Source: Cordylochernes scorpioides (taxonomy: Eukaryota > Arthropoda > Arachnida > Pseudoscorpiones > Chernetidae). From it: 64,000 bases of DNA. How positions within the stretch are numbered: the first letter of the stretch is position 1; every line of letters begins with the position of its first letter. The notes beneath the pieces were generated by a model that saw only the letters and a program-made list of their open reading frames with translations, did no database searches and had not been told where the DNA came from. The stretch is from contig CP092872.1 of NCBI GenBank assembly GCA_030710605.1, positions 92,840,627 to 92,904,626 on the forward strand, written 5' to 3'. The position numbers and the translations under genes are program-made. Shown here piece after piece: positions 1 to 64,000 of the stretch.

Positions 1-845
1 CAGAATTTACATGATTACTTATTATTATCGATAATTAATTACATAAAGATAAATTTAATATTAGTCACAGAGATTCTCTGACTGACAAATATTTCATATT
101 TATAGAAATTGTCCTTATTTACACCTAAGTAAATATATAAAATTCATTAAGAATGTCTGAATATCTATACCTCGTGCCAATCTTCTCCAGCTATTTGCAT
201 AGAAATAAATTTATACCCAGATACAGATTCCATGACCTTTAGACGTTTTATTTATATGCAATTTTTATTTATTTACACCCAAATAAATAAATAAATTGCA
301 TAAATAATGTAGAAATTTGCATAATTCGTACCTATTTTCGACAATTAATTGCATAAAGGTAAAAGTGCATTCAGCCATATAGATTACACGACCTTTTGAC
401 ATTTCATATTCATAGAATTTACGTTTATTTAAACCTAAATAAATAAATAAAATGCATATATCTAATGTAGAAATTTGCATAATTCGTACCTATTTTCGAC
501 AATTAATTGCATAAAGATAAAAGTGCATTCAGCCATATAGATTACTCGACCTTTTGACATTTCATATTCATAGAATTTACGTTTATTTAAACCTAAATAA
601 ATAAATAAAATGCATAAAGAATGTCGGAATTTGCATAATTCGTACCTATTTTCGACAATTAATTGCATAAAGATAAAAGTGCATTCAGCCATATAGATTA
701 CTCGACCTTTTGACATTTCATATTCATAGAATTTACGTTTATTTAAACCTAAATAAATAAATAAAATGCATAAAGAATGTCGAAATTTGCATATTTCCTA
801 CATATTTTCTGCAGCTAATTGCATCAAGGTAAATTTAATTTCCAT
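1..845. repeat. Tandem array, ~157-bp unit
   Basis: About five units in tandem. The phrase GCATAATTCGTACC begins at 319, 477 and 633, and a diverged form begins at 789, giving spacings of 156-158 bp. The first unit and the last are the most diverged. Each unit contains short AAATAAATAAATAA runs and a TTTGCAT octamer. Short open frames in the array come from the repeat and do not look like genes. The array may continue to the left of the window. Confidence 0.9.
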
Positions 846-1336
846 TTAGCCACAGAGTGGATAAATAAATCAATTCTCGGGGCTTTGGATAAATTAGGGG
901 AAATCCATCATGGTCCCAATTAAAGATGTGGTCGCTTCACGAGACTATTGTTCAATCCCTTTTTCCCCCGGAGCTCACTTCATCCTTCGTTGGTTGAACT
1001 GTTTTGTAACGTTAAGACCACATTTTTCATCTTTATATCCTTACCTCCTTTATAAAATACTGCCAAGCGTAATTTAATAGGATTTCCATTAATTTAATTA
1101 AATATTTTTATTGATTCTCTCTTTGAATTAAGAAATACTTCGGCTATTTTTTTTATTCTCTCGACGTTTTGACAAAAATATTTTGCCCTTGTCAGGAAAA
1201 AAAATTAAAACATTTGGCAAGGGGTTAAAATATATCTATTAAATCTATTAACGTCTTACCAGATGCTTTAGATACATTTTTGGTGCCTCTTTTGGTACAT
1301 CACTACTACCCTCCCTCGAATATATGTTGTATTAAA
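846..1336. other. Unassigned AT-rich spacer
   Basis: No gene or recognisable repeat. A slightly GC-richer patch lies near 900-1000. The rest is AT-rich. Confidence 0.5.
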
Positions 1337-1338
1337 TA

Positions 1339-2657
<1,319 letters not shown>

Positions 2658-2776
2658 TATATGCTCTCTTGTTAGATATGAATAAAGATAAACAACGTCT
2701 GAGCATACCAACTAAACAGATATTTCAAGTTGCGAATATCAGAGAAAATTTCATTTATAAAAATAAAGATATCACC

Positions 2777-3014
2777 TCTCCCGTCAAAATAGACGCTAAA
2801 ACTAAGCGCCATCTATTAACCGTCGCCGAAAACTAACTGACTCAAGTCGGTGACAAAGCCACAACACCAGCTTTGACAAACTGAGAAGAGCTCACCTGGA
2901 GACCTTAGTTTCGGGCTAATTGTCCTCGTCGGCTTTGTCACCGACCGAATCCGCTAGTTTGTGGAGACGGTCAATAGATGGCGCTTAGTTTTAGCGTCTA
3001 TTTTGACGGGAGAG
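2777..3014. repeat. Foldback element, family F
   Basis: A near-palindrome. The left arm begins CTCTCCCGTCAAAATAGACG and returns inverted as the right arm ending near 3014. The arms are about 85-90 bp around a loop of roughly 65 bp. Both arms carry the 9-mer AGATGGCGC (2806-2814 as complement, 2976-2984 direct). Related truncated copies lie at 14614-14772 and 40237-40331. It has no coding capacity and is probably a non-autonomous element. Confidence 0.85.
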
Positions 3015-3067
3015 ACGAGCTTTATTTTTTTTAGATCAATTTTCTTCCGGAAAACTTTCTATTTTTT

Positions 3068-3305
3068 TTTTAAATATAAGAAGTTCGAAAGGGGAGCAGT
3101 AACAAGCTCGCTAGAAACCTGGTCTCAGCTGGCCTGACTGATAGTACTCTGTAAGGTCCAGGGATACAGAATGCACTCCATGTTAGGAGCAGTTGCACAA
3201 GGCGTCTGTTCCTCATGTCAGAGGTGACCATTTCATATTGGAGCTGAGTCGGCCTGCTACTGAGTAGTGCTCCCAGTCTTAATGACAAAGGAAGATGCAT
3301 TCTAC
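3068..3305 (-). repeat. Dispersed retroposon-like repeat R, copy 1
   Basis: About 235 bp with clear similarity to 39236-39485. Both begin GGGGAGCAGTAACAAGCTC and end in ATTCTACTTCACCC on the plus strand. The better-preserved copy at 39 kb has an 11-bp target duplication, which suggests a SINE or a LINE 3' fragment. Orientation is uncertain. No pol III box or protein domain was recognised. Confidence 0.7.
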
Positions 3306-3435
3306 TTCACCCAATCATGATGGTTGTCAAAACATCATCAACAAGCTTTACATACTTGATACCCTGATATGATTGAGTGTAGATAGTAAAGATGGAAGAA
3401 TTCAATCAAAGAGATAGCCACGCTTTATGGCAATA

Positions 3436-3613
3436 CAATAGAACCACCTCTCTTTAAAGAACACCTAATTACAGAGCCAAAGTGTCCTTTAGGAAGAAGT
3501 GTCCTCTTACCGTAGAATTGTTAAATAGTAAAAATGATAATTTTGCAAATGAAAACTGTCCTTTGTGGAGAGGTGTCCGATAGCCGGGTGTCCGCTAAAG
3601 GGAGGTTCTACTG
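3436..3613. mobile_element. MITE (178 bp, TA target)
   Basis: Imperfect inverted ends of about 30 bp. The right end reads as the complement of CAGTAGAACCTCCCTTTAGC. The left end is CAATAGAACCACCTCTCTTT. Both are flanked by TA. The end sequence and TA target are typical of pogo/Tigger-like MITEs. No coding capacity. Confidence 0.75.
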
Positions 3614-3618
3614 TATTA

Positions 3619-4130
3619 ATAAAATAACTAGTTTTGCATCTGTACATCCATCTATAGAATATCACCATGATTTATTAGAAATGTATTTTAAAAAATGCAT
3701 ACATTGATCAACATAAAATCATAAGAATAAAACAACAACAGCTTTATTAGGATATTTCCATCCTGTAAGGACTCGCCATACATCATTTTCATGGAGAAAA
3801 GGGGGAAAAAAACATAAACAAAGGAAAGAAGGGAAAATGAAAAGGAAATCAAAGTATTCAACATAAATATACAAATTAACTATGGATAGAAATTGTTCTG
3901 TAATTTTAGTTCTTAGAGATTACCTTGTTCTCTAACGCTTTATGAAAGTTAAACAATTCTATCGCTATATATTTTTTCTCGGACATTATTCTGATTAGCT
4001 GAACTGGGTTCATGTAGACTTGGATAATGTTCTTTAAGATCTTATTCCGTTCCTAGTTAACAATAATGCATTCAGAGATCATAAGGATAAAACATCAATA
4101 GGATCATTAATACTTCACTACAATCGCTAT
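3619..4130. other. Unassigned AT-rich spacer
   Basis: Nothing recognisable beyond low-complexity A-rich runs around 3790-3850. Confidence 0.5.
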
Positions 4131-4137
4131 TAAAGGA

Positions 4138-4190
4138 TGACGTCACGATAACGTGCGCCTGCGCAGTAAGGAAGTCAATATAAGTAGGCG
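4138..4190. promoter_or_regulatory. Promoter-like cluster (CRE, NRF-1-like, TATA-like)
   Basis: A perfect CRE octamer TGACGTCA (4138-4145) is followed by TGCGCCTGCGCA (4154-4165), close to the NRF-1 palindrome. A weak TATA-like ATATAAG follows near 4179. The cluster is a local GC peak in AT-rich DNA. No reading frame follows it, so it may be a repeat-borne or dead promoter. Confidence 0.4.
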
Positions 4191-4199
4191 GGATAAATA

Positions 4200-5260
4200 C
4201 CACACAACTCTCTAATTGCTATTTAAATCCACTAATTATTTTAAAAGCTCCATCAGTTGGAAGTTTTCAGCGGCGCTAGAGGAAATACATAGCGTCATCT
4301 ATCGGTTATTATTGGAAATATTTTAAAGCTTTTTTTTCTCTATATCTATATAGATAATACCGTAACAGAGTTTTCCATTGTAAAGTCGTGAGCTATCTCC
4401 TCCGAAGATTCTGAACTACACATAACGATCTATATACCAAAATTTTCGTTATTTTTTTCTTCGTATGATAGGCCTGTTTTTATTTTCCTAATGTTAACAG
4501 TTATTTTTATTTTTTAATTTAATCTATTTTACAATCGTAGATTTTTTGCATTTATCATCATCAATTCTTTTGTTTACAATTGCGTACTTTTATAGAGAGA
4601 AATAAAGAAATACATAATTGATTAGATACAAAAGTGTGAACCAGAAAGTCGATTTTTAAAAATGTTATTATTTAATATAAACTTATTTTAATTTAATTTT
4701 GAAATGAAAAGGTAGTGTAAAAGTGTATATGAGGTTAGATTCAAATAGGTTAAATTATGTTAGTTTAATCGCTAAATAAGGTTAGTTTTAGATAAGTTGA
4801 ATTAGGTTAGTTTCAGATAATTTAAAAAAATAATGTTCGTTTTTAAAAAAATAATTCGAAATAGTAAGTATATATATTAATATAAAAGATCGAAATGTAA
4901 AAATCACTATGTCCAAAATCTTCGCTTTAACTCGTGTAAAACGGCTCGAAGGTACGGCGGTGTCAACGTACAGCGCCGCCTACCAAAGTTAACCTTTTCT
5001 GGGAACTCACCAGGTTATATTATTTTTCGAATTGTAGATTGAATTATTACTTTTAATCTATCTTTTATAGTGTCTTCAATAGTGTGTGACGTTTCAGCAA
5101 CAGCATCAGACAGAAGAATAAATGAACTAAAGAATAAAATCTCATTTTTTCTTTTGTCTGATGATGGTGGCATTTGAATTAGGTCTTATTTTTTTTTATT
5201 AATTTGTTATAGTTTTTCATTTGAATTTAGCTCCATTTTTGTGTCTTATTTCTTCTTTAT
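4200..5260. other. Unassigned AT-rich spacer
   Basis: No genes seen. A short GC-richer patch sits at 4930-5000. The stretch 5085-5125 (GACGTTTCAGCAACAGCATC) resembles terminal sequences of retroelements but is too short to assign. Confidence 0.4.
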
Positions 5261-5261
5261 A

Positions 5262-7105
5262 TTAAAACTTAGAATTAAGCTTTGCTTTTTTATATACATG
5301 TTTATTACACATTTAGCAATACTTTTTCTTTATATTTGCTCTTATTTACTCATTTTTTTACTCTTTCACAATCAGATTTTGAAAATGGCTAAATGGCTTC
5401 ACTTCTCCCTATTTGCTTTTGTAGCTTTTCTTATAAAAAAAATATTAGAACTTAGAATTAAGCTTTGCTTTTTTATATACATGTTTGTTACACATTTAGC
5501 AATATATATACCAAAATATTTTTTTGAATACTTACCTCTTTTAGTGAATTTTTGTCAGGGGGGCTACAAAAGTGCCGTACTTATGCAGTATTTTGATGCT
5601 TTTCCTGTGAAAAGGATAATGAAATTTAAAATTAAGCTTTGCTTTTTTATATACATGTTATTTACACATTTAGCAATATATACACAGAAATATTTTTGGA
5701 ATATTTAACTTTTTTGGTGAATTTTTGTCAGGGAAGCTATGGACTGCCGTAATCATGCATTATGTTGATGTTCTTCTCATAAAAAAAATATTTGGGTTTG
5801 GAATTGGGCTTTGCTTTTTTGTATACATGTTTTTTACATATTTAGCAATTTACACACAGAAAAATTTTGGAATATTTAACTTTCTTGGTGAATTTTTGTC
5901 AGGGAAGCTATGGACTGCCGTAATCATGCGGCTGCAAAAGTGCCGTACTTATGCAGTATTTTGATGCTTTTCCTGTGGAAAGGATAATGAAATTTAAAAT
6001 TAAGCTTTGCTTTTTTAAAAAATGTTATTTACACATTTAGCAATATATACACAGAAATATTTTTGGAATATTTAACTTTTTTGGTGAATTTTTGTCAGGG
6101 AAGCTATGGACTGCCGTAATCATGCATTATGTTGATGTTCTTCTCATAAAAAAAATATTTGGGTTTGGAATTGGGCTTTGCTTTTTTGTATACATGTTTT
6201 TTACATATTTAGCAATTTACACACAGAAAAATTTTGGAATATTTAACTTTCTTGGTGAATTTTTGTCAGGGAAGCTATGGACTGCCGTAATCATGCGGCT
6301 GCAAAAGTGCCGTACTTATGCAGTATTTTGATGCTTTTCCTGTGGAAAGGATAATGAAATTTAAAATTAAGCTTTGCTTTTTTATATACATGTTATTTAC
6401 ACATTTAGCAATATATACACAGAAATATTTTTGGAATATTTAACTTTTTTGGTGAATTTTTGTCAGGGAAGCTATGGACTGCCGTAATCATGCATTATGT
6501 TGATGTTCTTCTCATAAAAAAAATATTTGGGTTTGGAATTGGGCTTTGCTTTTTTGTATACATGTTTTTTACATATTTAGCAATTTACACACAGAAAAAT
6601 TTTGGAATATTTAACTTTCTTGGTGAATTTTTGTCAGGGAAGCTATGGACTGCCGTAATCATGCGGCTGCAAAAGTGCCGTACTTATGCAGTATTTTGAT
6701 GCTTTTCCTGTGGAAAGGATAATGAAATTTAAAATTAAGCTTTGCTTTTTTATATACATGTTATTTATACATTTAGCAATATATACACAGAAATATTTTT
6801 GGAATATTTAACTTTTTTGGTGAATTTTTGTCAGGGAAGCTATGAACTGCCGTAATCATGCATTATGTTGATGTTCTTCTCATAAAAAAAATATTTGGGT
6901 TTGGAATTGGGCTTTGCTTTTTTGTATACATGTTTTTTACATATTTAGCAATTTACACACAGAAAAATTTTGGAATATTTAACTTTCTTGGTGAATTTTT
7001 GTCAGGGAAGCTATGGACTGCCGTAATCATGCAATATGTTGATGTTCTTCTCATAAAAAAAAATATTTGGGTTTAGAATTGGGCTTTGCTTTTTTATATA
7101 CATAC
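5262..7105. repeat. Higher-order tandem array (~184-bp subunits, ~368-bp dimers)
   Basis: The basic unit carries AAGCTTTGCTTTTTTATATA plus ATTTAGCAATATATACACAG. From about 5700 two diverged subunits alternate as a homogenised dimer: the same 79-codon open frame recurs at 5725, 6092 and 6460, with spacings of 367 and 368 bp. One copy has a small deletion near 6018. Those frames are shadows of the repeat, not genes. The array ends where the Helitron-related inverted repeat starts. Confidence 0.92.
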
Positions 7106-8346
7106 TAACAACAGAACTACACTACTTTAAGGACATGAGAGCACATGCACTGTATCACCATACGTGTACCATTTTCAAAGACCCTGCTTAGGATTAAAAC
7201 TTCTCAGATGCATAACAATAGTACCAACCTAGAGGTTAACTGGTGTGGATGCATTCCTCTGGGAGTGAGACTATTGAGAAATTCAGTAGGGAGTTATTTT
7301 GCTTCTCCGCATTCTAACACTCCAACTGTTATCACTGTGGAAACACTGACTCATGTTTGGTAAGCAATTTCAGGGAAGAAACTATAGACATTGGATTAAA
7401 TAAATTATTAATTAAATTGCATTAAATAAAAATTATTAGATTTAAATAAATATTATTAGAGTGAAAAAAAAAGACAGAAATTAACAAATTAGAAAATAAA
7501 ATTTCGAAAAATGCAACTATATTGCAGATAAGATAAGAGGACCTTATTAAAAAATACATAAACAAACTGTAATTCGACACTCGATAATTCGACACTTTCG
7601 ATAATTCGACCATTTTAAAAATCAAATTTACAAGGTTGATTGTTGTTTAAATACAACTTTGCTTTTGCATGCATAAACACAGGCTCTTGTAGCAAGAACC
7701 CAAATATTATTTATAGTCATAGCAAAAGCCAACTAAGTAAAAACTGATGCCTCTTCAGAATGAATGGAAGACTGAAATCTGAAGGAGCAGAAGATATGGG
7801 TCATTTATACTTTCACCAATGCCTTTAGGATCTTTGCGATGGAACGCGTATGGTGTTTCAGCGCATGTGCTCTCATGTCCTTGAAGCACATATACTGACA
7901 GTGCCCAAAGTTGAACACACTGTATAGTGTCTGAAATATCTTTGGCCCCTTCGGATACCAACCTTCGCTTCATTCTAGAGAGGCGTTAGTTTTCATGTCA
8001 TATTTGTAATATAGTTTTGTTGTTTGCAATTTTCTTTTATTTTTTCCTTTCAAATATGTATCCACTCTGAAATATAGTTTGTAAATTTTTATTCCAATTT
8101 ATTTTCTTATATATATATGTATTTTTTTTTTCATTTCCAAAATATTTATTTATACTTTCACCAATGCCTTTAGGATCTTTGCGATGGCACACGTATGGTG
8201 TTTCAGCGCATGTGCTCTCATGTCCTTGAAGCACATATACTGACAGTGCCCAAAGTTGAACACACTGTATAGTGTCTGAAATATCTTTGGCCCCTTCGGA
8301 TACCAACCTTCGCTTCATTCTAGAGAGGCGTTAGTTTTCACTAAGG

Positions 8347-8493
8347 TTGGCTTTTGCTATGACTATAAATAAGGCTCAAGGCCAAACCTTGGCTACAAGA
8401 GCCTGTGTTTACGCACGGACAACTTTATATGTGGCTTTTTCAAGTGTGCGAACATTGGATAGCATACATGTAAAGATGACCCATATCTTCTGC
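8347..8493 (+). pseudogene. Helitron helicase (PIF1-like) C-terminal fragment
   Basis: The conceptual peptide starts MAFAMTINKAQGQTL and continues ACVYARTTLYVAFSSVRTLD. This matches the last conserved motifs of PIF1-type SF1 helicases: an F-A-(M)-T-I-(N)-K-(A/S)-Q-G-Q-T-(L) motif, then L-Y-V-A-(L/F)-S-x-V-R. In intact Helitrons this helicase is fused to a rolling-circle Rep nuclease and unwinds DNA during transposition. Only about 48 codons of similarity remain. The expected Arg in SRVR is Ser here (SSVR), so the motif VI arginine is altered. No upstream Walker A/B motifs were found. Dead fragment. Confidence 0.8.
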
Positions 8494-9266
8494 TCCTTCA
8501 GATTTCAGTCTTCCATTCATTCTGAAGAGGCATCAGTTTTCACTAAAGTTGGCTTTTGCTATGACTATAAATAATATTTGGGTTCTTGCTACAAGAGCCT
8601 GTGTTTATGCATGCAAAATCAAAGTTGTATTTAAACAACAATCAACCTTGTAAATTTGATTTTTAAAATGGTCGAATTATCGAAAGTGTCGAATTATCGA
8701 AAGTGTCGAATTATCGATAGTGTCGAATTACAGTTTGTTTATTTATTTTTTAACAAGGCCCTCTTATCTTATCTGCAATATAGTTGTATTTTTCGAAATT
8801 TTATTTTCTAATTTGTTATTTTTTTTCTTTTTTTTTTTTTCACTCTAATAATATTTATTTAAATCTAATAATTTTTATTTAATGCAATTTGATTAATAAT
8901 TTATTTAATCCAATGTCTATAGTTTCTTCCCTGAAATTGCTTACCAAACATGAGTCAGTGTTTCCACAGTGTTAACAGTTGGAGTGTTAGAATGCGGAGA
9001 AGCAAAATAACTCCCTACTGAATTTCTCAATAGTCTTACTCCGAGAGGAATGCATCCACACCAGTTAACCTCTAGGTTGGTACTATTGTTATGCTTCTGA
9101 GAAGTTTTAATCCTAAGCAGGGTCTTTGAAAATGGTACACGTATGGTGATACAGTGCATGTGCTCTCATGTCCTTAAAGAAGTGTAGTTCTGTTGTTTGC
9201 AATTTCATTTTCGGATTTGTTAAAATTTTTCTTCTATAGTTTCTCACCTGCGGGTCCTTCGGGTAA

Positions 9267-9297
9267 ACCCGGGGCGTTGCCCGGGTCACTCGGCTAG
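9267..9297 (+). other. Helitron 3' end: hairpin + CTAG
   Basis: ACCCGGG (9267-9273) pairs with CCCGGGT (9280-9286) around the loop GCGTTG. After a 7-base spacer comes CTAG (9294-9297) and then T. Helitrons end in CTRR about 10 bases after such a hairpin and insert between A and T, so this fits the family rules exactly. Confidence 0.88.
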
Positions 9298-9425
9298 TTC
9301 AACTATAATAACAAAGCACGCTTTCCTGCTAAGGACACTAAGGTCGAATGTAAGAAAAAAATATCTATATATCTATATATCCAAATAATTTATGCTGGAT
9401 ATTAAATTATAATTAGAATAGGTTT

Positions 9426-9630
9426 TGTTGAAAAGTGACTCGCACCTCGGCTGTCGCTTAGCAACGGCCACTTCCCCCAGACATTACGTAACTGTATATA
9501 GGTTTCAGATTTGCTTGCTTGTTGACTGCCACCGCTTACCTCTTTTAACTCTCTATTGTTTGTCATCTAAATATAATCTTTTGATAATTAAACATACTTT
9601 CTGAGATCCAACCTCTGTTTTATTCTTACA
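9426..9630 (+). repeat. Copia 5' LTR (205 bp)
   Basis: TGTTGAAAAG...TTCTTACA. It contains a TATA-like TGTATATAGG near 9493, which would sit in U3 and drive the genomic transcript. Same length as the 3' LTR, with no difference seen by eye. Confidence 0.96.
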
Positions 9631-9650
9631 TGGCAGCAGAGCTTGGTTGG
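9631..9650 (+). promoter_or_regulatory. Copia primer binding site
   Basis: TGGCAGCAGAGCTTGGTTGG follows the 5' LTR directly. It starts with TGG, the complement of a tRNA CCA end, and resembles binding sites for initiator-Met tRNA used by many retroelements. The tRNA assignment is from memory of the family and needs a search. Confidence 0.7.
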
Positions 9651-9700
9651 TATCAAATATTTTTTGTTTATCTAAGCTGAAATTCGTTTGCTTGCTCAAG

Positions 9701-12700
9701 ATGACAACTGAACTTCCACAAATTCAAAAATTCAACGGCGATAATTTTCATCTATGGAAATTTCAAATGAAGATTATTCTAGAAGCAAAAGATCTTCTCA
9801 GTATAACTGATGGCTCTGAGGTAAAACCTGAAATAGAGGATATTGCAAAATTCTCTAACTGGAAAAAGAAAGATGCAAAATCCAAAATGCTGATCACTAC
9901 TGCTCTAGAGTTTAAATATCTTCAACAGATTGTTAATTGCCAGACTTCAGCAGAAATGTGGAAGAAATTATCAACAATATATGAACTGAAATCTGAAACA
10001 AACAAATATTTGCTGCAACAAAGATTTTTCGAATATAAAATGAATCCAAATGATAACATTGCTACTCATATTTCCAAAGTTGAAACTCTGGCACAACAAA
10101 TGAAAGATCTAGGTGAGCCAATCTCTGATGTTGCCCTAATTACAAAGATAATTTGCAGCTTGCCTGATAAATACAAGAATTTCATAACAGCATGGGATTC
10201 AGTTTCATCAGAAGAAAAGACACTAGAAAACTTGACGGCAAGATTACTGAAAGAAGAAAGCTTACAGGATCATTGGGATTCTTCAGGAAATTCTAAACCA
10301 GATAATGCCTTGATGACTTTTTCAAAGTTCAACAGAAATTCAACAGCTTCCAACAAACAACAGCAGCATCAACAATCCATTAAAGATAAAAAGAAGAACA
10401 CACACTGTGGATATTGCAAGAAGAAAGGACATTGGTGGAAAGAATGCTATAAAAGAAAGGAAGAACAAAAAGGACAACAGCCAAGTTCTTCATCCAGAGA
10501 TGATAGCTGTGCTTTTTCAGCTGAGACAAGTGCCTTCCTCGCTGAAACAAAGGATTCCTGGATTGCAGATTCTGGAGCAACGGATCACATGACTTTCAGA
10601 AGAGAATGGTTCTCTACGTTCGAAGAAATACCAGAAGGTGTTCATCCTGTGTGCCTTGGAGATGGAAAGCAGATCTATGCAAAAGGTAAGGGAAATATTG
10701 ATATTCTCTCTTATGTTGATAGTCAGAAAATTAATGCAACTCTTTTGGATGTTCTCTATGTACCTGAATTGGAGACTAATCTTTTCTCAATATCTACTGC
10801 AACAAAACATGGTTTGACGCTCATTTGTAAAGGAAATCAGATAAAATTGACTAAAAATTCGAAAGTGCTAGTTACTGGAATAAAGGACAATTCAAATCTT
10901 TATAGAATTTTTATTAAAGCAAAGCAATCTTCACAAACTCATGTTGCTCAGTTAAGTCTAGATATATGGCATCAAAGAATGGGTCATGTAAATCCTATAA
11001 AATTAACCCAAATGTTTGAAAATAATGTTTTTGAAGACGACATTAAAATTAGAGAAAAGCCTGATTCTTTACTATGTGAAGCATGCATCTATGGAAAACA
11101 AAATAGAAAGGTTTTTCACGCGTCAACAAGTCCAAATTCGACCTATCCAGGAGAGCTGATCTATTCAGATGTTTGTGGACCAATGAGTAAAAGATCACCA
11201 GGTGGATCATTATATTTTGTATCATTCAAGGATGATTTTTCAAGATTTAGAGTGGCCTATTTCATTAGGCATAAATCAGATGTTCTTGAGAAATTTAAAG
11301 AATTTGTAAAAAGGGTTAGGACTGAAACTGGAAATAAAATAAAAAGATTCAGAACAGATTATGGCACAGAATTCTTAAATAAGAATTTTTCTGATTATCT
11401 AAAATCTCTAGGAATTGTTCATGAACTCACTGCTCCATATACCCCAGAACAGAATGGAATTGCTAAAAGAGATAACAGAACAATAGTTGAATCAGCTAAA
11501 TGCATGTTACATGGAAGAAAAATGCCGCTTGAACTGTGGGCTGAAGCCGTAAACACAGCAGTCTATCTCTTAAATAGATGTACTACTAATGTATTGGGAA
11601 ATTCTACACCTTATGAAATATGGTACAAGAGAAAACCCTCCATCTTACATTTGAAAAATTTTGGATGTAACGCTTATGTGCATATACCAAAAGATAACAG
11701 AAAGAAATTAGACAAAAAGAGTATTCGTACATTTTTTGTTGGATATACTGAAACTAACAAAAATTATAGAATGTGGGATCCTATTGCTAGAAAAATTATC
11801 ATAAGCAGAGATGTAATATTTACTGAAGCTAATACATCAGAAAATATTCAGGATAACCAACAAGAGCAGGTAACTATATACAGTGAAGAAAGTGTTGATA
11901 ACACAAATACCAGTTCCAAACCAGAAGAATCATGTCGATACCCTCTCAGGAATAGAATCAGAGAAAATGAACAAACATCAACCAGCTGTACAAGAGCTAT
12001 TTCATATGCTTGTTATGTCCATGACCAAGAACCATTGAACTATGAAGATGCAATTGTAGGACAAAACTCAAAACAGTGGAAACTAGCTATGGACGATGAA
12101 TTCAATTCCATGATGAAAAATCAAACATGGACGTATGTGACACTACCATCAGACAGAAAAGCTATTGCATGCAAGTGGGTATACAAAATAAAGCAAAATG
12201 CAGATGGATCAAATAAAATGTTTAAGGCTAGACTAGTTGCGAAAGGTTATTCACAAAAACCAGGACTTGATTATGGTGAAACTTTTTCTCCAGTAGTAAA
12301 ATTCGATTCAATTAGAACAATCTTATCACTTTGTGCATAACTTGATATGGAAATGATTCAGTTAGATGTAAAATCTGCCTTCTTGAATGGTGATTTGGAA
12401 GAAGAACTTTACATGGAACAACCCCAAGGTTATGAAAACCCAGATTTTCCAAATCATGTTTGCTCTCTTCAGAAAAGCATCTATGGTCTTAAGCAATCCC
12501 CCAGAATGTGGAACAAGAAATTTCATGAGTTTTTAATTAAGTTTGATCTCAAACCTAGCATATCAGATTCATGTGTCTATACAATGAAATGTAAACAGGC
12601 TTACATATTACTTGCAATATATGTAGATGATTGCTTAATCTGCAGTGTAAATAAACAACATTTAGATGATATAGTACAGTACTTAAATTCCAATTTTGAA

Positions 12701-13264
12701 ATAAAAACTTTTACTGCCGATTATTTCCTTGGCCTACAAATATATCGAGATAGAACAACTAAAATGTTATTTCTGCATCAAGCCTCATACATTGAAAGAA
12801 CACTTGAACATTACAACCTTCTTGATATTAAGTTACAATCTGTACCTTCTGATCCTTACTCAAAACTAACAAAAGAGATGTGCCCAAAGGATGATCAGGA
12901 AATTGAAGAAATGAACAAGATTCCATACAGACAGACAATTGGTAGTTTAATGTACCTCATGACTGGAACTAGACCTGATATTGCCTACGCAGTCAACAGG
13001 GTTAGCCAATTTATGAACAACCCAGGACCTTCACATTGGACCGCAGTAAAGAAAATATTTGGATACTTAAAAGCTACGAAAAACATCGGTATTTGTTTTG
13101 GTGGGAGTTCCTGCACTTCAACCCTGATAGGTTTTTCCGATGCTGATTTTGCTGCAGACATATTTACGAAAGCTCTACCTCCAGAAAGGCATAAAAGACT
13201 AAGGAGCCAACTTGGACTGTTTGAAACAACGGAGTGCTCGTCAGGTGGGAGTGTTGAAAAGTGA
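9701..13264 (+). pseudogene. Copia gag-pol polyprotein, disabled
   Basis: I chose the ATG at 9701 (MTTELPQIQKF) because copia gag proteins begin with this type of motif; an in-frame upstream ATG at 9647 lies beside the primer site. Residues numbered from 9701 are as follows. Gag is UBN2-like. The zinc knuckle C-x2-C-x4-H-x4-C is at 236-249. The protease DSGA begins at Asp290. The integrase zinc region starts WHQRMGH at 423. Integrase core Asp residues are 490 and 553. Reverse transcriptase YVDD is at 12620-12631. Lesions are as follows. The residue 36 after Asp553, where the catalytic Glu of DD35E belongs, is Lys589 (codon AAA, 11465). A TAA at 12338-12340 interrupts reverse transcriptase, with the same frame continuing after it. 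The RNase H domain is deleted in frame: SDADFA joins directly to the C-terminal ADIFTKALP near 13151-13157. It cannot make a complete active polyprotein. Confidence 0.95.
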
Positions 13265-13456
13265 CTCGCACCTCGGCTGTCGCTTAGCAACGGCCACTTC
13301 CCCCAGACATTACGTAACTGTATATAGGTTTCAGATTTGCTTGCTTGTTGACTGCCACCGCTTACCTCTTTTAACTCTCTATTGTTTGTCATCTAAATAT
13401 AATCTTTTGATAATTAAACATACTTTCTGAGATCCAACCTCTGTTTTATTCTTACA
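13252..13456 (+). repeat. Copia 3' LTR (205 bp)
   Basis: Same sequence as the 5' LTR by eye, ending TTCTTACA, followed by the target duplication GGTTT. Confidence 0.96.
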
Positions 13457-13461
13457 GGTTT

Positions 13462-13900
13462 GTTGCAAGCACGCTATATAATTTTATTTAAACTCAAATC
13501 TCTATTAAAATAGTAAATAAATAAATATATATAGCATATATATTTTAAAATCAATTATACTTAACAATTAAGAGATTAAATAAATTATGTCAGATAAGTA
13601 TTTACAAAATTTATTGAATTCGATATAAGAGACTTTGCTAGATATTAGTTCCCTTGGAGATCATTACAGATAAAATATATGAAATGAAATATGGATGAAA
13701 ACTTTCATTGATTTTTAAAATATGTTTCAAAGGTAATGAAAGTATCAATATTTCACATGACCTAAAATGGGAATAGCTCTTGGTCGGAACTTTCATAACT
13801 TCTTTGCATAATCTCAGTATATTCTATATACAGTTACGAGCGTCATTCTTCATCTCCTAATCAGTCATCAGTCGTCAGTTTTCATCTCTGTCACCGTTTG
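13462..13900. other. Unassigned AT-rich spacer
   Basis: No gene or known repeat recognised. A short run of CATCAGTCGTCAG-like sequence lies near 13865. Confidence 0.5.
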
Positions 13901-13911
13901 CTCTTTTTTTT

Positions 13912-14060
13912 TGGAATGGCGCCCTCCTATTGGTTGGCTACGGTCACGCCACCTTTGCCCCCCACTCGCCTTTTATTTGGAATGGCGCTCTCCTATTGGT
14001 TGGATACAAACACGCCACCTTTGCCCCCCCCCCCCCCCCCCAGCCGGGATATCGCGTTTT
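13912..14060. promoter_or_regulatory. Duplicated CCAAT-box block with poly-C tract
   Basis: A ~50-bp block with TCCTATTGGTTGG (an inverted CCAAT box) and ACGCCACCTTTGCCCC is repeated directly with a 66-bp period (13912 and 13978). The second copy ends in 18 consecutive C (14024-14041). The following GGGATATCGCGTTTTGTGTG also occurs inverted at 28236-28256, so part of this is a dispersed element end. The promoter role is inferred from CCAAT boxes only. Confidence 0.45.
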
Positions 14061-14061
14061 G

Positions 14062-14605
14062 TGTGTTGAAATAAAAAAATAAAATAAAAAGGTGATGAAG
14101 TAAATATATTATTTTAATACATTTTATATAGAGAGGGTTTATTTACATATCTACTATCTTGTTTGAAATACACATATGTATATAATTCATATACACAACC
14201 TCCCTATTACCCAGATTTATCTACTTGTTGGTATTCTAACTGTGAAATAACTCATTGAAGAAATTCGGCTCGAAAGTGAAACCTTTTAATAAAATATCTA
14301 TTTAAAAGCGATACCAATCTCAAATTAACTTTTAGACTCTTAATAAATCATACTTATCATGGAGAATATAATTCGAATTGTTCCATCAGATTCTCTAGCG
14401 ACTATATTAAATTAGAAATCCAATCTCCGTATATATTAATTCTCAATTCAATTTATAACGATAATATATGTTGGATTTAATTTAATTTTGATTCAAAATG
14501 GAGAAGTCTAGAGTCTCCCGGCATTCATGTATTTACTTACTTAAACAATAGGTGTTGTTGGCAAAATCGTATCTTATATAAGACAGTATTCATATATTTT
14601 GAAAT
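14062..14605. other. Unassigned AT-rich spacer
   Basis: Nothing recognisable. AT-rich with TATA-like runs. Confidence 0.5.
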
Positions 14606-14613
14606 AAGATCAC

Positions 14614-14772
14614 CTCTCCCGTCAAAACAATCACTGGCACTAAGCGCCATCTATTAACTGTCTCTACAAACTATCGGACTCGGATCGGTGATACAGTTCC
14701 AACCCCAGTTTTGGTCATTTCTGAGCGTCTAGCTAAGACCGTGGTTTCGGACTTAATAGCCCTCGTCAATCC
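14614..14772. repeat. Family F element, truncated
   Basis: Similar to the left arm and loop of the foldback at 2777-3014 (CTCTCCCGTCAAAA, AAGCGCCATCTATTAACTGT, GACTCGGATCGGTGA). The right arm is missing. Carries one copy of the 9-mer GCGCCATCT (14644). Confidence 0.8.
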
Positions 14773-14829
14773 AGAGTAGACTTTAGATTTCCTGATATCC
14801 TCAAGGGATTCATGATATCTTCAGAATTC

Positions 14830-15190
14830 GCCGAAGAGATGCCTGGCTGGCAAAGTAGCTAATTCTACAAAGTCTTGAGCTGTCTCACCAACCAGCAAAC
14901 CAAGGCTTGAGATTTCACACAAAAAAAATCCAACAAAGGCTTGAGTTGTATCATTAACTAGCAAACCAAGTCTAGAGCTGCTATACCGACTATCCGAAAA
15001 TGGTTTGAATTGTCTCACCAACCATGGAACCAAGGCTAGAATATGTCACACCAACAAACCAACAATGGATTGAGTTGTCATACAAACCAGAAAATCGATC
15101 AACTATTCATCTAACCAATACTATAGTTTTCAACACCAACCATCCAACCAAGACTATCGTTTTCTCCTCACCCATGGAACTGAGGCTAGA
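14830..15190. repeat. Diverged flank of the 15-kb satellite
   Basis: Repeated phrases such as ACCAACCATGGAACCAAGGC and TCTCACCAACC recur irregularly here and again at 15620-16100. They form a complex satellite around the 32-bp array. Confidence 0.7.
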
Positions 15191-15196
15191 ATCTGT

Positions 15197-15600
15197 CACG
15201 CCAACAATTCAACAATGGATTAAGTTGTCACACCAACAATCCAACAATGGATTGAGTTGTCACGCCAACAATCCAACAATGGATTGAGTTGTCACACCAA
15301 CAATCCAACAATGGATTGAGTTGTCACGCCAACAATCCAACAATGGATTAAGTTGTCACGCCAACAATCCAACAATGGATTGAGTTGTCACGCCAACAAT
15401 TCAACAATGGATTGAGTTGTCACGCCAACAATCCAACAATGGATTGAGTTGTCACATCAACAATCCAACAATGGATTGAGTTGTCACGCCAACAATCCTA
15501 CAATGGATTGAGTTGTCGCACCAACAATCCAACAATGGATTGAGTTGTCACGCCAAAAATCCAACAATAGATTGAGTTATCACACCAACAATTAAACTGA
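15197..15600. repeat. Minisatellite, 32-bp unit
   Basis: Unit CACGCCAACAATCCAACAAT + GGATTGAGTTGT. CACGCC/CACACC starts recur every 32 bp from 15197 (for example 15261, 15293, 15325) to 15581. There are about 12 full units with few substitutions. Confidence 0.95.
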
Positions 15601-16110
15601 TTAACTATTCATCAAACCAATACGATAGTTTACAGCACCAACCATCCAACCAAGACTATCGTTTCCCTCCACCCCAACCATGGAACCAAGGCTAGAGCTG
15701 CTGTCACACCAACAATCCAACAATGGATTGAGTTATCACACCAACAATAAAACTGATCAACTATTCATCAAACCAATACTATAGTTTTCAACACCAACCA
15801 TCCAACCAAGACTATCGTTTCCCTCCACCCCAACCATGGAACCAAGGATCTCTTGTCTCCCCCACCCCAACCATGGAACCAAGGCTAGAGCTGCTGTCAC
15901 ACCAACAATCCAACAATTGATTGAGTTGCCATGCACAAACCAGAAAACCGATCAACTATTCATCAAACCAATACGATAGTTTACAACACCAACCATCCAA
16001 CCAAGACTCTCGTTTCACCCCACCACAACCATGGAACCAAGGCTCTCGTGTCTCCCCCACCCCAAGCACTGAACCAAGGCTAGAGCTGCTGTCACACCAC
16101 CCGAGCTGTC
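15601..16110. repeat. Complex satellite flank
   Basis: Two to three longer units combine CATCAAACCAATAC, CCATCCAACCAAGACTATCG and ACCATGGAACCAAGGCTAGA, interspersed with single 32-bp units. Probably a higher-order form of the neighbouring minisatellite. Confidence 0.8.
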
Positions 16111-16630
16111 ACCCTCACAGAAAAGTCCCGGCTGTACCATGATTAATCCCGTGTTCTAATTGGCTGTAAGCCGATCCTCCGCCAACCAATTAGGAGGCGG
16201 GAGTTCGACCGACCTTTTCATTATTCTTCGTAGAACATTGATGGCATTAGTTTTCATTAACTTTGTGTTATTGCACACTCATGGCAAAAACGACATTAGA
16301 ATACACCAGCCATCTCTCATTAATATCTCAGTAGATAGCTTCTTTTATGACTCATCCACAGTTTTTTTTCTACCATCATTTAAAAAAGTAAATTCTCTAA
16401 TTGCAGGAAAATATCCATATTTCACAATTAGCCTTAATGGTTCCCTATTAAACACATTTGTCCATTATTGAATATAGAGGGATTTAAAGAAAAAGTCATT
16501 ATGGCAGTTTGAATGGATATATCTAAAATTTAATATCCACATTTTTAACCTTTCTTTTTCTTTATATAATAAAACATTAAACGTCTATTCTACACACAAA
16601 CATACTATTCATGATAAAATTGTGAGAAAA
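16111..16630. other. Unassigned region with CCAAT boxes
   Basis: CCAAT boxes occur in both orientations (ATTGG at 16159, CCAAT at 16186) inside a short inverted CCTCC/GGAGG context. A 103-codon open frame (16160-16471) shows no domain or neighbour support, and I do not call it a gene. Confidence 0.4.
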
Positions 16631-16635
16631 GTTTT

Positions 16636-16789
16636 AAAATTACAAAATATTTTCTCATAATGAATTTATTTTTATCACAAAACGCTAGCTTTCAAGCGAT
16701 AATTAAGCCCGTTGAAGAGCGATTATCACTTGAAAACTAGCGTTTTGTAATAAAAAGAAACTCATTGTGAGAAAATATTTTGTAATTTT
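16636..16789. repeat. Foldback element, family G
   Basis: Inverted arms of about 60 bp (AAAATTACAAAATATTTTCT and its complement) meet around AACGCTAGCTTTCAAG. A single related arm is found at 54318-54385. Non-coding MITE-like element. Confidence 0.85.
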
Positions 16790-16831
16790 AGGATTTATAC
16801 TATCCTTAATGTAATTAAAATATATAGAGAG

Positions 16832-17400
16832 GGCTTAGCTCATCAGTGGTGAACCCTCCCAGCGGTTTCGCCAATTTAATCCACCAGAACGCTACTTAGA
16901 GCTCTAATACTGTATTGGACTATTCTGCTTATATATTAAGAAAAAGGCATCTACTTATCGTGCAACTGAAAGTTGCTGATGGCTTGCGCCATCTATCGGA
17001 ATAAATATCAACTATTCTCGTTGATTTTTAATTATTCCAGAATTGGCCAAATACCCATTTTTGATTAATCTTGATTGATGGGTATTTGGCCAATTCTGGA
17101 ATAATTAAAAATCAACGAGAATAGTTGATATTTATTCCGATAGATGGCGCAAGCCATCAGCAACTTTCAGTTGCACGATAAGGAGATGCCTTTTTCTTAA
17201 TTTATGCACCTTATCCCAGTACAATATTACATTTGTGCTATTTTTTCACTGCTTATATATGTTACACTGAAGGGTGGAATCTTAGATATGGTATTCAACT
17301 GAACTATGGATGAGCCAAGCCCTCTCAATATATTTTATCATCGCAGTAAGGACAGTCAAAATGTATTTTTTTATGTGTAAAAGAAATTTTCGTGATTAAA
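16832..17400. repeat. Family A foldback, split by a family B insertion
   Basis: 16832-16936 reads AGAGGGCTTAGCTCATCAGT and CAGCGGTTTCGCC. After the insertion it continues at 17249 with GTTACACTGAAGGGTGG and closes near 17330-17370 with GATGAGCCAAGCCCTC and ATCGCAGTAAGGACAG. A copy at 57405-57650 has the same sequence across the junction without the insertion, confirming the interruption. Confidence 0.88.
16937..17248. mobile_element. Family B foldback insertion (312 bp, 12-bp target duplication)
   Basis: Two inverted arms of about 130 bp contain AGATGGCGCAAGCCATCAGC and CAGTTGCACGATAAGGAGAT. The insert is flanked by CTGCTTATATAT at 16925-16936 and 17249-17260. A 12-bp duplication is unlike TA-specific DNA transposons and fits target-primed retrotransposition. 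The element is related to the hammerhead-bearing unit at 54945-55182 through shared positions such as GATGGCGC and GGAGATGCC. Confidence 0.88.
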
Positions 17401-17419
17401 TATTTTCTTTTCTTATATA

Positions 17420-17577
17420 CAGTTAAACCTGTCTATAGCGTCCCCTCTTGGGACTCACTAAAATAGGGTACTATAGACAGGTCACTTTGAGTGTAAAATG
17501 TTTACATTTTAATGTTTAAAATCGGGCGCTATAGAGAGGAAGGTGCTATTTAGAGGGGGCGCTATTCATTTGAAAAA
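17420..17577. mobile_element. Family D MITE (pogo/Tigger-like), right end truncated
   Basis: Begins CAGTTAAACCTGTCTATAGC after TA (17418-17419). The internal part matches the copies at 38400 and 38866. The right inverted end is missing; the sequence breaks off after GGGGGCGCTATT. Confidence 0.8.
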
Positions 17578-17589
17578 AATAGTACAAAG

Positions 17590-17692
17590 GTGAAATTTTA
17601 CTGAAATCAGGTTGATAAATTGAGACATCTTCTGATTGTGCAACTAAAAGTTGCTGATGGCTTGCACCATCTGTCGGAATAAAATATATACA
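17590..17692. repeat. Family B element, left part
   Basis: ACAAAGGTGAAATTTTACTG ... GCAACTAAAAGTTGCTGATG ... ACCATCTGTCGGAATAAA. Its inverted counterpart resumes at 23226, on the other side of the LARD-like element, showing one family B foldback split by that insertion. Confidence 0.8.
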
Positions 17693-18570
17693 TGTGATGA
17701 TGAGTTGCTGTCGACTTATCTGTGATGAGATCCTGTCGACTCATGTAATGTAGGTGAGGATTCCAGTAGCTTTTGTAGAGATCCTGTCGACTACTGAAAT
17801 AAAAGTTGAAGTTCTGGTAGCTCTTGTTGTACTGTGTTGACCAAGAGGAACAGTCAGGATGTAGAGTTTTCCAGTACCTCTCTGCACCTTGGAAGACCTT
17901 TAAAAGTTCTCACAAAATACAGGCAGTCGTGGTCGAGGCAGAGTGGAAAAACTTGGGGATATCCACACAAAAAACGAAGACACAGTTGCACTAAGAAAGT
18001 TCCGTAACAGATAAAAGTTGAGCCAGGAGCGAAAGATGGAGACATAGAAGTTTCTTACTCGTCTACATGATAGTTGAGATCGACATAAGGTACGACCGAC
18101 GTGAGCTGACGCTAAGGGTGAACTCAACTCAACTGACTGAACTGTCTGAACTGTCAAGTCCCTGTAAGGTGATGATTTATAGGTTAAAGACGGGGTGACC
18201 TTATGTGACAGGGGCGTTTGAGAAAGGGCGCCTTTACCTGTCCAGGTGTGAGAGGGGTCTCTGCATTCCACCACATGTGACAGTGTGGGTGGCCTGTCGT
18301 GGGAACTGTGAATCTACCTGATTTATGACTCCCATCTTTAGACTCTGTTGTTTTGGCAATTCTATGCTCGATCTCTGCTTTAGCTCAACTATTAAATCTA
18401 TTACAGATTTTATTTATTTATCCACTTTGTACAAATTACATTACATAGGTGATGCAATGACACAGATTAATCATGCGCATAATTATTTATAGATGTGTTT
18501 CTATATACAACATGGCAATCTTGTTATAAGTTATCTACACAATATGAGGTTGTTGGTTCAAATTACCATA
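17693..18570. repeat. LARD-like terminal repeat, left copy (878 bp)
   Basis: Begins TGTGATGATGAGTTGCTGTC. It is GC-richer than its surroundings, with tandem phrases GAGATCCTGTCGACT. Open frames of 63 and 124 codons on the minus strand are preserved only because both copies are alike; they show no recognisable domain. Confidence 0.92.
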
Positions 18571-21500
18571 GATGAGCCCCGGGAGTGAAAGGGTTTATCC
18601 GGGTTTAGGCGGGTAAAGCCTCTCTAACACAGGTAAGTAATTAAAATTTATTTTAATTAATTTAAACTGTGAGGGTTAAAAAGGGCTATAACAAGATGAT
18701 ATTTGTTGGATATATAAAAGTGAAATAAAAATGACATTGTGTTTGATTAACAAAAAAGATGATTAAAATAAAATGATGACATAAAAATTCACATTCTAAG
18801 AGAATATTGGTGGGCGTTGGACAGGGTTAGTAGTTAAAGAATAAGCAATTGTGAGATTTACACATGCAATCAAATACTTAGGTCCAGGTGCAAAGCGAGG
18901 ATATGGACTTGAGCGTCTTCCTAGGCAATGTTTCACCTGTGATCCTGTATAGGGTAACAGTGCTTTGTCACAATTGTAGTGTTTTTGGGTTGAAAAGTTG
19001 TTGAAGAATATGTAATTGTTAGAAGTGCCCATGTAAACCAAATACTCAGATCCAGGTGCAAAGCGAGGATATAGACTTGAGCTGTCTTCCTTGGCAATGT
19101 TTCACTTGCGATCCTATATAAGGGTTACAGTGTTTTGTCACAATTTTAGGATTATTGGGTTAAAAGTTGTTGAAGAAAAGTTGCTTATTAATATGATTGA
19201 GAAAGGAGTGAAATAGAGCCATGCGATAAGTAGAATTGTAGCGACAGTAGGTGATCTGACTTGACTCGAAATCAAAGGTTGAATGTGGTCCGCTAGAGCT
19301 GAAAAAAAAAGTTGAAAGTTGAAAAACGTGAACGCTTTGTGAATGCGTTGGTGATTTACTCTGCGGATGAAATGAAATAAACTCTTGAAGCATGTTCAGA
19401 CCAGAAGTTTGGATTGGTAAGTCTGGGGAACGGTGTTCTCAAAGAGAAAATTACGAAATCAAAAAATAAATTGTCAAGCAGTGCTGTCGTTTTTCTACGT
19501 TGTTGTGACGCAATGACTGAAAAGATAGTGATGAAAAATATAGGGAATTGGTTAAAGAAAATGATTGTTGAAAACGATTGTTGTAGATGCCCGATAGTGG
19601 ATGATTAACTTTGTCAGATAATAAAGGTATTTAAACAAATAAAATATAGTGAATAGAAATATAGAAATATGATTGCGGGTACAAAAAGTGTAAGTGGACA
19701 AAATTAAACCTGTAATATATAAAATATATAATAAATAATAAAATAAAAATAATTTTTGAAACAATTAGATGTTTTACAATACTAAAATAATATCATGAAA
19801 AATAAAAGTAAATTTGATTAAAGGGTTTTTTTTTTTTTTTTTTAATGTTGGATTAAAAAATTTGTTTATATAATTGAAAGGTAAGAATAAGAATAATTAT
19901 TCAAGATTTTATACAAAATTTATAATATAATTGAAGGTTATTAATGATTGGATAAATTTTAAGTAGTGTAAAATTGAACAAAAATTGTCTCTTTTGACGA
20001 AAAGTTACAGTTGTGGTGTGTGACTAGATTATATCCCTTTGGTAACATCGGTGTTTCTATGACTCTGAAACTGGGAATACGTGAAATGATCTTTTCGTTT
20101 GTCCTCAATGCTGGTATGTAGAGAATGATTTCTCTTTCGCGTTAAAAAGTCTATATAAGACTTAACCAAATTGTTTTAATTGGTGTTATCAATTTAACAT
20201 GTAAAATGTTTAATGTATGTTGTGTTGTGATATCTCGTTGGTGAGATTTGTGAGATTCTCGAGGAAATCTAAATGGTTGGTTTGAAACATTTGTTTAAAA
20301 TGGCGATCATGAAGCTAGCGGTCAAGATGACTGCTTTGAGGGGGAAGAGAGGGCATGTCCAAAGATATTCTCAAAAGATAGTAGTGACCAAGGGAGTGAC
20401 GTCAAAAAGGGCGTCCACTTCCTTTTCCTCACGGAAATTCCATTCTTGGGGTGGTCACACATGTGGGATGGTTCTCCAGGCCTGAGATTCACTTGAAACT
20501 GACTTTCTCTCTCTCTCTCTTTTGTCGAGGTTGGCAATTTACTGTTATAATTGAAAGATATGATCTTCTCGGTGTTTGTAAGTGTTAAGACTTAGTAAAA
20601 AATGTTATACGATGATATCAGGCCAGAAGTGAGTGAATGATATGACTTTCGACGTGGACACGTTTTGGGATGAATTGTGGTGTCACAGGCGTGGTGAAGG
20701 CGTCTTTGGCCTGAAAAGTGAAAAAAATTTTGTGGTGAGGCACTGTGACACGAAGTGAGAAATGTGAATATAAAGGTGTCACGTGAAGTCTTAGTTTGGT
20801 ACAAATCTAACCTGTTTCACCATGAATAACAAATTTAATAAAGTCATGGGTGGTTGTTATATGAAACACATCGAGAGAATATTTGACTGTTAGTGGATGT
20901 GGCACGCTTAATGTGAAATTATTTTATTGTGGCGACGATATAGAGCTAAGTGGAGCTTGTGTGGCTCAAGATTTGGATGGGTGTGTTAAGTCGCGCACTA
21001 AAAATTGTTGCCAATTGGATAAAGTGATGTGTGAGTGTTGTAACGTTTGTTGAGAGATGTATGGTTGATTAATTATTAATGTAAAATGAAAAGACGAGGG
21101 AGTGTATTTATTCTCGAATATTAACGATTGTAATCGTTTTGGAAGGCTGTGACTTAAATTAGCTACTGGCGGTGAAGTGGAGTGAATCTTTATTCCTAAC
21201 TTGTTTTGGGAAAGATAGTTGTTATCCCTAGTGGTGTTTTTGAAGATATTGTATCTTCCGATTTTTGCAATTTAAAAAAAATGTGTTTCACCTACGTTAA
21301 TTTATATTTTAAAATTGATATTTTTGATCGTTGATTATGGTAGCGTGAAAATGTTCCTTGTAAAAAGGCAATGTCGTGAGAGTTACAAATAATTTGAATT
21401 GGGCGCTTACTTGAAATGGTGAACATTACCAAATTTTAAGAATTGATAAAGATATTGGTCTTTTGGTATAAAGATAACTAATAAGTAAAACAAAAATAAG

Positions 21501-22347
21501 TTTAGTATTATGATGAATGAGAGATTTTAAGAAATAATAATAATGATTTTTTTTTTTTTGTTTTTCAAGTTGTAGATTTGGATAGTACCATTTTAGATAA
21601 ATTTAAGAACGACATGTAAGATTAGTAAAAATGGTAAAAAAGCGTGATGGGCGAAAATTTTTTTTTTTTTTTAGTAAAATTGAGAGTAATAACTTGAAAT
21701 TTATAATCTGATTAAAAATTAAAATAAATTTGATAAATGAGAGTGTGAAAGTTTTAAAAATTGAATAAAAAATGATATAAAAAGGTAAAAATTGAATTTA
21801 AAATGCTTAAAGTCAAAATATAAATACAAAATTTATGGGGAATCAAGTTGTGAAGTTGAGGATGAGGTTAAGGTAGGTTTTTAAAAACTTACAATTTGGA
21901 TGAAAGTTCAGTCAGGAGACTTGGTCTTTGATGGTCGTCCTGTTGTCGGGGAAGTCGCTCCATGTAGATCTTGTAGAAGTTGTAACTTCTGGAAAGTTGT
22001 TTGTCGCTTGTCGTCTTGAGCATTGTCTCGATGATGCCAGGTCGAAGGTGGAACTTGTCACAGGGTTTGGGTACATCGCTGCTCGGTTTCCATGTCTTGT
22101 GGGAAGTTCGGGGCTGTCGTTGGCGCGGTCAGCTTGGCTCCTGACGTTGGCGATCGGTTAGCGGGTATGCGGAAGTCCGTTGGGGCGGCGTTTCTTCCTT
22201 AAATATCTTGGGGAGAGATTGCTTGGACGTTTCGTTGGAATGGTCGGGCTTGTTCCTCCATCTTCGCTCTTTCTCGCTTCCTATCTGAACAGTCTTCTTA
22301 CCTCTTCGTTGTGTCATCCTTCGTTTTGGTCATCCTGTCGGCTTAAA
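18571..22347. other. Interior of LARD-like element, non-coding
   Basis: Mostly AT-rich with no open frame showing a domain. 18865-19010 and 19045-19175 are a diverged direct duplication (GTGCAAAGCGAGGATAT ... GCAATGTTTCAC ... TTTTGTCACAATT). A perfect 5' splice-site consensus CAG/GTAAGT lies at 18630-18638, 60 bp after the left repeat. No primer-binding site complementary to a tRNA CCA end was seen at the repeat boundary. Pyrimidine-rich CTCTTTCTCGCTTCC runs precede the right repeat. Confidence 0.7.
18630..18638 (+). promoter_or_regulatory. Consensus 5' splice site
   Basis: CAGGTAAGT matches the metazoan donor consensus exactly, just inside the left terminal repeat. It could define a short leader exon spliced from a transcript started in that repeat. 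No acceptor was identified. Confidence 0.35.
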
Positions 22348-23225
22348 TGTGATGATGAGTTGCTGTCGACTTATCTGTGATGAGATCCTGTCGACTCATG
22401 TAATGTAGGTGAGGATTCCAGTAGCTTTTGTAGAGATCCTGTCGACTACTGAAATAAAAGTTGAAGTTCTGGTAGCTCTTGTTGTACTGTGTTGACCAAG
22501 AGGAACAGTCAGGATGTAGAGTTTTCCAGTACCTCTCTGCACCTTGGAAGACCTTTAAAAGTTCTCACAAAATACAGGCAGTCGTGGTCGAGGCAGAGTG
22601 GAAAAACTTGGGGATATCCACACAAAAAACGAAGACACAGTTGCACTAAGAAAGTTCCGTAACAGATAAAAGTTGAGCCAGGAGCGAAAGATGGAGACAT
22701 AGAAGTTTCTTACTCGTCTACATGATAGTTGAGATCGACATAAGGTACGACCGACGTGAGCTGACGCTAAGGGTGAACTCAACTCAACTGACTGAACTGT
22801 CTGAACTGTCAAGTCCCTGTAAGGTGATGATTTATAGGTTAAAGACGGGGTGACCTTATGTGACAGGGGCGTTTGAGAAAGGGCGCCTTTACCTGTCCAG
22901 GTGTGAGAGGGGTCTCTGCATTCCACCACATGTGACAGTGTGGGTGGCCTGTCGTGGGAACTGTGAATCTACCTGATTTATGACTCCCATCTTTAGACTC
23001 TGTTGTTTTGGCAATTCTATGCTCGATCTCTGCTTTAGCTCAACTATTAAATCTATTACAGATTTTATTTATTTATCCACTTTGTACAAATTACATTACA
23101 TAGGTGATGCAATGACACAGATTAATCATGCGCATAATTATTTATAGATGTGTTTCTATATACAACATGGCAATCTTGTTATAAGTTATCTACACAATAT
23201 GAGGTTGTTGGTTCAAATTACCATA
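22348..23225. repeat. LARD-like terminal repeat, right copy (878 bp)
   Basis: Same length as the left copy with no indel, and open frames encode identical peptides in both. It is followed by a TA-rich run and then the right part of the interrupted family B element. Confidence 0.92.
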
Positions 23226-23440
23226 TATATATATACATCAACTAATCATCTAAACTAAAATATAAATGTCCAATATTCTATAATAGTTAAAACTCAACGA
23301 TTAGTTGATATTTATTCCGATAGATGGCGTAAGCCATCAGCAAATTTTAGTTGCATAATCAGGAGATGTATTTTTTTCTTAATTTATTTAACTGGACACA
23401 GTACAATTTCAATTTTATACTATTTTACACAATATGTAAA
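23226..23440. repeat. Family B element, right part
   Basis: TTAGTTGATATTTATTCCGA + TAGATGGCGTAAGCCATCAG + GGAGATGTATTTTTTTC. Inverted relative to 17590-17692. The 9-mer here is mutated (AGATGGCGT). Confidence 0.8.
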
Positions 23441-23675
23441 TATGTTCTGAAGGTTTTTTTTTTCGGACTGTGACACGGCAGACAGCTATATCTATATACG
23501 TCAATTGCAATAAATTATTCAAAAGGAAAAGATCAATTGTTCCCTTTCACGTTTTTTATTGACTTATTGCGTTCGAACTGTTGCTCTTCAATTGGTAAAG
23601 AACTGAATGACATATGTATATATTACATATAAGGTATAATTTAGATTATAGATTAGAATAAAAAGATAACAACAC
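23441..23675. other. Unassigned spacer
   Basis: No recognisable feature. Confidence 0.45.
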
Positions 23676-23679
23676 TTAT

Positions 23680-25086
23680 CTAAATTATTGAGATATTTGT
23701 CACGTTTCGGTAACGCACGCATAAGGTCTTATTAAGACATCAGTCTTATTCTCCTCTCTCATTGCCAGCTTAGGTTGGACACGACAACAACAAGACATCA
23801 GTCTTATACTCCTCTCTCATTGCCATCTTAGGTTGGACACGACAACAACAAGACATCAGTCTTATACTCCTCTCTCATTGCCAGCTTAGGTTGGACACGA
23901 CAACAACAAGACATCAGTCTTATACTCCTCTCTCATTGCCAGCTTAGGTTGGACACGACAACAACAAGACATCAGTCTTATTCTCCTCTCTCATTGCCAG
24001 CTTAGGTTGGACACGAAAACAACAAGACATCAGTCTTATTCTCCTCTCTCATTGCCAGCTTAGGTTGGACACGACAACAACAAGACATCAGTCTTATACT
24101 CCTCTCTCATTGCCAGCTTAGGTTGGACACGACAACAACAAGACATCAGTCTTATTCTCCTCTCTCATTGCCAGCTTAGGTTGGACACGAAAACAACAAG
24201 ACATCAGTCTTATACTCCTCTCTCATTGCCAGCTTAGGTTGGACACGACAACAACAAGACATCAGTCTTATACTCCTCTCTCATTGCCAGCTTAGGTTGG
24301 ACACGACAACAACAAGACATCAGTCTTATACTCCTCTCTCATTGCCAGCTTAGGTTGGACACGACAACAACAAGACATCAGTCTTATACTCCTCTCTCAT
24401 TGCCAGCTTAGGTTGGACACGACAACAACAAGACATCAGTCTTATACTCCTCTCTCATTGCCAGCTTAGGTTGGACACGAAAACAACAAGACATCAGTCT
24501 TATACTCCTCTCTCATTGCCAGCTTAGGTTGGACACGACAACAACAAGACGTCAGTCTTATACTCCTCTCTCATTGCCAGCTTAGGTTGGACCCGACAAC
24601 AACAAGACATCAGTCTTATACTCCTCTCTCATTGCCAGCTTAGGTTGGACACGACAACAACAAGACATCAGTCTTATACTCCTCTCTCATTGCCAGCTTA
24701 GGTTGGACACGACAACAACAAGACATCAGTCTTATACTCCTCTCTCATTGCCAGCTTAGGTTGGACACGACAACAACAAGACATCAGTTTTATACTCCTC
24801 TCTCATTGCCAGCTTAGGTTGGACACGACAGCAACAAGACATCAGTTTTATACAGATTCTCCTCTCTCATTGCCAGCTTAGGTTGGACACGACAACAACA
24901 AGACATCAGTCTTATACTCCTCTCTCATTGCCAGCTTAGGTTGGACACGACAACAACAAGACATCAGTCTTATACTCCTCTCTCATTGCCAGCTTACAAC
25001 GATATTTCGGTGACAGTATTATTTTCATTACAAGACAAAGGTGAAAATTCTGTTATCGAAACGTCATAAGCATTTCAATAATTTGG
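23680..25086. repeat. 58-bp minisatellite (~22 copies) enclosed by inverted repeats
   Basis: Unit about GACATCAGTCTTATACTCCT + CTCTCATTGCCAGCTTAGGT + TGGACACGACAACAACAA; starts at 23736, 23794 and on, period 58. Units are very uniform, with a few substitutions and one 6-bp insertion near 24854. The array (about 23730-25000) is flanked by a ~35-bp imperfect inverted repeat, left 23680-23714 (GTCACGTTTCGGTAAC) and right 25052-25086 (GTTATCGAAACGTCAT). This suggests that the array belongs to a transposable unit. Confidence 0.92.
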
Positions 25087-25425
25087 ATTTGGTTTCTTGT
25101 TACCTTTACATGGAGTTCTTACAAATTCTTTGGTATGTCTCTAACTACCAAACTAAACACACTGTCACCAACTGACCAGAGATGACATTCTGGGACATCT
25201 AGGTGGGATACGTGATACATACATCATGATGCCTGTATAAACTGTTGGTAATCTATAAATGTCTCCCCCAGGATGATCACGACTACATCACACAAAATAT
25301 CCATACCAAACTAAACTTATCTTTTAATATATCCCAAATCTATCTCTGAAATTTACACAATAATGAATTTATAATAATTTAATATTGAAAACTCCCTTAA
25401 TATTATCAACATATATACTAATGGA
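25087..25425. other. Unassigned AT-rich spacer
   Basis: Nothing recognised. Confidence 0.45.
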
Positions 25426-25645
25426 AAAAACTTAAGAAAGTATAAAGTCTTTGATAACGTCGGTCGTCTATTTTTTTTTAAAGGAGATAGAGGTTTTTTT
25501 TTCAATTGGTTATCTTTGTTTACATTTGGTTATCTCATGTATCTTCAATAAAGGTTACTGTAATATCTTTCAGAGTTATTGTCTGAATCCTGATATACAT
25601 TCTAAAAGGTAAAACTTCCTTAAGTTTTGTTCATGAGTGTAATTT
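25425..25645. mobile_element. Family C MITE (Tc1/mariner-type)
   Basis: Diverged left end CTAATGGAAAAAACTTAAG and right end CTTAAGTTTTGTTCATGAGT. Internal GGTTACTGTAATATCTTTCA and TCCTGATATACAT are shared with the other family C copies. Confidence 0.75.
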
Positions 25646-25868
25646 TCAAAACAAAATACTTCCAAATTTTCAACCTATGCAATCATCTCGTACTCTGCAC
25701 TTCTAAAAGTTAGAGATTTATTAGAACTAAACAAGGCAAAAACACAATAGTTGAAGAAATTTCTATTAGAAGACACTTAGCACATCTTCCACACCTTCTA
25801 CCTCAATGGAACAAACACAGAAAGAATTGGAAAACAAAATATAAAACAGATCAATAAAAAATTATACC
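25646..25868. other. Unassigned spacer
   Basis: Nothing recognised between two family C copies. Confidence 0.4.
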
Positions 25869-25870
25869 TA

Positions 25871-26066
25871 CACTCATAGCCAAAACTTAAGGAAGTAATA
25901 CCTTTTAGCATGTATACCGGGATTCAGACAATAACTCTGAAATATATCACAGTGACCTTTATTGAAGACACACGAGATAACAAAGTGTGAACAAAATTGC
26001 CTCTGTCTCCCCAAAAAATAGACGACCAGCGACATCAAAGACTTCTTTAAGTTTTGTGTATGAGTG
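25871..26066. mobile_element. Family C MITE (Tc1/mariner-type)
   Basis: CACTCATAGCCAAAACTTAA at the left and its near-complement TTTAAGTTTTGTGTATGAGT at the right, each next to TA. Internal AATAACTCTGAAATATATCA and CACACGAGATAACAAAGTG. Non-coding. Confidence 0.85.
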
Positions 26067-26069
26067 TAT

Positions 26070-26404
26070 ATAGACGAGATTACTTCAGAACTCTCCCGAG
26101 AAGTTCTATAAGAAGGTAAACGGCCTGCTAATATGTAAATATGAGTGATGGAGAGGCTAAGTGCAGGTAGGAGGACAGATAGAATTAAGCCTAGATAGAC
26201 CAGTAGAAGTAGGTCCCAGATGGCTATGACATAATGAAGACATAATAAGGACCAAGTGTCACTCCCCCAAGGCTGACTAACACGTCAATTATTGTCGCGC
26301 GAGAGCATCCATCAATTTGTCCCCAGCTGCGACACGTCCCCAAACCTCTCTTCCTTCACTCGATGACCGCTTGACCACGGCCAGTATTTATCTACTTCAG
26401 TATC
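26070..26404. other. Unassigned region with GC-richer patch
   Basis: 26290-26390 is GC-richer (GTCGCGCGAGAGCATC, CAGCTGCGACACGTCC). No gene or repeat family recognised. Confidence 0.4.
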
Positions 26405-26486
26405 GTGGTTAGCATAACCCACAGAGTCTATAATTCTACAGAAATTTACCCGAAAGTTTGTAAAATATAAGACTGATGGTCTTAAT
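26405..26486. repeat. Direct duplicate, first copy
   Basis: GTGGTTAGCATAACCCACAG ... GACAGAAATTTACCCGAAA-type sequence, repeated at about 26739-26815. The first copy is separated from the second by the family B-like unit at 26487-26657. Confidence 0.7.
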
Positions 26487-26657
26487 AAACGCGTTCGTGG
26501 ATGGCTTTTCTTGATTTATCAAGAAATTGGGTTGACCAAATATCAGGGAACAGGTTAAAATCAATGAATAGTTGATTTCTGTTACACCAGATGGCGCTCT
26601 GCCTTCTGAAAAGCACATGTGCTCCTGGTCAGGAGATATGCCTACTTAGTTTTTAAA
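26487..26657 (+). repeat. 5'-truncated relative of the hammerhead-bearing element
   Basis: Starts AAACGCGTTCGTGGATGGCT and follows the 55-kb unit through TTTTCTTGATTTATCAAG, CAGATGGCGCTCTGCC and AGCACATGTGCTCCTGGTCA. Similarity begins about 9 bases before the predicted self-cleavage position of the intact ribozyme (equivalent to 26495/26496). The ribozyme 5' half is absent. Confidence 0.8.
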
Positions 26658-27170
26658 GCTATATATATGTGTGTGGGTTGAAAAAAAATCTCTATAAATG
26701 AAGTGAACTCAGCATAAATGTTCATGTTCTCATTTTACGTGGTTAGGATAACATACATAGAGTCTATCATTCGACAGAAATTTACCCGAAAATTTGTAAA
26801 TATAAAAGCCGGTTATCTTAATAAAGCTGTATGTGTGTGGATTGAAAAAAATCTCTATAAATGAAGTAAAACTAAGCAGAAATGATCGTGTTTTCACCTA
26901 TACACGTACATAACATAACAAACTTACGCGTATTCAAAGAGATAGAAAGCAGAAGAACTCGTTGATGGCAGCAGACAAAGCGATTATGCAAATTGACGTG
27001 TGTGTGTGTGAGTTGAAAAAAAACTCTATAAATGAAGTAAAACTGAGCATAAATGATCATGTTCTCACCTATACATAACATAACAAACTTACGCGTATTC
27101 AAAGAGATAGAAAGCAGAAGAACTCGTTGATGGAAGCAGACAAAGCGATTATGCAAATTGAAGCGCAGAA
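26640..27170. repeat. Tandem segmental duplications (~170 bp)
   Basis: GTGTGTGGATTGAAAAAAAT and CTCTATAAATGAAGTAAAAC, followed by AACTTACGCGTATTCAAAGA and GATTATGCAAATTGA, occur at about 26826-27000 and again at 27001-27165. A partial copy lies at 26660-26735. Confidence 0.85.
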
Positions 27171-27335
27171 GAATCCGCAATAATTCAGCGGCCAATCGGC
27201 GGGTGATTTGTGGGGCCAATCCATCAGCTCCTTCAAATTAAAATATTCATACAGTCCTGGATTTATAGCGTCTTTGGCGGACTATGTGGATGGTGGGTAG
27301 AACATTGTTTATATTTACCTTTTATGGCTTAACTA
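27171..27335. other. Unassigned spacer
   Basis: No feature recognised. Confidence 0.4.
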
Positions 27336-27339
27336 GCAT

Positions 27340-27465
27340 AGTAGATTAAACTGGCGAAACCGCTTGAAAGCTTCACCATAATGAACCAGGCCCTCCCATT
27401 ATTTTTTTTTATTGCCGTAAGGGAATTAAAAATTATTTTATTTTGAAAGGAAACATACGTGCTAT
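27340..27465 (-). repeat. Family A half element
   Basis: TAGATTAAACTGGCGAAACC, AATGAACCAGGCCCTCCC, then TTATTGCCGTAAGGGAATT. Single arm; the other half is missing. Confidence 0.75.
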
Positions 27466-27473
27466 TAAATATA

Positions 27474-27679
27474 CGCTCATGAACAAAACTTAAAAAAAAG
27501 GAAAGTCTTTGATGTTGACGGTCGTCAATTTTTTCAGAAGGAGACAGAAGCAATTTTGTTCACACCTTGTTATCTCGTGTGTCTTCAATAAATGTCACTG
27601 TAATATCTTCCAGAGTTATTATCTCAATCCCGATATACATGCTAAAAGGTACAACTTCCTTAAGTTTTGTTCATGAGTG
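27474..27679. mobile_element. Family C MITE
   Basis: Ends CGCTCATGAACAAAACTTAA and TTAAGTTTTGTTCATGAGTG, next to TA on both sides. Internal TTCAATAAATGTCACTGTAA and CCCGATATACATGC as in the other copies. Confidence 0.88.
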
Positions 27680-27681
27680 TA

Positions 27682-27984
27682 TATATGTTATGTAAAAACT
27701 ACTATTTCATTAAAAAATTATAACTTCTATTATAAAATACTCTGTAAAGTCGACCGCCAGATGTCGCCGCTTTTCCTATATAAACCTATTGTTGTTGTTT
27801 CCCGTTGGCCGGCTCAAATCTTTCTGTAGATATGTAAATAAGCCTTTTGTTTTCTTTATTCTACTCGTCTTAAGATAGATAGTACTTTCTCAAATTATGT
27901 ATTTTATATTCCATAAGCTCAATTAAAGCTAATTCTGATAAAATTATTATTATTATTATTACCATGAGTGCAATATTACAAACA
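27682..27984. other. Unassigned spacer
   Basis: No gene. A short ATT trinucleotide run lies at 27944-27960. Confidence 0.45.
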
Positions 27985-28265
27985 TACTCATGTATTATGA
28001 TGCATTAGCGCGCCATCTGTTATAAAAATTCGAAACTATTATAAACGCGTATGATTCTTTAAAAAAATAAACAATATTTCTACTGCCCTTACTGCAATGG
28101 AAAAATTAATGGGTGGGTCGGGCTCATCAGGTTCATTACTGATGAGCCAGGCCCTCCCATTAAACTTTCCATTGCAGTAAGGACAGTAGAAATATTGTTT
28201 ATTTTTCAAAAAAGAATCATACGCGTTTATTTTTTTCAGCACACAAAACGCGATATCCCGGCTAA
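27985..28265. repeat. Family A foldback
   Basis: Left arm TATGATGCATTAGCGCGCCA ... ATAAACGCGTATGATTC ... ACTGCAATGGAAAAATTAAT; right arm is the inverted copy from 28140 (ATGAGCCAGGCCCTCCCATT). The short centre has lost the GGCGAAACC part. The right arm then runs into GCACACAAAACGCGATATCC instead of the full terminus. Confidence 0.88.
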
Positions 28266-28930
28266 GGATAATTGCGTCGATTCACATTTTTTTAAACAGA
28301 AACAGTTATAAACATATTATACAAGAAAAAGTAATCGAAATAAAAAGAGAAACAATAATATATATTAGGAACCTGAACTTTTCAGATTTGAAAGATAATC
28401 ATACATATATTTACAAAAATAGTTAAACCTATGATAATTCTCTATGGTATTTACAAATTGATATAGATCTACAACATTATTTATTGTCTGTTGTCTAGCG
28501 GTGAAGAAGAGTGGACATTCCAGCAGTAGATGTCTTGAGTCCTGGAGTTCGTTTAAAATAGTTTAAAATTTTGATACTCATGTATCGTTAAACAATCTGA
28601 GTAAATTTTATCTGAGACAAATTTTCCATAACATATATACATATCCAGGCATGATGGCACTTGGTGGTGGAAGAAGCAAGTCCACGGGAGATGATGGATC
28701 CAGGCAGATACCTAATCTCCTTCGCCATTCATCACCCCAGGGGATGAATAAGGAAACTCCCAGCTAGCATCCTCCCATCTCAGAGTCCCATCCCATGCCA
28801 TAGCTAACACACCCATTGTCCCACTTGGTCATCTCTCCTCAACTTCAATGTCTCATATCTATCTCCAGATATTGAAGAAATTTGTATATTGAATATTGAC
28901 CTGAGATTGTGTTCACTCTCTGATGCTTTG
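28266..28930. other. Unassigned region
   Basis: No gene recognised. 28650-28870 is less AT-rich (CACTTGGTGGTGGAAGAAGC) and may be an unidentified repeat. 28936-28975 contains one stray, diverged piece resembling the downstream 66-bp unit (CGATAGGAAGGATACACAGA). Confidence 0.45.
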
Positions 28931-29164
28931 AAAGTACTACTACCACGATAGGAAGGATACACAGATGGGTACTGATAGTTCAGCGGGATATGGAGGACAA
29001 CGGGTAAACCTATCAGATTGTTGTTCCATAAAAATATTCAACGTGTTAACCGGTTAAACCAAAGCCCCATCTTGCCACTGGAGATAACCATTTACCGACT
29101 TCTATAAAGAAGCCTTATTGGGAGGTGTACTGTTCTCAGGGGATTGATTCATCTGGAAGAATTT
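28931..29164. other. Spacer before U6-derived array
   Basis: Apart from the stray unit near 28936 nothing is recognised. Confidence 0.4.
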
Positions 29165-29860
29165 AAAAGATTAGCATAGCTCCAGTAATGTCATTTCGGC
29201 GGTACAACTACTACAATAGGAAGGATACAGAGAAGATTAGCATGGCCCCTGTGATACTTGTTGGGCGGTACAACTACTACAATAGGAAGGATACAGAGAA
29301 GATTAGCATGGCCCCTGTGATACTTGTTGGGCGGTACAACTACTACAATAGGAAGGATACAGAGAAGATTAGCATGGCCCCTGTGATACTTGTTGGGCGG
29401 TACAACTACTACAATAGGAACTATACAGAGAATATTGGCATGGTCCCTGTCATACCCGTTCGGCGGTACAACTACTACAATAGGAAGGATACAGAGAAGA
29501 TTAGAATGGTCCCTGTGATACTTGTTGGGCGGTACAACTACTACAATAGGAAGGATACAGAGAAGATTAGAATGGTCCCTGTGATACTTGTTGGGCGGTA
29601 CAACTACTACAATAGTAAGGATACAGAGAAGATTAGCATGGCCCCTGTGATACTTGTTGGGCGGTACAACTACTACAATAGGAAGGATACAGAGAAGATT
29701 AGCATGGTCCCTGTTATACCAGTTCGGCGGTACAACTACTACAATAGGAAGGATACAGAGTAGATTAGCATGGCCCCTGTGATACTTGTTGGGCGCTACA
29801 CCTACTACAATTGGAAGGATACAGAGAAGATTAACATAGCCCCTGTGTATTTATTTTCTT
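29165..29860 (+). repeat. 66-bp tandem array derived from U6 snRNA (~10 units)
   Basis: The phrase GGTACAACTACTACAATAGG recurs every 66 bp from 29201 to about 29795. Each unit contains a 28-base stretch (for example 29224-29251, starting GATACAGAGAAGATTAGC and ending TGGCCCCTG) that equals the central domain of U6 snRNA as I know it, including the ACAGAGA box that pairs with the 5' splice site. Upstream in the unit, GTTCGGCGGTACA and CAATAGGAAGG line up with the U6 5' stem-loop and TTGGAAC. The U6 3' stem-loop and terminal U-run are absent. Because 66 is a multiple of three, a 191-codon frame is open across it; that is a by-product. Probably non-functional as snRNA. Confidence 0.88.
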
Positions 29861-30117
29861 AGTTTTGAGATCATTGCTGCATATATGCAAAATAAAAACT
29901 GAAGCTATGCAAATTTTATTGAATACAACTAGATAAAATCACAAATAACTCGGTATTTTCAATCGCAAATATATAAATACTACAACCTTTTAAATTATTG
30001 TTCCTACATTTCATACTGACCCGCTGTCACTCTTTTCAAAGTAAACAAACCATACAATGTGTTTTGAAAAGAGAGTCCCTAAAACGTCTAAATAAGTAAT
30101 CAAAAAGGTTATATAAT
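29861..30117. other. Unassigned AT-rich spacer
   Basis: Nothing recognised. Confidence 0.4.
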
Positions 30118-30156
30118 TGTTACATAGAAAGAAAAGAACATTAAAGAATAGAGAGA

Positions 30157-30174
30157 GAATGTTCTAGAACGTTT
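30157..30174. promoter_or_regulatory. Heat-shock element 1
   Basis: GAATGTTCTAGAACGTTT: alternating GAA/TTC at five-base spacing, three perfect pentamers and a fourth with one mismatch. This is the binding pattern of HSF trimers. Confidence 0.7.
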
Positions 30175-30434
30175 AATAATAATGTAGAAAAAGCGGAAGA
30201 CAACTGATTGGCCAATCTAAAGCGATTGCGCAAGGCTTAGTGCTGGCGGCTTTCTGATTGGCTGACCAACCATAACCGTTCTGGAAAGATCTACTCCGGG
30301 ATATATAGGGAAGAGAAACCCATGCCAGGGTAGAAAAAGTGAAGAAAGGTCGAAGAACGAAGCTACGTGGTGGACTCAAAGCAAACGCTGCTGTCTCAAG
30401 AGGTCGGACTGCTGCCTCCTGGAAGATCTTCCTG

Positions 30435-30452
30435 GAAGATTCTAGAAGGTTC
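30435..30452. promoter_or_regulatory. Heat-shock element 2 (four perfect pentamers)
   Basis: GAAGATTCTAGAAGGTTC has GAA, TTC, GAA, TTC at exact five-base spacing. It lies about 130 bp after the TATA-like box. Confidence 0.72.
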
Positions 30453-30660
30453 TGCCAACTTCTGTCTCCTGTTCTGCTCCTGCTTTCCTTCACCGTGCTG
30501 TAGTTGTTGAGTTTGTAACTGCTGTTTTCTTTATTGTTGTTTCATTTTTGTACTCTTCTCTAATTATTTTATCGATTAGGCTTAAATAAAGTCCTAAAGA
30601 TCCTTTGTACCCACGGAAGTTATTCTTTGTCAACCAACAACGCAACAATATTTATTCAAT

Positions 30661-31310
30661 CATATTTATAAATTCCACTTAAAAATTTTTTTTCTACACG
30701 AATATTGATTTAAAAACATTAATATTTAAAGTTCCATACATATACTAATATGAATATAGTAAATGGCACACATAACATCACAAAAATAAAATTAATTAAA
30801 ATTATACAAAAGAAAATTTTCACCATTCGCTGAAAATATTATTAGAAAAATGATATTATATATATATATATATATATTCCTAGAATAATATTTACATAGT
30901 AAAGAGAACATTTATATAGATATATTAAATAATTTTTATACATATTATTTCTTTGAATATTCACATAGAAAAAATTTCAATTTGACCAAAGACTAGAATG
31001 TTTTTCTTTCTAATATCTCAGAAAGCTTTGCTATAAAATATTGCGGATTCTCTTGTATACTTTCAAATAAATATATTTCTCAAATATATGAAATTTTTTT
31101 TTTTTCATAGAAATATATTTATTTTTATTTTAAAAATACTATACCATTAAATATTATCGTAAAAGTCAGTAACTAATGACATTGTCAACTTTTTTTCATT
31201 TAAAAAGAAGATAACTTTTAATAAGACAGTCTTTTTTTTTAATTCGAACATGGTGCCATCTATTGGAGAAAATACGAAATTATTTGAGAAATTTTATTAT
31301 ATATATAATT
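30661..31310. other. AT-rich spacer
   Basis: Very AT-rich with (TA)n near 30855-30876. No feature recognised. Confidence 0.5.
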
Positions 31311-31314
31311 AAAA

Positions 31315-31470
31315 TAAAGTGTCATATTTTGGATCAATATAATTTATTTAAAATATTTCCGATATTTCGATGAGGCTGTTCGCCTATATTTCTCTAAGAG
31401 TACAAACTCCTTCTAAGCCCATCATCCGTGTGATGTACGAGAAGTATTGTTTATATAAGTTGGAGTGACC
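31315..31470. repeat. Possible Penelope-like terminal fragment
   Basis: GGATCAATATAATTTATTTA, TATTTCGATGAGGCTGTTCG and CCATCATCCGTGTGATGTAC resemble the FTC-type 'TTTCG ... CATC' motifs common in Penelope-like terminal repeats. Weak and based on pattern memory. Confidence 0.3.
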
Positions 31471-32500
31471 GAACCATTTTGAATGACTAAATTATATAAT
31501 CAGAAATAAAATGCTATATCTATTATCTGTATTTAACTAGTTTTGTTTTAACTGTTGGTATGATTGTGGTATGTCTATTTTCCTTTTAATACTGTTTTGA
31601 TCATCTATAGATGCCCAGCTCTCCAGAAGTCCTGTATATTGCTGTATAAAACTATTGCATTTTCAAAATTTGGAATATATCCTTGCTTGATTGCATATAT
31701 ATATCAAAAATATGTAAAAAGGGTGTCTCCTGACTGCTCACAATTAATATCTTTTCTTACTTTTTCATATATGTATAATATATATTTTTAAAATATTCTA
31801 TATGTCATTTTATTATCTATAATATATGTTTTATTTATTATAGATACATATTATATTTTAAATAAATTGAAATTGGTATTCTAAAAGAAAATTGTACTGA
31901 GTTGAGTTGTGCAGTCGAGGCCTTCCGTTGAAAAGAGATCAAACACTTTTACTAATTGACGGGTTTATTTTTGAACCAAAAATCGTCACAGTTTTTGAAA
32001 AATCAATGATAATAGTAATCTTGAGGCCTCTTGATAGGTAGAGTACCTCAAAAAAGTAAAAGAGAGATAGAAAAAAACTTGACAAAAAAAAATGATAATA
32101 ATATTTACATACTGGCCAACTAAAAAAAAAGTAACTAACTATGCAAAAAAAACTATTTATATTTACACCCGCGCCGTCTGGTGTTCTCGGCGTCACAGAG
32201 TTCATCTATGAAAATAAATAATAAAATATTTTTAAAAATATACAAATTATGTAGAATATAATATTACCAAAAATTATTTACAACATACATATATTTTAAT
32301 TAATTATAAACATTTTAAACATTATTTTTAAAATGCTATTTTTATTAATTGATATGTTTTTCCTTTTAGTTATATTTCACAAGAGCATTTATCTGTAAAT
32401 ATATTTGTCTTTATTTTTATCATTTATAATAATTTAGAATAATCTTTAGAAATTCTATATTAACTCTGACACACACTACAGACCTTACTGCAATGCTAAT
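31471..32500. other. AT-rich spacer
   Basis: No gene or repeat family recognised. Short open frames have no support. A small GC patch at 32165-32200 (CCCGCGCCGTCTGGTG). Confidence 0.5.
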
Positions 32501-32504
32501 ATTT

Positions 32505-32690
32505 GTAAGATGAGAGGGCTTAGCTCATCGGTAGTGAACCCTCTCAGCGGTTTCGCCAAATCAATCTCCAGACCGCTCTACTATTGTATTGAATTGGTTT
32601 TCTTTCATACCCTGCATTTACTATGGAAGGCAGCTTAGGGGTGTTTAGGGAACTTATGAACATAATCTTATAGGTCCTTATGTTCTTCCG
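32505..32690 (+). repeat. Family A fragment
   Basis: GAGAGGGCTTAGCTCATCGG, GAACCCTCTCAGCGGTTTCG, then CTATTGTATTGAATTGG as in the 16.9- and 57-kb copies. Only one side present. Confidence 0.78.
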
Positions 32691-32700
32691 AAAATACATC

Positions 32701-32812
32701 ATGGACAAAACTTAAGGAAGTTATACCTTTTACCATGTATATTGGGATTGAGACGATAACTCTGAAAGATATTACAGTGATCTTTATTGAAGACACACGA
32801 GATAACAATCAT
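32701..32812 (+). repeat. Family C half element
   Basis: ATGGACAAAACTTAAGGAAG ... ATATTACAGTGATCTTTATT ... CACACGAGATAACA. Only the ~115-bp half is present, the same unit that is tandemly repeated at 36 and 58 kb. Confidence 0.8.
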
Positions 32813-33000
32813 CAAAAATGGTTTGAATTTCCTTTAATTTTTGCCATTGACAATGAGTGTATAATGAATTATTATAATATATATTTGCATAATTCTCTCA
32901 ATTTTACTTCATTAAAGACCACACTCATAATTAAAAATCGCGTCTATAATTAAAATTAATTTAATCATATTAAATATATGTTTTTTGAATTAAATGTTTT
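32813..33000. other. AT-rich spacer
   Basis: Nothing recognised. Confidence 0.4.
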
Positions 33001-33640
33001 CTATATTTAATTTATCAGCCGATGGAATATGCAAATAGAAATTGACTCCCCCTAGCGACAGAAAAAAAAAAAGCGAGAAGTAGACACGGATAGATCGAGT
33101 ATTTTATCAACAATGACTTAACACCAGAAGGTGACGCAGCGACGAGAAGGAAAAAAAAAAAAACACGAGCGCAGAAGAAACGGGGAGAAGAAGAGCGGGA
33201 AGCGTAAAGAAATTTGCATAATCAGATTGGCCATCCGACGTGCCGACACTTAGACAACTCCAGGGGGAGCTACCACTCATCTTACATCTTCAAACGCAAC
33301 GAGCCATTGCGAAACAAATTTCAAAAAATTTGGGAAAGTGGAGAGATCCATCTTGTCTACTGAAGGGGGAGAGAGGGGTGTGACTCATCACTCCCCCTGG
33401 GGGATAATGAGGCAACTAATCTTTGAGCTAAGACCCTTGTCTTGTGAACGGGCACGAAGTCCAGAACTTGTTAATTTCTTGCAACAATGGGGGGAGATGG
33501 ATAGCTTTGGATTATCTCAACACCCCAATCCTCTCAAGTGGGCTGAATCTGTGGGATTAGTAGTTATAAATGATCTCGATAGATGGCGCTCTCTAGCTAT
33601 TACCTGTAAATATAAACTAATCTAGTTATCCCCATTATAC
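33001..33640 (+). other. GC-richer unassigned block
   Basis: Contains octamer-like TATGCAAAT, A-rich tracts and CTCCCCCTGGGGG. A 95-codon open frame (33338-33625) has mixed composition but no motif I recognise, no visible splice context and no homologous copy here. It ends with AGATGGCGC (33581-33589), the 9-mer seen in repeat families, which argues that part of the block is a repeat. Confidence 0.35.
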
Positions 33641-33663
33641 ATAGTGTCAAAATATACTATTGT

Positions 33664-33782
33664 AAGTGAAGAGAAAGACATCTCCTGATCGTGCATCTAA
33701 AAGTTGTTGATGGCTTGCACCATCTGTCGGAACAAATATGAACTAATCGCTGATTTTTAATTATTCCAGAACAATTTTTTTA
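33664..33782. repeat. Family B arm
   Basis: GAAAGACATCTCCTGATCGT, AGTTGTTGATGGCTTGCACC, ATCTGTCGGAACAAATATGA, then GATTTTTAATTATTCCAGAA. Single arm. Confidence 0.8.
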
Positions 33783-33829
33783 TATTTTATCACCAAATTG
33801 TAAATAATCACATTTATCTTTATAATATA

Positions 33830-34060
33830 AAGGACTGCGGTGTATGATTATAAAGTAATACTTAAAGCCTCCCCGCATAAGTTTCTTTTTTTTGTGAAAA
33901 TCAATATTAATTTCAAAGAGAAATATGTACTATTTCTAACTTTTTGGATGACGTATGAAAAGGTTGAATATATGAAGAGTAATGGTCTATATATGATTGG
34001 ATGACGTATGAAAGGGTGAAAATGTGAAGAGTAATGGCGAACGGATATTTGTAACAATGG
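33830..34060. repeat. Family H arm
   Basis: AAAGGACTGCGGTGTATGAT, CCGCATAAGTTTC, TACTATTTCTAACTTTTTGG and GAAGAGTAATGG. An inner ~80-bp part (GATGACGTATGAAA) is duplicated. One arm of the palindrome seen complete at 39791-40115. Confidence 0.8.
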
Positions 34061-34089
34061 ACTAGGAGTGTCAATAGAATATATTTAAT

Positions 34090-34250
34090 TGTCAAAAATC
34101 AACAATTATTTATATTTATTCTGATAGATGTGGCGCAAGCCATCAGCAAATTTTATTTGCACGATCCAGAGATGTCTTTCTCTTTAATTTATCAACCTGT
34201 TTCAGTACAATATCATTTTTGTAACATTTTTGCCTTTTGTAAATAAATAT
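34090..34250. repeat. Family B arm
   Basis: TATTTATTCTGATAGATG, GGCGCAAGCCATCAGCAAAT, GATCCAGAGATGTC, TTTCAGTACAATATCA. A one-base insertion breaks the AGATGGCGC motif. Confidence 0.8.
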
Positions 34251-34606
34251 AGCTCCATAGATAGCTTTATAAATCTAAATAAAGATAAAGATCATTGAAA
34301 TGTTCTTGATGCCAAAAATGACCTTACTACATTTTTTTGTAGCATTTTATATATATATATAGAAAAACTTTACAATGGGGCAGGGTAGAGTTTTATATCT
34401 ATTAGAAGTGAATGGAAAAGAAATAACTATACTAGAGATAGAGATAGAAATACAACAATAATTGAGAAACATATTAGTAAATCTATAGTTGATTCAAAGT
34501 AAAATTCATGAGTAAATACAATGAGTATATTTTTTTATATTTGAAATGCAAGCTTTCTATCTCTAAAATCGGTCTCTACCCGTTTATATCAAGAAAAATG
34601 TATTAC
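34251..34606. other. AT-rich spacer
   Basis: Nothing recognised. Confidence 0.45.
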
Positions 34607-34607
34607 A

Positions 34608-34804
34608 TTCATGGACAAAACTTAGGGAAGTTGTACCTTTTAGTTTGTATATCGGGATTCAGACAGTAACGCTGAAAGATATTACAGTAACCTTTATTGA
34701 AGACACACGAGATAACCAAGTGTGAACAACCTCTGTCTCTTTCACAAAACAGAAGACTCTCGATATCAAAGACTTCCCACTTCTTTCAGTTTTGTCATGA
34801 GTGT
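34608..34804. mobile_element. Family C MITE
   Basis: CATTCATGGACAAAACTTAG at the left and CAGTTTTGTCATGAGTG at the right, TA-flanked, with the usual interior (GATATTACAGTAACCTTTAT). Confidence 0.88.
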
Positions 34805-35025
34805 ATTTATCAACTTGACCGTTTACATGTGCACATGTTTTATAATGTCTAACAAATTCAGATTGTATAAGTTATGGAAAGCTTTCTGGTATGGCTTATG
34901 GTATAATCTATTTCAAATTCAGGTTATAATTACGCACGCTACGGCGCGTTCTGATACAAGTATTCTGTTCTGATATAAGAATAATAATAATAAAGTATAA
35001 TTTATTAAACGAAACATTAAAATTT
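34805..35025. other. Unassigned spacer
   Basis: No feature recognised. Confidence 0.4.
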
Positions 35026-35029
35026 ATTC

Positions 35030-35335
35030 CAAGGAGAAATAACGATTATTTCTAACTTTTGGGATGAGGCACGAAAGGGTGAATTGTGAAGAGTAATGAT
35101 AAACGAAAAAATAAAAGTGTCCAGGGATGGGAATCGAACCCACACTGTTCCACTTACCGGGCAGATGCCATGTCCACTAGGCTACCCTGGACATATTTTT
35201 CCGTTCGTAAATAATACATAAAGTAATTTATAATACAATATAATATAATGTGGCTTGTGATTGTAAAACGACATTTGAAATACTATCCCGCATGTGTTTC
35301 TTTTCAACGAAACTTTCAAATTCTGTTATAAGTAA
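35030..35335. repeat. Family H element carrying a tRNA-like gene
   Basis: Left part ATTTCTAACTTTTGGGATGA and GTGAAGAGTAATG; right part TTTTCCGTTCG and TCCCGCATGTGTTTCTTTTC. These are the two arms of the family H palindrome. The centre holds the tRNA-like sequence instead of the short loop seen at 39953. Confidence 0.75.
35120..35191 (-). tRNA. tRNA-like gene (72 nt; anticodon reads GGU if folded canonically)
   Basis: The minus strand folds into a standard cloverleaf. The acceptor is TCCAGGG/CCCTGGA (7 perfect pairs). The D arm is GCC/GGC around an A box TAGCCTAGTGG. The anticodon stem TCTGC/GTGGA has two G-T pairs. The loop is CCGGTAA, the variable loop ACAGT, and the T arm GTGGG-TTCGATT-CCCAT. 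A T-run follows (pol III terminator). Position 33 is C instead of the near-universal U and the anticodon stem is weak, so it may be a tRNA pseudogene or SINE head. The formal anticodon GGU would be threonine, but the body also resembles arginine tRNAs. No CCA is encoded, as normal in animals. Confidence 0.75.
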
Positions 35336-35470
35336 TATGTCCGACCCTTTAGAGAATTTCTTGGTGAAGTTTTTTTTAAGAAACCTATAGACATAAGTTT
35401 TAAGAATACTGGAAATATATCTAAATATATAGCATAAATATTTTGAGCGAAAGATTCTTCAGCAAACCAT
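35336..35470. other. Unassigned spacer
   Basis: Nothing recognised. Confidence 0.4.
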
Positions 35471-35479
35471 TCATAAATA

Positions 35480-35605
35480 GGCCGGTTAGATGTCAATTAA
35501 ATGTGATGAAAAATCACGCCATCTGTTAATAAAAATTGAAACTATTTAGCGCGTTGTTTTTTCTAAATCAAACAATTTACTACTACCTTTATTGCATTGA
35601 AAAAA
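35480..35605. repeat. Family A arm, diverged
   Basis: ATCACGCCATCTGTTAATAA, AACTATTTAGCGCG, CAATTTACTACTACCTTTAT, TGCATTG. Breaks off before the core. Confidence 0.65.
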
Positions 35606-35950
35606 AAAACTTGTCTAAAAAAAATAGTTTTTTTTTATTTATAAAATTAAAAAAAGGATAAAAAAAAAAGTTTCATTTTTCATTGATAGAGGTCGCCCTA
35701 TTTCATTATTAGGTTATGTAGGGGTGCAGACATCAATTCACAGTAATTAGGCAAAAATATTGATGAGAAACCGTAATTAGTCACCTTTTCCTTTCCCAAA
35801 CAGGAAATTGGTGTGTAATTAAAAAAACTTGAAATCGATGGTGTTGCAGTGTTATGCTGATTACATGGTGTCAACAAGTGATGGATTGTTCGATACCTGG
35901 CTGTTTCGCCTGTTTACGTTACTTTCTCTACGGACTGTAAAACATATTTA
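35606..35950. other. Unassigned spacer
   Basis: A- and T-rich tracts; nothing recognised. Confidence 0.45.
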
Positions 35951-35953
35951 CAT

Positions 35954-36760
35954 ACTCATAGACAAAACTTAATGATGTGGAAATTCTTTGATGTCGCCAG
36001 CCTTTTTTTTTTTTTAAGGTGACATTGATAATTTTGTTCCCACTTGGTTATCTCGTGTGTTTTCAATAAAGGTCCCTATGTATTAAGTATCTTTCAGAGT
36101 TATTGATGGAATCCCGATATACATGGTAAAAGGTACAACTTACTTATGTTTTGTCTATGAGTGTATATTGGTTATCTCGTGTGTCTTCAATAAAGGTCAC
36201 TGTAATATCTTTCAGAGTTATTGTCTTATTCCCGATATACATGCTAAAAGGTACAACTTCCTTAAGTTTTGTCAATGAGTGTATACACACTTGGTTATCT
36301 CGTGTGTCTTCAATAAAGGTCACTGTAATAACTTTCAGAGTTATTGTTTGAATCCCGATATACATGCTAAAAGGTACAACTTCCTTAAGTCTTGTCCATG
36401 AGTGTATATTGGTTATCTCGTATTTCTTCATTAAAGGTTACTGTAATATCTTTCAGAGTTATTGTTGGAATCCCGATATACATGGTAAAAGGTACAACTT
36501 CCTTAAGTTTTGTTCATGAGTGTATATTGGTTATCTCGTGTGTCTTCAATAAAGGTCAATGTAATATCTTTCAGAGTTATTGTCTGAATCCCGATATACA
36601 TGATAAAAGGTACAACTTCCTTAAATTTTGTCCATGAGTGTATATTGGTTATCTCGTGTGTCTTCAATAAAGGTCACTGTAATATCTTTCAGAGCTACTG
36701 TCTGAATCCCAATATGCATGCTAAAAGGTACAAGTTCCTTAAGTTTTGTCTATGAGTGTA
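35954..36760. repeat. Family C MITE with tandemly repeated half (6 units, ~118 bp)
   Basis: One full family C left part (ACTCATAGACAAAACTTAAT) is followed by six ~118-bp repeats. Each runs from TTGGTTATCTCGTGTGTCTT to AGTTTTGTCCATGAGTGTAT, that is, it ends in the MITE terminus. Boundaries lie at 36161, 36279, 36402, 36520, 36638 and 36756. Open frames crossing it are repeat shadows. Confidence 0.92.
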
Positions 36761-37015
36761 TTTGCAGTAAGGTTTGCAGATATGGTTTGGAAGATTAATA
36801 TCATAGGAAAATGGGAGAATCAGTGGAAAATTTCTGTAAATCTTATATTTTCAATAACCAATGGCCTGGGATCGAATCTCACATTGGACACTTTTTTTTT
36901 TCTAAAAAAAAAAATTGTGTTCATGAACCGAGATTTTTGCAGAAGTCAGACCTCACCAGTGAGTACAAGTAATCATGCTCTGGCATACTTGTAAGTGCAA
37001 TAGTCAAACGGATTT
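36761..37015. other. Spacer with tRNA B-box-like sequence
   Basis: CTGGGATCGAATCTCAC (about 36867-36883) resembles a tRNA T-arm/B box. No A box or cloverleaf was found around it. Confidence 0.4.
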
Positions 37016-37404
37016 CCACATGTGTAGACATGTGATGCACTTACAGTGAAAGCAGTCTATTACTACCCACCATGATTATCATGGCATACTTTGGACAAGT
37101 AGAGAACACCACCATATAAAAAGACATAGTGGTTTTTAAAGAAAGAATTCTCTCTCTCACACAAAAGATGGCATTCTAATATGTTATATAATTGATATAC
37201 ATTATTGTGTACATGTGTAGACATGTGATGCACTTACAGTAATGCAGTCTATTACTACCCACCATGATTATTATGACATACTTTGGACAAGTAGAACCAC
37301 CATATAAAAAGACATAGAGGTTTTAAAGAATGTGTAAAATTTTATCTCTCACACACAAAAGATGGCATTCTAATATGTTATATAATTGATATACATTATT
37401 GTGG
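37016..37404. repeat. Tandem duplication (~192 bp x 2)
   Basis: ATGTGTAGACATGTGATGCA ... ACTACCCACCATGATTAT ... AAAGATGGCATTCTAATATG ... TATACATTATTGTG occurs at about 37020-37211 and 37212-37404, with small indels between the copies. Confidence 0.92.
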
Positions 37405-37625
37405 TGTCCTCGTTGTGTCTCCCCAATCACCAACACATGGGGAAATAAGGCCTTTATTTTGCATACACAAGATAAGGTACAAGTCTAACTTAACGTGCTA
37501 CTGTTGCTCTAAAACTGACAACGGTATTTATATATTTCAACAGCATAATTGATAACTATGCAAATAGTGCAGATACAAGAGGTATATATGCTAACACACA
37601 ATAATTATACAAAGGTCTTGTATTT
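37405..37625. other. Unassigned spacer
   Basis: Nothing recognised. Confidence 0.4.
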
Positions 37626-37627
37626 GC

Positions 37628-37848
37628 ACTCAAGGACAAAACTTAAGCAAGTTTTACTTTTTACCATGTCGGGATTCAGACAATAACTCTGAAACATATT
37701 TGATACACGGTGACCTTTATAGAAGACACACGATATAACCATGTGTCAACAAAATTGCCTCTGTCTCCTTCAAAAAAAAAAAAAAAAATAGACGACCGCC
37801 GACATCAAAATATGAAACTTTCTTAAGTTCATCCACGAGTATATATTT
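37628..37848. mobile_element. Family C MITE, diverged
   Basis: CACTCAAGGACAAAACTTAA ... ATAACTCTGAAACATATTTG ... CTCCTTCAAAA ... CTTAAGTTCATCCACGAGT. Confidence 0.8.
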
Positions 37849-37849
37849 T

Positions 37850-38398
37850 ATAAATCAAGATAACACAAAGGTAAAAAGCATTTCTAATAAAATTGTATTT
37901 TTCCCTTCCCAAAAAATCAATAGGTTTCCAAAATTAACCCATCAAGTTCCACATTTTACAATTATCAGACGAAGATAGAGAAATGAGTAAAATTATGCAA
38001 AATGTTTTTTTTCCTTACATAGTCAGGGTTGCGGGACCAAAATTTAAGTGAATTTAATAGACCCGCCATTTGGGCTATTCTCATCGTCTGATTGCTTATA
38101 AATAATGCAGTCTTCCCGCCAAACTTAGGCCTAACTTGTTAGAATTCCGGTACAAGGTGCTTTTTTACTTTTCTTTACACCAATTAGACCGTGTGCTAAT
38201 GTAGAAATTGCATTTTTTGGTAACAAGGTAAATAAAAAAATATATATAATCAATTATTTTTGTTTTTAAATATATATTGCTAAAAACTTGTTTATTAAAA
38301 AAAATCATTTTTGTGTCAATTCGGATAACCCTCTCTGAAATTTAAAAATGCTTTATTATAAATAGTTACTCTGTTTAGTATAAAAATATAGTATATAT
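37850..38398. other. AT-rich spacer
   Basis: No gene or repeat family recognised. Confidence 0.45.
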
Positions 38399-38399
38399 A

Positions 38400-38666
38400 C
38401 TGTTAAATCTGTTTATAGCGCCCCCTCAAAATAGCGCCCGATTTTAAACATTAAAATGTATTATAAAGTAAATAAAGTCCCCAGGGTTAAGTTTCTTGCT
38501 CAAATTTTATTATCTAGCTTTCGGACCTGTCAGTCCTTCAACAGAAGTATCACGACAATAAATTGATGGTATATAAACATAAAAGTGACCTGTCTATAGC
38601 ACCCACTCTCTATAGCACTCTATATTGGTGAGTCCCAAGAAGGGGCGCTATAGACAGGTTTAACTG
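38400..38666. mobile_element. Family D MITE with internal insertion
   Basis: Inverted ends CTGTTAAATCTGTTTATAGC and GCGCTATAGACAGGTTTAAC, TA-flanked. Compared with the copies at 17420 and 38866, about 120 bp (roughly 38460-38580, with CTAGCTTTCGGACCTGTCAG and TCCTTCAACAGAAG) is extra and may be another small insertion. Confidence 0.85.
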
Positions 38667-38864
38667 TATTATATATATTAAATTAACTCATTAATTAAAA
38701 ACACTTTTCTCTTTAATTATTTTTTCTTAAAAGAAACAAATATTTTCCGAAATGTAAACTCTTTTATATAACTCATTCTTTTCAAATAAATCAATTTTCT
38801 AATGTCCCTCTTTACTACAATGATAAGAATAATCTTTAAGGACATAAAAATACATTTAAAATAT
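38667..38864. other. AT-rich spacer
   Basis: Nothing recognised. Confidence 0.4.
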
Positions 38865-38865
38865 A

Positions 38866-39042
38866 CAGTTAAACCTGTCTATAGTGCCCCCTCTAAATAG
38901 CGCCTTCCTCTCTATAGCACGCGATTTTAAATACATAGTACGATGCGATTTACATTAAAAGTGACCTGTTTATAGAACCCCCTCTCTATATCACCCTATT
39001 TTGGTGAGTTCCAACAGGGGGCGCTATAGACAGGTTTAACTG
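38866..39042. mobile_element. Family D MITE, complete (177 bp)
   Basis: CAGTTAAACCTGTCTATAGT at the left and its complement CTATAGACAGGTTTAACTG at the right, each next to TA. Sub-terminal CCCCCTCTAAATAGCGCC. The end type and TA target suit the pogo/Tigger group. Non-coding. Confidence 0.9.
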
Positions 39043-39119
39043 TATTAATATCCATATTTAACATAAAATACCCTTTCCAAGAGTTCATCTCAATTCCGAA
39101 TATAAAAGCAAAACAGCCA

Positions 39120-39645
39120 AAATACAATATTAGTGCGGTATGGCAGATTAAACTGGCGAAACCGCTGGAAGGGTTCACCACTGATGAATTTAGACTAAAC
39201 TCCGCCTTTGCCGGTCCCAAAGCCCGGATGAAAAAGGAGGAGGGGGAGCAGTAACAAGCTCACTAAAAAACCTGGGTTCAGCTGGCCCGGCTGATAGTAC
39301 CATGTAAGGGCTTCTGATCCTGGTATACAGAATTAGCAGTGTTTGTACTCCATGTTAGGGGCGGCTGAACATGGCGTCTGTTCCTCATGTCAGAGGCGGC
39401 CATTTCTTTTGGATCTAAGTCGGCCTGCCACTGAGTAGTGCTCCCAGTCTTAATGACAAAGGCAGACACATTCTACTTCACCCAGTGTGGAGATAAGAAA
39501 GAAGGAGACCACTGATGAGCTAAGCCTACCCCATATATTTATCATTGCAGTAAGGCCAGTAGAAATTTTTTTTATTCGTTAAGAAGCAAGCGCTTTGTAA
39601 AATAGTTTACATTTTCGGTAACCAATGGCGCGCAAATACATCTTG
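39120..39645. repeat. Family A element split by retroposon R
   Basis: Left piece GGCAGATTAAACTGGCGAAA + CCGCTGGAAGGGTTCACCAC; right piece from 39508 ACCACTGATGAGC, ATCATTGCAGTAAGGCCAGT, ending CCAATGGCGCGCAAATACAT. The inserted retroposon occupies 39188-39507. Confidence 0.85.
39188..39507 (-). mobile_element. Retroposon R, copy 2 (320 bp, 11-bp target duplication)
   Basis: Flanked by ACCACTGATGA at 39177-39187 and 39508-39518. Carries GGGGAGCAGTAACAAGCTCA, GGCGTCTGTTCCTCATGTCA and GACTAAACTCCGCCTTTGCC. The variable-length duplication suggests target-primed retrotransposition (SINE or LINE 3' end). No A/B boxes or poly-A tail were found, and orientation is a guess. A 235-bp relative lies at 3068-3305. 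Confidence 0.75.
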
Positions 39646-39790
39646 TTCAAAATAGTATTATTTTTAGTAACCTTATTAGGGATATAAATACAATAATTAA
39701 ATCACGAATAAGAGAATTTTAACTAAATTGTTTTAACTTGTGTGAAACGCATTGAGTATTTTTTCTTGGGCGAAAAACATAATGTATTTT
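39646..39790. other. AT-rich spacer
   Basis: Nothing recognised. Confidence 0.4.
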
Positions 39791-40115
39791 TAAACAATAC
39801 TTAAAATTATACCGCATAAGTTTCTTTTCTATGAAAAATCAATATTTATTTTAAAGATAAATATTTACTATTTCTAACTTTTTTGAATGAAGTATGAGAG
39901 GGTGAAAATATGAAGAGTAATGGCGAATGGGAAAAATAAAAGTGTCCATTTGTTTATAAAAGTGTTTATTTTTCCCGTTCGCCATTACTCTTCATATTTT
40001 CACCCTCTCATACTTCATTCAAAAAAAGTTAGAAATAGTAAATATTTCTCTTTAAAATAAATATTGATTTTTCATAGAAAAGAAACTTATGCGGTATAAT
40101 TTTAAGTATTGTTTA
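39791..40115. repeat. Family H foldback, complete
   Basis: Arms of about 150 bp, nearly perfect: TAAACAATACTTAAAATTAT at the left edge returns as ATAATTTTAAGTATTGTTTA at the right edge. The loop is near 39945-39965. The sequence beyond the right arm (CACGCCGCAGTCCTTTATAA) matches the start of the 33830 copy. Confidence 0.93.
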
Positions 40116-40236
40116 TAATCACACGCCGCAGTCCTTTATAATGTATTAATGTATTTTTATAATGCATATTTAAAGGGAGAGGTGCATCTCTTGGGACATA
40201 TATAAATGTGAATAAAAATAAAGGTCGCATTTCGCA

Positions 40237-40331
40237 TCAAAATTGACGTCAAAACTAGACGCCATCTATTGACCGTCGCCGCAAACCAGCGGACTCAGGT
40301 CGGTGACAAAGTCAAAGCAACAGTTTTGGAT
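40237..40331. repeat. Family F fragment
   Basis: TTGACGTCAAAACTAGACGC, CATCTATTGACCGTCGCCGC, GACTCAGGTCGGTGACAAAG. The single surviving arm begins with a CRE-like TGACGTCA. Confidence 0.78.
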
Positions 40332-40429
40332 TTGGCATATATATATGTAGTATATTTTGAGTTAGATAGTTCACAACCTTCTTCTGATATTTATTATAAC
40401 CCCATCTCTATATAAAAATATGTATCGAC

Positions 40430-40870
40430 CTTGTAACAATGGAAGTGACAAATAAAACAAAGAAGTAAAGGTAGACTAGACGACGACAAAGGCCAGACGA
40501 AGAAAACAACCAGGCGCCGGACAGGTGGCGTGATTATAGGAACCAATCAGGACTCTCCAACATATGCGGGAGTCCAGTATATAAAGGCCCAGAAATTAGA
40601 CAAAGCAGTTGTTTTCAGAGCGACGCCGTTATACGGTCGGTCGGATCTCTCACCCCCCCTTCTATCCGCGTAGGCTTAGGGTATCCGCGACACCCGTGGT
40701 CTACCTCTACTTCTTGGAGCTACCATCTAGACCTGCCTCTGTTCCTTGCTGTCCCCTTACGGGAATCCCATCACGCACCCACTACCACGACTGCCCAGTA
40801 CATTCCACATCGGGATTACTACATATATATGTGGTGATTTTTATATAGCAGACGAGGTGGAAGTTGCAAA
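40430..40870 (+). promoter_or_regulatory. Promoter-like region (CCAAT + TATA)
   Basis: CCAAT at 40543-40547 and TATATAAA at 40578-40585 are correctly spaced for a pol II core promoter. A GC-richer transcribed-looking stretch with CGGTCGGTCGG (40636) follows. The upstream CAGGTGGCGTG resembles a CTCF-type core. A 79-codon frame after it has no domain. Could be an LTR or a dead promoter. Confidence 0.45.
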
Positions 40871-41785
40871 GATAACACACAGGAGCAACACACAACCTGC
40901 AAAATATATTTCGTATTAAGAACTATTTGAACATTGAGAAAAGTTGACTTTTTTTAAATTAACCGAAATATTAATAAATTATTACTTATTGGATATTATA
41001 TATACAATTTATTTTCTGTTTATAATATGTCGTGTGTATCATTTATTTAAAAAAAACCTAATTGGATAAATTATGCATGTCTGTGTGTGCATTACGCACG
41101 GATTAAGATCGAAAGAATAAGCTACAACACCAATTTTGGAAATTTCAGACATAATGATATTATAATATAAAACGAAACTTAAAAAATATATATATTTGAG
41201 CTTGTAGGTCCAATCTTAGGAAAGAATACAGGGTGCATTTAATCTATGCATTGTTTGAATGTAGTTTTTGAAAACGACCGGTGTCTTCTTAGCACACGAA
41301 TATACAAATCCCACGCAAATTTGCTATATATATAAATTAGTTAATAAAAAGGCATATATTCTATTTAACAAAAGATTTATTTTCTAATATCCGGTTGGCT
41401 AAACGCTAACCTTTATCAAGGCATTACATTTTTGTATAAACAAACTCAGCTCCGCATAAGTGTTATCACAGTTGAAATAATTTTTAAAAATACAAAGTAG
41501 GTGGAGGAAATTTGTGCATGAAAAAAAAATATTATAAAGAATACAATCAGAATAAGTTAAATATCTTATAATAATGAAGGATAAGAAATAATGAAGTGTT
41601 TCCTAAATTTTAAAATATTTGTATATTAAGAACATAAAATATAATTAAGCAAAAATTCATTAAGAGATAAATGTAAAAATATATGTAAATTATCTATTAA
41701 AACAATTGGAAATAAATAAAAAATGATTTCAACAAACCAAAAAATATATAATATATAATTATATATATTAATAAATATATAACAC
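40871..41785. other. AT-rich spacer
   Basis: No gene. 41370-41430 (CTAATATCCGGTTGGCTAAA, CGCTAACCTTTATCAAGGC) is similar to 51275-51305 and resembles Penelope-like terminal repeats. Confidence 0.4.
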
Positions 41786-41789
41786 ACAA

Positions 41790-42003
41790 TATGATGTACT
41801 AGCGCGCCATTTGTTATCAAAATTCGAAACTATTTTAAAGGCGTATGATTCTTTTTGAAATTAAAAAATTTCTACTGCCCTTACTGCAATGGAAAAGCCA
41901 GGCCCTCCCTTTAATTTTTCCATTGCAGTAAGGGCAGTAGAAATTGTTTAATTTCAAAAAGAATCTTACGCCTTTAAAATAGTTTCGAATTTTATATAAC
42001 ACA
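41790..42003. repeat. Family A foldback (short-centred)
   Basis: Arms TATGATGTACTAGCGCGCCA ... AAAGGCGTATGATTC ... ACTGCCCTTACTGCAATGG and their inverted copy meet at AAAGCCAGGCCCTCCC. The core with GGCGAAACC is deleted. Confidence 0.9.
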
Positions 42004-42041
42004 CAACAAAAGGTTTATAGGAAGATGGTATTCATATACCA

Positions 42042-42280
42042 AAAAAGGCACCTCTCCTTTTGAAAACGCATTAATGCAATGCATTTGGTTCATTACCTAA
42101 AACAGAACGTAGGTGTGCTGATGAAGCCAAACACCGAAACAACTGTATACAGGTTAGCTTTATCTGTATTTGTTAAAACTGGTGTTATGGTTTATTCTTC
42201 ATCACCATTACCTATGATACTGGGGCGATAAACAAAAATGAATTGTTTTAATGCATTTTTAAAGGGAGAGGTGCCTTTTT
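42042..42280. repeat. Family I foldback
   Basis: Ends AAAAAGGCACCTCTCC and its complement GGGAGAGGTGCCTTTTT, joined through GCATTAATGCAATGCATTTG and TTCTTCATCACCATTACC. A related element is at 47198-47460, and the end motif also occurs near 40170. Confidence 0.85.
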
Positions 42281-42303
42281 CAATACATATATAAATAGGT
42301 GAA

Positions 42304-42645
42304 AAAATAGTACAAATGTAACATTTTACTGGGATAAGGTGCATAAATTAAGAAAAAGGCATCTCTTTATTGTGCAACTGAAAGTTGCTGATGGCTTGCG
42401 CCATCTATCGGAATAAATATAAACTATTCTCGTTGATTTTTAATTATTCCATAATTGGCCAAATACCCATTCTTGATTAATCAAGAAAAGCTAACCACGG
42501 ACTTTCTTGATTAATCAAGAATGGGTATTTGGCCAATTCTGGAATAATTAAAAATCAACGAGAATAGTTGATATTTATTCCGATAGATGGCGCAAGCCAT
42601 CAGCAACTTTCAGTTGCACGATAAGGAGGTGCCTTTTTCTTAATA
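42304..42645. repeat. Family B foldback, complete
   Basis: Two ~155-bp inverted arms (AAGAAAAAGGCATCTC ... GCGCCATCTATCGG ... TTGGCCAAATACCCATTC) around the loop AAAAGCTAACCACGGACTTT. Both arms carry AGATGGCGC (42398 complement, 42585). Next to the loop is TTCTTGATTAATCAAG, as beside the hammerhead at 55 kb. Confidence 0.92.
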
Positions 42646-42719
42646 TATAAATAGGTTGTGTGATAATATGTAAATAATCAAAGATACTAAACTCTAACTA
42701 TCTAACTAAAGTTTTCCAA

Positions 42720-43445
42720 AATTTAAAACTATTATAGACGCGTATGATTCTTTTTAAATAAAACAATTTAAACTGTCCTTACTGCCATGGAAAAATTAAT
42801 GGGAGGGCCTGGCTCATCAGTGGTGAACCCAGTTTAAACTGGCGAAACCGCTGGGAGAGTTCACCACTGATGAGCCAGGCCCTCCCATTAATTTTTCCAT
42901 TGCAGTAAGGACAGTATAAATTGTTTTCAAAATACGAAACTATTTTAGACGCGTATGATTCTTTTTAAAATAAAACAATTTCTACTGTCCTTACTGCAAT
43001 GGAAAAATTAATGGGAGGGTCTGTCTCATCAGTGGTGAACCCTCTCAGCGGTTTCGCCAGTTTAATCTACCATACTGCTGTTATATTGCATGTTTGGAAC
43101 TTTCTTTAATAGTGATACTGATGTTTGACTCTTGGAATGGGTATCACTATTAAAGGAAGTTCCAAAAATGCAATATAACAGCAGTATGGTAGATTAAACT
43201 GGCGAAACCGCTGGGAGGGTTCACCACTGATGAGCCAGGCCCTCCCATTAATTTTTCCATTGCAGTAAGGACAGTAGAAATTGTTTTATTTTAAAAAGAA
43301 TCATACGCGTCTATAATAGTTTCGTATTTTGATAACAGATGGCACGCTAGTGCATCATAATAAATTGTTTTATTTGAAAAAGAATCATACGTGTCTATAA
43401 TAGTTTTAAATTTTGATAACAGATGGCGCGCTGATGTATCATAAA
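42720..43445. repeat. Family A foldback cluster (2-3 nested or adjacent copies)
   Basis: 42726-42975 is one palindrome (GACGCGTATGATTCTTTTTA ... CAATGGAAAAATTAATGGGA ... GGCCTGGCTCATCAG). 42945-43380 is a larger one with ~195-bp arms. Its centre (43085-43180) adds a further perfect palindrome TGCTGTTATATTGCAT ... ATGCAATATAACAGCA. A single arm follows (43370-43440) ending CAGATGGCGCGCTGATGTAT. This is the best preserved family A copy. Confidence 0.92.
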
Positions 43446-44024
43446 GTATACCAATTGATTCCTTCCAAGAAAGTTTGGAGGAGAAAGACCAAATTTCCCC
43501 ACTAATTGTCCACCACAAACTGGGTCTACGTTTTTACGACGCCATTTAGAAAGATCAAACCTCAATTTTCTTGAGCATAGCTCCTTTTTTTTTTATAGAG
43601 GCGTTCAAGTAGATTCGTGAGTTGGTTTCCGAAAACCAACGCCCTTTTCTCTACTAAAAAATGGATTACTTAATGACAAGTTCCATTTTAGTTCTTCTTC
43701 TCAGAAACCTGATCCATATTTTAAAACCCTAACTTCTTGTGAGAAAAATCCATACCTTGTACAAAAACATACAAAATTAATGACTTTAATATATTAAGGT
43801 ATGGTAGAGAATTCCATTATATTTATTAGATAGATGGACACATACTGGAAGTTTTTATATATTCTAATTGAAATTGTTACATGAATATATTAATGATATC
43901 ATGAATAAAAAATGTACCCGGCGATGAAGTAAAAAAGTAATTAATTCAAACACCTTTCAACATTATTAAGGTCTTCTCCTTTGTATAGAAACTTTAACTA
44001 ACGATGAAATTGTTATATATTGAT
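43446..44024. other. AT-rich spacer
   Basis: No gene or repeat family recognised. Confidence 0.45.
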
Positions 44025-44027
44025 TGT

Positions 44028-44075
44028 ATAACTAGCGATTGATGATAGTTTGCACCATCTATCGGAATAAAAATA
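44028..44075. repeat. Family B fragment
   Basis: GCGATTGATGATAGTTTGCA + CCATCTATCGGAATAAA; about 45 bp only. Confidence 0.55.
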
Positions 44076-44109
44076 TTTGTGATAGGTATTTTGAAAAAAA
44101 TAAAGAATA

Positions 44110-46268
44110 TAAAAAAACTCTACACATATTATTTTCTATTTACATACTATAATTAAGAGTATAAAACATGGTATAAACTCTTTTTCTAAGTCATTAGGAT
44201 TTCTTGTTTATTTATTGAATAATTTCTTGTTTACTTCCTTAGTTACTTTCTACTTGCATACTACGATTGAAAGTATAAAACATGGTATAAGTTATTTCTA
44301 TGAGTCCTTAGGATTTCTTGTCTATTTATTGGTTATTTTCTTGTTTATTTCCCTGGTTACTTCCTATTTATTTACTACGATTGAAAGTATAAAACATGGT
44401 ATAAACTCTTTTTCTAATTCCTTAGGATTTCTTGTTTATTTTTGGTTATTTTCTTGTTTATTTCCTTAGTTACTTTCTACTTGCATACTACGATTGAAAG
44501 TATAAAACATGGTATAAGTTATTTCTATCAGTCCTTAGGATTTGTTGTCTATTTTTGGTTATTTTCTTGTTCACTTCCCTGGTTACTTTCTACTTGCATA
44601 CTACGATTGAAAGTATAAAACATGGTATAAACTCTTTTTCTAAGTCCTTAATATTTCTTGTCTATTTTTTGATTAATTTCTTGTTTATTTCCCTGGTTAC
44701 TTTCTATTTATTTACTACGATTGAAAGTATAAAACATGGTATAAGTTCTTTCTATGAGTCCTTAGGATTTCTTGTTTATTTTTGGTTATTTTCTTGTTTA
44801 TTTCCCTGGTTACTTTCTACTTGCATACTACGATTGAAAGTATAAAACATGGCATAAGTTCTTTCTATGATTCCTTAGGATTTTTTGTTTATTTTTGGTT
44901 ATTTTCTTGTTTATTTCCCTGGTTACTTTCTACTTGCATACTACGATTGAAAGTATAAAACATGGCATAAGTTCTTTCTATGATTCCTTAGGATTTTTTG
45001 TTTATTTTTGGTTATTTTCTTGTTTATTTCCCTGGTTACTTTCTACTTGCATACTACGATTGAAAGTATAAAACATGGTATAAGTTATTTCTATAAGTCC
45101 TTAGGATTTGTTGTCTATTTTTGGTTATTTTCTTGTTTATTTCCTTAGTTACTTTCTACTTGCATACTACGATTGAAAGTATAAAACATGGTATAAGTTA
45201 TTTCTATAAGTCCTTAGGATTTGTTGTCTATTTTTGGTTATTTTCTTGTTTATTTCCTTAGTTACTTTCTACTTGCATACTACGATTGAAAGTATAAAAC
45301 ATGGTATAAGTTATTTCTATGATTCTCCTTAGAATTTCTTGTCTATTTTTTGGTTATTTTCTTGTTTATTTCCCTGGTTACTTTCTATTTATTTACTACG
45401 ATTGAAAGTATAAAACATGGTATAAGTTATTTCTATGATTCTCCTTAGAATTTCTTGTCTATTTTTTGGTTATTTTCCTGTTTATTTCCCTGGTTACTTT
45501 CTATTTATTTACTACGATTGAAAGTATAAAACATGGTATAAACTCTTTTTCTATAAGTCCTTAGGATTTCTTGTCTATTTATTGGTTATTTTCTTGCTTA
45601 TTTCCTTAGTTACTTTCTACTTGCATACTACGATTGAAAGTATAAAACATGGTATAAGTTCTTTCTATGAGAGTCCTTAGGTTTTTTTGTCTATTTATTG
45701 GTTATTTTCTTGTTTATTTCCTCAGTTACTTTCTACTTGCATACTACGATTGAAAGTATAAAACATGGTATAAGTTCTTTTTCTAAGTCCTTAGGATTTC
45801 TTGTTTATTTTTGGTTATTTTCTTGTTTATTTCCTTAGTTACTTTCTACTTGCATACTACGATTGAAAGTATAAAACATGGTATAAGTTATTTCTATGAG
45901 TCCTTAGGATATTTAATGTCTATCTATTGGTTATTTTCTTGTTTATTTCCTTAGTTACTTTCTACTTACATACTACGATTGAAATTATAAAAACATGGTA
46001 TAAGCTCTTTTCCTAAGTCCTTAGGATTTGTTGTCTATTTATTGGTTATTTTCTTGTTTATTTCCTTAGTTACTTTCTACTTACATACTACGATTGAAAT
46101 TATAAAAACATGGTATAAGCTCTTTTCCTAAGTCCTTAGGATTTGTTGTCTATTTATTGGTTATTTTCTTGTTTATTTCCTCAGTTACTTTCTACTTACA
46201 TACTACGATTGAAATTATAAAACATGGTATAAGTTATTTCTATAAGTCCTTAGGATTTAATGTCTATT
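44110..46268. repeat. Minisatellite, ~111-114-bp unit (~19 copies)
   Basis: Unit: TACTACGATTGAAAGTATAA, AACATGGTATAAACTCTTTT, TCTAAGTCCTTAGGATTTCT, TGTTTATTTTTGGTTATTTT, CTTGTTTATTTCCTTAGTTA. ATAAAACATGG starts are at 44161, 44275, 44389 and 44502. Units vary by small indels. The array ends abruptly at a family A element. Confidence 0.95.
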
Positions 46269-46269
46269 T

Positions 46270-46560
46270 AACTTCTACTGTTCTTACTGCGATGAAAGGA
46301 TATTAGGAGTGCTTGGCTCATCAATGATGAACCCTCCCAGCGGCTTCGCCAGTTTAATCTACCTGATGGCTTCTTAGAGCTCTAATATATATTTTATAGT
46401 CCATATCAATATTCAGATTAAATTGGGGAAACTGTTAAGAGGGTTCATCACTGATGAGCCAAGCCCACCCAATATATTTTTTTTCATTTCAGAAAGGACA
46501 TTACAGTTTGATTGGTGTGTAAAAGAAACATTCGCGTCTTAATGTTTCCATTTGCTAAAT
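46270..46560. repeat. Family A foldback
   Basis: TCTACTGTTCTTACTGCGAT, GGCTCATCAATGATGAACCC, CAGCGGCTTCGCCAG, then inverted AATTGGGGAAACTG, CATCACTGATGAGCCAAGCC, ending CATTCGCGTC. Confidence 0.88.
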
Positions 46561-46955
46561 AAAAATCAATTCTTTTATGTCTACCTGCTCTCTCTCTCTG
46601 ATCTTGTCTACAATACAGCGATGGACCAATCTACAGTCAACATAAGGATAACCAGACATGAATATGCAATAATTCAATTCTTGCCAATACCTAGATTACT
46701 TCTTCTTTACAGCTTGTAGACTTATTGATGACTTAATGCATAATTTTCCATTTGATATTGTCACTGTAAATTATTTGCATATATATTTTTCAATTCATCA
46801 TGTAAATTATCCTATAATAACTATTATGCAAATAGTAGCCAAAATTGCCAATATAAAAGAAGCTTGTTTTGGTATATAGGTAGAATAAACTTTCAATAGA
46901 AAACTACCGTTCGCGTGATTCTTATTACTTATTTAGAGGGAAATCCGTATCAATA
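46561..46955. other. Unassigned spacer
   Basis: Nothing recognised; several ATGCAAAT-like octamers. Confidence 0.45.
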
Positions 46956-46961
46956 TAAATA

Positions 46962-47181
46962 CACTCATGGACAAAACTTAAGGAAGTTGTACCTTTTACC
47001 ATGTATATCGGTATTCAGACAATAACTCTGAAAAATATTTGATACACTGTGACCTCTATTGGAGAAACACAAACGAGATAATAAAGTGTGTAAAAAAATT
47101 GCCTCTGTCTCCTTCAAAAAAAAAAAAAAAAGACCTGCGACCTCAAAGACTTTCTACTTCCTTAAGTTTTGTTCATGAGTG
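46962..47181. mobile_element. Family C MITE, complete
   Basis: CACTCATGGACAAAACTTAA and TTAAGTTTTGTTCATGAGTG ends with TA on both sides. Includes the poly-A tract after CTCCTTC typical of the family's longer half. Confidence 0.92.
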
Positions 47182-47197
47182 TAATTATATGTATCTT

Positions 47198-47460
47198 AAG
47201 GGTAACCTCTCCCTTTAAAATACATTAAAACAATATATTTTTGGTTCAATACCCTATATATAACGTTATGGTGTTAATGAAGAATGTAAAACAACGCCGG
47301 TTTTTATAAACTCAGACAATGGCAAACCTATGTAACTTATCTCCATGTGCCATAACTGGTGATGAGCCAGATTCTTCATTACCACCTTAATGTTCTGTAC
47401 TCGGGGGATGAACCAAAGTACATCGTTTTATTGCGTTTTTAAAGGGAGAGGTGCCTTTTT
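47198..47460. repeat. Family I foldback
   Basis: AACCTCTCCCTTTAAAATAC ... GCGTTTTTAAAGGGAGAGGT. The interior pairs TGGTGTTAATGAAGAATG with ATTCTTCATTACCACC. Same family as 42042-42280. Confidence 0.85.
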
Positions 47461-47503
47461 CGGTACAACATACTCCCGCAACTTAATCTTATATTTTTAT
47501 ATA

Positions 47504-47708
47504 CACTCATGGACAAAATTTAAGGAAGTCGAAAGTCTTTGATTTCGCTGGTCGTCTGTTTTTTTGAAGGAGACAGAGGTTGTTCACACTTGGTTATGTC
47601 GTGTGTCTTCAATAACGGTTACTGTGTATCAAATATTTTCAGAGTTATTGTCTTAATCCCATTATACATGCTAAAAGATACAACTTCCTTAAGTTGTGTC
47701 CATAAGTG
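47504..47708. mobile_element. Family C MITE
   Basis: CACTCATGGACAAAATTTAA ... CTTAAGTTGTGTCCATAAGTG with TA flanks. Internal orientation is opposite to 46962. Confidence 0.9.
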
Positions 47709-48470
47709 TATATATAAATTTAAAATATTTGTCTCTTAAGTTTTCCGATACGTCACAGAGTACGTAAAATAAAAATGAATAAAAACATAAAAATGTATGA
47801 AACATCAAATTAGGAAATTTCCCATAAACAAGTCCATAAAGTATTCAGCCCAAATTTAGTTAAATTCCCTTCCAAAAAGAACACCAAGATCAGCAAGTAT
47901 TAAAAGTGCTTAAGATATCCCACTTAAACCTAACTCAACTGGGCCGAATGCCAACAGAATTTTTCTTTCCTCATTTTGATGCCTTTTTTAAAAAGACTTC
48001 CTCTCATAGTCTAGTAATTCTGATTTGCATAACTATTACCACGGCCCTATTTACATATTGTGTGTGATTATATTGACATATTCATTTAAACATGTCATAC
48101 TAGGCATATATACATGTTAAGAATATTTTTTTGGTTTGTGTGTTGAAAAAGATAGAATTGGAGGTGCAGTCGTGAAAAAAGTAAGATAGTTATTTACCTT
48201 TCAAGTAGTTTTTTTATTTTGAATTACTTGAAGTAAATTACACATAAAATTATTTTTCACAGTAATATAGAATTTATAAAATGAATTATATATTCGTGAA
48301 TTAAAAAATATAGGTAGGTCAACTGTACATATTTATAACAATAATTTAAAAAAAGTGGTATGTTCTAAATCTATGGTCAAAAATGTAGAACAGTCAATGA
48401 ATGAAAATAAAATATATGTTTTTAAAAAAATAAAATATTTGCATTTTAGAATTATATAATATATATATAA
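47709..48470. other. AT-rich spacer
   Basis: No gene or repeat recognised. Confidence 0.45.
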
Positions 48471-48474
48471 ATAA

Positions 48475-48790
48475 TACAGGCTCTTCTATTATTTTATCAT
48501 TGCAGTAAAGGTATCAGATAATTGTTTTATTACAAAAAGAAACATACGTGTCAAAAAAGTTAATATTTCTTATAATATAATAGTTTTTTAAGATAAAAAA
48601 TAACTTTTCTGACCGCGAAGTGTTTTTATTTTAAAGAACTATCAATACTGGTCAGTCATAACCTCTATCTTCAATATGATAGTTGTAGCGAGATATGGTG
48701 AAGTAAATTGTAAAAATCTCAGAAATGGTCTAGCAACTGATGAACCAAGCCTCCCCTATATATTTTTTTTTTCATCTTCAAAATTCGCTG
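48475..48790. repeat. Family A element, decayed
   Basis: CAGGCTCTTCTATTATTTTA, TCATTGCAGTAAAGG, AAGAAACATACGTGTC at one side and GCAACTGATGAACCAAGCCT at the other. Heavily diverged. Confidence 0.55.
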
Positions 48791-49312
48791 AAATTCGTGT
48801 ATTTATTTTAAAATAGCGTCGAATATTTCCCTCAAATATGTTTATTCAAAAGTAATTTTAAAACAAAACAATCCTCTTATAAAAGATTTCAGACGAACCT
48901 CTTCAAGAGAAGATGGAGGCGAGAAGAAGCAGACGAAAAAGAATCGAAGCTGTCAGAGATGGCGCTGACGGTCTTAACAAGCCCACAAATTACAACCTGC
49001 CTCATTTACATATGTCCTGCCAAGGCATTTATTAATGGCGCCTGCCTTGGCGGTTTAGTATGCAAATATCTTAGTATTGGAATTCTGCGACTTTAAATTT
49101 GTGCCTTGAGTATTCATAAGAAAAATACCTTCTTTACATGCCGTATATGGTGAGATGTTTTTACCAGGTTGTAAAATGTTTTCCTTGTTTGGTTGACAGC
49201 GTCTTAATACACTGGACGTGATGTTGGAATGTAGAGTCATTTTTTAAAGAAGATATTTTAACGTGTTCAGACGTTATTACCTTATTTTTTCTTAAAATTC
49301 TTTAATCTTAAA
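48791..49312. other. Unassigned region
   Basis: Contains AGATGGCGC (48957-48965) and a hairpin GCCAAGGCA/TGCCTTGGC (49019-49051). No gene recognised. Confidence 0.45.
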
Positions 49313-49314
49313 CA

Positions 49315-50885
49315 GGTCTTTGGTCTCCAGTGACGTCATACATGTCTATCTTTAGTTCTTCTCTTTATTTCTTCATAACTTCCCATCCAATCCATCAGTC
49401 CAATTCTTCAGTTTCTCTGTTCTTGTTCAGGTCTCCAGTGACGTCATACTTCTCTATCTTGAGTTCTTTATTTCTTCATAACTTCCTATCCAGTCCTGGT
49501 CTCCAGTGACGCCATACTTTTCTATCTTGAGTTCTTCCCTTTATTTCTTCATAACTTCCCATCCAGTCCATCAGTCCAATTCTTCAGTTTCTCTGTTCTT
49601 GTCCAGGTCTCCAGTGACGCCATACTTCTCTATCTTGAGTTCTTCCCTTTATTTCTTCAAAACTTCCCATCCAGTCCATCAGTCCAATTCTTCAGTTTCT
49701 CTGTTCTTGTCCAGGTCTCCAGTGACGTCATACTTCTCTATATTGAGTTCTTTATTTCTTCATAACTTCCCATCCAGTCCATCAGTCCAATTCTTCAGTT
49801 TCTCTGTTCTTGTCCAGGTCTCCAGTGACGTCATACTTCTCTATCTTGAGTTCTTTATTTCTTCATAACTTCCCATCCAATCCATCAGTCCAATTCTTCA
49901 GTTTCTCTGTTCTTGTTCAGGTCTCCAGTGACGTCATACTTCTCTATCTTGAGTTCTTTATTTCTTCATAACTTCCCATCCAATCCATCAGTCCAATTCT
50001 TCAGTTTCTCTGTTCTTGTCCAGGTCTCCAGTGACGTCATACTTCTCTATCTTGAGTTCTTTATTTCTTCATAACTTCCCATCCAATCCATCAGTCCAAT
50101 TCTTCAGTTTCTCTGTTCTTGTTCAGGTCTCCAGTGACGTCATACTTCTCTATCTTGAGTTCTTTATTTCTTCATAACTTCCCATCCAGTCCATCAGTCC
50201 AATTCTTCAGTTTCTCTGTTCTTGTCCAGGTCTCCAGTGACGTCATACTTCTCTATATTGAGTTCTTTATTTCTTCATAACTTCCCATCCAGTCCATCAG
50301 TCCAATTCTTCAGTTTCTCTGTTCTTGTCCAGGTCTCCAGTGACGTCATACTTCTCTATCTTGAGTTCTTTATTTCTTCATAACTTCCCATCCAATCCAT
50401 CAGTCCAATTCTTCAGTTTCTCTGTTCTTGTTCAGGTCTCCAGTGACGTCATACTTCTCTATCTTGAGTTCTTTATTTCTTCATAACTTCCTATCCAGTC
50501 CTGGTCTCCAGTGACGCCATACTTTTCTATCTTGAGTTCTTCCCTTTATTTCTTCATAACTTCCCATCCAGTCCATCAGTCCAATTCTTCAGTTTCTCTG
50601 TTCTTGTCCAGGTCTCCAGTGACGCCATACTTCTCTATCTTGAGTTCTTCCCTTTATTTCTTCAAAACTTCCCATCCAGTCCATCAGTCCAATTCTTCAG
50701 TTTCTCTGTTCTTGTCCAGGTCTCCAGTGACGTCATACTTCTCTATATTGAGTTCTTTATTTCTTCATAACTTCCCATCCAGTCCATCAGTCCAATTCTT
50801 CAGTTTCTCTGTTCTTGTCCAGGTCTCCAGTGACGCCATACTTCTCTATCTTGAGTTCTTCCCTTTATTTCTTCAAAACTTCCAT
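49315..50885. repeat. Minisatellite, ~103-bp unit with a CRE in most units (~15 copies)
   Basis: Unit: TCCAGTGACGTCATACTTCT, CTATCTTGAGTTCTTTATTT, CTTCATAACTTCCCATCCAG, TCCATCAGTCCAATTCTTCA, GTTTCTCTGTTCTTGTTCAG. Most units hold the perfect octamer TGACGTCA; a few have TGACGCCA. A ~370-bp variant segment (from 49500) recurs exactly 1,005 bp later (from 50505), a higher-order duplication. Confidence 0.95.
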
Positions 50886-51225
50886 CTGTTCTCTTTCCAT
50901 TCATTTTACGTTCCAGAACTTTCTTCATTTATCTATTCATTCTTAACATTATTTTTCTTTTTCTGGTGATCTTCAATAACCTCAATATTCTCCAATCTTC
51001 TCAACCCCCCAAATATTTATCTTTTCAACCATTCATAGCTTGGTTTCCCGCAGCATTCCTGTCCTCTTAGATTTTCCTTTACAGATCTAGGTTCTTTTGA
51101 TGATATCTATTGTAACAGAATGTATTTCGGTATTCTGTTTTATCATGGCACTCTTTCATGCTACTCAATTTTCACTAATGTTCACTCACTTCAACTACTG
51201 TTTGGATTTAATAAATATTACTATA
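50886..51225. other. Unassigned spacer
   Basis: T- and C-rich at first; nothing recognised. Confidence 0.4.
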
Positions 51226-51227
51226 AT

Positions 51228-51384
51228 TAAAAAGGCATATATTGGATCAAAATATCACATATTTTACCAATATTTCAGTTGATTGAACGCCAACCTTTAT
51301 CAAGGTGTTATAACATATCATATATTGGATCAAAATATTGGTAAAATAAATGATATTTTGATCCAATATATGCCTTTTTAATTA
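51228..51384. repeat. Foldback with Penelope-like central sequence
   Basis: ATTAAAAAGGCATATATTGG and ATCAAAATATC ... TTTTACCAATATT return inverted at 51330-51384. The centre TTGAACGCCAACCTTTATCA with AAGGTGTTA parallels 41380-41420. Likely a small retroelement-derived palindrome. Confidence 0.75.
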
Positions 51385-52440
51385 GATATTTATTTATGGA
51401 TTGCTCTATTTTCAAAATATTGCTATGTATTGTAAAAAGCACAATTATTCATTATTTCTATTAACTCATAACAATATCGTCTTCTCCAAAAATTGTCCAA
51501 GAATTCCATTCTCGGCTTTCCCTCCACTCATCCCTCCAGTGTTGTTGTTGTTTATTCCTCAAGTCATTTAAACGATCTCCATTAGGTCTCAATGTCTCAG
51601 CTTTTCTAACAATCCCATCTGTAATACAGTTAACACCATTCCTAACATACTCTATTATATCTACAGTATCTCTGCTATCTCTCCTCCATGATATCATTAT
51701 ATAATATTCCATCACATTTGAAATTGCAATGAATATTATTAATAATTTACATGTAATTAAAGTTTTTATTTTGAAATGTATATATTCGGAAGAAACGCCT
51801 GTAGTAGAGTTCTTTAACCCGAAAACTTGCCAATGTAAATAAATTAGAAAATAAACTTTTTGCGGAGTATTTGATTAATGTATTATAGAAAATGTATAGT
51901 GTACATTATATCAATTTGAAATTTTCAATAAAAAATAACTTCAATGATATCTCTACTGTGAATCTGTGATTAACAATGGCGAATTTTCCAAATGAATTCA
52001 CATATTAAATGAATCACATCGCTCTATTGAACTGTTCTGTTTAAGTGTTCGGCATTTCCCTTATAGATAGTATTTTAGATCGATATAAGATTTGTAAATA
52101 TAGAATATGTAAAAAAGTTGAATGTTCATTCAAACAGAGAGGGGTATACCTTCACTATTATTTCAAAATATTCAAATATATTTGAAATCTCTTACTATAT
52201 ATAAACGCTTTATTTTGAAATATATATCGTATGAACACCTTTTTGTAATATAACAATATCTATGTATTTTTTGGTCAAATATCTTATTTTTCAAAATCAC
52301 AAATATTAAAAAAAAATTAATATAGAATTAAGAAAAATGACTAAAATAGCAAATATTCAAAATGTCCCTTCTTTCTTAGAAAATTTCTAATTAGACTAAT
52401 AATCTCATCATGAAATATTTTTATTAATATTATCTATTTT
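51385..52440. other. AT-rich spacer
   Basis: No gene or repeat family recognised. Confidence 0.5.
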
Positions 52441-52980
52441 CCCCATCAGACGACTATTCTTCTCTTTTAATCAGGATTCTATTAAAAGAAGCAGAAGAAC
52501 AATGTAAGAGCACAATCCTTTCCCTCTCAAGAAACTTTTTCTCCCTTGACTAGAGAAGAATTGATACTACCCAATCAATATCAGCTAATTATACTGGGCA
52601 CAAGATTATTCCGCCATTTTACGAGTCGTTGTAATCCTAAGCAGAAGATTCTTTTAGAGAGCGGGCGCTTATTAAATTGGCGGGAAATCTGGAATAAAAT
52701 GAATACGCTACTAGTTCCTTTTTTTGTCTATCGATACAAGTTACTCTGTGATCTTTTTTTTTCCATAGAATATTACGATTCTTTTTTTAATACATCAAAA
52801 AAATCAAACGATACTTATTATTATTTCATTTCCAATTATTTATTTTTCTTTTCTGACTTTTTTTTTAATGTTAGAAGAAAATATCGAAAAAAGAAGAAAA
52901 TAGGGTTTTTGACTTGTTTTTTTAAGGATTCTTATTTTACGAAAATAATTAATCAAAGATCGTTTAAATAGGACTAGTGA
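52441..52980. other. Unassigned block with open frame
   Basis: A 141-codon frame (52546-52971) has an ordinary first half and a Phe/Lys/Tyr-rich second half typical of AT-rich noise. No domain, homologous copy or splice context seen, so not called a gene. Confidence 0.35.
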
Positions 52981-54000
52981 AAGAAGTTCGTCTGATTTAC
53001 CTGAGCAATTAAAAAAAGAGAACATTTTCATGTTTAAACATAATATGGTGATAGTATCGTTTGATATTTTAACTGGCGATTCTTAACTAATATCCAAATC
53101 AACTTTATCATCATCAACAACAATTAAAACCTTTTATTAAGACATTTTTTCTTACATAGACTGTTGTCCCTGTTATTTAATTAAAGTAAATTAGAAGGAT
53201 GAATCCGTAACCAATTTAACTTTACATATTATTTATTATTAATAGCAATTATACAAAACAAATCTTGGTATATATGTCTACATGAAAACAATAAAAACAA
53301 TAAAACATTATATACATACAAGTTCCTTTTCAAACTCAGTCTCATCTATAGCCATTGTTACTCTGTAATATTCCAACAGTCCCGTAGTCGAAGAAAGAAA
53401 TAAAATATAAATAATGGAACAGAAATCAACTAAATGTTTAATTTAACCTGTTCCTTGATATTTGACCACAACCCATTTTCTTAATAAATCAAATAATTTT
53501 GTGACGAAGAAATATAATTTATATTTATTGTTTAATTTAATTATTCAATGAAAATATTTGGAAACAGATTTATTATTTTATATTTGAAAATCATCATTTA
53601 GTTACCTAGCTTGCTGTAGATAGTTTGGTTAATAAATATCGACTAGTCGTAGTGACGTCATCAATAAATACTTTTACATCTTTCACATCATACAAATACT
53701 TGATTTCTACGCTACAATATATATTGTAGAAATTAATTATACATAATAACAAAACAAATTCTATAAATTAGTTGAAATTGAACAATTATGTAATAATTAT
53801 AATAATTACATATAAACTATAATTACATATGTTTGTACATATGTAAATATGTTTTTCTCAGCAAAGCATCAATTGTAAACACTGAAAATCAATTAAATTA
53901 AAACGAATAAATCCCTAAATTAACATTTCCTATAATAATTATTTCTCTAGCAGATTGTATTTGAAGATAATGACAAAGCGAGCTTCCTTGTTTATTGAAG
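52981..54000. other. AT-rich spacer
   Basis: Nothing recognised. Confidence 0.5.
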
Positions 54001-54190
54001 ATAAACTAGAAACAATAATGGCGACAAAGAAAAAATAATATTTGGGAAGTAAACTCGTCGGCCAATCAACGACCAGAAATATAAGGGCAGACGACCACTA
54101 CGATGATGATGATAAATCAATTAGGAACGCAATCAGAATGCAATCCACTCTCTTAGCATACAAACTGTCGCCATTTTGGAAAACTTCCAA
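54001..54190 (+). promoter_or_regulatory. Promoter-like patch
   Basis: CGGCCAATCAACG (CCAAT near 54062) precedes a weak TATA-like AAATATAAGG (54078) and a GATGATGATGA run. No gene follows. Weak call. Confidence 0.3.
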
Positions 54191-54317
54191 AAAATACTAA
54201 GTTTATATATAGATTATTTATAAGTTACTGGATTTTTAAAAAGTTTTTTGGTGGTGGTGGTGTTGTTATCAATATTTAGATTGAATTAAAAGTTTGAAAA
54301 CAAACTTATTTCTTTTG
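54191..54317. other. AT-rich spacer
   Basis: Nothing recognised. Confidence 0.4.
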
Positions 54318-54385
54318 AAATTACAAATAATTTCTCACAATGAGTTTCTTCCTATTAAAAAACGCTAGCTTTCAAGCTTACAAAC
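54318..54385. repeat. Family G single arm
   Basis: AATTACAAATAATTTCTCAC, AATGAGTTTCTTCC, AACGCTAGCTTTCAAGC match one arm of the foldback at 16636-16789. Confidence 0.78.
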
Positions 54386-54944
54386 CAATTTAAAAAATTT
54401 CAGTTATAAATATCCACGCTGCGCGCTCATGAAAACAAACTTATTTCCAGAAGCTTGATGTTTTCACCTTAGTTTCTTTTATTCTATAACAAAAATACAT
54501 ATATATATATATATGTCGTGATCGAATGGAAGGGTGCAACCGTTATGGATGCAAGCTTCGAAAAAAATTTGTTCCACACTAATGAGCGCGCGTACGCGGC
54601 GTGCCGTAGCATTCACCCGCGCACGCTGGCTCCCACGTTTATTTTGTACAGTGCATTCATAGATGGATGAATTTGCATTTACATTTTAACACAAGCTTTA
54701 CATATTTACAGTTTAACATACTGATTTTGGCTAAAAGAAACTATAGCTCTTGGGTATTAGGCAAATTATGACATATATATACACATGCAGATTTATTAAG
54801 ACAAAACCGGACTTATACAGATTCACCACAGGAAGGAAACATAGATGGAGTTACTATACTCAAGGAAGCACAGAACCCAACAACAGCCTCCAGGTCCGAC
54901 TCATGTTCAGTGGTTATTCTTTCATATATATATATATATATATA
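54386..54944. other. Spacer with a CpG-rich patch and (TA)n
   Basis: 54580-54640 is unusually GC- and CpG-rich (GCGCGCGTACGCGGCGTGCC, CCCGCGCACGCTGGC) in AT-rich DNA. A (TA)n run lies at about 54923-54946. No gene recognised. Confidence 0.45.
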
Positions 54945-55182
54945 TAGCTTGCTCCGTGATATTTGATCCGTGGTTACAGTCTACTCCACGCTGACGAGCG
55001 CCAACAGCGCGAAACGCGTTCGTGGATGGCTTTTCTTGATTTATCAAGAAATTGGGTTGGCCAAATATCACGGAGCAAGCTAAATATAAACGTTTAGTTT
55101 ATTTTTGCTCCACTAGATGGCGCTCTGCCATCTAAAAAAGCACATATGCTCGTGGTCAGGAGATGCCTTCTTTATTTTTAAT
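54945..55182 (+). mobile_element. Hammerhead-bearing foldback, family B-like
   Basis: A perfect 21-bp inverted repeat (54945-54965 and 55062-55082) encloses a hammerhead ribozyme and TTTTCTTGATTTATCAAG. After the right arm come ACTAGATGGCGCTCTGCC, AGCACATATGCTCGTGGTCA and GGAGATGCC, the 3' part shared with family B and with 26487-26657. Hammerheads in inverted terminal sequence are known from Penelope-like retroelements. No reverse transcriptase is present here, so this would be a non-autonomous or truncated member. Confidence 0.8.
54985..55026 (+). ncRNA. Type I hammerhead ribozyme, minimal stem III
   Basis: All hammerhead core positions are present. Stem I is TCCACG (54985-54990) paired with CGTGGA (55021-55026). 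The core CTGACGA is at 54991-54997. Stem II is GCGC/GCGC around the loop CAACA (54998-55010). GAA is at 55011-55013. Stem III is ACG/CGT (55014-55019), with the required A-U pair next to the cleavage site. The cleavage nucleotide is U55020, so self-cleavage is predicted between 55020 and 55021. The palindromic, loopless stem III (ACGCGT) is unstable in a monomer and suggests activity as a dimer, as described for Penelope-like and retrozyme hammerheads. Confidence 0.85.
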
Positions 55183-55277
55183 ATATATATAACGATATTA
55201 TATTCATATAGCAGAATTTATATAATAGTCATTGTCTGCTATTGGTGCTTTTTTCATCGCTATATGAATACATCGAT
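55183..55277. other. AT-rich spacer
   Basis: Nothing recognised. Confidence 0.35.
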
Positions 55278-55345
55278 TTACCATAGATTAAACTGGCGAA
55301 ACTACTGGGAGGGTTAATCACCGATGAGCCAGGCCATTTTCAATT
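55278..55345 (-). repeat. Family A core fragment
   Basis: ACCATAGATTAAACTGGCGA + AACTACTGGGAGGGTTAATC + ACCGATGAGCCAGGCC; truncated after this. Confidence 0.78.
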
Positions 55346-56038
55346 TTATTTTTATAGATAGGGTAATAGTAAGTGAATTTAACAGAAAGAAAAGAAGAAA
55401 TATTGCGCAACTGTTTCTATTCCTGAGAAATGTTACATTTATAGATTAATTTTTAAATTACAAAAAAAAAGCATATTTCAATTTCTGATTAACTATCTAT
55501 AAAATAAAAGAAACATTATTTGTTGATAAAAATCAGGTTGTTAAATTTTATTATTAATCATGTTACAATATGTGTGGTCAAATATTAATTAGCTAAAGTT
55601 AATGGTTAAGACTATTTTTTTCTCTTCTCTTTCTTTATTAATTTAACCATCAAAAACTAATAAAGCGTAGTTAATGATATAAGGTTAAAACAAAAGTTAA
55701 TTAATAAAAAAATAGTGTAAAAAAAATTGATGGGCTGCTGTAATCCCTAACCTGCCAACTACTGCTTTTAAAAAATCATAAATTTCTTGTTTTTTATAGA
55801 CGTTGAAGGAAATCTTGTTAAGCTGTTTTTATTTAATACAAGATAACAACAATAAGAAATGAAAGATTTAATGAACTGATATTTTTTTTTTATGTAAATC
55901 AAACTTCTACTGTCCTTTGTCCTAACTGCGAAGATCTTATATTGAGAGAAGAGGTAAAAATTTCATAAACACATTTAAAGAACGTTAAACATTTGTTTCA
56001 TATTGAATCATATTAATATACACCAATAAGACCATCTA
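55346..56038. other. AT-rich spacer
   Basis: No gene. 55905-55935 (CTTCTACTGTCCTTTGTCCT) may be a further family A remnant. Confidence 0.4.
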
Positions 56039-56040
56039 TA

Positions 56041-57362
56041 CGAGGTGTGTTCAGAAAGTATCGCGAATTTTGAATTTTCGCGGGTTACGTATATTCGAAT
56101 TTCGATCTTTTTGTGGCTTTATGTTGGTACTCATGTCTCTCACTTATGCCGACAAGCTCGGCCATTTTGAATGTTCACTTAATTGTTGACAGCTTCTTTG
56201 CTTGCAGGTGTTTTGGATCGTCTTCGATTTTTACCTATTAAAAAAAATGGATCAAAGAACCTGTATCAAATTTTGTGTAAAAAACAAAATTAAGTGCGCG
56301 GATGCATTCCGAATGTTGACTGTGGCATACGGAGAAGCTACCTTGGACCGAAGCAACGTTTATCGGTGGTACAAAATGTTCTCAGAAGGCCGAGAAGATG
56401 TGAACGACGAAGAGCGTACCGGACGCCCGAGCACTTCAACAACAGACGAAAAAATTAATGAAGTGGAAAAATGATATTGGCCAATCGTCGAATCACCGTT
56501 AGAGAAGTTGCTGAGGACCTAAACATATCGATTGGCTCGTGCCATTCGATTTTTATCAATGATTTGGGCATGAGACGGGTCGCCGCGAAATTCGTACCAA
56601 AATTGCTCAATTGCGACCAAAAACAGCATCGCATGAACATTGCTAATGAGATGTTGGACTCTGTCCGCGACGACCCAAATTTGCTCCAGAGGGTCATAAC
56701 TGGTGACGAAGCGTGGGTTTATGGTTATGACGTGGAAACCAAAGCTCAATCATCTCAATGGAAGCTGCCGCACGAACCAAGACCGAAAAAAAGCGCGCCA
56801 AGTTCGGTCGAATGTGAAGGTTTTGCTGACAGTTTTCTTCGATTGCAGGGGCGTGGTGCATCATGAGTTCTTGCCACAGGGTAGAACGGTCAATAAGGAA
56901 TATTACCTGCAAGTTATGCGCAATATGCGCGAAGCAATCCGCCAGAAACTCCCGGATTTGTGGATGAACAAAAATTGGCTTTTGCACCACGATAACGCCC
57001 CTGCTCACACATCGTTGCTTGTGCGCGACTTTTTGGCCAAAAACAACACACTAATGATGCCGCAGCCACCGTATTCGCCAGATCTGGCCCCCTGTGACTT
57101 TTTCTTGTTCCCTAAACTGAAGAGGCTCATGAAAGGACGACGTTACGCTACGCTTGACGAGATAAAGATGGCATCGAAGGAGGAGCTGAAAAAGATTTTT
57201 AAAAATGATTTTTTGAAGTGCTTCGAAGATTGGAAAAACCGTTGGCACAAGTGTATAATATCTCATGGGGATTACTTTGAAGGGGACAAAATAGGTATTC
57301 ATGAATAAATAAATAATTTTTGAAAAAACACAAAAGTCGCGATACTTTTTGAACACACCTCG
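56041..57362 (+). mobile_element. Mariner transposon, copy 2 (1,322 bp)
   Basis: 32-bp inverted ends (CGAGGTGTGTTCAGAAAGTA and TCGCGAATTTTG at the left; right at 57331-57362) with two mismatches. TA target duplication at 56039-56040 and 57363-57364. The ends differ completely from copy 1, so this is a different mariner lineage. Confidence 0.96.
56247..57308 (+). pseudogene. Mariner transposase with two compensating frameshifts
   Basis: Begins [13 protein letters not shown] at 56247, with the N-terminal helix-turn-helix region (RRITVREVAEDL). The triad is complete: TGDEAW, HHDNAPAH, and YSPDLAPCDFF with 34 residues between the last two Asp. One A is missing in the run at 56467-56471 (five A), so the frame stops at 56472. 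One extra A in the run at 56786-56792 (seven A) restores the original frame, which ends at the stop at 57306-57308. The total matches the family at about 353 residues. No internal nonsense codons are seen apart from the shift effects. Inactive as read, unless the runs are sequencing errors. Confidence 0.95.
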
Positions 57363-57404
57363 TATATGGGAAATAAAGCATTTAATATTAAATGTTTCTT
57401 TTAA

Positions 57405-57650
57405 ACATAAAAAAAAAAACGTATACTGTCATTACTGCGATGAAAAAAAATATTAGGAGGGCTTTTCTCATCAGTGGTGAACCCTCCCAGTGGTTTCGCC
57501 AATATAATCCACCAAACCGCTTCTTAGAGCTCTAATACTGTATTGGATCATTCTGCTTTTATATGTTACACTGAAGGGTGGAATCTTAGAAATGGTATTC
57601 AAGCAAACTATGGACATATAGGTGAAACCAACAGCCGTTTGATGAATTGA
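57405..57650 (+). repeat. Family A element (empty-site copy)
   Basis: ACTGTCATTACTGCGATG, GGGCTTTTCTCATCAGTGGT, CAGTGGTTTCGCC, TCTGCTTTTATATGTTACAC, TGAAGGGTGGAATCTTAGAA. It is uninterrupted where the 16.8-kb copy carries the 312-bp family B insertion. Confidence 0.85.
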
Positions 57651-58105
57651 TTTTATTTTAAACATTTTTTTATAAATTATTTACATCCTTTTCTCTCGTA
57701 TGTAAATTAAATGTGTATTTTAAAATCAATAATTAATTATGTTGCGTTGCCTCTGTGTGGGTTTCTCATTACCAGGCCACTACATTCTCTTAGAATTTAT
57801 TAGAACACCAACTTCTACAATATGGACTGACTGACTGCCTGCTAACAACTTGTAACGCTATTTATACATTAAGTCAGAATCGAGTATGCAAAGAGGATAT
57901 TTGCCATTCTGCAAATACCCTAAGTATGCAAATACACAACAGATTATTTACACACACATGCTATAAGCGTCTGTATTCAAATATGTAAATTAATTGTAAG
58001 CGAATGTTTATTTAAACAATAAATTTATGTCTATAGAGTTTCATTGAATACCTTGAACAAAGATTCTCTTTTTACTGTTGGTTATATATAGACAAAAGAG
58101 TCTAA
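57651..58105. other. Unassigned spacer
   Basis: Nothing recognised. Confidence 0.45.
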
Positions 58106-58107
58106 TA

Positions 58108-58265
58108 CAATATTAGAGTGGTATGATAGATTAAACTGGCGAAACCGCTGGGAGGTTCACCACTGATGAGCTAAGCCCTCCCAATATTTATTAATTGCAC
58201 TAAAAGAGAATTCGTTTATTTTTTCAAAAAGAAACATTCGCTCATAAATAAATTCAAAATTTTGA
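58108..58265 (-). repeat. Family A half element
   Basis: GAGTGGTATGATAGATTAAA, CTGGCGAAACCGCTGGGAGG, CACTGATGAGCTAAGCCCTC, then AAAGAAACATTCGC. Confidence 0.85.
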
Positions 58266-58332
58266 CTTCTTTGATTATAAAGATCTTATTTGTTCATGGA
58301 ATTCAAATTTGTACTTTTTGATACTGTCATAG
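58266..58332. other. Short spacer
   Basis: Nothing recognised. Confidence 0.35.
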
Positions 58333-58334
58333 AA

Positions 58335-58915
58335 TACACTCATGGACAAAACTTAAGAAAGTTTCAGCTTATATATCAGGAATCAGACTGTAACTCTGAA
58401 AGATATTACAGTGAACTTTATTGAAGACACACGAGATAACACACGAGATAACCAATATATACTCATGGAGACACAACTTAAGGAGGTATACCTTTTAGCA
58501 TGTATATCGGGATTCAGAAAATAACTCTGAAAGATATTACAGTGACCTTTATTGAAGACACACAAGATAGCCAAGTGTGTATACACTCATGGACAAAACT
58601 TAAAGAAGTTGTACCTTTTTCCATATATATCGGGATTCAGACAATAACTCTGAAAGATATTACAGTGGCCTTTATTGAAGACACACGAGATAACCAATAT
58701 ACACTCATGGACAAAACTTAAGGAAGTTGTACCTTTTACCATGTATATCGGGATTGAGACAATAACTCTGAAAGATATTACAGTGACCTTTATTGAAGAC
58801 ACACGAGATAACTTAGTATGAACTGATTTGCCTCTGTCTCCTTCAAAAAAAAAAAAAAAGCAGATAACTTGAAGTATCAACGACTTTCCATCTCCTTTTA
58901 TCCATGAGTGTCTAT
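58335..58915. repeat. Family C MITE with tandemly repeated half (4 units)
   Basis: ACACTCATGGACAAAACTTA begins four times (58335, about 58457, 58583, 58700) at ~115-125-bp spacing. Each time it is followed by ATAACTCTGAAAGATATTAC and ACACACGAGATAACC. Only the last unit continues into the poly-A-containing half and the right terminus (about 58915). This is the mirror image of the array at 35954-36760. Confidence 0.92.
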
Positions 58916-59990
58916 TTTATGCAGGTTGCACACTCTTGCGAAATTTTTAGCCTGATGAAACTGCGTAAAAGCTTGTTCACCCTTTTTGAATAAAAATTAA
59001 ACAATTTCCAGATCTTTTTAAATTGTTTATCAAGTATAAAATATTTGCAAGAATTATCAATTATATATAGTACAAATATATTTGGTATAAAAATATAAAA
59101 ACACACAAAAAATTTGTAACAAATAAATTTACTGGAAATGTGTTTCTTTTACTGCCTGAAGCCCTTTAGAGATAATATTTGATGATATTATTAAAAAGAA
59201 TGACATTTTCAGTAAATTTAATTGTTACAAATTTTATTGATAGATGGAAATTGAATTCATAAATATACAGTATTTATATATGAAATGTATTCATGTCATT
59301 AAACTTTAATACAAACATAAATGTAAATTTTTTTTTTTTTAAATAAAGACATTTGATTTAAAATAAACGTACAAACGTTTGCCCAATAAATAAAATGTGT
59401 AAAATATATACGGGCTTTTAAAATTTTATTATATATAATGCTAAAATGACTTTTTATTAAATTTACTATATAAATATTATCCCTTTGTTTTGAAAACCTT
59501 TTTACTTATTACGTAAATTCACTTTTCAAAAATGTAATTAGAAGTCAGACGATAGGTTGGTTGTTCGCTCAAATTTTCGTTGTTATTTATTTATTTTTTG
59601 CAGCCGATCTTTTTATTATCGATTTTAAAAATTGAATTAAATGTGTAATATATATTTACAATATCATTATATATTTATAAAATATTATTAAAATAAATCT
59701 TCTTAATATAAATTTATTAATAAAAAGCGTGTTATTTATATAATACAATTTTTAAAAAAGAAATATTAAATATAAATTTTAAAATATTTTTAAAAAGCTT
59801 TACATTTTTTGCGTATATTATATTTTATTCATATATATTCACAAAATACATTTATCTATTACTATTTAGACTATATTTAAAGAATCAAATTATCTTTTAA
59901 ATGCGAAGTTATTTCAATTTGATTTGAATCACTTATTTGTAGTAAATAAAGTACCATGAAGTTAGAGAATTACAATTATAGGTATCCTTT
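58916..59990. other. AT-rich spacer
   Basis: Extremely AT-rich; no gene or repeat family recognised. Confidence 0.5.
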
Positions 59991-60310
59991 GATTATTTGA
60001 CCTCTATTTTCAGGGTTCGAAAATCATACTCTTTGGATAGTAGTCCGTAAAACCATTTCTCTTCCACTCTCGTGGTATTTTCCATCATTGGGCGGCCGCC
60101 GGACCTGTAGTCCTGGATCTTCGAACCTCAAGGGCCACGTCATCACCATCTCCTCAGCGGCAAATCATACCATCTACGTATTCTTCGTAGATCGTTAAAT
60201 ACGTGGTATCGCTGGGGACCCATTGGCGATCTTCCATCAAACTCTGCAGCGAAGACCCCCTCCTTGTCTGGAGGAGAACTCTCTAAAGGTGGGGAAACCT
60301 TCCTTTCTGA
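59991..60310. other. GC-richer unassigned block
   Basis: TGGGCGGCCGCCGGACCTGT, AAGGGCCACGTCATCACCAT and repeated ACTCTGCAGCG. The latter returns at 60434, so this is probably part of an unidentified repeat. No open frame with a domain. Confidence 0.4.
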
Positions 60311-60456
60311 AGACATTTGTACATAATTATATATATATTACCCTACACTTTATATGCCCTTTTACTCTTTTATTTTTCCATCATTGTAAAATTTGATTAA
60401 AAGAATCAATAAAATTGTTTAAATTGTGAATTGTCAAACTCTGCAGCGGTGACGCC

Positions 60457-60660
60457 ATGTAACATAGTTGTATATTTTAATCATTTTTGTTATAATCATC
60501 ATCCTCATTGTAAATTTATCATTATCACATAAATAGTGGAGCGGACTGTGTACTTTACATGTATTGACAAGAGGTCAATAAAACTATGACATTTGTCTTC
60601 CATTCTCGGGGTATAGTTGTACAAGAATCACTGATATACCATTCATAGTGATAGCAAAGC
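60457..60660 (+). repeat. LTR-like or 3'-end-like fragment
   Basis: TGTAACATAGTTGTATATTT ... GTGGAGCGGACTGTGTACTT ... GGTCAATAAAACTATGACAT. It contains AATAAA close to GTCTTCCATTCTCGGGGTA. The ends and target duplication could not be fixed. Confidence 0.35.
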
Positions 60661-61110
60661 GGGGGTTGACGTCAGCCATTTAAAATATTTAAAAAGCGAT
60701 AGAGAGATATACAGAGAGGCTTAGTCAAAAAAATCTCTTTAATTTTTTAAACGGAGTAGTTTTTTTTTATAAAGAGGGAATGAATGAACTGAGGGTGACG
60801 CTGCTGTGGAGGGTGACAAAGAACAAAGGTCCCCGTTTCAATCAATTTACCTCCTCCCCCGCACCCAACTTCTGGAGTTTCCAATTTCCTGTCTCGTCTG
60901 TTGTTTACATGTGGTACTTCCCACAACTGACGACGGCCTTGTTGGTCTCACCGCAGAATTCCTTTTTTGTTCTTTTTTGGGGCATGGTTCTCCTGGATTC
61001 ATAGTTTTCATTTATGACCATAGTTGTTCCAATGGAATATTTCTCACTAAATGTTGTTGTCTCGGGTGGTATTTTGTCTTTAGTTCCTGGAGCAATGTCC
61101 ATAGTCCATA
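60661..61110. other. Unassigned block next to a family A core
   Basis: Sequence between a family A-like start (AGAGGCTTAGTC) and the family A core at 61115. On the minus strand an 88-codon frame (60905-61171) reads as a balanced, protein-like composition in its middle part, but no family is recognised and no splice sites are evident. Confidence 0.35.
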
Positions 61111-61114
61111 AATT

Positions 61115-61240
61115 GAATTGGGGGAAAACGCTTAGGAGGGGGTTCACCACTGATGAGCAAAGCTTTCCCAATTATTTTAATCGCATTTAGGACAATAGAA
61201 TGCTGGTTTTATTATTTCGAAAAACATTCGTGCTCTTTAA
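61115..61240 (-). repeat. Family A half element
   Basis: TTGAATTGGGGGAAAACGCT, TTCACCACTGATGAGCAAAG, TTTAATCGCATTTAGGACAA, AAAAACATTCGTGC. Diverged core (GGGGAAAACGC instead of GGCGAAACCGC). Confidence 0.75.
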
Positions 61241-61618
61241 TGGTTACATTTCTCAAACCTTAATAATGATAACAATTTTGAATAATATATCAAAATAATC
61301 AATATAGTATGAAAATAATAGTTAAAATCATTTTCCGATGCCTATATATATAGCAATATGCAAATTAGTTTGGTATTACGCTAATTTGCATAATGTTCGC
61401 GCACAAATAGTCTACATTTTGAAATTTATTTCTTTATCCATTTATATACATAACATATTTCTAAATTTGAATCTAAATCAAATTTGACGGAAGAAGAGTA
61501 ACAAATATCCATTTAATAATTATTCATATAAGAAAATGATATAGAAATATAATAAATAAAACTAAAAATTCAAAGATATTAAGAAAAGCTATATTAAATT
61601 ACATTTTACACAATTATC
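61241..61618. other. AT-rich spacer
   Basis: Nothing recognised. Confidence 0.45.
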
Positions 61619-61619
61619 A

Positions 61620-61826
61620 GTGAGCGAATAATCTGTGCCAAGACAGTGTGACCAGAGGGAAAAAGCTGTAATGCCCCTATAAATAAGGAAAAAAGTTCTA
61701 AACAACCTGCCTCTCTGTGATCTAGAATAAAAGAGTCTGCGAACTTGTTTGGAACGGCTCGGCCACTCTGGATTTCCTAGAATTTACTTCGAGGAAATAA
61801 ACTTAGCTCCTTGCATTTGTATATAG
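61620..61826 (+). promoter_or_regulatory. TATA plus polyadenylation signal (LTR-like)
   Basis: TATAAATA at 61679-61686 and AATAAA at 61726-61731 lie about 47 bp apart in a GC-richer block with CGGCTCGGCCACTCTGG. Such spacing is found in retroelement LTRs. No boundaries determined. Confidence 0.4.
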
Positions 61827-63852
61827 CTTCTTTTATAACACAGCTAACTTTTTATATAGTGTTCTACAGGATTATATAGCTTCTTTTATAACACAGCTAA
61901 CTTTTTATATAGTGTTCTACAGGATTATATAGCTTCTTTTATAACATAGCTAGCCTTTTATATCGTGTTCTACAGGATTATATAACTTCTTTTATAACAT
62001 AGCTAACCTTTTATATCGTGTTCTACAGGATTATATAGCTTCTTTTATAACACAGCTAACCTTTTATATCGTGTTCTACAGGATTATATAGCTTCTTTTA
62101 AAACACATCGAACTTTTTATATCGTGTTCTACAGGATTATATAGCTTCTTTTATAACACAGCTAGCCTTTTATATCGTGTTCTACAGGATTATATAGCTT
62201 CTTTTATAACATAGCTAACTTTTTATATCGTGTTCTACAGGATTATATAGCTTCTTTTATAACACAGCTAGCCTTTTATATCGTGTTCCACATGATTATA
62301 TAGCTTCTTTTATAACTTAGCTAGTCTTTTATATCGTGTTCTACAGGATTATATAGCTTCTTTTATAACACAGCTAACTTTTTATATCGTGTTCTACAGG
62401 ATTATATAGCTTCTTTTATAACACAGCCAACTTTTTATATAGTGTTCTACAGGATTATATAGCTTCTTTTATAACACAGCTAGCCTTTTATATCGTGTTC
62501 TACAGGATTATATAGCTTCTTTTATAACACAGCTAACTTTTTATATCGTGTTCTACAGGATTATATAGCTTCTTTTATAACACAGCTAGCCTTTTATATC
62601 GTGTTCTACAGGATTATATAGCTTCTTTTATAACACAGCTAACTATTTATATCGTGTTCTACAGGATTATATAGCTTCTTTTATAACACAGCCAACTTTT
62701 TATATAGTGTCCTACAGGATTATATAGCTTCTTTTATAACACAGCTAGCCTTTTATATCGTGTTCTACAGGATTATATAGCTTCTTTTATAACACAGCTA
62801 ACTTTTTATATCGTGTTCTACAGGATTATATAGCTTCTTTTATAACACAGCTAACTTTTTATATCGTGTTCTACAGGATTATCTAGCTTCTTTTATAACA
62901 CAGCTAACTTTTTATATCGTGTTCTACAGGATTATATAGCTTCTTTTATAACACAGCTAACTTTTATATCGTGTTCTACAGGATTATATAACTTCTTTTA
63001 TAACACAGCTAACTTTTATATCGTGTTCTACAGGATTATATAACTTCTTTTATAACACAGCTAAACTTTTATATAGTGTTATACAGGATTATATAGCTTC
63101 TTTTATAACACAGCTAGCCTTTTATATAGTGCTCTACTGTATTATATAGCTTCTTTTACAACACAGCTAACTTTTTATATCGCGTTCTACAGGATTATAT
63201 AGCTTCTTTTATAACACAGCTAGCCTTTTATATCGTGTTCTACAGGATTATATAGCTTCTTTTATAACACAGCTAGCCTTTTACATCGTGTTCTACAGGA
63301 TTATATAGCTTCTTTTATAACACAGCTAGCCTTTTATATCGTGTTCTACAGGATTATATAGCTTCTTTTATAACACAGCTAGCCTTTTACATCGTGTTCT
63401 ACAGGATTATATAGCTTCTTTTATAACACAGCTAACTTTTTATATCGTGTTCTACAGGAATATATAGCTTCTTTTATAACATAGATAACTTTTTATAACG
63501 TGTTCTACAGGATCATATAGCTACTTTTTTAACATAGCTAGCCTTTTATATCGTGTTCTACAGGATTATATAGCTTCTTTTATAACACAGCTAGCCTTTT
63601 ATATAGTGTTATACAGGATTATATAGCTTCTTTTATAACACAGCTAGCCTTTTATATAGTGCTCTACTGTATTATATAGCTTCTTTTATAACACAGCTAA
63701 CTTTTTATATCGTGTTCTACAGGAATATATAACTTATTTTATAACATAGATAACTTTTTATAACGTGTTCTACAGGATCATATAGCTTCTTTTATAACAT
63801 AGCTAACTTTTTTATATCGTGTTCTACAGGATTATATAGCTTCTTTTATAAC
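61827..63852. repeat. Minisatellite, 53-bp unit (~38 copies)
   Basis: Unit: GGATTATATAGCTTCTTTTA, TAACACAGCTAACTTTTTAT, ATCGTGTTCTACA; GGATT starts at 61869, 61922 and so on. Two alternating variants (GCTAACTTTTTATAT and GCTAGCCTTTTATAT) suggest higher-order structure. Confidence 0.96.
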
Positions 63853-64000
63853 TGTTAGAAATGTGAAATTTATAGAGTCGGTGTTTCATCCCAAGTTGAC
63901 CTTCGGCACATGTACACTGAGGCGGCGCCACCATATACCATGTGTGACGTCACTACCTACCCCCACTTCCTGCCTGCCTGCTGCTAGCTGTTTACAACTG
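63853..64000. other. Right edge, GC-richer sequence with CRE
   Basis: TGTGTGACGTCACTACC (TGACGTCA at about 63945), AGGCGGCGCCACCATATACC and CTGCCTGCCTGCTGCTAGC. Could be the start of an LTR or promoter cut by the window. Confidence 0.4.

What the first reader, a model, noticed from the sequence alone, without database searches (positions are those of the whole stretch)
54985..55026. Complete hammerhead ribozyme at the junction of two inverted arms
Every conserved hammerhead position is seen: CUGANGA, GAA, the G-C pair at the base of stem II, the A-U pair at stem III, U as cleavage nucleotide, a 6-bp stem I and a 4-bp stem II. Stem III is only ACG/CGU with no loop, a palindrome that needs a dimer to cleave well. 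Established knowledge: Penelope-like retroelements and retrozymes carry hammerheads with very short stem III. The surrounding 21-bp perfect inverted repeat and shared 3' part with family B suggest that a whole foldback family here descends from a ribozyme-bearing retroelement.
Basis: partly seen in the sequence, partly recalled or inferred. Interest (0 to 1): 0.82.

Follow-up and report, generated by a model that had tools for sequence, protein, structure and literature searches.

The report
Ribozyme retroelement copied by Penelope-type machinery
The window holds one copy of a small self-cutting-RNA mobile element present tens of thousands of times in this large eukaryotic genome, and the way its copies end and sit back-to-back suggests that they were inserted by the enzyme of another element, a Penelope-like retrotransposon.

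Summary
The hammerhead at 54985-55026 is real. A covariance model built from six divergent relatives in the same genome scores it 62 bits, E 6e-16, although Rfam's own cut-off is not reached. Its 36-nt core recurs at 27,162 places with up to 3 mismatches; the reversed control gives 0. It belongs to a 350-bp non-coding, tandem-forming element, a "retrozyme", with a canonical type I hammerhead and a palindromic stem III (ACGCGT). The inverted arms are not terminal repeats: copies often insert as head-to-head pairs, and the left arm here is a 25-nt stub of such a partner.

All 50 fetched copies at least 93% identical to the unit end at one of two internal positions, U157-162 or U204-208. In 17 of 17 classifiable head-to-head pairs one copy has the short and the other the long end. 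A Penelope-like element (PLE) of this genome does the same in 12 of 13 pairs, the 13th unresolved. This is the published PLE "tail" signature. Nearly all copies reaching the ribozyme cut read through it. So this looks like a retrozyme mobilised by PLE machinery, a link proposed in print but not found shown in my searches.

The parts
54970..55184 (+). Retrozyme copy (family A): unit positions U300-350 then U1-161, numbered from the hammerhead cut; 5' truncated, 3' end at the short site (U161)
   Evidence: BLAST to the 350-bp array unit: 100% over U300-350, 96.3% over U1-161
54985..54990 (+). Hammerhead stem I, 5' strand TCCACG
   Evidence: pairs with 55021-55026; double changes on 13 distinct hammerheads
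54978..54981 (+). Outer stem I, 5' strand AGTC; internal loop TAC 54982-54984 follows
   Evidence: sequence; HH9 alignment and folds
54991..54997 (+). Catalytic core CTGACGA
   Evidence: sequence; model R1 alignment
54998..55010 (+). Stem II GCGC/GCGC with loop CAACA
55011..55013 (+). Catalytic core GAA
55014..55019 (+). Stem III, palindrome ACGCGT
   Evidence: other families here also have palindromes (ACCATGGT, ACGT)
55020..55021 (+). Predicted self-cleavage junction (T55020 ^ C55021)
   Evidence: position implied by the hammerhead model; not assayed
55021..55026 (+). Stem I, 3' strand CGTGGA; outer strand GGCT 55028-55031 after bulged T55027
55152..55160 (+). 5' arm GTGGTCAGG of the proposed RT-initiation hairpin; this copy ends in the loop before the 3' arm
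   Evidence: sequence; hairpin in the full unit U129-137/U167-176
54941..54965 (-). Stub of a head-to-head partner (U66-42 reversed): the 'left inverted arm'; its outer end is at neither usual site
   Evidence: 96%, E 2.7e-5
54966..54969 (.). ATCC, 4 nt at the head-to-head junction matching neither arm
54924..54945 (.). (TA)n target on the left side
55182..55191 (.). (TA)n target on the right side
26496..26656 (+). Older family A copy (84%); the 9 nt before it (AAACGCGTT) are unit sequence, so it runs past the cut site
42398..42499 (-). Old family A-related piece (72%)
53412..53492 (-). Old family A piece (80%)
2775..3023 (.). Old head-to-head pair of the second retrozyme family (B), 82-83%
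14645..14853 (-). Old family B copy (73%) with a decayed hammerhead (14729-14778, 22 bits)
40212..40329 (-). Old family B piece (81%)

Best explanation
It is one copy of a non-autonomous, non-coding 350-nt retrozyme. Model: tandem copies or circles supply multimeric RNA; the hammerhead, probably as a dimer through its palindromic stem III, cuts multimers into 350-nt units that are closed into circles (inferred). The RNA carries a hairpin (U129-137/U167-176) that presents two reverse-transcription start sites, one in the hairpin loop (about U161) and one past the hairpin (U204-208). A Penelope-type RT/GIY-YIG protein supplied in trans cuts both strands of an AT-rich target, often (TA)n. It primes one strand at the short site and the other at the long site, and copies backwards through the ribozyme, sometimes several times round. 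The two cDNAs are joined in the middle, giving a head-to-head foldback; when only one strand is copied, a single 5'-truncated copy results. Shown here: the ribozyme motif, copy number, unit length, the two alternative ends, the one-short-one-long rule, head-to-head polarity, read-through of the cut site, and the same signature in a coding PLE of this genome. Inferred: cleavage, circularisation, which protein acts, and its use of both strands.
For: Copies: 27,162 cores; array of 13.4 head-to-tail 350-bp units; among the first 100 places, 15 of 16 same-strand neighbours <400 nt are 349-352 nt apart (recount). Ends: 50 of 50 fetched copies >=93% identical end at U157-162 (26) or U204-208 (24); 17 of 17 classifiable head-to-head pairs are short+long (19 tagged, 2 in L019 dropped, see Tried and rejected). 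Polarity of opposite-strand neighbours <1 kb in the listed first 100 places: family A 12 head-to-head, 0 tail-to-tail; family B 10 and 0; PLE 21 and 0 (recount). PLE with the same rule: 12 of 13 pairs. PLE ORF with RT plus C-terminal GIY-YIG. Duplicated targets: retrozyme ACCTCTG and ACGTAATA; PLE AAGAATATTAG and TATAATGGAT. Read-through: 26,049 -> 23,803 -> 21,226 -> 19,458 as the pattern is lengthened by 4 nt three times across the cut; loss across the cut 10.8%, beside it 8.6% and 8.3%. Hammerhead helices: 21 double-change cells, 0 of 500 shuffles. Unit folds at z -9.5 linear, -9.6 circular. Published PLE features: two adjacent internal RT start sites, both strands cut and extended, AT-rich target (PMC11167929, parts 1-2 of 4); tail on one of the inverted pLTRs (PMC3846280, passages).
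Against: No transcript, circle or cleavage data. The window's own inverted stub ends at U62-66, at neither start site, so this locus does not itself show the rule. No PLE sharing the retrozyme's hairpin sequence was found among the fetched loci scanned; only the architecture is shared. The hairpin alone is only mildly more stable than shuffles (z -1.96, 7 of 200 as good). The PLE loci were picked, many of them, because their GIY-YIG matches lay head-to-head. In 'short' means only that the tail is absent; in L040 the short end lies some 15 nt before the usual one. The Anolis PLE showed no difference in start site between the two strands in vitro. Retrozyme target duplications are legible at only a few non-TA sites. 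Of 24 fetched copies below 93% identity several end elsewhere. One old copy (L058) starts exactly at the cut site, so some linear templates may be used. The two-strand fold of family A is not predicted to be the double hammerhead.
Confidence: 0.8

Rival explanations
1. It is a solo pseudo-LTR or truncated end of a coding Penelope element, not an independent element.
For: PLE pseudo-LTRs also carry a hammerhead followed by an RT-start hairpin and a tail, and sit head-to-head.
Against: The unit forms exact 350-bp tandems with no long open frame between ribozymes. The hammerhead is of the canonical, not minimal, type. The coding PLE family C has a different pseudo-LTR; unit-like sequence in the fetched PLE loci was found only as separate insertions.
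Confidence: 0.08
2. A foldback or MITE-type DNA transposon that picked up a ribozyme; the inverted arms are its terminal inverted repeats.
For: Inverted arms flank the ribozyme in the window and inverted pairs are common.
Against: In the 17 classifiable pairs the outer ends are unequal, one short and one long. Inner junctions vary from copy to copy. Other copies have no inverted partner, and tandems occur.
Confidence: 0.03
3. The same retrozyme, but moved by a LINE-type (not Penelope) reverse transcriptase.
For: Twin priming by LINEs also gives inverted structures (recalled); LINEs are named beside PLEs as possible helpers (PMC7229834 discussion).
Against: LINE twin priming gives one inverted 5' piece, not two outward 3' ends from two fixed internal sites (recalled). 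Internal initiation at two adjacent sites is described as a PLE feature not seen in other retrotransposons (PMC11167929).
Confidence: 0.07
4. Ordinary satellite DNA spread by recombination; the ribozyme is a relic.
For: Nearly perfect 13-unit array in L009.
Against: Tens of thousands of places with the core, two recurrent ends, TA-rich sites, some target duplications, and double changes in the ribozyme helices.
Confidence: 0.02

Closest known systems
Metazoan non-LTR retrozymes (Cervera and de la Pena 2020, PMC7229834)
   Same: Type I hammerhead, short tandem units (150-450 bp stated there), GC below 50%, strongly self-paired unit, high copy number, PLEs in the same genome; weak helix III as in the axolotl elements
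   Different: Here many copies are singles or head-to-head pairs with two alternative 3' ends; the sections I read (outline, results parts 1-2 of 3, discussion) do not describe such ends
Penelope-like elements with minimal hammerheads (family C here; Anolis PLE, PMC11167929; Adineta PLEs, PMC3846280)
   Same: Order hammerhead, RT-start hairpin, optional tail (family C, Anolis); head-to-head inverted copies; tail on one of the inverted ends; AT-rich targets
   Different: PLEs code for RT plus GIY-YIG and have a minimal hammerhead; this element codes for nothing and has a canonical hammerhead
Newt/axolotl hammerhead repeats (HHR_Amex1, PMC7229834)
   Same: About 330-350 bp unit; very weak helix III with a palindromic tetraloop; reported there as more active as dimers
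   Different: Not compared by sequence here; no assay here
Rfam Hammerhead_HH9 (RF02275)
   Same: Same helix layout including a stem I internal loop and a CCAA-type loop II; best hammerhead match in Rfam
   Different: 24.4 bits against a gathering score of 52; HH9 has a longer, looped stem III

Membership tests
Hammerhead ribozyme, type I | CUGANGA and GAA cores, three helices, A-U at stem III, H at the cut site | tested here: met
   Sequence; model from divergent relatives 62 bits
Hammerhead ribozyme, type I | Helices kept by compensatory change | tested here: met
   5 of 12 pairs and 21 cells with double changes, 99.4% of cells paired, slid controls at most 41.7%; 0/500 shuffles for cells and score, but 77/500 for number of such pairs and 369/500 for pair types; sequences were found by a motif that asks for helices
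Hammerhead ribozyme, type I | Score over Rfam's gathering cut-off | tested here: not met
   HH9 24.4 of 52 bits; no hammerhead at gathering threshold
Hammerhead ribozyme, type I | Self-cleavage | not testable with these tools
   needs an in vitro assay
Metazoan non-LTR retrozyme | Type I hammerhead in short (150-450 bp) tandem repeats | tested here: met
   13.4 x 350 bp; spacing 349-352 in 15 of 16
Metazoan non-LTR retrozyme | No coding capacity, GC <50% | tested here: met
   GC 40%; longest stop-to-stop frame 68 aa
Metazoan non-LTR retrozyme | No LTR, primer-binding site or polypurine tract | tested here: inconclusive
   Arrangements in the fetched loci show no LTR layout; PBS/PPT not searched for
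Metazoan non-LTR retrozyme | Target duplications longer than 4 bp, when present | tested here: met
   7-8 bp at L013 168-306 and L020; many sites are TA-rich and unreadable
Metazoan non-LTR retrozyme | Host is an animal | not tested
   genome G000 is unnamed; not identified
Metazoan non-LTR retrozyme | Circular RNA of unit length in tissue | not testable with these tools
   no RNA data; only indirect read-through of the cut site
Penelope-like element | ORF with RT and GIY-YIG | tested here: not met
   no such ORF in the unit; met by the separate family C, L051
Penelope-like element | Optional tail on one of two inverted ends | tested here: met
   17 of 17 classifiable retrozyme pairs; 12 of 13 PLE pairs. 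It inserts like a PLE without being a PLE
MITE / foldback DNA transposon | Constant terminal inverted repeats | tested here: not met
   outer ends differ within pairs

The most novel reading that the evidence does not exclude
Animal-type retrozymes are parasites of Penelope machinery that carry its whole initiation device. Each paired insertion is a coupled, asymmetric event: one target strand is primed at the loop site and the other at the downstream site of one (circular) RNA hairpin. The foldback is then the direct product of a two-headed Penelope complex, and the hammerhead's role is to produce the circle that lets both cDNAs run round the template.
Probability: 0.45. Interest if true: 0.78.

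Novelty: new member of a known kind. Interest (0 to 1): 0.6.

Why it matters
Who moves animal retrozymes is an open question; PLEs were named as likely helpers because both carry type I hammerheads, occur in tandem and co-exist (PMC7229834 discussion; PMC7761336 passages). The two-site ends and the one-short-one-long rule give a sequence signature of the helper that can be scored in any assembled genome with retrozymes, and they define the RNA segment (U129-208) to test with a purified PLE protein. Read-through of the ribozyme cut in nearly all copies speaks to the form of the template RNA. With 60,299 pattern matches to the hammerheads of the three families counted, the genome is also a rich natural data set.

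Tried and rejected
MITE/TIR reading: rejected because outer ends differ and inner junctions vary. Solo Penelope pseudo-LTR: rejected because of the coding-free 350-bp tandems and the different hammerhead type. Search for the retrozyme hairpin sequence in loci L029 onward and the window: only retrozyme insertions (families A and B-like) and chance matches. Run-off of linear cleaved RNA as main template: only a slight excess loss at the cut and one copy seen starting exactly there (L058); the window copy at 26496 looked like another but carries 9 nt beyond the cut. The first pair count used a bracket string misplaced in stems I and III; corrected. Explicit dimer energy evaluation failed. A search for the Naiad PLE paper returned nothing. 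Passages of PMC12910113 and PMC8490949 gave nothing used. The host species was not identified.

Rows dropped before counts: L001-L008 (same places as later loci). Two of 19 head-to-head tags, both in L019: in one both copies belong to a divergent family (75-82%), in the other a 98.7% copy lies beside a 69.9% one, read as nesting. The window stub fell under the cut-off used. L014 shows a tail-to-tail neighbour pair 10 nt apart, read as one copy inserted into the end of another. Of 25 distinct motif sequences, one search used 12 retrozyme ones plus one, leaving out the L012 variant with a loop deletion and the PLE and other types. In one search, pair L051 is long-long, but its + ribozyme runs on into an ORF and is not a 3' end; in L047 the automatic pair used an internal + ribozyme, and its real right end (6305) is also long.

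Full report
Check of the observation. The letters at 54985-55026 give every conserved hammerhead position, with stem I TCCACG/CGTGGA, stem II GCGC/GCGC (loop CAACA) and stem III ACG/CGT. Rfam at its curated cut-off finds no hammerhead in the window; at a looser threshold the best hammerhead match is HH9, 24.4 bits against a gathering score of 52, E 5.4e-4 for 301 bases. A motif scan finds it once in the window; in 100 Markov resamplings a loose scan gives 4 motifs and a strict one 0. As a test that does not use the window's own sequence, I built a model from six divergent hammerheads of the same genome (three old A-like, three family B): it scores the window site at 62 bits, E 6e-16, the next window hit being a decayed family B copy at 14729-14778 with 22 bits. 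A stem I internal loop and, beyond it, an outer helix (54978-54981 with 55028-55031) make this a canonical type I hammerhead.

What it is. The genome (2.62 Gb, 24 contigs, unnamed) has the 36-nt core at 13,458 + and 13,704 - places with up to 3 mismatches; the reversed pattern gives 0. Locus L009 carries 13.4 head-to-tail copies of a 350-bp unit, nearly identical. I number this unit U1-U350 from the hammerhead cut. It has 40% GC and no stop-to-stop frame above 68 aa. It folds far better than shuffles, as a linear strand (-123.5 kcal/mol, z -9.5, 100 shuffles) and as a circle (-117.8, z -9.6, 60 shuffles). In the predicted circle, stem I of the hammerhead is the base of one long branched domain. 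The window copy is U300-350 followed by U1-161. Apart from the unproven RNA circle and the unnamed host, these are the stated features of metazoan non-LTR retrozymes (PMC7229834; outline, results parts 1-2 of 3 and discussion read).

Hammerhead helices across families. Thirteen distinct hammerheads (7 family A, 3 older A-like, 3 family B) keep 99.4% of helix cells paired, with 5 of 12 pairs and 21 cells changed on both sides. Against 500 shuffles, 0 reach the observed cells, score and percentage paired, but 77 reach the number of doubly changed pairs and 369 the number of pair types; slid controls pair at most 41.7%. The sequences were found by a motif that asks for helices, so the count leans towards the structure. 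Stem III is a palindrome in each family: ACGCGT (A), ACCATGGT (B), ACGT (the PLE family C), fitting dimer action, as described for axolotl and Penelope hammerheads (PMC7229834 sections; PMC7761336 passages). For family B the predicted two-strand MFE has both stem II helices and an 8-bp palindromic stem III; for family A it does not.

How copies end. Of 74 copies delimited in the fetched loci, 50 are at least 93% identical to the unit, and all 50 have their 3' end at U157-162 (26) or U204-208 (24); of the 24 more diverged ones several end elsewhere. The 5' end is variable. Opposite-strand neighbours lie head-to-head: among the first 100 places, 12 of 12 within 1 kb are - then +; five further pairs in the list agree. 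Of 19 head-to-head tags, two in L019 were dropped (divergent family; nesting). In the remaining 17 of 17 one copy has the short and the other the long end; random assortment would give this with a chance near 0.5^17. Three of these pairs (L013 168-306, L018 934-1152, L026 3101-3227) are partly or wholly diverged copies not selected by the query. At the inner junctions 10 of 17 pairs share 1-17 nt, 3 abut and 4 have 1-16 extra letters (the 16 in L013 are themselves unit sequence). Flanks are often (TA)n; at two non-TA sites 7-8 bp of target are duplicated (L013 168-306, ACCTCTG; L020, ACGTAATA). Several single copies abut (TA)n directly on the 5' side (for instance L015, L052, L053 2756).

The same signature in a Penelope-like element. 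From the GIY-YIG matches I fetched loci, many of them because two matches lay head-to-head. They contain a coding family C; [quoted passage not shown] Its 3' end carries a minimal hammerhead, then a hairpin CTGGCCG...CGGCCAG, ending in the hairpin loop (short) or about 33 nt further on (long, the tail). Of 13 head-to-head pairs 12 are short-long, short meaning that the tail is absent; the 13th (L051) has an internal, not terminal, + ribozyme. Target duplications include AAGAATATTAG (L040) and TATAATGGAT (L045). Its hammerhead pattern occurs at 10,900 places, and 21 of 21 opposite-strand neighbours within 1 kb in the listed hundred are head-to-head. A second retrozyme family (B, spacing 319-320 in 4 of 4 same-strand neighbours) occurs at 22,237 places, 10 of 10 head-to-head in the list.

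Match with published PLE biochemistry. A purified Anolis PLE protein cuts and extends both strands, prefers AT-rich DNA, and starts reverse transcription at two adjacent internal sites that explain the genomic tail; the authors saw no difference in start site between the two strands in vitro (PMC11167929, parts 1-2 of 4). That last point does not support a fixed strand-to-site assignment, though it does not exclude one short and one long end per insertion. [quoted passage not shown] The retrozyme has the same layout, with no sequence similarity that I detected: a hairpin U129-137/U167-176 with the short site in its loop and the long site after it. The hairpin's own stability is modest (z -1.96). 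Diverged retrozyme copies vary in this segment, many keeping GGTCAGG...CCTGA(C/T)C.

What the template looked like. Exact pattern counts from U5, U1, U347 and U343 onwards to U25 are 26,049, 23,803, 21,226 and 19,458, all reversed controls 0. Losses per 4 nt are 8.6%, 10.8% (across the cut) and 8.3%. So only a few per cent of copies that reach the cut appear to stop there; the rest were copied from uncleaved, multimeric or circular RNA. Units inside tandem arrays inflate the read-through somewhat, and the added letters differ in mutability. One old copy (L058 4411-4619) starts exactly at U1.

The window locus itself. Between two (TA)n stretches lie a reversed 25-nt piece (U66-42), four letters ATCC and the + copy. 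The stub's outer end is at neither usual start site, so this locus alone would not reveal the rule.

Novelty. The element is a new member of a known kind. Retrozyme mobilisation by PLEs has been proposed (PMC7229834, PMC7761336). In seven searches of the open-licence library, seen as listings plus the sections and passages cited, I found no report of PLE-type tails or paired ends in retrozymes; subscription papers were not searched.

Noticed in passing
window 29198-29847: Tandem array of 9.8 units of 66 bp whose unit contains the core of U6 snRNA; seven U6 matches at gathering score.
   Followed up: partly
window 2775-3023, 14645-14853, 40212-40329: Old pieces of a second retrozyme family (B), one of them a head-to-head pair.
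   Followed up: partly
window 9605-13264: Two long frames that read as a Ty1/copia-type polyprotein (by eye).
   Followed up: no
window 1686-2423 and 56462-57308: Frames that read as mariner-type transposases (by eye).
   Followed up: no
window 17900-18313 and 22555-22968: Identical 137-aa minus-strand frames 4,655 bp apart, perhaps the two LTRs of one element.
   Followed up: no
window 54928-55099: On the - strand the inverted arms give a weak Rfam match to a microRNA precursor family (MIR2619, 30 bits, gathering 113), read as chance.
   Followed up: no
L043 1248-3734 and 6277-8764; L050 3670-5976: A second type of PLE-like frame with a GIY-YIG-like motif at the N-terminus, before the RT region; GIY-YIG confirmed by Pfam for L043, no Pfam match for L050; head-to-head in L043.
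   Followed up: partly
L009 1316-6001: 13.4 nearly identical 350-bp units: either a very long rolling-circle cDNA or recent DNA amplification.
   Followed up: no
L011 1719-2441: Flanks repeat TATACCGTT on both sides with extra TA-rich letters between it and the element, as if TA repeats were added during insertion.
   Followed up: no
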